A DNA stretch of 22,806 nucleotides, taken from IMG/VR virus record IMGVR_UViG_3300032088_000096, positions 1-22,806 of that record. One strand, written 5' to 3'. The notes beneath the pieces were generated by a model that was not told the DNA's origin, did no database searches, and saw only the letters and a list, made by a program, of their open reading frames with translations. The position numbers and the translations under genes are program-made. How positions within the stretch are numbered: position 1 is the stretch's first letter; every line of letters begins with the position of its first letter. Origin of the DNA: a virus. Shown here one piece after another: positions 1 through 22,806 of the stretch.

Positions 1-1664
1 GATTGGGGGTGAGATGCGCCCGCAGTCACGGTAGTATCGACCGTATCGACCAAGACGGGGACGACCTTCACTTTGGTCGGTATTCGGTCTTTCATGAACG
101 ACTGAGATAATTCAATCGTCCCCTGCCAAGTCGAACCCGCCGCTGTGGTATCGCCGAGAATATACCTCGACGCTCCTTTCGATATGGCCCTGTTCAGTGT
201 GTTCTGATTCACTTGATTATTATTCACTTGATTGAATGAATGTCTGACACTGTTCACTGCGTTGCCAAGTGATGCGTGTGACACTCGCCCTGTGTGGAAG
301 CGTGTTCCGTTTGCTTGCATACTGAATGTAGTTCCCTTGAAGTCGGTTCTAACACCTGTCGTGCTCATCCCCTCGGTCATTGGTTGGACGAACTCGCCGT
401 CGCTTCCGTACCTGTACGCAGGGTTGATGGTATCGCTTGCCATAGCCAACCCATTTCGACGAAGAGTGTTCCCTGAGTGGACTTGAATGTTGATACCTGC
501 GAACATACCCGCTCCGTCCTCATTCCACTGCCTCTGAGGCACGAGAGGGCTTGCGGGGGGTGATTGGGCGAATGGAGGGTTAGAGTGCTTAGAAACGCTT
601 AGAAACGCCGTTGCTGAGATAACCCCTTCGTATCCGATGAGAGCGCATGTGTCAGCGACGACATGATTGCCCAAATCGACTCTCCCCAACATGAAAGTCT
701 CCTCGATTGTCGAAGGTTGAGTCTTATCTGAGAACTCATCAGCGACGAATATCGTTTGCATCGTTTCAGGCGGTAGTGGTATCGACGAATGGTCGGCGGC
801 GGTTATGGAGTTCGATAACCCGTCAGGGCCACTAAGCGGCTTACCAAGTTCCAATTGCGTCTGTTCAATTTGTAGGTTCATGCCCCAATGTGCCGAGTAT
901 TGTTGCATATCGGTCAGGACGAATGGGGAAGAGTCTGCAATTGCGTTCGCTGAACACGACCACAGAGATGAGATGAATGCTGAGTTATGGTTGTCGCCGT
1001 ATGTGCGACCGTAACCGTTGCTCGGCAAGTCAGTGTTCGCCATGTGAGTTATCGCCGTACCGTGCCGAGGGAATCCACCCGCAGGGTCTTCGTTCATTGC
1101 CGAGCCGATTTGCATGTCTATGGATGGCATCATGCGAGACGGGGCGTATGTATTAGCATCCGCCTCCGCTCTCATGCCTTGCCATGTGTAATTGCCTGCA
1201 CGAGCGGAAGAGTAGAATCGGCGAGGGTGTTGAAGGTGTCTCCCTGCGTTGCTCGTAGTGGCCTGTACGAGGGGCGTGTAGGACAGGAATTGCGCCGTGT
1301 CTCCGAATGCGGGGGTTTGACAAATCGTCGCCTGAGCGTGCTCTAATGAGCCTGTACCGTAGTTCAATCGTGGAGGGGTCGTATCGGCGACAGCACCTGC
1401 TAAATTGACTATGGTTGAATCGGGAATGGTCACACCCGTAGGCGTACTCGCATTGTTGAACTGCAACGCAGGTGACGCAGGTTGAACCTTGCCGTTGGTT
1501 GGCCTGTTGAGTGGAGTCCATAGGTTCGTATCGAACAGAGCGAGGTTTTCATTCCCTGCCCCCGCAGTGTCGGCATAATTGTCAGCCCACACCAAAGTCA
1601 GTGGCAAACCTGCCCCTGCCCCCAACGGGGGGACGAGGTCAATGCGTGACGCAGGCACAGCCAT
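1..1664 (-). CDS. Large virion structural protein, probably tail or fibre (partial, C-terminus outside window)
   Basis: One minus-strand frame is open from the ATG at 1664 to the window edge, about 554 codons with no stop, so the C-terminus is missing. The start is constrained: an in-frame TGA lies eight codons upstream, and ATG is the only usual start codon in between. The protein begins MAVPASRIDLVPPLGAGAG and is rich in Ala, Ser, Thr, Asn and Gly, with few charged runs and no membrane segment, as in large secreted or virion proteins. A patch near the visible end is Asn/Gln-rich (SFNQVNNNQVNQNTLN). I recognise no named domain. Its size, composition and place downstream of the LamG and glycosyltransferase genes suggest a tail, baseplate or receptor-binding component; this is inference. 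It lies 40 nt downstream of a zinc-ribbon gene, behind a degenerate promoter-like spacer. Confidence 0.7.
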   Translation of the reverse strand, partial: MAVPASRIDLVPPLGAGAGLPLTLVWADNYADTAGAGNENLALFDTNLWTPLNRPTNGKVQPASPALQFNNASTPTGVTIPDSTIVNLAGAVADTTPPRLNYGTGSLEHAQATICQTPAFGDTAQFLSYTPLVQATTSNAGRHLQHPRRFYSSARAGNYTWQGMRAEADANTYAPSRMMPSIDMQIGSAMNEDPAGGFPRHGTAITHMANTDLPSNGYGRTYGDNHNSAFISSLWSCSANAIADSSPFVLTDMQQYSAHWGMNLQIEQTQLELGKPLSGPDGLSNSITAADHSSIPLPPETMQTIFVADEFSDKTQPSTIEETFMLGRVDLGNHVVADTCALIGYEGVISATAFLSVSKHSNPPFAQSPPASPLVPQRQWNEDGAGMFAGINIQVHSGNTLRRNGLAMASDTINPAYRYGSDGEFVQPMTEGMSTTGVRTDFKGTTFSMQANGTRFHTGRVSHASLGNAVNSVRHSFNQVNNNQVNQNTLNRAISKGASRYILGDTTAAGSTWQGTIELSQSFMKDRIPTKVKVVPVLVDTVDTTVTAGASHPQ

Positions 1665-1704
1665 GTTCGGGAATAGAACGGGGGTGGTTCATAACGGTGG
1701 CGAC

Positions 1705-1854
1705 TTAGTCGCTATTGGTGTCGTTGCAGGTATGACAGAACACAGCCACCCATACCCCGTCTTGCTTTGGCGAGCACGGTTCATGTGAGAACCCCAATAC
1801 TCGTGTGCAATTGATACATTTAACTTCGTGGGTAAGGTCGCTTCTTCGGGCCAT
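1705..1854 (-). CDS. Small zinc-ribbon protein (49 aa)
   Basis: This 49-residue protein starts at the ATG placed 21 nt after a TATATA box, and I chose that start rather than an upstream extension that would run through the promoter. It has two CxxC knuckles, CINC near residue 13 and CHTC near residue 40, plus an extra Cys at 27. This is a typical treble-clef or zinc-ribbon spacing for one zinc ion. The N-terminus MARRSDL is basic. It is the first gene of the operon that continues into the large structural protein. Function is unknown; tiny zinc ribbons in viruses are often nucleic-acid or protein adaptors. Confidence 0.75.
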   Translation of the reverse strand: MARRSDLTHEVKCINCTRVLGFSHEPCSPKQDGVWVAVFCHTCNDTNSD

Positions 1855-1891
1855 GATTAACCATAGGGGGTGTCCTATATAAAGATTCCGC
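1855..1891 (-). promoter_or_regulatory. Archaeal promoter of the 49-aa zinc-ribbon gene
   Basis: Between the TAG of the upstream gene and the ATG are 37 bp. Read on the minus strand they hold GCGGAATCTT, then TATATA, then GGACACCCC and CTATGGTTAATC next to the ATG. The TATA box lies 21 nt from the start codon, so the transcript should be nearly leaderless. Confidence 0.8.
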
Positions 1892-2236
1892 CTATTCTTC
1901 TTCTTCAATCATTTCAAGTTCGCCTTCGTCATTCTCAAAGAATCGAGACTTGCCTGCGTTCTTGATATACACGACACCTCTACTGTTCCGTGCAAAGGCG
2001 TTCAGTGGCCTATTCTGACGCATAGCCAACGCACACAGTTCGCAGTAGTGGTCAGAGTCTTCTGTGTGCAATGGAGCACCTGAAATTGCCCTGAGAGCAT
2101 CGACTGTCTTCTGTATTTTCTTGTCTTTGTAGCGTAGGACAACCGTGCATGGCTCTCCATGAATATCACATTTATGATGGCACTTGCGGCCACGCAGTCG
2201 CTTTATCATCCTCTTTTTATCCTTATCACTTTGCAT
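1892..2236 (-). CDS. Cys/His-rich hypothetical protein (114 aa)
   Basis: The start ATG at 2236 lies inside the last codons of the glycosyltransferase gene (11-nt overlap), so the two are translationally linked. The N-terminal 25 residues are strongly basic (KDKKRMIKRLRGRK) and lead into CHHKCDIHGEPC. A second knuckle, CELC, sits near residue 65 and the C-terminus is acidic (EGELEMIEEEE). The Cys/His pattern suggests one bound zinc. The segment NAFARNSRGVVYIKN could be a small beta structure. No family was recognised. Its TAG stop is the start of the next promoter cassette. Confidence 0.7.
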   Translation of the reverse strand: MQSDKDKKRMIKRLRGRKCHHKCDIHGEPCTVVLRYKDKKIQKTVDALRAISGAPLHTEDSDHYCELCALAMRQNRPLNAFARNSRGVVYIKNAGKSRFFENDEGELEMIEEEE

Positions 2237-3551
2237 GTTCAGTCACCTTTGTATTGTTTCCATGTGGATGCGGTTTGTCCTTAGCCTCCAACAGAATGCT
2301 CTCCAATTTGTCAGTCAGGAGTTCCCAATCGCAGTTCTCTACGACCCATTCCCTTGCTCGCTTGCTCATGTCACTGCGCTCCAAGTGAATCATCCTATCC
2401 ATCTGTTTAGCGAGGTCTTCGATTGACACGACTGATAACTTGACGCCCTGTGTTGGGCCTGTTATGTATGTGTCATTTTTGACAGAAAATCCTCTGCTTG
2501 AAGACTTTTTGCCGACGAGTTCCCTCGCTGTTGAGTTATCGGGGAGGATAATGGGGAGGCCGCAGGCCATTGCCTCAACGGTGGTCAAACCGAATCCTTC
2601 ACCTGCCGTAGCGGAGACATGACAGTCGGCGATTTGGTACAATTTTGCCATCTGTTCTCGTGTCAATCCATGAATCGGATTGCTCGATATGTCAGAGAAT
2701 GTGATGTTGCCCTCTAAGCCCATCTCACTGACCATGTGAGGCAAGTTCCACCCTCCGAGGCCACGAAGGTTCGTTGGGTCTCCTGTGTGCAGTATGAGGC
2801 CGTATTGGTGACGCTGAAACGACGGTATGCCGTCGAGCATCAGAGCGAATGCTTCGATGAGACGAGGTATCTGTTTGCGGTTTCCATTGCGTCCCACTGA
2901 GACGAAGACGAAGTCCCACTGTGGGACACCCAATTGCTCTCGCATGGTCGCCTTTTCCTCCTCAGAGATAGGACAGAATACATCGGTATCGACTCCGTGA
3001 TAAAGCACCTCAGTCTTTGAATCCTGATAGCGGTCGAGGAACGGCTCACGCAGGCTCTCACGACCCGTACCATCTGAATTGTACGACTCGATGAACTGTT
3101 CAAATTGTTGCTTACCAAACCGACTCATCCATAGCGGAGTGTGAGTCATGGCGATAATGTCTTTCCATTGATACGAGAACGGTGAGCCGTCGATTGGAAG
3201 GTACGATACATGCGGGACACCCCATCTGTTGCATGAGCGAACCATGTTGGGTGTATTCTGAATATCAGTGAGGCTGAAAAACACATCAGGCTTGATGGTT
3301 TGCAGGTTGTAGTCGAGGACTGAGACCCCCTCAGTGATGTGGTCGTTTCCCTGTCCCGACAATCCTGAATTGACCAAGACCCAACCCTCTTCGTGGTTGA
3401 TTGCTTCTCCGTTGTATTCCCAACCCATGACAAAGACTTCGTGGCCTCTTGCGGCCAATCGCTTGACCAATTCACGAGAGACTACACCGTAGCCCGTCGG
3501 TCGTGTGGGTTGCTCAGAACCCCATAGGATTCGCATTTTGGCATCGCTCAT
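2226..3551 (-). CDS. GT4-type glycosyltransferase (GT-B fold)
   Basis: Predicted to move a sugar from a nucleotide donor to an acceptor in the cytoplasm, here perhaps a virion or host-surface glycan. The N-terminal half carries the usual Rossmann opening MRILWG followed by a Gly-rich acceptor-side loop (TRPTGYGVVSRELVKRL). The linker YHGVDTDVF near residue 184 and SVGRNGNRKQ (218-227, with Arg221 and Lys226) begin the donor domain. EGFGLTTVEAMACGLP (318-333) is the family's E-x7-E donor-binding motif (Glu318, Glu326). From the ATG at 3551 it is 441 aa, normal for GT4. The frame is open 40 codons further up, but those residues are unlike the family and overlap the previous gene. It sits among tail/adhesin genes. 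The exact sugar and acceptor cannot be told. Confidence 0.9.
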   Translation of the reverse strand: MSDAKMRILWGSEQPTRPTGYGVVSRELVKRLAARGHEVFVMGWEYNGEAINHEEGWVLVNSGLSGQGNDHITEGVSVLDYNLQTIKPDVFFSLTDIQNTPNMVRSCNRWGVPHVSYLPIDGSPFSYQWKDIIAMTHTPLWMSRFGKQQFEQFIESYNSDGTGRESLREPFLDRYQDSKTEVLYHGVDTDVFCPISEEEKATMREQLGVPQWDFVFVSVGRNGNRKQIPRLIEAFALMLDGIPSFQRHQYGLILHTGDPTNLRGLGGWNLPHMVSEMGLEGNITFSDISSNPIHGLTREQMAKLYQIADCHVSATAGEGFGLTTVEAMACGLPIILPDNSTARELVGKKSSSRGFSVKNDTYITGPTQGVKLSVVSIEDLAKQMDRMIHLERSDMSKRAREWVVENCDWELLTDKLESILLEAKDKPHPHGNNTKVTEHAK

Positions 3552-3589
3552 GGTTTTGAACGGCACGCCCACGCTTATGACCGTTTCGC
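3552..3589 (-). promoter_or_regulatory. Possible degenerate promoter cassette before the glycosyltransferase
   Basis: The spacer between the 70-aa gene and the glycosyltransferase is 38 bp, the same as the strong promoter cassettes. It starts GCGAAACGG (compare GCGATAC), has TCATAAG where the TATA box should be, and ends TTCAAAACC before the ATG. This may be a weak or decayed copy of the standard cassette. The call rests on length and partial similarity only. Confidence 0.35.
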
Positions 3590-3802
3590 TCAACGGGTAT
3601 AGACAGTCCACCAATTGTTGAACCGTCCTCGATAGCACTTGACGCAAGCACGGTCGCCTTCTCGTCGGCATTGCATAGCAATAATTCGTGCTGTGTCTTC
3701 GTGGTCGTGCGTGCTTGTATGAAAGTATTCATAGCCTCTAAATAGAATCGTGTTCGGGATTTTTGTATCATCGTGCATCTCGTAGTTCATTTCATCGGTC
3801 AT
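3590..3802 (-). CDS. Small hypothetical protein (70 aa)
   Basis: It starts at the ATG placed 22 nt after the box GATATA, the normal spacing for this genome. The protein is acidic and Met/His-rich at the N-terminus (MTDEMNYEMHDDTK) and basic at the C-terminus (RGRFNNWWTVYTR), with one CVKC knuckle near residue 54 and another Cys at 49. No family was recognised. The glycosyltransferase starts 39 nt downstream of its stop, so the two probably share a transcript. Confidence 0.65.
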   Translation of the reverse strand: MTDEMNYEMHDDTKIPNTILFRGYEYFHTSTHDHEDTARIIAMQCRREGDRACVKCYRGRFNNWWTVYTR

Positions 3803-3840
3803 GTTTAACCCTATGGGGTTCACCTATATCAATGTATCGC
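3803..3840 (-). promoter_or_regulatory. Archaeal promoter of the 70-aa gene / glycosyltransferase operon
   Basis: A 38-bp spacer with GCGATACATT, then GATATA (one mismatch to TATATA), GG, and 22 nt to the ATG. The block before the ATG contains the dyad AACCCCATAGGGTT followed by AAAC. Confidence 0.78.
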
Positions 3841-4989
3841 CTATGGTTTCTTGACGAAGAGAGGGGCGAATAATCGGGCAGGTCTCGCATCGGTCACGCC
3901 ACTCAGAGAGTCAGTTCCGCCCTGATTCGCATATGCGGTTGAGTCTCCATTTGAGCCTGCGGTTATCGCTTTCGATACCTTCGGAGTCATCTCAGGTTCT
4001 TCCATCTGACCGATGAGTGGGTTAGTTCCTCCGACTGTTGAGAATCCTCCACCCGCAGGATACGGCATTAGCCCGTTTGCTTTGTCCTCAAGGTTGTTCC
4101 CTGCGCCAATCGGAGTTCGATTGTCCCATGCAATGTTAGCAACACCCTTGCCGTATTGCCCGTATCGGTCGGCCATCCGTGATAGGGCGTTGGTATCGGA
4201 CGATTTCAGTGTATCAGTAGTTATCTCAACGATGCCGTTTAGATTGCCTCCTAAGCCTTGCCAATTGAACGCCGCAGGTGAAGTACCCACCTGATAGTAT
4301 CGGGCAGGGATAGCCTGTGCTCTGATGCTCCCTGTGGCCTTCTCGACTTCGTGGGATGAAATGAGGAACTCATAATCCATCTCATATTCGATTGGCACGC
4401 CGTTGTTGTAAATGTCGATGGGATTGACTGGCTGATTGAAGAATGCGATTTCATCCACGATGCAGTTATCGAGATAGTTAAGTGTGCCTGCGGGATTGGT
4501 TACACCCAATGTGTATCCTGCGATATTGCCCGAATACGAAGCGACGGCAGTTCCATGCAATGCACCATTGACCCACATTTCAACAGTCCCTCCTGTGAAC
4601 ACGATAGTTAGATTTTGCCAAGCGTTCTGAATGTATGCGAATGATGCACCGATGGCAGTTCCAAAGAATTGAACCGTGAGTATGTTCCCCAATGTCTCGC
4701 CCTCGACTTGGACTGAGAGTACATCAGGTGGTGATGACCCGACTTGAGGTATAGAGAACACACCTCGCTCATCTCGATAAGGAATGCTGTCAGTGACCCT
4801 TAGCCACATGGTTATCGCCGAATCGGGACTGTGTACGGTCACATCGGTCTTGGTGTAGTAATAGTTCCCCGAACCCGTTGCGACCCATTCAATCGCATAC
4901 GGAGCAGGACGACCGCCCCATTCGGCCCAATTAGGCACTTGGCGACATGCCCTGAGCAAGGCTGATGTATGATGATTCCGTTGCACCAT
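3841..4989 (-). CDS. LamG / concanavalin-A-like domain virion protein, probable tail adhesin
   Basis: A 382-aa protein. Residues about 50-200 look like a Laminin-G-type jelly roll: AITMWLRVTD (strand with Trp), WQNLTIVFTGGTVEMWVNG (the usual W-x-hydrophobic strand ending in a Val-Asn-Gly turn), YTLGVTNP, then CIVDEIAFFNQPVNP, the characteristic closing strand. LamG folds bind glycans or other surface ligands, and in tailed viruses they occur on fibres and baseplates. The C-terminal third is Gly/Ala/Ser/Asn-rich. I use the ATG at 4989 rather than a TTG three codons upstream. It is the last gene of the operon that starts at 5684. Role in host attachment is inferred. Confidence 0.75.
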   Translation of the reverse strand: MVQRNHHTSALLRACRQVPNWAEWGGRPAPYAIEWVATGSGNYYYTKTDVTVHSPDSAITMWLRVTDSIPYRDERGVFSIPQVGSSPPDVLSVQVEGETLGNILTVQFFGTAIGASFAYIQNAWQNLTIVFTGGTVEMWVNGALHGTAVASYSGNIAGYTLGVTNPAGTLNYLDNCIVDEIAFFNQPVNPIDIYNNGVPIEYEMDYEFLISSHEVEKATGSIRAQAIPARYYQVGTSPAAFNWQGLGGNLNGIVEITTDTLKSSDTNALSRMADRYGQYGKGVANIAWDNRTPIGAGNNLEDKANGLMPYPAGGGFSTVGGTNPLIGQMEEPEMTPKVSKAITAGSNGDSTAYANQGGTDSLSGVTDARPARLFAPLFVKKP

Positions 4990-5005
4990 GAACTTCAATC
5001 AGCCG

Positions 5006-5326
5006 TCATGGTTTAGAACCTGTTCGGTAGTCATTCAGAACGAGTCTGCCTGTTGAGTGAACATCTGTGTGCCTCTGTTCGTTCGCCTTCGCAGGCGGCT
5101 CACCTTTTTCTATCGGTGCGAGAGCGGCTCGTCCGTCACTCCATCCACACGGTTTGGTTTTGTATTTGATTCTCCACCTGCGCTCACCTGACTTGGTGGT
5201 GCTCCACCCCTCTCGCTCTATTCGTCCCCTACACTCGGCGTAGGAGTAGTCGTAGTCTCGATTCTTGTGGGTCGATGGCATCGGGTTTCGATAGTAGCAG
5301 GGTGCTCCACAGTTAGGACATGGCAT
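5006..5326 (-). CDS. Zinc-ribbon hypothetical protein (106 aa)
   Basis: The protein begins MPCPNCGAPC, giving a CxxCxxxC cluster at the very N-terminus, and has further Cys in ECRGR (near 32) and KPCGW (near 59), consistent with a four-Cys zinc site. The middle is rich in Tyr, Arg and Lys (KNRDYDYSYAECRGR). The ATG at 5326 has AAGGAG eight bases upstream; an alternative GTG three codons earlier overlaps the previous stop as GTGA but sits on top of the SD. The layout recalls zinc ribbons of the Ogr/TFIIS type, but I cannot name a family. Confidence 0.7.
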   Translation of the reverse strand: MPCPNCGAPCYYRNPMPSTHKNRDYDYSYAECRGRIEREGWSTTKSGERRWRIKYKTKPCGWSDGRAALAPIEKGEPPAKANEQRHTDVHSTGRLVLNDYRTGSKP

Positions 5327-5331
5327 ATTGC

Positions 5332-5550
5332 TCACTCCTTAGTGTGCTCAGGGTGTTCTTTTGGCAAATGCTTGGTTCGTGTAGCCATGATGCCATCGAG
5401 CCTCTTAAGGAGGTTCTCAGCGGCTTTATCGAATCGTTTGGTTGAATGCACATCGTCGCACATCTGAACTTTCAATTCTGACAGGTCAATATCAGAGATG
5501 ATGAGGTTGAGAATCTCCCACTCGGCATGTTGAACGCTCTTTGCTCTCAT
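5332..5550 (-). CDS. Small helical hypothetical protein (72 aa)
   Basis: The start ATG overlaps the stop of the upstream zinc-ribbon gene as ATGA. The sequence is mostly predicted helix (EWEILNLIISDIDLSELK, then DKAAENLLKRLDGIM) with a basic, His-rich tail. There is one Cys and no membrane segment. No family was recognised. Its tight coupling on both sides places it in the operon ending in the LamG protein. Confidence 0.65.
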   Translation of the reverse strand: MRAKSVQHAEWEILNLIISDIDLSELKVQMCDDVHSTKRFDKAAENLLKRLDGIMATRTKHLPKEHPEHTKE

Positions 5551-5684
5551 AGGTGTTCACCTCGCATACGAGCAGGCAAGACCCTCGTGAAATTGCATTC
5601 GTCGCAACAGACGCCACCTTGATTCAAGGTGTGTCCTGTTCCTTCAAATGTCCCTTGACAGAACTTGCATTTGTATGTTCGCAT
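5547..5684 (-). CDS. Very small zinc-ribbon protein (45 aa)
   Basis: A 45-codon gene whose ATG lies exactly 22 nt after TATATA. It encodes MRTYKCKFCQGTF, then GGVCCDECNF. The two CxxC knuckles (CKFC near residue 6, CDEC near residue 27) are about 18 residues apart, a rubredoxin-like zinc ribbon. It ends with an ATGA overlap with the 72-aa gene. The promoter position, coupling and intact knuckles argue that this short frame is real. Function unknown. Confidence 0.75.
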   Translation of the reverse strand: MRTYKCKFCQGTFEGTGHTLNQGGVCCDECNFTRVLPARMRGEHL

Positions 5685-5722
5685 AAACAGGCTTAGGTGA
5701 CACACCTATATAAGTGTGCCGC
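5685..5722 (-). promoter_or_regulatory. Archaeal promoter of the zinc-ribbon / LamG operon
   Basis: A 38-bp spacer directly after the TAG of the HNH gene: GCGGCACACT, TATATA, GGTGTGTCACC, then CTAAGCCTGTTT before the ATG. The GGTGTG after the TATA box is shared with the promoters at 11191 and 14206. Confidence 0.82.
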
Positions 5723-6238
5723 CTATGACTTGCGTTTTGGCCCTCTGATTGGTTTGCCGCTTTCAACGGCATTGATGCGTGCAAGGTCGGCCTCCAATTG
5801 ATGTCGTTTGCGATTCTTTCGACGCTGTCCCTTAGAGAGATTTGGTCGTGGTTTAACTGTCGTGTCTTCGCCCGTCATCTCGTTCAAACGGTGCTCGTGA
5901 TAGCCCTTTTTGCGGTGGCAATTTGCACAGAGGACTTGGCACTTGGCAATCTCCTCCATGATGCGTTCCCACCCGTACCCGCTTGTCACGAGATGCGAAA
6001 CAGAGACGACTTTGTTATCAGGGTCAAGGTGGTCGAAGTCGAGACTCCAAGCGTTGTCCTTGCCACTGTGACCGCACTCACAGCACGATAGGGTCTCCTT
6101 GTAGGCACGATAGCGTTGTTTGAGCGCACGACGCCTGTCACGCACCTGCTGACGCCTGTGGTCGCCGTTCTGAGCATACCAACCTTCGTGATACTTCTTC
6201 TGATAGGACTTGCGCCGTGAAGCATCCTTGAAGGGTAT
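5723..6238 (-). CDS. HNH endonuclease, apparently starting at a non-standard ATA codon
   Basis: The protein has a C-terminal HNH nuclease with two zinc knuckles: CCECGH, then LDFDHLDP (the catalytic Asp-His pair) and CQVLCANCHRKKGYHEH. HNH enzymes nick or cut DNA; phage copies act as homing enzymes or in packaging. Counting from 6238 it is 171 aa. Family members often open M-P-(F/Y)-K-D followed by a basic helix and Y-x-x-x-(W/Y); here the frame reads I-P-F-K-D-A-S-R-R-K and Y-H-E-G-W-Y-A-Q-N-G. The first codon is ATA where ATG is expected, and GGAGG lies 7 nt before it. The first usual start in frame is a GTG at 6145, which would delete the conserved basic N-terminus. Either ATA is used, or the base is a mutation or error. 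It lies 17 nt after the DUF4214-like gene. Confidence 0.75.
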   Translation of the reverse strand: MPFKDASRRKSYQKKYHEGWYAQNGDHRRQQVRDRRRALKQRYRAYKETLSCCECGHSGKDNAWSLDFDHLDPDNKVVSVSHLVTSGYGWERIMEEIAKCQVLCANCHRKKGYHEHRLNEMTGEDTTVKPRPNLSKGQRRKNRKRHQLEADLARINAVESGKPIRGPKRKS

Positions 6239-6255
6239 ATTTATCCCTCCATAAT

Positions 6256-6609
6256 TCAGGATTCGATGAGTGGCAACCGACCTTGATACTCGCCGCTCAT
6301 TTTGATTTGTCGGACGATTTCAGGCAGTGGGAATCCCTTCACATCGACGAGACCTGCGTAGTATTGAATCTCGGCTTCTTTTGGCTTGCGACCCAAGAGG
6401 GCTTGGAAAGCCTCTTCGACGAATGTAGCGGGTGATTTGGGGTAGCCGACCATTTCAGGGAGTTCTCCGATGACGGCCTTCTTCTCGGCCTTCTTCTCGA
6501 CCTTTGGAGCGGGTGCAGGTTCTTCAACAGGAACTGCTTCGACCTTTGGAGCGGGTGCAGGTTCTTCGACCTTCTTTTCGGTTTTCTTGGATGACTTCTT
6601 GGTTGCCAT
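6256..6609 (-). CDS. DUF4214-like protein with Pro/Ala/Lys/Glu linker (117 aa)
   Basis: Residues 1-50 form a low-complexity linker, MATKKSSKKTEKKVEEP, with two copies of EEPAPAPKVE. Residues about 60-115 (TFVEEAFQALLGRKPKEAE, IQYYAGLVDVKGF, EIVRQIKMSGEY) look like one DUF4214 unit. That helical repeat is found in secreted, S-layer and phage structural proteins, with the usual F-V-x-x-x-(F/Y)-x-x-(L/V)-L-G-R core. I chose the ATG at 6609; the longer open frame overlaps the upstream gene. It probably is a virion or attachment accessory protein, by inference from the domain and its place after the tail-joining genes. Confidence 0.65.
   Translation of the reverse strand: MATKKSSKKTEKKVEEPAPAPKVEAVPVEEPAPAPKVEKKAEKKAVIGELPEMVGYPKSPATFVEEAFQALLGRKPKEAEIQYYAGLVDVKGFPLPEIVRQIKMSGEYQGRLPLIES
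6497..6567. repeat. Two 29-bp direct repeats inside the DUF4214-like gene
   Basis: A 29-bp unit at 6497-6525 recurs without mismatch at 6539-6567, a period of 42 bp (14 codons). It encodes the duplicated EEPAPAPKVE linker. Perfect nucleotide identity suggests a recent in-frame duplication. Confidence 0.85.
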
Positions 6610-6634
6610 GATGTTCAAGTCCCGCACAGGGTTC

Positions 6635-7003
6635 TTAACAAGTTCGGCGGTATGAGGCTCTCCAAGCGGCCTTAACAGGCTCTGAGGTCTTGCCACGACC
6701 CATGCCAAAGGAGATAGCCATGCGTGTGCCTTCTGAGCGTTCTGTGCGAATTGCGTTAGCCATGTAAATCTCATCGACTACTCCACTTTCAGCCCATGTC
6801 ATGAATCCGTCTTTTGCCGAGATGACACAGACTTCCTCGTCACCCATGACTGACCAGTTATGGTATTCGATAGGAGCATCGTTGGATTCAAGGTTGAACC
6901 AAGCGTTGAGAGGGACGACAATTCGTGTGTCGTCACAGCCGTCAATTGCCATGAGGTCACGGATTGCGTTTTGGGCTTCGTAGGAGTAGCGTGTGTCTGC
7001 CAT
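6635..7003 (-). CDS. Hypothetical protein (122 aa)
   Basis: First gene behind a strong TATA promoter, with its ATG 22 nt after TATATA. The protein opens MADTRYSYEAQNAIRDLMAI, has alternating hydrophobic strands (TRIVVPLNAWFNLE, EVCVISAKDGFMTWAE) and ends basic (AAWRASYRRTC). It has no membrane segment and no metal motif. No family was recognised. It precedes the DUF4214-like gene by 25 nt, so both are likely co-transcribed with the HNH gene. Confidence 0.7.
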   Translation of the reverse strand: MADTRYSYEAQNAIRDLMAIDGCDDTRIVVPLNAWFNLESNDAPIEYHNWSVMGDEEVCVISAKDGFMTWAESGVVDEIYMANAIRTERSEGTRMAISFGMGRGKTSEPVKAAWRASYRRTC

Positions 7004-7049
7004 GTTTAATCGTAGGGTGCAGTCCTATATAAAGATTCCTCTGAAAGAA
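7004..7049 (-). promoter_or_regulatory. Archaeal promoter of the 122-aa gene operon
   Basis: GGAATCTT, TATATA, GGACTGCACC, then CTACGATTAAAC and the ATG, 22 nt after the box. The stop of the upstream gene is 8 bp further away than in the 38-bp cassettes. Confidence 0.8.
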
Positions 7050-7544
7050 TCATTCATTCCATCGGAGTTCGATTGTCAAATCCATTCTGAATCCCATGCA
7101 GTCGCCTTGATTCCTGTCGAATCCATGCGACCTATCGACGCTGTTAATGGCCTTTGTCTCGTCTGAACGGGCCAACCTACACCAACGATAATCGGTGTTC
7201 CCATTGACCCCATTGGTCGTCAGGCTTCTATCGTTCAGAACCTTCGTGATATTGCGGTACAGCGTCCACACACCCGTTCTCGTAGGGTGGAACAGCGTTA
7301 GCATGAAGAATTGAGATACGACTTTGGGTATCGAGTCAGTTCCGTCGTCCAAGTGGGCCGTGATAACCTCGCCATATTCTTGCGTTATCGCTATTTGGTA
7401 GGTCTTCTGTTTCTTTGCCTCTAACCATTCTGTATTCACGACGACAGTCCATCCGTTCGTGACAGGGGTATTGTCCTCGATAAGACCCGTCAAGAGAGTG
7501 TGCGGGTCGATGTATGGTGCTTGACCACCGCTCGCCATTTTCAC
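7050..7544 (-). CDS. Probable tail terminator / head-tail joining protein
   Basis: 164 aa. It starts at a GTG overlapping the adaptor stop (GTGA); an ATG two codons later is also possible. The N-terminus (DPHTLLTGLIED) is a helix, followed by alternating strands (WTVVVNTEWLEA, YQIAITQEYGEVITAHL, FFMLTLFH) and a final strand FRMDLTIELRW. Tail terminators and DUF3168-type neck proteins share this helix-then-sheet plan with a strand at the C-terminus. The position right after the capsid and adaptor genes matches HK97-like order. There is no sequence signature, so the call is mainly from context. Confidence 0.55.
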   Translation of the reverse strand: MKMASGGQAPYIDPHTLLTGLIEDNTPVTNGWTVVVNTEWLEAKKQKTYQIAITQEYGEVITAHLDDGTDSIPKVVSQFFMLTLFHPTRTGVWTLYRNITKVLNDRSLTTNGVNGNTDYRWCRLARSDETKAINSVDRSHGFDRNQGDCMGFRMDLTIELRWNE

Positions 7545-8170
7545 GCACCGCCGTTGCCGAAGACTGAGACTGCTGTGTACGCATCTCGCTTGACACGGTC
7601 GAGCATCTCACGATATTCCTTTTCAGAAGAAGCGAGCAACCGATTCCACATTTCCTTGATGCGTGTCTCACAGTTCTCGTCATTGAGTGCGGCTCGTGCG
7701 GCTTGTCGTACCACGAGCATGATTGTAGCCATTTTAGCCTCCATAGGAGGCTCTGTACGGCCTGCAATGTATGTTACCTTGAACAATTGCAGGGCTTGGA
7801 TTCCTATTGCGCTATGGAAGCGTATGATACCCGAATCGGCATCATCCAACCAATACTCATCGACACCATCCCTGTTGCGACCTTCGGTTAGTTCTGTCAA
7901 AGAGCCGTCAGACTTGGTCTCCTCGACTTTGGTCACAGAGATGATGGGGCGGTTGCCTAAGACGAGGTGCTTCATTCGTGTAGTCGAATCGAAGTATTCG
8001 ATGTGTGTTTCAGTGCCTGCTAACTGTCGGCCTGCGTAGGTATCAACCAAGCGTGAAGCATTGGTTATCATCGTAGCGATTTCAGCATCGGTCGGGCCGA
8101 TTCCGTCGCTAAAATTGACACCTGAGTAGGCTTCGACTTCGGCAAGGGTGCAGTAGTCTATCGCTGTCAT
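7541..8170 (-). CDS. Head-tail connector / adaptor protein (HK97 gp6-like)
   Basis: 209 aa from the ATG at 8170, which lies 11 nt after AGGAG; a GTG three codons upstream is too close to the SD. The opening YCTLAEVEAYSGVNFSD, then TDAEIATMITNASRLVDTYAGRQL, is the usual beginning of phage gp6-type adaptors: a start like Y-(A/C)-T-x-x-(D/E)-(L/V), then a helix with I-x-x-A-(S/T)-x-x-(I/V)-D. These proteins form a ring below the portal. The later part gives beta strands and a helical tail rich in Arg and Glu. It directly follows the major capsid gene. Confidence 0.75.
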   Translation of the reverse strand: MTAIDYCTLAEVEAYSGVNFSDGIGPTDAEIATMITNASRLVDTYAGRQLAGTETHIEYFDSTTRMKHLVLGNRPIISVTKVEETKSDGSLTELTEGRNRDGVDEYWLDDADSGIIRFHSAIGIQALQLFKVTYIAGRTEPPMEAKMATIMLVVRQAARAALNDENCETRIKEMWNRLLASSEKEYREMLDRVKRDAYTAVSVFGNGGA

Positions 8171-8180
8171 GGTATTCACT

Positions 8181-8216
8181 TCTCCTGTGGACGCTCGGTC
8201 AAAGAGCGTCGGGAGA
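8181..8216 (-). promoter_or_regulatory. Intergenic RNA hairpin that pairs with the adaptor SD
   Basis: In the gap between the capsid and adaptor genes, GACGCTC (8190-8196) is the perfect reverse complement of GAGCGTC (8204-8210) around a 7-nt loop. An outer 5-bp arm pairs 8181-8185 with 8212-8216. On the minus-strand RNA the 3' side of that outer arm is GGAGA, the SD of the adaptor gene. The hairpin could lower adaptor translation or protect or process the capsid mRNA. Confidence 0.65.
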
Positions 8217-8240
8217 AGCCTTCAACCGATGCAGTCAGTC

Positions 8241-9293
8241 TCAGACGGTGATGTCACGGATTAGCACGATTGCTTCTGTGTATCGAACACCGAAGGCGAG
8301 GTCTTGCTTAGGGATAAGCACGAATCGGTCTTTGGTTGGTTCGTCGTGGAAGCCAATGCTGAACCTGCGCTCGGCGACTGTTGGGTTGCCGATTAGAGGA
8401 GAGCGGATATGGGTTAGAATAGCCAATCCCTTAGTTCCGTTGTGAGCCGCAGGGACTACACCGTTTGCGTCAAGGTTGGTTGGCAAAGCACCTGTTCCGA
8501 AGACACGGACACCGTAGATTTTGCCGATTTCACCGTTGAGGATAGTAGCGGATGGGCCGTACTTATCGACGGTTTGTAGTTCGGTGATTCCGAGCAAAGC
8601 GACTTCAACCGCACGAGGTACGATGAGAGCAAGGTCGTCACGGTTGTCAGCATAGACGCCGAGAGCGGCGATTGCAGTTCTGATGTGAGCGAGTGACAAA
8701 GCACCTGCGGCATCGACGGGTGTTGCTGATGCGGACTTTCGTAGTCCGTCGAAGAGCAATTTGTAGTCGTTTGCGCTTGCTGAGACACCGAGAGGGTTTG
8801 CGGCGGCGTCGTATGCTCCGCTGATGTTGTCAGCGAAGTTCGTGGTGGTTGTAGTGTCACCGTTCAGCAGGAGGCTTGCTTCGTTGAAAGCAAGGCGGGA
8901 GGCAATGTCGTCACGGAGGACAGCCATCAGACCTTCGACACCGTAGGCGACGAGGTAGTTCCCGATTGGAATGTTAGCAATCATGGTCTTGAGTTCAAGA
9001 GTGATTTCAGCAGTAGCGTGTCGAGACTCGCTTGCCGCTGTGCCTGCTTCGGTCATACCGAGCGTTTGTTGGTGGAAGTCCACTGAGCCTGACAATTTTG
9101 GAATGTTCATCTTGCGTCGGTTCATTGGCATTGCAGGGAACAGACTTCGCATGAAGTTACGCTCATATACAATTCCGATGATTTCTTCGGCGGTCTCGGT
9201 CGGGAGCATTGTTGCACCTGTGGCGTTAGCCGCACCTGCAAGTGCATCCTTGACTCGTTGTGTCAGTTCTGTGAAGTCGATTTCTTGGCTCAT
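8241..9293 (-). CDS. Major capsid protein, HK97 fold
   Basis: 350 aa; forms the icosahedral shell. The N-terminal helix (DFTELTQRVKDALAG) leads to ETAEEIIGIVYERNFMRSLFPAMP and an extended loop with NIPKLSGSVDFHQQT, the typical spine-helix/E-loop beginning of HK97-type capsid proteins. Then come a P-domain with strands and helices (FNEASLLLNGD, the loop after it) and a C-terminal part with ALIVPRAVEVALLG, GVRVFGTGALP and FHDEPTKDRFVLIPKQDLAFGVRY. There is no long N-terminal delta domain, consistent with the scaffold being fused to the protease. SD AGGAG lies 9 nt before the ATG, and a promoter-like block precedes it. Confidence 0.9.
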   Translation of the reverse strand: MSQEIDFTELTQRVKDALAGAANATGATMLPTETAEEIIGIVYERNFMRSLFPAMPMNRRKMNIPKLSGSVDFHQQTLGMTEAGTAASESRHATAEITLELKTMIANIPIGNYLVAYGVEGLMAVLRDDIASRLAFNEASLLLNGDTTTTTNFADNISGAYDAAANPLGVSASANDYKLLFDGLRKSASATPVDAAGALSLAHIRTAIAALGVYADNRDDLALIVPRAVEVALLGITELQTVDKYGPSATILNGEIGKIYGVRVFGTGALPTNLDANGVVPAAHNGTKGLAILTHIRSPLIGNPTVAERRFSIGFHDEPTKDRFVLIPKQDLAFGVRYTEAIVLIRDITV

Positions 9294-9348
9294 GTTTTAT
9301 CTCTCCTGTCTTTGTGGGTATTAACCGTATCGGTCAAAATACCCCGCT
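9294..9348 (-). promoter_or_regulatory. Candidate secondary promoter in front of the major capsid gene
   Basis: On the minus strand this gap reads CGATACGGTTAATACCC, then 22 nt including AGGAGAG and GATAAAAC before the ATG. It resembles the cassette at 14027 (CGATACTGTTATATAGG and GGTAAAAC), with TTAATA as a weaker TATA box and 2-3 nt extra spacing. The capsid gene also has a good SD, so it may be read from the operon and from its own promoter. Confidence 0.45.
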
Positions 9349-10893
9349 TCATTCCGTGCGGCGACCTCCGAGTCGTCCTTCAAGCCATGCTCCTAAGTGG
9401 GCCATGCCTTTGCTGACTTGCGGGCTTGCACCCTTGTCATGTGAAGTGACATCTGTTAGAATGTCGCTTGCGGTTGTTGCGGGGGATAGTGACTTAGGCG
9501 AAGCGGTTGCAGGTGCAACACCTTGCTCGGCCAATTTTTCAGCGACCTTAGCATCGACAGCGGCGTCGAACTCAGCCTGCTTTGCGTTTGCATCAATGGT
9601 CTCTGAGAGAGAGGAGATTTCAGCATCCTTCTCAGCGAGTAGTGCCTTCAAGGATTCTGTTTCGTCCAATCGAGCGATTAGATTGGATAGGCCAGTCTCG
9701 ACTGCGGAGAGTGCAATGACTACTTCGCTCAAGACTGCGCCTTCAACATCGTCCGCCTCTTCTTTGGTCTCGATTTCAACCTCGGCTGACTCTTCTTCGG
9801 TTGCTTCGGCAACCTCTTCAACGAGTTCTTCCTCGACGAGTTCTTCTTCGACTGCTTCCTCTTCCTCGACGAGTTCTTCTTCAAGAACTTCTTCTTCAAC
9901 AACCTCTTCGGTTGCTTCTTCTTCAAGGACTTCTTCGGCCTTGACGGTGAAGGTTTCTTCAGGAGCGGATAATTCAGTAGGTGTCTCTTCAACAACCTCT
10001 TCGACGAGTTCCTCTGCGGCGAGTTCTGTTTCGGTCATGGCCTGTTGGCTGTCATCATGGGTCTTAACGGTATCGCCGCCGATAGACACATCAATGCGAC
10101 TTTCCAAATCGCTGATTTTGGCTTCCAATCCCGCAACCACATCGAGTAGTTCGATGACTTCATCGGCCTCGTAGCCGAGTTCTGTTTCCTCTTGCGGTTC
10201 AGCAGGTTCGTCAGGGACTTCTTGGGACTTACCGAACTCGATAACATACGAGCCATCTCGCTCTTCGACTGCGATAATGTGCTTTGCTCCATCATATTCG
10301 ACGACGGACTTGCTCACATTGAATAGAGCGTTGGGGGAAGCGGGAATATCGACGACACTCGTCTCAATCCACTCAATGTTCGTGAACTTGAGATATGCCG
10401 AGTCGCCTCGACCCTCCTTGATTGCGGCCTTAGCAATGAAGCCGATAGAGAACGCCTTGAGCATGCCCTTGCGGATTTTACGGGTGATGTGCTCTTCTCC
10501 CCCATCAATGACTGCACGACCGAACACAGCGGCGATTTTAGACCCATCAGGCTTCTCGTATGAACCCATTTCAACCGATTCCATCATACCGATGACTCCG
10601 TAGTCCTTGCGGTGATTGTAGAGGATAACAGGGTTCTTCTGATAGGAGTCCCATGACTCCATGATTGCTTCGGGGGATACGAGTTCCTTATGACGGTCAA
10701 GCATGCTCTCGTCGCCCACATAGACAGGGCCGTACACTACAACATCGTTATCATCACGGTCAGGCTTCGCCGCCTTATCGACCGTGAACGGTGTGTTGAT
10801 TTTGTACTCAAATGTGATGGTTTTTTCCTCACCCTCAAGTGATGCGAATAGGTCATCGTCATTGACGATAGTGGCATTAAGGAGACGACTCAT
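9349..10893 (-). CDS. Prohead maturation protease (S78-like) fused to an acidic scaffold domain
   Basis: 514 aa. Residues 1-195 form the capsid protease: SMLDRHKELVSPEA, then VILYNHRKDYGVIG (catalytic His94), GMLKAFSIGF (catalytic Ser149) and EWIETSVVDIPASPNALF. This pattern is diagnostic for herpesvirus-type prohead proteases. Residues about 215-514 are a scaffold: a very Glu-rich coiled stretch with repeated EEELVEEE and VLEEE units (about 295-385), a second coiled coil (LIARLDETESLKALLAEKDAE), and a tail GMAHLGAWLEGRLGG that may contact the capsid protein. The scaffold would direct shell assembly and be digested afterwards. It lies just upstream of the capsid gene, as expected. Confidence 0.9.
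   Translation of the reverse strand: MSRLLNATIVNDDDLFASLEGEEKTITFEYKINTPFTVDKAAKPDRDDNDVVVYGPVYVGDESMLDRHKELVSPEAIMESWDSYQKNPVILYNHRKDYGVIGMMESVEMGSYEKPDGSKIAAVFGRAVIDGGEEHITRKIRKGMLKAFSIGFIAKAAIKEGRGDSAYLKFTNIEWIETSVVDIPASPNALFNVSKSVVEYDGAKHIIAVEERDGSYVIEFGKSQEVPDEPAEPQEETELGYEADEVIELLDVVAGLEAKISDLESRIDVSIGGDTVKTHDDSQQAMTETELAAEELVEEVVEETPTELSAPEETFTVKAEEVLEEEATEEVVEEEVLEEELVEEEEAVEEELVEEELVEEVAEATEEESAEVEIETKEEADDVEGAVLSEVVIALSAVETGLSNLIARLDETESLKALLAEKDAEISSLSETIDANAKQAEFDAAVDAKVAEKLAEQGVAPATASPKSLSPATTASDILTDVTSHDKGASPQVSKGMAHLGAWLEGRLGGRRTE
9730..10000. repeat. Low-complexity Glu-rich coding repeat in the scaffold
   Basis: On the plus strand this stretch is a run of TTCTTC, CTCTTC and TCGACGAG units encoding Glu/Val/Leu-rich repeats of the scaffold. 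Long antisense frames here are a side effect of this bias. It is not a tandem array with a constant unit length. Confidence 0.7.
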
Positions 10894-10917
10894 GCCCTCT
10901 CGGTTGTCCTACTTGGT

Positions 10918-11190
10918 TTAAGAGGGTGTTGTCCTCATCCACTGTGTATTGTTGGTTGAGCGGTCAATCCCCATGTTCGTGAACCCTGCTAACCTCAGCA
11001 TGGGTGCAACGCCCTGCGGTGATAAGTCCCAATACTTATTGCTCATGGCACGATGGCTCGATGCCCTGAGTTCCTCCATACGGGTTCTGATTTTATCAAC
11101 AAACCATATCGTAGGCATTGGCTCATCGGGATTTAGTGATTCAAGTAAATCCCATACCCAATTCGGAACTTTTCGCCTTAGCCTACTCAT
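10918..11190 (-). CDS. Hypothetical protein, possibly winged-helix-like (90 aa)
   Basis: Its ATG is 22 nt after TATATA, making it the first gene of the capsid operon. The protein MSRLRRKVPNWVWDLLESLN, then MPTIWFVDKIRTRMEEL, LSPQGVAPMLRLAGF and ends NNTQWMRTTPS. The helix-helix-turn-strand order and the final W-M-R strand would suit a small winged-helix DNA-binding domain. No family can be named. Being the leader gene of the operon and located 24 nt before the protease, it might be regulatory; this is speculation. Confidence 0.65.
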   Translation of the reverse strand: MSRLRRKVPNWVWDLLESLNPDEPMPTIWFVDKIRTRMEELRASSHRAMSNKYWDLSPQGVAPMLRLAGFTNMGIDRSTNNTQWMRTTPS

Positions 11191-11228
11191 ATCAGGTGTT
11201 TGATGACACACCTATATAAGGATGCCGC
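11191..11228 (-). promoter_or_regulatory. Archaeal promoter of the capsid operon
   Basis: A 38-bp spacer after the TAA of the DUF5824-like gene: GCGGCATCCT, TATATA, GGTGTGTCATC, AAACACCTGAT, ATG. GGTGT and ACACC can pair as a small dyad between the box and the start. Confidence 0.82.
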
Positions 11229-11909
11229 TTAAAGTTCCTTCTTGCGGGCTTCGTCGATGACCTGCTTCATGTGACTGATGCCACGAGAACCGACGACCAA
11301 CCACTTGATTTGAGCCACTACACCTGCGAGACGATAGTCCTTGAGATGACGAGCGGCCCACGCCTCACGCAGGCGCACAGCCTTCTCGTCTGTTGGAGTC
11401 TTGACTCCTGTGCTCTTGACCTTGCGTAGTCTGTTGAATTGGGTGTTGCCGAGTATGTTGCCACCCTTGCGCCAAATGTCAGGGTGCTCCTCTCTCAATT
11501 TGAGGGCATAGGCGAGTGGGAACTGTGTGTACTCGCTATTGGCGAGACTAACTTTGTCGTCGTCGCCACGCTTGGGGAAGTTCGTCTTGGGTGCTTTGAT
11601 TTCAAACGACTTAGACGACTTAGGGTGGCCCTTCGGCAGTAGGTCGGTATCATGCTTGCCACTTCGGAACTTGCCATTGCGGAGCACATAGAGGAATGAA
11701 TTAACACGAGCATAGGCCCATTGGTCAGCCGACGAGACTGACGGCCTCACAGATGATGGGTTGGTGTTGTATGCACCCACACCACGCTTAAAGACCGCTA
11801 TAAGCGTCCGTGTGCTCGTTCTTTTGGTTTTGGCTGTCCCAACCTTCTCGTTATGTTTCTTGGCCTTCTCGGACAGTCCTTTACGCACAGAATCGCTAAT
11901 CGTTACCAT
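11229..11909 (-). CDS. DUF5824-like viral protein (226 aa)
   Basis: Residues about 33-95 (AVFKRGVGAYNTNPSSVRP, then QWAYARVNSFLYVLRNGK, HDTDLLPKGH) resemble the conserved block known from tailed-virus proteins as DUF5824: R-G-x-x-A-Y, a Q-W-A-Y-(A/G)-R-V-N-x-F-(L/I) core and a D-x-D-L-L end. From memory, that block is sometimes found in proteins packed in the virion. The C-terminal part (WRKGGNILGNTQFNRL, then REAWAARHLKDYRLAGVV and AQIKWLVVGSRGISHM) is also strongly patterned. The molecular role is unknown. The gene is 4 nt from the gp10-like gene, with AGGTGA before its ATG. Confidence 0.65.
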   Translation of the reverse strand: MVTISDSVRKGLSEKAKKHNEKVGTAKTKRTSTRTLIAVFKRGVGAYNTNPSSVRPSVSSADQWAYARVNSFLYVLRNGKFRSGKHDTDLLPKGHPKSSKSFEIKAPKTNFPKRGDDDKVSLANSEYTQFPLAYALKLREEHPDIWRKGGNILGNTQFNRLRKVKSTGVKTPTDEKAVRLREAWAARHLKDYRLAGVVAQIKWLVVGSRGISHMKQVIDEARKKEL

Positions 11910-11913
11910 TGTC

Positions 11914-12327
11914 TCACCTAATCGTTCGGGGTAATTGTCGTTTGAAGAACATATCCATCTCTCGACCTATGACCTTCTTGGATTTGCTCTGTGCGTATCG
12001 AACGGCACGAGTCATATACAATCGTGGTGGGAACGGTGCAAACGACACACGGCCGAACTCAACGACCTGTGCGTAGGCAACCTTGCTGTTCCCGAATCGG
12101 ACTTGTAGTCCCTTGCGGTCAGGTGTCTTGGCTATTCGTCCTGACGCTCTCAAAGCACCCGTCCTAACAGGTACGAGTTCCTTCGCTCGCTTGAGAACGA
12201 CCTCGGCAATTTGACGCTTCATCTCCATTGTAGGGGCGTCTATTGACGCTTTCAAATGCTCAAAGACCAAACCCAAACGGCGAAAAACGCCTGTATCAAC
12301 CTGAACTTTGATTCCCTCGTTTGCCAT
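11914..12327 (-). CDS. HK97 gp10-like head-tail / tail completion protein
   Basis: 137 aa from the ATG at 12327, which overlaps the portal stop by one base. The core ELVPVRTGALRASGRIA, then VAYAQVVEFGR and FAPFPPRLYMTRAVR, matches the gp10 family: V-P-V-(R/K)-T-G-x-L-R, a Tyr-Ala-x-x-(V/I)-E-(F/Y)-G strand, and a Pro-rich start of the last helix. These proteins finish the tail end or join it to the head. Location directly after the portal is a little earlier than in HK97 itself, where gp10 follows the capsid genes. Confidence 0.8.
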   Translation of the reverse strand: MANEGIKVQVDTGVFRRLGLVFEHLKASIDAPTMEMKRQIAEVVLKRAKELVPVRTGALRASGRIAKTPDRKGLQVRFGNSKVAYAQVVEFGRVSFAPFPPRLYMTRAVRYAQSKSKKVIGREMDMFFKRQLPRTIR

Positions 12328-13760
12328 CAGAACCACACTTTGTCCTTGTCTGACTCGCTGTCACTATCGTCTTCGATAGGCTCTTCGGGTGTTTCCTCTT
12401 CGTCGATTTCATCCTCAGCATCCTCTTCGTCAGCCTTGCCTTTGTTGATTGCCAATTTTGGAGAGAGATAGAATTGGTCAGCCGCCTCTGCTTCATTCAA
12501 CATCTCATAGCCCAACATTTTTCGAGCCTCGTTGATGCTGATGACTCCTTCTTGACGAAGGGATGCAATTGCTTGACCTTGACTCTTTACGACCTCAGCC
12601 ATCACCTTCTCTTTGGATGGGCGTATCGTGTTGAACTTGAACATATAATCCGTCACTTCCAAGAGAGGGAGTATGCGATAATTGATGAGTCCCTCGATGC
12701 GCTTATGGTACGATTCCACTACATCATACCAAGCCTCTAACTGCTGTTCAGGGTTGCTCATTTTTCCTGTTTGAACCCATCCCAATTTCATTGGAGGGAT
12801 GCCGAATACAGCACAGATTTCCTCTCGATAGTAGTACAACAGGTCGAGGTGCTGACCGTCCTTAATCGAGTCGATAAGTCTGTGTGTTTGGAAACCTGAG
12901 CCACCGTTCACAGCCACCAATCCAAACGGAGATTTGCCACCGCTCAATTGTTGCTCAAGCATGGCGAGCATGGTCTTCATCTCGCTGTTGCTCACATCTC
13001 CAACATTGAGAATCGTCTTCGGCAGTGTTCCTGTGAATTGCTCGTTGATGTAATTGCTCAGGTTCATGTGGCCTGCTATCGTCGCCAATAGGGGCGTGAG
13101 AGGTGAAGTTCCGTAACCTCTGTCCGTTTTGTACTTGGCAATGTGGAGCAATTTGTTGGCGGCGAACCGTCGGGTGTCGCCGCTGAGATTTTGCACATAC
13201 GCCATCTCAGGGGCAGGTGGCAGTCGTGGGTTGGGAATGATTTCAACATCAGTCGCACTGACATTCCAAATGGACGCTAATTTGCCTCCAAAGACCCAAT
13301 CCTCGCCATCGTTTGATGATTTGTCGGCCGTGCCATCCAATTCGAGATAAGCGTCCCCGTAGAGCGTTAAATCGTACACGAGAGACTCAAGCCACTCGTC
13401 GCCCATGTCTTCGGGGTTTGGCATTTTGAAGAACATTCGTAACTTCTGTAAATCGGCAGGGTTGCCTCTATCGACTCCGTCAGCCAAGTCAAACCTGTAT
13501 CCGTTGCCGAGTACATCGTCCACAGTCCTGCGTAGGATAGCGGCAATCACTTCGGACTTATTGCTTATTTCACGAATCAGAGAATAGGAGACGCCCGTAG
13601 CCGCACCGATGGTCTTGCCCGTCCGCTTATCGACAGAGGTCATTTCACCGATGCGGGATAACGAGGCAAGGGCCTTCAAATCAACCTGCATGGTGTCATC
13701 GGAGGGGGTTGTACCTCTTCCTCTGAATAGCCCAAACCTACGCTTACGCTCGCCTGCCAT
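12327..13760 (-). CDS. Portal protein, HK97 family
   Basis: The portal forms the dodecameric ring through which DNA is packed and leaves the capsid. From the ATG at 13760 it is 477 aa (a TTG 16 codons earlier is possible but overlaps the previous gene). Portal family motifs in order: SLIREISNKSEVIAAILRRTVDDVLG (the crown/clip start), LVYDLTLYGDAYLELDG, RFAANKLLHIAKYKTD and GTSPLTPLLATIAGHMN. Next come an ALLMLEQQL-like helix (AMLEQQLSGG), YYREEICAVFGIPPMKLGW and SLRQEGVISINEARKMLG. The last 45 residues are very acidic (EEDAEDEIDEEETPEEPIED). It is the second gene of the operon starting at 14026. Confidence 0.9.
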   Translation of the reverse strand: MAGERKRRFGLFRGRGTTPSDDTMQVDLKALASLSRIGEMTSVDKRTGKTIGAATGVSYSLIREISNKSEVIAAILRRTVDDVLGNGYRFDLADGVDRGNPADLQKLRMFFKMPNPEDMGDEWLESLVYDLTLYGDAYLELDGTADKSSNDGEDWVFGGKLASIWNVSATDVEIIPNPRLPPAPEMAYVQNLSGDTRRFAANKLLHIAKYKTDRGYGTSPLTPLLATIAGHMNLSNYINEQFTGTLPKTILNVGDVSNSEMKTMLAMLEQQLSGGKSPFGLVAVNGGSGFQTHRLIDSIKDGQHLDLLYYYREEICAVFGIPPMKLGWVQTGKMSNPEQQLEAWYDVVESYHKRIEGLINYRILPLLEVTDYMFKFNTIRPSKEKVMAEVVKSQGQAIASLRQEGVISINEARKMLGYEMLNEAEAADQFYLSPKLAINKGKADEEDAEDEIDEEETPEEPIEDDSDSESDKDKVWF

Positions 13761-13798
13761 GACCCTCACTTGGGCCACAGGTTCTAAACGCTGTCGGC

Positions 13799-14026
13799 TC
13801 AGGGCCAATAAACGACAGGCCCACTATCTTCACACTTGGCATCCCATTCTCTGAATGCTTCTTGCGTTGAAATGATAATCCACTCGTCGCTTATATCGGG
13901 GTCAATTTTGACTTCGACAGGGTAGCCAATCGTTCTTTCAGGCATAAACCAAAGTGTTCGTTCTTTCATGTCTGCTACAAACAGGCACGCTTCTGTTATC
14001 GGCATGAGTCGCTTTTGCTTCGTCAT
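13799..14026 (-). CDS. Small hypothetical protein (75 aa)
   Basis: Leader gene of the portal operon, with its ATG 22 nt after TATATA. MTKQKRLMPITEACLFVAD, then RTLWFMPERTIGYPVEVKIDP and WIIISTQEAFREWDAKCED show alternating strands and one helix. No cysteine knuckles or membrane segment. No family recognised. It ends 38 nt before the portal ATG. Confidence 0.65.
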   Translation of the reverse strand: MTKQKRLMPITEACLFVADMKERTLWFMPERTIGYPVEVKIDPDISDEWIIISTQEAFREWDAKCEDSGPVVYWP

Positions 14027-14064
14027 GTTTTACCCTATGGGTCTCCCCTATATAACAGTATCGC
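14027..14064 (-). promoter_or_regulatory. Archaeal promoter of the portal operon
   Basis: A 38-bp spacer after the TAG of the 46-aa gene: GCGATACTGT, TATATA, GGGGAG, then the perfect dyad ACCCATAGGGT, AAAAC and ATG. Confidence 0.83.
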
Positions 14065-14205
14065 CTATTGTTCTGTTGAGGAGGCGTCGGACTTTTCCGA
14101 TTGCCTGCCACAGCATGTCAGGGTATGCGCCCATACATGAGACGCAAATAGACAGTCAAAACATACTTGTATTTCTTCGGGTTGGGCTTCATTATTTTTC
14201 GCCAT
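14065..14205 (-). CDS. Very small zinc-finger protein (46 aa), own promoter
   Basis: A 46-codon frame beginning 22 nt after its own TATATA: MAKNNEAQPEEIQVCFDCLF, then HTLTCCGRQ. CFDC (residues 15-18) and the CC pair (31-32), with His21 and His28, could hold one zinc. It is flanked on both sides by 38-bp promoter cassettes, so it seems to be transcribed alone or as leader of the portal operon. Function unknown. Confidence 0.7.
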   Translation of the reverse strand: MAKNNEAQPEEIQVCFDCLFASHVWAHTLTCCGRQSEKSDASSTEQ

Positions 14206-14243
14206 GATATAGCCTATAAGTCACACCTATATAAGTGTATCGA
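14206..14243 (-). promoter_or_regulatory. Archaeal promoter of the 46-aa zinc-finger gene
   Basis: A 38-bp spacer: TCGATACACT, TATATA, GGTGTGACTTATAGG, CTATATC, ATG. The box and the GGTGTG match the promoter at 5685. Confidence 0.82.
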
Positions 14244-14606
14244 CTATTCTTCTTGAGGGAGTATGGCGTGAGTCTTTTCCATCTCCATTTCGTGCTCGTG
14301 TTGAGCGGCGTTGCGCTCTAACTCGTGCTTCAATTTGAGTTCGGCTAACTTGCCATCGGTCTCAGCGTTCGGTGTCATTAACTGAATGTCGGTCGTGGTC
14401 TCCTGCTTGAATAGGTCGAGTAGGTTAGTGATAATGAGCAGTGCAGGCCCACCCACGATACCAATAACAGTCAATTGATTCTCGGTGATTTCAATGCCAT
14501 TAACGACGCTCTGATACACGGCCAATGAAGCAAATGATACCCATGCCAAAACGATAGGTACAGAGACGAACCAAAACAGGTTCTTAGTGCTTGATTTTCC
14601 TTTCAT
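14244..14606 (-). CDS. Two-helix membrane protein with coiled-coil tail, holin-like
   Basis: 120 aa from the ATG at 14606, preceded by GAGGG at 5 nt. After a basic start (MKGKSSTKN) there are two membrane helices, about residues 9-33 (FWFVSVPIVLAWVSFASLAV) and 42-65 (LTVIGIVGGPALLIITNLLDLF), then a Lys/Glu coiled coil (AELKLKHELERNAAQHEHEM). Two-helix membrane proteins next to XhlA-like genes often work in lysis as holins. The same frame is open up to 14966 (see finding). It ends at the next promoter cassette. Confidence 0.65.
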   Translation of the reverse strand: MKGKSSTKNLFWFVSVPIVLAWVSFASLAVYQSVVNGIEITENQLTVIGIVGGPALLIITNLLDLFKQETTTDIQLMTPNAETDGKLAELKLKHELERNAAQHEHEMEMEKTHAILPQEE

Positions 14607-14631
14607 GTTATCCCTCTTAGTAACTCGTGGT

Positions 14632-14895
14632 TCATAACGCCATCGGGACGCCGATTGAGGCGGTGATGGAGGTGAGGGCGATGAGGAGGATTCTGTTGAT
14701 TGCAGAGCCGATTTGGGCTTGTAGTTCGGCCTTGAAGTCCATAAGGTCGTCAATATCCCGACGAGCCTCAGTCTGTTCTTTTTTAATGTCTTCAATGTCC
14801 TGTGCAATGTGAGCGAGATGGTTGTCCCGAATGACAGCAACATCATGTCGAAGCCCTTTAAGCATCTCAAGTAGAACCGACTCAGCATCCGCCAT
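14632..14895 (-). CDS. XhlA-like coiled-coil membrane protein (87 aa)
   Basis: Residues 1-58 form a long amphipathic helix (VLLEMLKGLRHDVAVI, then HIAQDIEDIKKEQTEARRDI and FKAELQAQIG) and residues 66-84 form one membrane helix (RILLIALTSITASIGV) with a short outside tail. This coil-plus-tail-anchor plan is that of hemolysin XhlA and similar phage lysis-module proteins, which bind the membrane from the inside. Assignment is by architecture, not by a strict motif. It lies between the terminase and the two-helix membrane protein. Confidence 0.6.
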   Translation of the reverse strand: MADAESVLLEMLKGLRHDVAVIRDNHLAHIAQDIEDIKKEQTEARRDIDDLMDFKAELQAQIGSAINRILLIALTSITASIGVPMAL

Positions 14896-14962
14896 GATTT
14901 ACCCAATAATGAAAGGAGGTTTAAGAGCATGATTGCCACGATGAATATGACCGTCGAGTACA
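14896..14962 (-). promoter_or_regulatory. Possible weak promoter upstream of the XhlA-like gene
   Basis: The 67-bp gap contains CTCTTAAACC at the place of a TATA box (22 nt from the ATG) and ATTGGGTAAATC directly before the ATG. The second block matches ATAGGGTAAAAC of the portal promoter well. No SD is present, which supports some leaderless start. Confidence 0.4.
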
Positions 14963-16489
14963 TCATCGACCGCCAAAAGTTCTCATCTCAGGTACGCCGC
15001 CACCATCACCAATCTCCACTGCGAGTCTCGCATACAACAGGGCGTGGAATGCGTGGTCGTCACCGTCTCTTCCGTACTTGGTCAGGGTCTGACCTCGGAC
15101 AGGGCGAGTGTTCTTCTCATCATTTTCCATTGACGATGTGAGACAGCACCACTCATGGGCGACCCAAGCAAGTGATTCGTCTCGATAGGGCAGGGAGACC
15201 TCTCGATTCTTGATTGCCTCAATCGTCTGTTCGACATAGGTCGTTCTATCGACGACGCACATGAAAATTAGGTTGCGATTGTTGTCTCGCTTCTTGTACT
15301 CGTAGGGCGTCATTGGCCGAGAAGAGTAGTAGCAGGAGCGGACACGGTCGCCGAACTCGGCTTGCAGTTCCTTGACCTGCCGAGCACCATATCCAATGTC
15401 ACAGACGACCTGTACGCAGTTATAATCGACAATCATTTTGCTGATTTCAGCGACCTCGTCTTGCTCACCTGTCTCTCGTGAATCCAATTTGCGGGCATCG
15501 AGTATGTTGCCCTTATTGTCCGTGATAACCACAGTGGTCTCTCTTCCCCAATCGACGCCCATGAACGACTCGTTCGGAGGTGTGACGCTCTTGACAATGT
15601 CCTTTTCCCTATCGAGAACAGGCAACACCTCGTCGAATGTTAGCGGCTTCGTAGCACCTGCGAAGAACTCACCGAGCACTTCGTTGGAGAATCGTCGAGG
15701 GCCGTATGTCTCCTTCTTTTGGGCTATGTCTTTGGCTGTAATATCGGGGTGCATAGTCTGTGATATGTGATAGCCAATGATGCCTGCTTTAGTGCCTCCG
15801 TGTACCCAAGACTCGGACTCACTATCCCATTCACCCTTCGTGGATTTTTCCCATAATTTCCAGAACTCTGACCCCTGCTCACGGGCTGTTCCCGACACGA
15901 CGACCCACTTGTAGTCTGACTGAGCGAGCATCTCAACCAACATCGGCAGTATGTCTCCGCCACTGTCCTGATACTCGTCGATGCAACACAAATCGGCCTC
16001 GATACCCAAGAGGGCGTGAGCATCTCCCCAATTCGAGTAGGAGTACAGGTGATTCGGAGTCTTCGCTCCTACATCGAATGATTGGTGGCTCACGGATGCC
16101 TTCGTCCGTGCCTTCATCAAGCATCCACCGTTGATTGACCCCATCATAGCCCCATTGAGCCTCTCCTCGACGAATCTCGTCACTTGGGGCTGTCGGGGGG
16201 CTGTATAGACGGCGTTGAAGTAAGGTATGTTCAGGAGGCCGTAGAGGAGTAGGTTGCATATCGTCTCGGTCTTCTCGACCTTGCGACTGCACTTGAGTAC
16301 AATCATTTTCGTACTGTCGCTCTTCTGAGTCGCTCCGAAGTGCCTGTAAATCTCAGTGAGGTACGGTCGGGCATCGAGCCTGAACGGCTTGCCGTCAATC
16401 GTGCGAAAGTAGCACGACCAACGGTCAGGGTACAGGGCAATCTCTCGTGCTTGCTCGGCCGTCAATTGGCCCGTCTTAGCATCCGCCAT
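14963..16489 (-). CDS. terL: Terminase large subunit (TerL)
   Basis: The ATP-driven DNA packaging motor and nuclease. 508 aa. ATPase part: a Walker-A-like KCSRKVEKTE (66-75, with Lys73-Thr74 but Glu where Gly is usual), a Walker B ADLCCIDE (165-172) and the coupling motif VVVSGTARE (196-204). Nuclease part, RNase-H fold: FMGVDWGRET (Asp313), VQVVCDIGYGARQ (Asp364) and GDDHAFHALLYA (Asp478). All three acidic metal ligands are present. No small terminase gene is apparent beside it; the 129-aa gene upstream has no helix-turn-helix. Start at 16489 is supported by CATAGGGT just before the ATG. Confidence 0.93.
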   Translation of the reverse strand: MADAKTGQLTAEQAREIALYPDRWSCYFRTIDGKPFRLDARPYLTEIYRHFGATQKSDSTKMIVLKCSRKVEKTETICNLLLYGLLNIPYFNAVYTAPRQPQVTRFVEERLNGAMMGSINGGCLMKARTKASVSHQSFDVGAKTPNHLYSYSNWGDAHALLGIEADLCCIDEYQDSGGDILPMLVEMLAQSDYKWVVVSGTAREQGSEFWKLWEKSTKGEWDSESESWVHGGTKAGIIGYHISQTMHPDITAKDIAQKKETYGPRRFSNEVLGEFFAGATKPLTFDEVLPVLDREKDIVKSVTPPNESFMGVDWGRETTVVITDNKGNILDARKLDSRETGEQDEVAEISKMIVDYNCVQVVCDIGYGARQVKELQAEFGDRVRSCYYSSRPMTPYEYKKRDNNRNLIFMCVVDRTTYVEQTIEAIKNREVSLPYRDESLAWVAHEWCCLTSSMENDEKNTRPVRGQTLTKYGRDGDDHAFHALLYARLAVEIGDGGGVPEMRTFGGR

Positions 16490-16531
16490 ACCCTATGAGG
16501 GGCAGGCGGGGTTTGAAACCGTTGCGGGTGT
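16490..16531 (-). promoter_or_regulatory. Possible weak promoter of the terminase gene
   Basis: The spacer holds GGTTTCAAACC near the expected TATA position and CATAGGGT touching the ATG. The second block equals the start-proximal element of the promoters at 3803, 14027 and 22779. The TATA box is poor, so activity would need help or read-through. Confidence 0.35.
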
Positions 16532-16921
16532 TCAATGTTGGTGTCCGCACCCGCAGGTTGGTTCGGGTTGGCGTCGAATGAATCGCCATAGGCGAGCCGC
16601 CTTCGCTTGAATCCACCACCACTTCTCGCTGATTGCGTTGTTGATAGTGTAGTAAAGGCCATACTTGAGGTAAAAGTGAGCCTCAAATGCACGCCATCGG
16701 CAAGGTATTCCGAATAGGCTACAACGGTCTTTGTCACAGCACATCGTCTTGCCATCGTCTTCGTCAATCATGCCGACCCAATGAAACATCGGATATTCCT
16801 TATACACCAAATCGACTTCTTCGGCATCTGAAAGGTCGTAGCCCATTCCGTTGTTGATGTAGGAAGGGTTTGATGGGCCTATGTAGCCGTCACCGACTGT
16901 GTAGTATGGTTCTTCGTGCAT
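16532..16921 (-). CDS. Hypothetical Cys/aromatic-rich protein (129 aa)
   Basis: Starts at the ATG at 16921, with AGAGG 8 nt before it and a TATA box 35 nt before it. Upstream in-frame residues belong to the promoter and are discarded. The N-terminal half is Tyr/Gly-rich (EEPYYTVGDGYIGPSNPSY). The middle has CCDKDRCSLFGIPCRWRAFEAH, a compact cluster of four Cys. The later part is aromatic and basic (EKWWWIQAKAARLWRFIRR), ending with CGCGHQH. It may bind zinc. It is not recognised as a small terminase. Confidence 0.65.
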   Translation of the reverse strand: MHEEPYYTVGDGYIGPSNPSYINNGMGYDLSDAEEVDLVYKEYPMFHWVGMIDEDDGKTMCCDKDRCSLFGIPCRWRAFEAHFYLKYGLYYTINNAISEKWWWIQAKAARLWRFIRRQPEPTCGCGHQH

Positions 16922-16980
16922 GTTATTCGCCTCTGTTCTATCGTAGTAGCCTGTCCTATATAACCGTGTCGGTGAAAGAC
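16922..16980 (-). promoter_or_regulatory. Archaeal promoter with a short 5' leader (129-aa gene / terminase)
   Basis: CGACACGGT, TATATA, then GGACAGGCTACTAC and GATAGAACAGAGGCGAA, AAC and ATG follow. The box is 35 nt from the ATG, 13 more than in the leaderless class, so the mRNA should have a leader of about 13 nt carrying AGAGG as SD. The GATAGAACAGAGGCGAA block also occurs before the gene at 19607. Confidence 0.8.
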
Positions 16981-17586
16981 TCAGCCCCATTGAATACCGT
17001 ATCGCTTTGCACAGATTGGGCCGACGCCTGCAACCAATGAGCGGTCGTCAGTCAATGTGCGAGAGCAAAGACAGCAGTTCCCTGACTTCTTGCCGTAGGA
17101 GAGGACATAGGTCTCGATTCCCGTAGCAACCATATCGTCAAGAATAGCCTGTGCGCCCATTTTGTAGTAGCCGTCACGAGCAACCAAGTGACCGACAGGA
17201 GTGACCTTGCCGACATACTTGCCGTTGCACTTGACATAGATGTGGTCAGGGTTCTTGCCGTGAGCGGGGGCGAGATAAAGTGTGGTTGTCAATCGACCGA
17301 CTGTGAAAGTCATGCGAGCCTTCTTGAGGTCGGCCTTCTTCATGAATTGAACGACTTCGATGTAGTCACCTTCGTCGTCGGATTCGTATGCCATAGGGTC
17401 TGATTCCTTGTGTGCGGCTTCTGTGGATAACTTGACAGCCCATGTAGTCTGTTTTGGGCTGAGTGTGCCTTTGGTCTCAAATTGACGCATCATCGAGGTC
17501 ACGAAGTTCCCTGTGAGGTTGCCTTCGCTAACTTGGTATGCCATCATGTCGTATGCTTCTTGGGGGGTATGGGTCTTGTCTGCCAT
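16981..17586 (-). CDS. Phage protein with C-terminal DUF6011-like zinc finger (201 aa)
   Basis: The C-terminal 45 residues, GKKSGNCCLCSRTLTDDRSL then AGVGPICAKRYG, match the small zinc finger DUF6011: C-x-x-C-x-R-x-L-x-(D/N)-x-x-S, then G-(I/V)-G-P-x-C-A-x-(K/R). It is common at the end of tailed-virus nucleic-acid proteins. Residues 1-60 are helical and contain LSPKQTTWAVKLS, like the start seen in several such proteins. The middle is a beta-rich domain (ARMTFTVGRLTTTLYLAP, then HIYVKCNGKYVGKV). It is a monocistronic unit with its own promoter. Function is unknown; a DNA replication or repair accessory role is guessed from the domain. Confidence 0.7.
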   Translation of the reverse strand: MADKTHTPQEAYDMMAYQVSEGNLTGNFVTSMMRQFETKGTLSPKQTTWAVKLSTEAAHKESDPMAYESDDEGDYIEVVQFMKKADLKKARMTFTVGRLTTTLYLAPAHGKNPDHIYVKCNGKYVGKVTPVGHLVARDGYYKMGAQAILDDMVATGIETYVLSYGKKSGNCCLCSRTLTDDRSLVAGVGPICAKRYGIQWG

Positions 17587-17624
17587 GTTCTATCGTAGGG
17601 TATTCCCCTATATAAGAGTGCCTA
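17587..17624 (-). promoter_or_regulatory. Archaeal promoter of the DUF6011-like gene
   Basis: A 38-bp spacer following a TGA stop: TAGGCACTCT, TATATA, GGGGAATACCC, TACGATAGAAC, ATG. An extra TAG follows the TGA, so the conserved TAGGC is kept although it is not the stop used. Confidence 0.82.
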
Positions 17625-17915
17625 TCAAAGGTTCTCATTTAGCAATTTCAGGTCATGAGGTGGCTGAGGTACAATAGCCCAAAACAGCCCACAGCCTGCG
17701 TTAGGAAGCCTCCCGCACACCACTACTACATTCGGCCAGTCAGTCCCGTCGCCGAGCGTCAGAGCGTCCACAGGGCCTTTACGGCCACAGTTCGGACATG
17801 ATTCGTATGTTCCAGTTCCCGTGACAGTGACTTTCCGAGAATCGACACCCATCTCTTCGCTCGTAGGAGCAATGACCGCCAGTGGAATCTTCTTGTTCAA
17901 CAACCATCGTGTCAT
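17625..17915 (-). CDS. Zinc-ribbon hypothetical protein (96 aa)
   Basis: Last gene of the accessory operon; its ATG overlaps the previous stop as ATGA (start 17915). MTRWLLNKKIPLAVIAP is followed by VTVTGTGTYESCPNCGRKGP and VVVVCGRLPNAGCGLFWAIV. The four Cys (CPNC, then C and C 8 residues apart) form a zinc ribbon between beta strands. No family recognised. Confidence 0.7.
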   Translation of the reverse strand: MTRWLLNKKIPLAVIAPTSEEMGVDSRKVTVTGTGTYESCPNCGRKGPVDALTLGDGTDWPNVVVVCGRLPNAGCGLFWAIVPQPPHDLKLLNENL

Positions 17916-18085
17916 TGAGTATCGACTCCGATAATGTGACCACACTCAGCACACCACATACGAGGAGTCCCGTCTGTGTACTGCTTGATTTTGGCATTGA
18001 CAAATCCAGTCTGAGTGTATGGATTGACTGTGCAAACACCGTGAATTGGTGCTTGGCATCCTTCGGGGCAAACGAGTAAAGTCAT
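17912..18085 (-). CDS. Very small zinc-ribbon protein (57 aa)
   Basis: A 57-codon gene with ATGA overlaps at both ends, which argues strongly for translation. MTLLVCPEGCQAPIHGVC, then GTPRMWCAECGHIIGV. Pairs CPEGC (a C-x3-C) and CAEC with an additional Cys and His could bind one zinc. Function unknown. Confidence 0.72.
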   Translation of the reverse strand: MTLLVCPEGCQAPIHGVCTVNPYTQTGFVNAKIKQYTDGTPRMWCAECGHIIGVDTQ

Positions 18086-18258
18086 ACACGCTCATGCTCC
18101 GTCATATCACCCTTGCCGTGTTGAGAGAGCCTTAGAATAACCGCTCTGTTGATGCAGGGTGAACACACCGTAGCGGAGATGCCGAATGCTGATACTGATT
18201 GCGAACCTCTGCTGTAAAGGGCCTTGCCCTCTATGCCGCACATATCACACTTGCTCAT
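18082..18258 (-). CDS. Very small zinc-finger protein (58 aa)
   Basis: A 58-codon gene, coupled by ATGA on both sides. MSKCDMCGIEGKALYSRGSQ, then FGISATVCSPCINRAVI. CDMC (4-7) and CSPC (32-35) lie 24 residues apart, a treble-clef-like zinc finger. The C-terminal part is a basic helix (RAVILRLSQHGK). Function unknown. Confidence 0.75.
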   Translation of the reverse strand: MSKCDMCGIEGKALYSRGSQSVSAFGISATVCSPCINRAVILRLSQHGKGDMTEHERV

Positions 18259-19313
18259 TCAACCACCCGCACATAGATTTTGGTTAGGAGGGCCTGTTGC
18301 TTCTCGCTCATTTTGAATCCGTGTTGGATTCGGTCTTGCATTTGCTTGACGAAGTTCGTTTCCCATTCATTGAGAGTGCTGAACGACGAGGATGCGATAA
18401 TATCGTCCGCAGGGTTAGGCTCAGGGCCACCGTTTCGCTCGTTCTCCATGATGAGGTCAAGGAAGTCTTTGTTGCCGTAGCGGAGGCCGCTGAGGCCATA
18501 CTTGCGAATGTTGATTTCAACCGTGCCAATGCGACTTGCTTGGTCAGTGTTCAACCATCCCAAATCAGCCTGCTTTTCAGCCATGCTTCTGAATCGGGTC
18601 GCCTCCATAGCCTTGCGGCTTGCCGTGAGCGTGACGACTGCTGAGGTCGTGCTGAATGGTGCGTGCATCTCCTTGAATCGCTTCAATTCCATGACTCGGT
18701 TAGCGTTAGCCGCATCGAGGTCAATGCTCTTGAACCATTCAAAGGTCGAAGTCTTCTGAGAGATGTAGCCTCGCTTGGTTAGCATTCGGAACGCTCGCTT
18801 GGCGTATCCCACCGTTGTCTTCTCATAGAGCCAATCGTTGTCGATAACCCCGTTGATGTACTCGATTGCTTTTGCACCGTAGTCGAGGTTGAACTTGGCT
18901 TTGAAGAAGCGGTCTTTCGCTTCGCCCATTTTGATTTTCAAGAAGTCTTTCTTGGCATCACCTGTCAGTCCCTCGACGCCGTCAGTCACGATTTCAATGT
19001 GCTTATACACACATTCGTTCCCGACCACGACTTCTCGTCCTTGCACATCGTCAGAGATGTAGCAGGCTTCCCTGATGTGGTCTTTGCCGCACAGGTAACA
19101 ATTCCCATGCGAGGTCTTCAAGAACTCTGAGCGGTCGTATCTCCAATCAGACATGAAGTCGTCATAGACTCGGATAGAGTCGTCAGGAGCGACGATTCGT
19201 GAGATGTTGGCGAGGTTGATGACCACACGCTTTTCATGCGGTTGAACGCCTCGTATGAGGTTCTCTTTGACCTGCTCAGGCAGTTCGCCGTCGTAGAGTC
19301 GTGCGCCGTCCAT
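18255..19313 (-). CDS. Zinc-finger protein of unknown function (352 aa)
   Basis: Residues about 68-105 carry NCYLCGKDHIREACYISDD, then GREVVVGNECVYKHIEI. C-x-x-C, a central Cys and the closing V-G-N-E-C-V make a zinc-binding unit. Similar C-x-x-C, then G-x-E-C-V finger units occur in viral proteins, but I cannot name the family. The remaining sequence is helical and Lys/Arg-rich, with long helices (GEAKDRFFKAKFNLDYG and FVKQMQDRIQHGFKMSEKQQ). It starts 1 nt after the stop of the winged-helix-like gene and overlaps the next gene. Perhaps a DNA- or RNA-binding accessory protein. Confidence 0.65.
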   Translation of the reverse strand: MDGARLYDGELPEQVKENLIRGVQPHEKRVVINLANISRIVAPDDSIRVYDDFMSDWRYDRSEFLKTSHGNCYLCGKDHIREACYISDDVQGREVVVGNECVYKHIEIVTDGVEGLTGDAKKDFLKIKMGEAKDRFFKAKFNLDYGAKAIEYINGVIDNDWLYEKTTVGYAKRAFRMLTKRGYISQKTSTFEWFKSIDLDAANANRVMELKRFKEMHAPFSTTSAVVTLTASRKAMEATRFRSMAEKQADLGWLNTDQASRIGTVEINIRKYGLSGLRYGNKDFLDLIMENERNGGPEPNPADDIIASSSFSTLNEWETNFVKQMQDRIQHGFKMSEKQQALLTKIYVRVVE

Positions 19314-19607
19314 TCAGTCGTCCTCCGTGATAATGTCAGGGTCAGCGACTTCGTGATTCAAAGTCCATTCGACACGAACACGCTCGTTCCCACTTGGAGT
19401 CAAACCGTTCTTCGTCGCTTTGGCAATAATGACATCACCGTCACGCTTCATTTGCTTGAGCACGAATGCCATTTGCCTCGGAGTTCTTCGGTGGCCTTGA
19501 GCGACGACAGGGTTCACGACTTCGGCGATTGTTGCGCTCGTCATCGGTCGGCTGTCAGCCATTAGTCGTTCTCGGATTGCCGCTCTTAACTTCTTGGGGA
19601 TTTTCAT
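19314..19607 (-). CDS. Small winged-helix-like protein (97 aa)
   Basis: The pattern of residues 1-75 is that of a winged helix: KLRAAIRERLMADS (helix 1), MTSATIAEVVNPV (helix 2), RTPRQMAFVLKQMKRDGDVI (recognition helix then wing) and VRVEWTL (last strand). It may act as operon regulator or DNA adaptor. The acidic tail ends EVADPDIITEDD. As the first gene of the accessory operon, it could control this or another operon; that is inference. AGAGG precedes the ATG. Confidence 0.65.
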   Translation of the reverse strand: MKIPKKLRAAIRERLMADSRPMTSATIAEVVNPVVAQGHRRTPRQMAFVLKQMKRDGDVIIAKATKNGLTPSGNERVRVEWTLNHEVADPDIITEDD

Positions 19608-19662
19608 ATTTGTTCGCCTCTGTTCTATCCGAAGGGGTTTCTATACTTAAATGTTCTCCAAG
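19608..19662 (-). promoter_or_regulatory. Archaeal promoter with short 5' leader (accessory operon)
   Basis: TTTAAGTATAG serves as the box, followed by AAACCCCTTCG, GATAGAACAGAGGCGAA and CAAAT before the ATG. The 17-nt GATAGAAC-AGAGGCGAA block equals that at 16922. AGAGG is a usable SD and the predicted leader is about 14 nt. Confidence 0.7.
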
Positions 19663-20559
19663 TTATAGATGCTTGATAGTCGTCTTACACGCCTTGCAGG
19701 CGAACGACACATCAGGCTGTCCGTCGGGACATTGAGCCTTAGCGAGACCCAATATAACCCTTTGCCCGCACTTGGCGCATCGAATCATTTCAACCCAATA
19801 ATTGCTATTCCCGTAGGAAGTAGGAGCACGGGTATCGAGGTACGGTTCAACCTTGCTATACACCTCTTCGACAGCCTCTTCGTGCGCCGTTTCGTCTGTC
19901 TCATAACCGTAAGCGAAGAAGAATTGAGAATCGAACATGCGAAGTTCACCTGATACGATTTTCTCGCCATGCACCGTATAGTCATAGGTGACACCGCTGT
20001 ACTTGACGGGCTTGTGATGTGATGGAAGAAGACCTGCATCAATGTCCGTTAGGTATGACATTTTGTCTTCAACGCAACACAGAATCCTGACCACTTCGTT
20101 GTCAAAAGTGGTTGATTCGTAGCACAGAGCCAACGCCGCTCTAAGGGTTATCTCGTTCAATAGGTAATGGTCGTGTCCCCACTTTTCGGGATGGATGACC
20201 TCGATTGACCCGTCATCGGGTGTGTTCATTATTTTCAAAGCCGTCTGAAATCCCTCTTTCGGTGGCACTGCTTTGACTGCCACTCTAAACAGGTTGGGGC
20301 TATCAATCGGAGATAGGTGCAACACGACAGGGATAGAATCGGTTCTCCATATCACTGCAAGTGGGTTCATGTCGTCCTCAACATCACTAACCAATTCAAC
20401 GATTGAAGTCAGGTCTCCCGAAGAGAAGCACGAACTCGTGCCATCAACGAGTCGTTGAAGTAGGTCATCGTGACTCTCAAAGAAAGTCTCATCAATGCCA
20501 TCTCTAAGGTAGAACTTGCCACCTCTGTCATCGTGTATTCGGCTTCGTAGGAGGTTCAT
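19663..20559 (-). CDS. Hypothetical protein with C-terminal zinc ribbon (298 aa)
   Basis: The ATG overlaps the stop of the VWA gene (ATGA), so both proteins are probably made together. Residues 1-230 form an unrecognised acidic alpha/beta domain (for example LLNEITLRAALALCYE and FFFAYGYETDETAHEEAVEE). The last 45 residues, RCAKCGQRVILGLAKAQCP then VSFACKACKTTIKHL, hold CxxC, C and CxxC for one zinc. A role as a partner or substrate adaptor of the VWA protein is inferred from coupling only. Confidence 0.65.
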   Translation of the reverse strand: MNLLRSRIHDDRGGKFYLRDGIDETFFESHDDLLQRLVDGTSSCFSSGDLTSIVELVSDVEDDMNPLAVIWRTDSIPVVLHLSPIDSPNLFRVAVKAVPPKEGFQTALKIMNTPDDGSIEVIHPEKWGHDHYLLNEITLRAALALCYESTTFDNEVVRILCCVEDKMSYLTDIDAGLLPSHHKPVKYSGVTYDYTVHGEKIVSGELRMFDSQFFFAYGYETDETAHEEAVEEVYSKVEPYLDTRAPTSYGNSNYWVEMIRCAKCGQRVILGLAKAQCPDGQPDVSFACKACKTTIKHL

Positions 20560-22778
20560 TCTTGCACCGTCCTTCGCTTCTTGCCCGACTTCATCAATCG
20601 CTTGATAGCGACCTTGAATGGGGTGATAATGTCGGTCGCTAAGGTTGCCACATTATCGACGCTTGCATGGCCGTGATTGCCATACCATGTCGATGTGTTC
20701 ATGCCACAGATACCGACGGAGAAGAGGAGAACATCGTCGTCCTCAAGGTCTCGTAGGACTGCGTGAAGGTGCTCGCCTGCGCCGAAGCCTGCGGGTGCAG
20801 GGCCAGCGGGTGCGCCATCAGAGATGATGAAGACGAGTCGCTTTGCTCCATCCTTGCCGAATTGCTTGGTGCGTCGTGCCGCCCACTTGACTGCGTAGCC
20901 GTCAGAGTTCTGAGAGCCTGCGAATGGGGTTGCGACTTGACGCTTTACTTTGGTCGTGAGAGCCTCGTTTGCACCCTTGCGGACATTGATGTAGGTTGCG
21001 CCTTGAGGGTAGCCCTCGACGCCTCCATTGGACGAATTGAAGTCCACGACCTCGTAGTCTGCTCCGACCTGTTGGAGAGCCTCACAGAGGGTCACAGCGG
21101 ACTGTGCGGCCATCTTAGAGCGGCGACCACCCATCGAGCCACTTGCGTCGATTAGGACGACACAGCGGAGGTTGAATGCTTGGTGGGTCTTAGGCTTCTG
21201 AAATAGCCTCTCGGAGGAGCGGACAGCCCATAGGCGGTTGTCGTCCAATTTGCCCTTCTTATGGTGGGTGGAGAAGCGTGAATCCGCTCCCTTGATGAGA
21301 CGCTCGATTTGACGACCGAGACGCTTGATGCCTGCACGGTTGGTCGAAGCGACTTGGTTGTATGCCTCAAGTGATTCAAGCAGGCCGTGTCGCCAGTGCT
21401 CATTGACTTGAGTGATGATTGCGTGACCACCGTCATCGGTTGTACCGTATGTGTCAGAGTACACGAACTCGTTCTCAATCTCTTCACCTTCTTCATCGAA
21501 CTCCATGTCTTCAAAGCCGTCTAAGAGTGAGTCGGCTTCGGCAAGTAGGTTGGTGGCGAAGTCTGTGCCGAACATGGCATCTGACGAGCCTGTGCCGCCT
21601 GCCATGTGACCTGTTTCGTGGTTGTCGCCCAATTGGACTTTTTCTTGGTGAGTACCTTCGTCGTCGTTCTCACCCTTGCCTGCAATGAATTGAGTACCGT
21701 TGCCGTCGGTGGAATCGTCGCTGTCGCCTCGACCGTCACCCTTGCCTGCTCCTTCGCCGTTGCCGTCGCCGTCGCCGTCACCGTCACCGTCGCCCTCAGC
21801 ACCGCCTTCGCCTGCTTCGTCACCGTCACCGTCACCTGCTCCGTCGCCTTCGCCTTCGTCGCCGTCGCCGTTGCCTGCTCCTTCACCTGCGTTGTCGCTG
21901 TCAGGAATGACTTCATCGACTTTCTTGAATCGCTTGCGCTCGACCTTCTCAGCCTCTTGCTTGTTGCGCTTTTGGGTGTTGGCCGCTTCGGTAATGTAGT
22001 TCATATCCATGTCGTCAGCAAACACGCCTTCGGCTTCGGGACACTTCGATGCGCCGTACTCGTTGCCGTCGCACTCGTCTTCGGGGAAGTGAGAGCGGTA
22101 AATGGCGAGGAGGGTGCGAGCACCCTTGACTGCTTCGGAGGTATCAACGGATGCAAGAGCACCCTTGATTTCAGGACGAATGTCGTTCATCATGTTGATG
22201 ATTTTGTCATTGTCGAAGAAGTGACCGACACCGAGAATGACTTCGGTTGCGATAGCGAGAACAGCCATTTTAGGGACTTCGTTGTCTTTGAGTTCACGAC
22301 CTACGACCATTGACTTATGTTGCTCCATCATGAACTCCTGAGCGAAGTCAAGACGCTTCTTTGAGCCACCGAAGTCTTGACCGAGCAAGTAGTTCACTCG
22401 TGCGTCTTCGATGATGTTGGTGAAGTCGTGCATCAACCCGTCCTCAGAGCCACGCTTGATTGAGTCAGTGACTCGCTTCCATGCGTTGAAGTTAGTGTAG
22501 CGAAGGTGTCCTGCGGCTTCGTGAGCCAAGACTGCTTCGGTCATAATCAAGTTAAGACGAGGGTCATTGACTTGAGGGTTGATTGGGTATGTGAGCCAAA
22601 CGGTCTCGCCGTCGGTTGCACATGGGGCTGATGGGCCAATCTCGATTTTCTTAATCGAACGGCCTTTGCCTTCGTATTCGCCACTTAGGACACGACCCAA
22701 TTTGGTCATGTGCGCTCTGTATTGGTTCAGAGTGGTGCGGTCTGCTGATAGGGTTTGGGTCGGGTTGTTGCCTGCCAT
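20556..22778 (-). CDS. CobT/VWA-like protein with zincin-like N-terminus and MIDAS domain
   Basis: 740 aa. Residues 80-130 hold VLAHEAAGHLRYTNF and NIIEDARVNY, the paired H-E...H and E-D-x-R motifs found in CobT-like VWA proteins; here the second His is one residue further (H-E-x3-H). A 290-370 stretch is Gly/Asp-rich (GDGDGDEAGEGG), a flexible acidic linker. Residues 536-735 are a VWA domain with an intact metal site: LIDASGSMGG (Asp544, Ser546, Ser548), TPFAGSQNSDG and FIISDGAP (Asp654). Such proteins normally work with a MoxR-type AAA+ ATPase to insert metals or remodel complexes. The neighbouring upstream gene lies outside the window. Its ATG is 22 nt after the TATATA at the right edge. 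Confidence 0.85.
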   Translation of the reverse strand: MAGNNPTQTLSADRTTLNQYRAHMTKLGRVLSGEYEGKGRSIKKIEIGPSAPCATDGETVWLTYPINPQVNDPRLNLIMTEAVLAHEAAGHLRYTNFNAWKRVTDSIKRGSEDGLMHDFTNIIEDARVNYLLGQDFGGSKKRLDFAQEFMMEQHKSMVVGRELKDNEVPKMAVLAIATEVILGVGHFFDNDKIINMMNDIRPEIKGALASVDTSEAVKGARTLLAIYRSHFPEDECDGNEYGASKCPEAEGVFADDMDMNYITEAANTQKRNKQEAEKVERKRFKKVDEVIPDSDNAGEGAGNGDGDEGEGDGAGDGDGDEAGEGGAEGDGDGDGDGDGNGEGAGKGDGRGDSDDSTDGNGTQFIAGKGENDDEGTHQEKVQLGDNHETGHMAGGTGSSDAMFGTDFATNLLAEADSLLDGFEDMEFDEEGEEIENEFVYSDTYGTTDDGGHAIITQVNEHWRHGLLESLEAYNQVASTNRAGIKRLGRQIERLIKGADSRFSTHHKKGKLDDNRLWAVRSSERLFQKPKTHQAFNLRCVVLIDASGSMGGRRSKMAAQSAVTLCEALQQVGADYEVVDFNSSNGGVEGYPQGATYINVRKGANEALTTKVKRQVATPFAGSQNSDGYAVKWAARRTKQFGKDGAKRLVFIISDGAPAGPAPAGFGAGEHLHAVLRDLEDDDVLLFSVGICGMNTSTWYGNHGHASVDNVATLATDIITPFKVAIKRLMKSGKKRRTVQE
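21720..21890. repeat. Simple-sequence GDG-coding region
   Basis: On the plus strand, GCCGTC, ACCGTC and CCTTCG hexamers recur and encode Gly-Asp/Glu repeats of the VWA protein. Such arrays easily change length. The high GC here explains long false frames on the other strand. Confidence 0.8.
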
Positions 22779-22806
22779 GTTTCACCCTATGTGCTCCACC
22801 TATATA
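22779..22806 (-). promoter_or_regulatory. Archaeal promoter of the VWA operon (cut by the window edge)
   Basis: TATATA fills the last six bases; GGTGGAG, then CACATAGGGTG and AAAC precede the ATG, exactly 22 nt after the box. Upstream sequence is not visible. Confidence 0.78.

Follow-up and report, generated by a model that had tools for sequence, protein, structure and literature searches.

The HNH endonuclease gene in the window (the whole 22,806-nucleotide stretch analysed, IMG/VR record IMGVR_UViG_3300032088_000096) begins with ATA, and we consider it likely that this near-cognate AUA codon is used as the start and holds the nuclease at low output among structural genes. A strong Shine-Dalgarno (SD) sequence would place the ribosome at the AUA, on a transcript common to two upstream genes, and initiator Met-tRNA would pair with the codon at two of its three positions; the nuclease would be translated in full from position 6238. 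Output of the nuclease would be held far below that of the nearby structural proteins by the poor codon and, probably, by a hairpin that sequesters the SD. We infer that initiation at AUA occurs in vivo, that its yield is low and that the low yield has been selected.

The ATA was read directly on the minus strand, and the GGAGG that an initial annotation of this DNA had placed 7 nt upstream is present, with the spacer GATAAAT (Table 1). The frame opens IPFKDASRRKSYQKKYHEGWYAQNGD..., the codons after ATA being CCC TTC AAG GAT (P F K D), and contains no ATG, GTG or TTG before codon 32, as that annotation had also stated. Upstream of the ATA the frame stays open for 27 codons, likewise with none of the three. 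The span 5723-6255 originally assigned to the gene is correct in its coding part, and its end at 6255 takes in the leader.

Table 1 Features of the HNH start region, its transcription unit and the ATT clade.
Feature	Position	Strand	Remarks
HNH endonuclease gene	5723..6238	minus	171 codons counting ATA, plus stop; stop codon 5725-5723
ATA near-cognate start codon	6236..6238	minus	ATT in the two closest relatives
Shine-Dalgarno GGAGG, 7-nt spacer	6246..6250	minus	Predicted anti-SD duplex -11.4 kcal/mol; conserved in L001, L002
Predicted hairpin, TGGAGGG (6251-6245) : CCCTTCA (6235-6229)	6229..6251	minus	ATA in 9-nt loop; MFE -8.7
GTG, codon 32 (Val 32), first canonical codon	6143..6145	minus	Rejected as start; GTC in L001, L002
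Upstream cistron, 117 aa, MATKKSSKK...	6256..6609	minus	ATG start; stop 17 nt before ATA
First cistron of inferred transcript, 122 aa	6635..7003	minus	ATG 28 nt after TATA box
TATATAGG promoter box of inferred g7003-g6609-HNH transcript	7024..7031	minus	One of 9 window copies
TATATAGG promoter box of next transcript	5705..5712	minus	ATG at 5684; bounds HNH transcription unit
AATAAC-to-ATT stretches	L051:13249-13279; L056:10696-10726; L126:1333-1363

Profile searches match the product to PHROG HNH families over the HNH core, best to phrog_3106 (E=1.8e-22) and also to PHROG 2255 (E=2.4e-22); Pfam gave no family at E<=0.001. The window protein shares its family with the phage HNH endonucleases of PHROG 3106, 2255 and 4234 (E down to 1.8e-22), the matches extending into the N-terminal region, and the annotated phage proteins among the matches listed share less than 45% identity with the window protein, over part of its length only. 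The catalytic His/Asn/His residues and zinc ligands (C52, C55, H70, C104, N106, H108) are invariant across 31 HNH sequences. A structure model has a pLDDT of 83, and its best nine PDB matches are HNH nucleases, among them T4 endonuclease VII and Cap5, all of them weak (E 0.5 or worse).

A search with the HNH protein returned L001 and L002 as close orthologues, at 75% and 74%, whose alignments with it begin at residue 1, and a capsid-protein search gave 65 related loci, 41 of which carry an HNH orthologue, every one matched from residue 1. The initial annotation had proposed looking for ATG at the aligned first codon of relatives; in the two closest the codon is ATT, with the GGAGG kept (GGAGG GG TAG TCA ATT CCC TTC), and near-cognate non-ATG codons recur family-wide. 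With ATT at this codon and a TAG in frame two codons before it, L001 and L002 offer neither ATG nor an upstream start. L006 (54% identity) starts at TTG immediately after an in-frame TGA, and L016 and L018 at CTG with TGA four codons before. A count over 28 distinct relatives gave ATG in 14, ATT in 6, GTG in 5, CTG in 2 and TTG in 1, so that 14 of the 28 have a non-ATG first codon; L126 adds one more ATT, preceded by TGA two codons earlier. With the ATA of the window, the family uses only AUG or its single-base neighbours.

The weak starts are conserved among relatives: the ATA groups with the two ATT codons of L001 and L002, CTG is found in a pair, and a further ATT in a separate clade. On a tree of 32 HNH proteins, constructed with the start codon left out, the first codon has changed at least nine times, and the step between ATG/GTG/TTG and ATT/ATA/CTG was taken independently three or more times (in the window together with L001 and L002, in the CTG pair and in the ATT clade). 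In neighbouring families at the same loci (capsid, protease, terminase and others) the aligned start, or a site no more than a few codons from it, is ATG or occasionally GTG; some members of family g8179 extend farther upstream. A scan of all viral contigs for the pattern GGAGG-N4-9-ATH-CCNTTYAARGAY found 29 stretches, in which the only HNH genes were those of L001 and the L002 contig, the others being unrelated frames.

The poor starts of the relatives (ATT, CTG, TTG, GTG) point to a lasting low-output device or to tolerance, rather than to a mutation or a sequencing slip. Tolerance without selection is the alternative that survives best, although we consider it unlikely: if little product is needed, near-cognate codons could drift in, and the strong SD, perhaps with coupling to the stop 17 nt away, would make the identity of the start codon matter little. 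The first codon does wander over ATG, GTG, TTG, CTG, ATT and ATA, with the many changes seen on the tree, and most SD-led members have an upstream stop at a distance of 8-19 nt. ATG is retained in about half of the orthologues, which counts against a brake and means that the weak start is not universal. Yet AUG starts are under purifying selection across prokaryotes, and a survey of 36 prokaryote groups and 61,358 starts recorded AUG to AUU once and AUG to CUG twice (PMC5622118), figures to be taken as an order of magnitude only because the survey depends on annotation. The at least three separate moves to ATT, ATA or CTG in this one gene stand against a background of a few such switches in 60,000. 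Furthermore, a divergent clade (L051, L056, L063, L126) has retained ATT throughout, and differences in SD strength and structure fit control.

In the SD-led group, predicted anti-SD pairing amounts to about -11 kcal/mol for the ATA, ATT and CTG genes and to -5 to -7 for most ATG members (one has -9.2), as if a strong SD offset the weak start codon. The SD of the window is predicted to pair with codons 2-4, in a hairpin that falls in the most stable 3% when compared with synonymous recodings of codons 2-6. The start regions of L001, L002, L016 and L018 are predicted to fold in the same way, and a compensatory pair (GTGAGG:CCTCAC versus GTGGGG:CCCCAT) distinguishes L016 from L018. Ten members of the window's branch lie on average at the 20th percentile for start-region stability against synonymous recodings; capsid starts lie on average at the 94th and are nearly unstructured. 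These predictions suggest that a hairpin hiding the SD may act as a second brake on the HNH gene, a suggestion only, because the signal is modest, the sequences share ancestry and codons 2-3 (Pro-Phe) are by their nature complementary to an SD. The start of the major capsid protein (MCP) gene in the window (9293) and its orthologues have almost no predicted structure, less stable than nearly all synonymous recodings, and look as if selected for high translation.

The N-terminal region bears on where translation begins. Between the window and L001, codons 2-31 show 9 synonymous and 4 nonsynonymous codon differences, with base differences of 5/1/11 at codon positions 1/2/3 (dN 0.07 versus dS 2.4), and this protein-level constraint indicates that the N-terminus is translated. 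It makes very improbable a start at the GTG of codon 32, which would leave the first 31 codons untranslated. That GTG is the first canonical start codon in the frame, but no SD lies near it in the sequence read, and the strong third-position bias and purifying selection upstream of it argue against its use. The initial annotation had raised the prospect that relatives begin at its equivalent; the codon is GTC in L001 and L002, which therefore do not start there, conservation reaches codon 2, and every orthologue aligns from residue 1. L001 and L002 have a GTG at codon 7, at a distance of 26 bases from the SD; the window has TCA there. The rare AUA start put forward earlier is thus supported by the orthologue codons, the SD and the selection on codons 2-31; toxicity may, as that proposal has it, be the reason for keeping the nuclease low.

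Two further explanations offered at the outset have lost ground. An assembly or sequencing error that conceals a true ATG has slighter probability still: a second record of the same start region was sought and none was found, which leaves the error some room, but ATT occurs in the two closest relatives on separate contigs and CTG or TTG in others, and no error is needed to explain the pattern. That a recent G-to-A change silenced the gene and left a decaying pseudogene is hardly credible. ATA is one step from ATG, but the codon is ATT in the closest relatives and the gene's frame is under constraint; the frame is full-length and intact, its zinc and HNH residues are kept, the SD is retained, and the sister lineage, also without ATG, is itself constrained (L001 versus L002, codons 32-125, dN 0.013, dS 0.29). 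The least credible explanation, that frameshifting or readthrough yields the HNH protein as an extension of the upstream product, would suit the 27 open codons in the window but is contradicted by a relative frame of the two genes that differs between members and by in-frame stops 1-4 codons before the start in L001, L002, L006, L009, L016, L018 and L126. A mini-ORF (ATG GAG GGA TAA, 6252-6241) with re-initiation at the AUA was also considered and rejected, as it is absent from L001 and L002.

The transcription units of the window virus are mapped by TATATAGG boxes, of which the window holds nine against 0.13 expected, all on the coding strand (minus; 1874, 5705, 7024, 11211, 14047, 14226, 16955, 17607 and 22799) and most of them precisely 28 nt ahead of an ATG. 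Counted from the box at 7024-7031, HNH comes third. Of 61 distinct TATATAGG sites in the related loci, 49 are followed by an ATG after 27-29 bases, the distance being exactly 28 in 37 cases; no non-ATG start was matched to a box among the 61 sites, all 49 driven starts found being ATG. This spacing is that of an archaeal TATA box driving a leaderless mRNA. Neither sigma-70-like sites nor terminators were more frequent than in shuffled sequences. A search with the upstream gene found no relatives. At 16955-16962, and in L006, L058 and L060, TATATAGG is followed by approximately CTACGATAGAACAGAGG and then by an ATG some 41 nt on; the spacer of this variant promoter, with its GAGG site, is common to these several viruses.

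The members of the ATT clade (L051, L056, L063, L126) show no clear SD in their start regions, which counts against the proposed brake. Each has an AATAAC box exactly 28 bases before the ATT, and in L051 the same box also precedes the ATG of another gene by 28 bases. If the box is a promoter, the mRNA of this clade seems to be leaderless and to begin with AUU, and this apparent leaderless AUU start is the oddest part of the start-codon picture.

The AUU start of Escherichia coli infC limits translation, and in T4 the ribosome-binding site of I-TevI is hidden in a hairpin, which limits a viral nuclease. I-TevI is an intron-borne homing enzyme, whereas the window HNH is a fixed core gene with a hairpin that is predicted only. 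The AUU start of E. coli pcnB also limits translation (Binns and Masters 2002, as cited in PMC13009471); infC and pcnB are single cellular genes, whereas the HNH codon varies among several near-cognates within one family. In Staphylococcus aureus, infC (AUA), ccpN (AUA) and cvfC1 (AUU) have near-cognate starts behind extended SDs, and reporters for the staphylococcal sites tested gave lower output with the near-cognate codon (PMC13009471). These genes share with HNH a conserved AUU or AUA start behind a strong SD; they are bacterial and under IF3, whereas HNH is a viral nuclease known from sequence, with a probably archaeal host that would use aIF1. The GTC start of Streptomyces sigR is reported to be a translational brake (PMC5472188), as the non-canonical start of HNH would be; codon, gene class and domain of life differ.

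The only starts named in a review of archaeal initiation are AUG, GUG and UUG (PMC7531240), which counts against an AUA start, and in a partial coverage of the literature we found no report of conserved AUU, AUA or CUG starts in an archaeal virus gene. It is a tentative and somewhat doubtful proposal that a family of archaeal tailed viruses uses near-cognate starts as a dedicated brake on a core nuclease, with a leaderless AUU in one branch and an AUA in the loop of an SD-hiding hairpin in that of the window. If this is true, archaeal ribosomes, or ribosomes in infected cells, initiate at AUU, AUA and CUG, outside the described set; with an archaeal host, start codons would extend beyond those described for archaea, and the gene would offer a case, open to direct test, in which a virus restrains a dangerous enzyme encoded within a structural-gene transcript. 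A single gene with such a series of start codons serves as a natural experiment in how far from AUG initiation can go. Gene finders limited to ATG, GTG and TTG would trim the HNH proteins of these viruses by 6 to 38 residues or miss their start.

HNH is a core, vertically inherited gene. All MCP loci that extend 4 kb or more downstream contain it, 1.6-2.9 kb from the capsid gene (L023 excepted), and HNH and MCP distances agree (Mantel r 0.81, 0/2000 permutations). The one locus scored without HNH, L026, is the contig of L006, which has it. A free-standing mobile homing endonuclease was rejected, since the distribution is not sporadic and HNH inheritance tracks that of MCP. No group I intron or other Rfam RNA was found in the window, and no tRNA gene, including a virus-encoded initiator tRNA, in the window or 21 related loci. 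In L023 (5123-5641, minus) the HNH gene is encoded on the opposite strand, and at no other locus is it so far from the capsid gene.

The 22.8-kb virus record that forms the window encodes a portal, a capsid (Phage_capsid E=9.9e-12) and a terminase, and comes from a marine, tailed and probably archaeal virus. An archaeal host is likely, judged from sequence features: the promoter boxes have archaeal geometry, and the nearest match to the PolB of a related contig is archaeal PolB. Against it count the terminase (TerL), nearest to Bacillus/Listeria-type phages, and a GroEL-like chaperonin (group I by eye) in two relatives (L105:1441-3015 and L104); other features are archaeal-type. PCNA, sought as an archaeal marker, was absent, and scans of genome-collection contigs with MCP and HNH gave no host and no MCP relative. 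One match, at 24%, was to a Microcystis phage. Elsewhere in the window, 20556-22778 (minus) encodes a protein of 740 aa that matches phrog_1576 and has a CobT-like VWA domain and a long acidic middle part rich in repeats.
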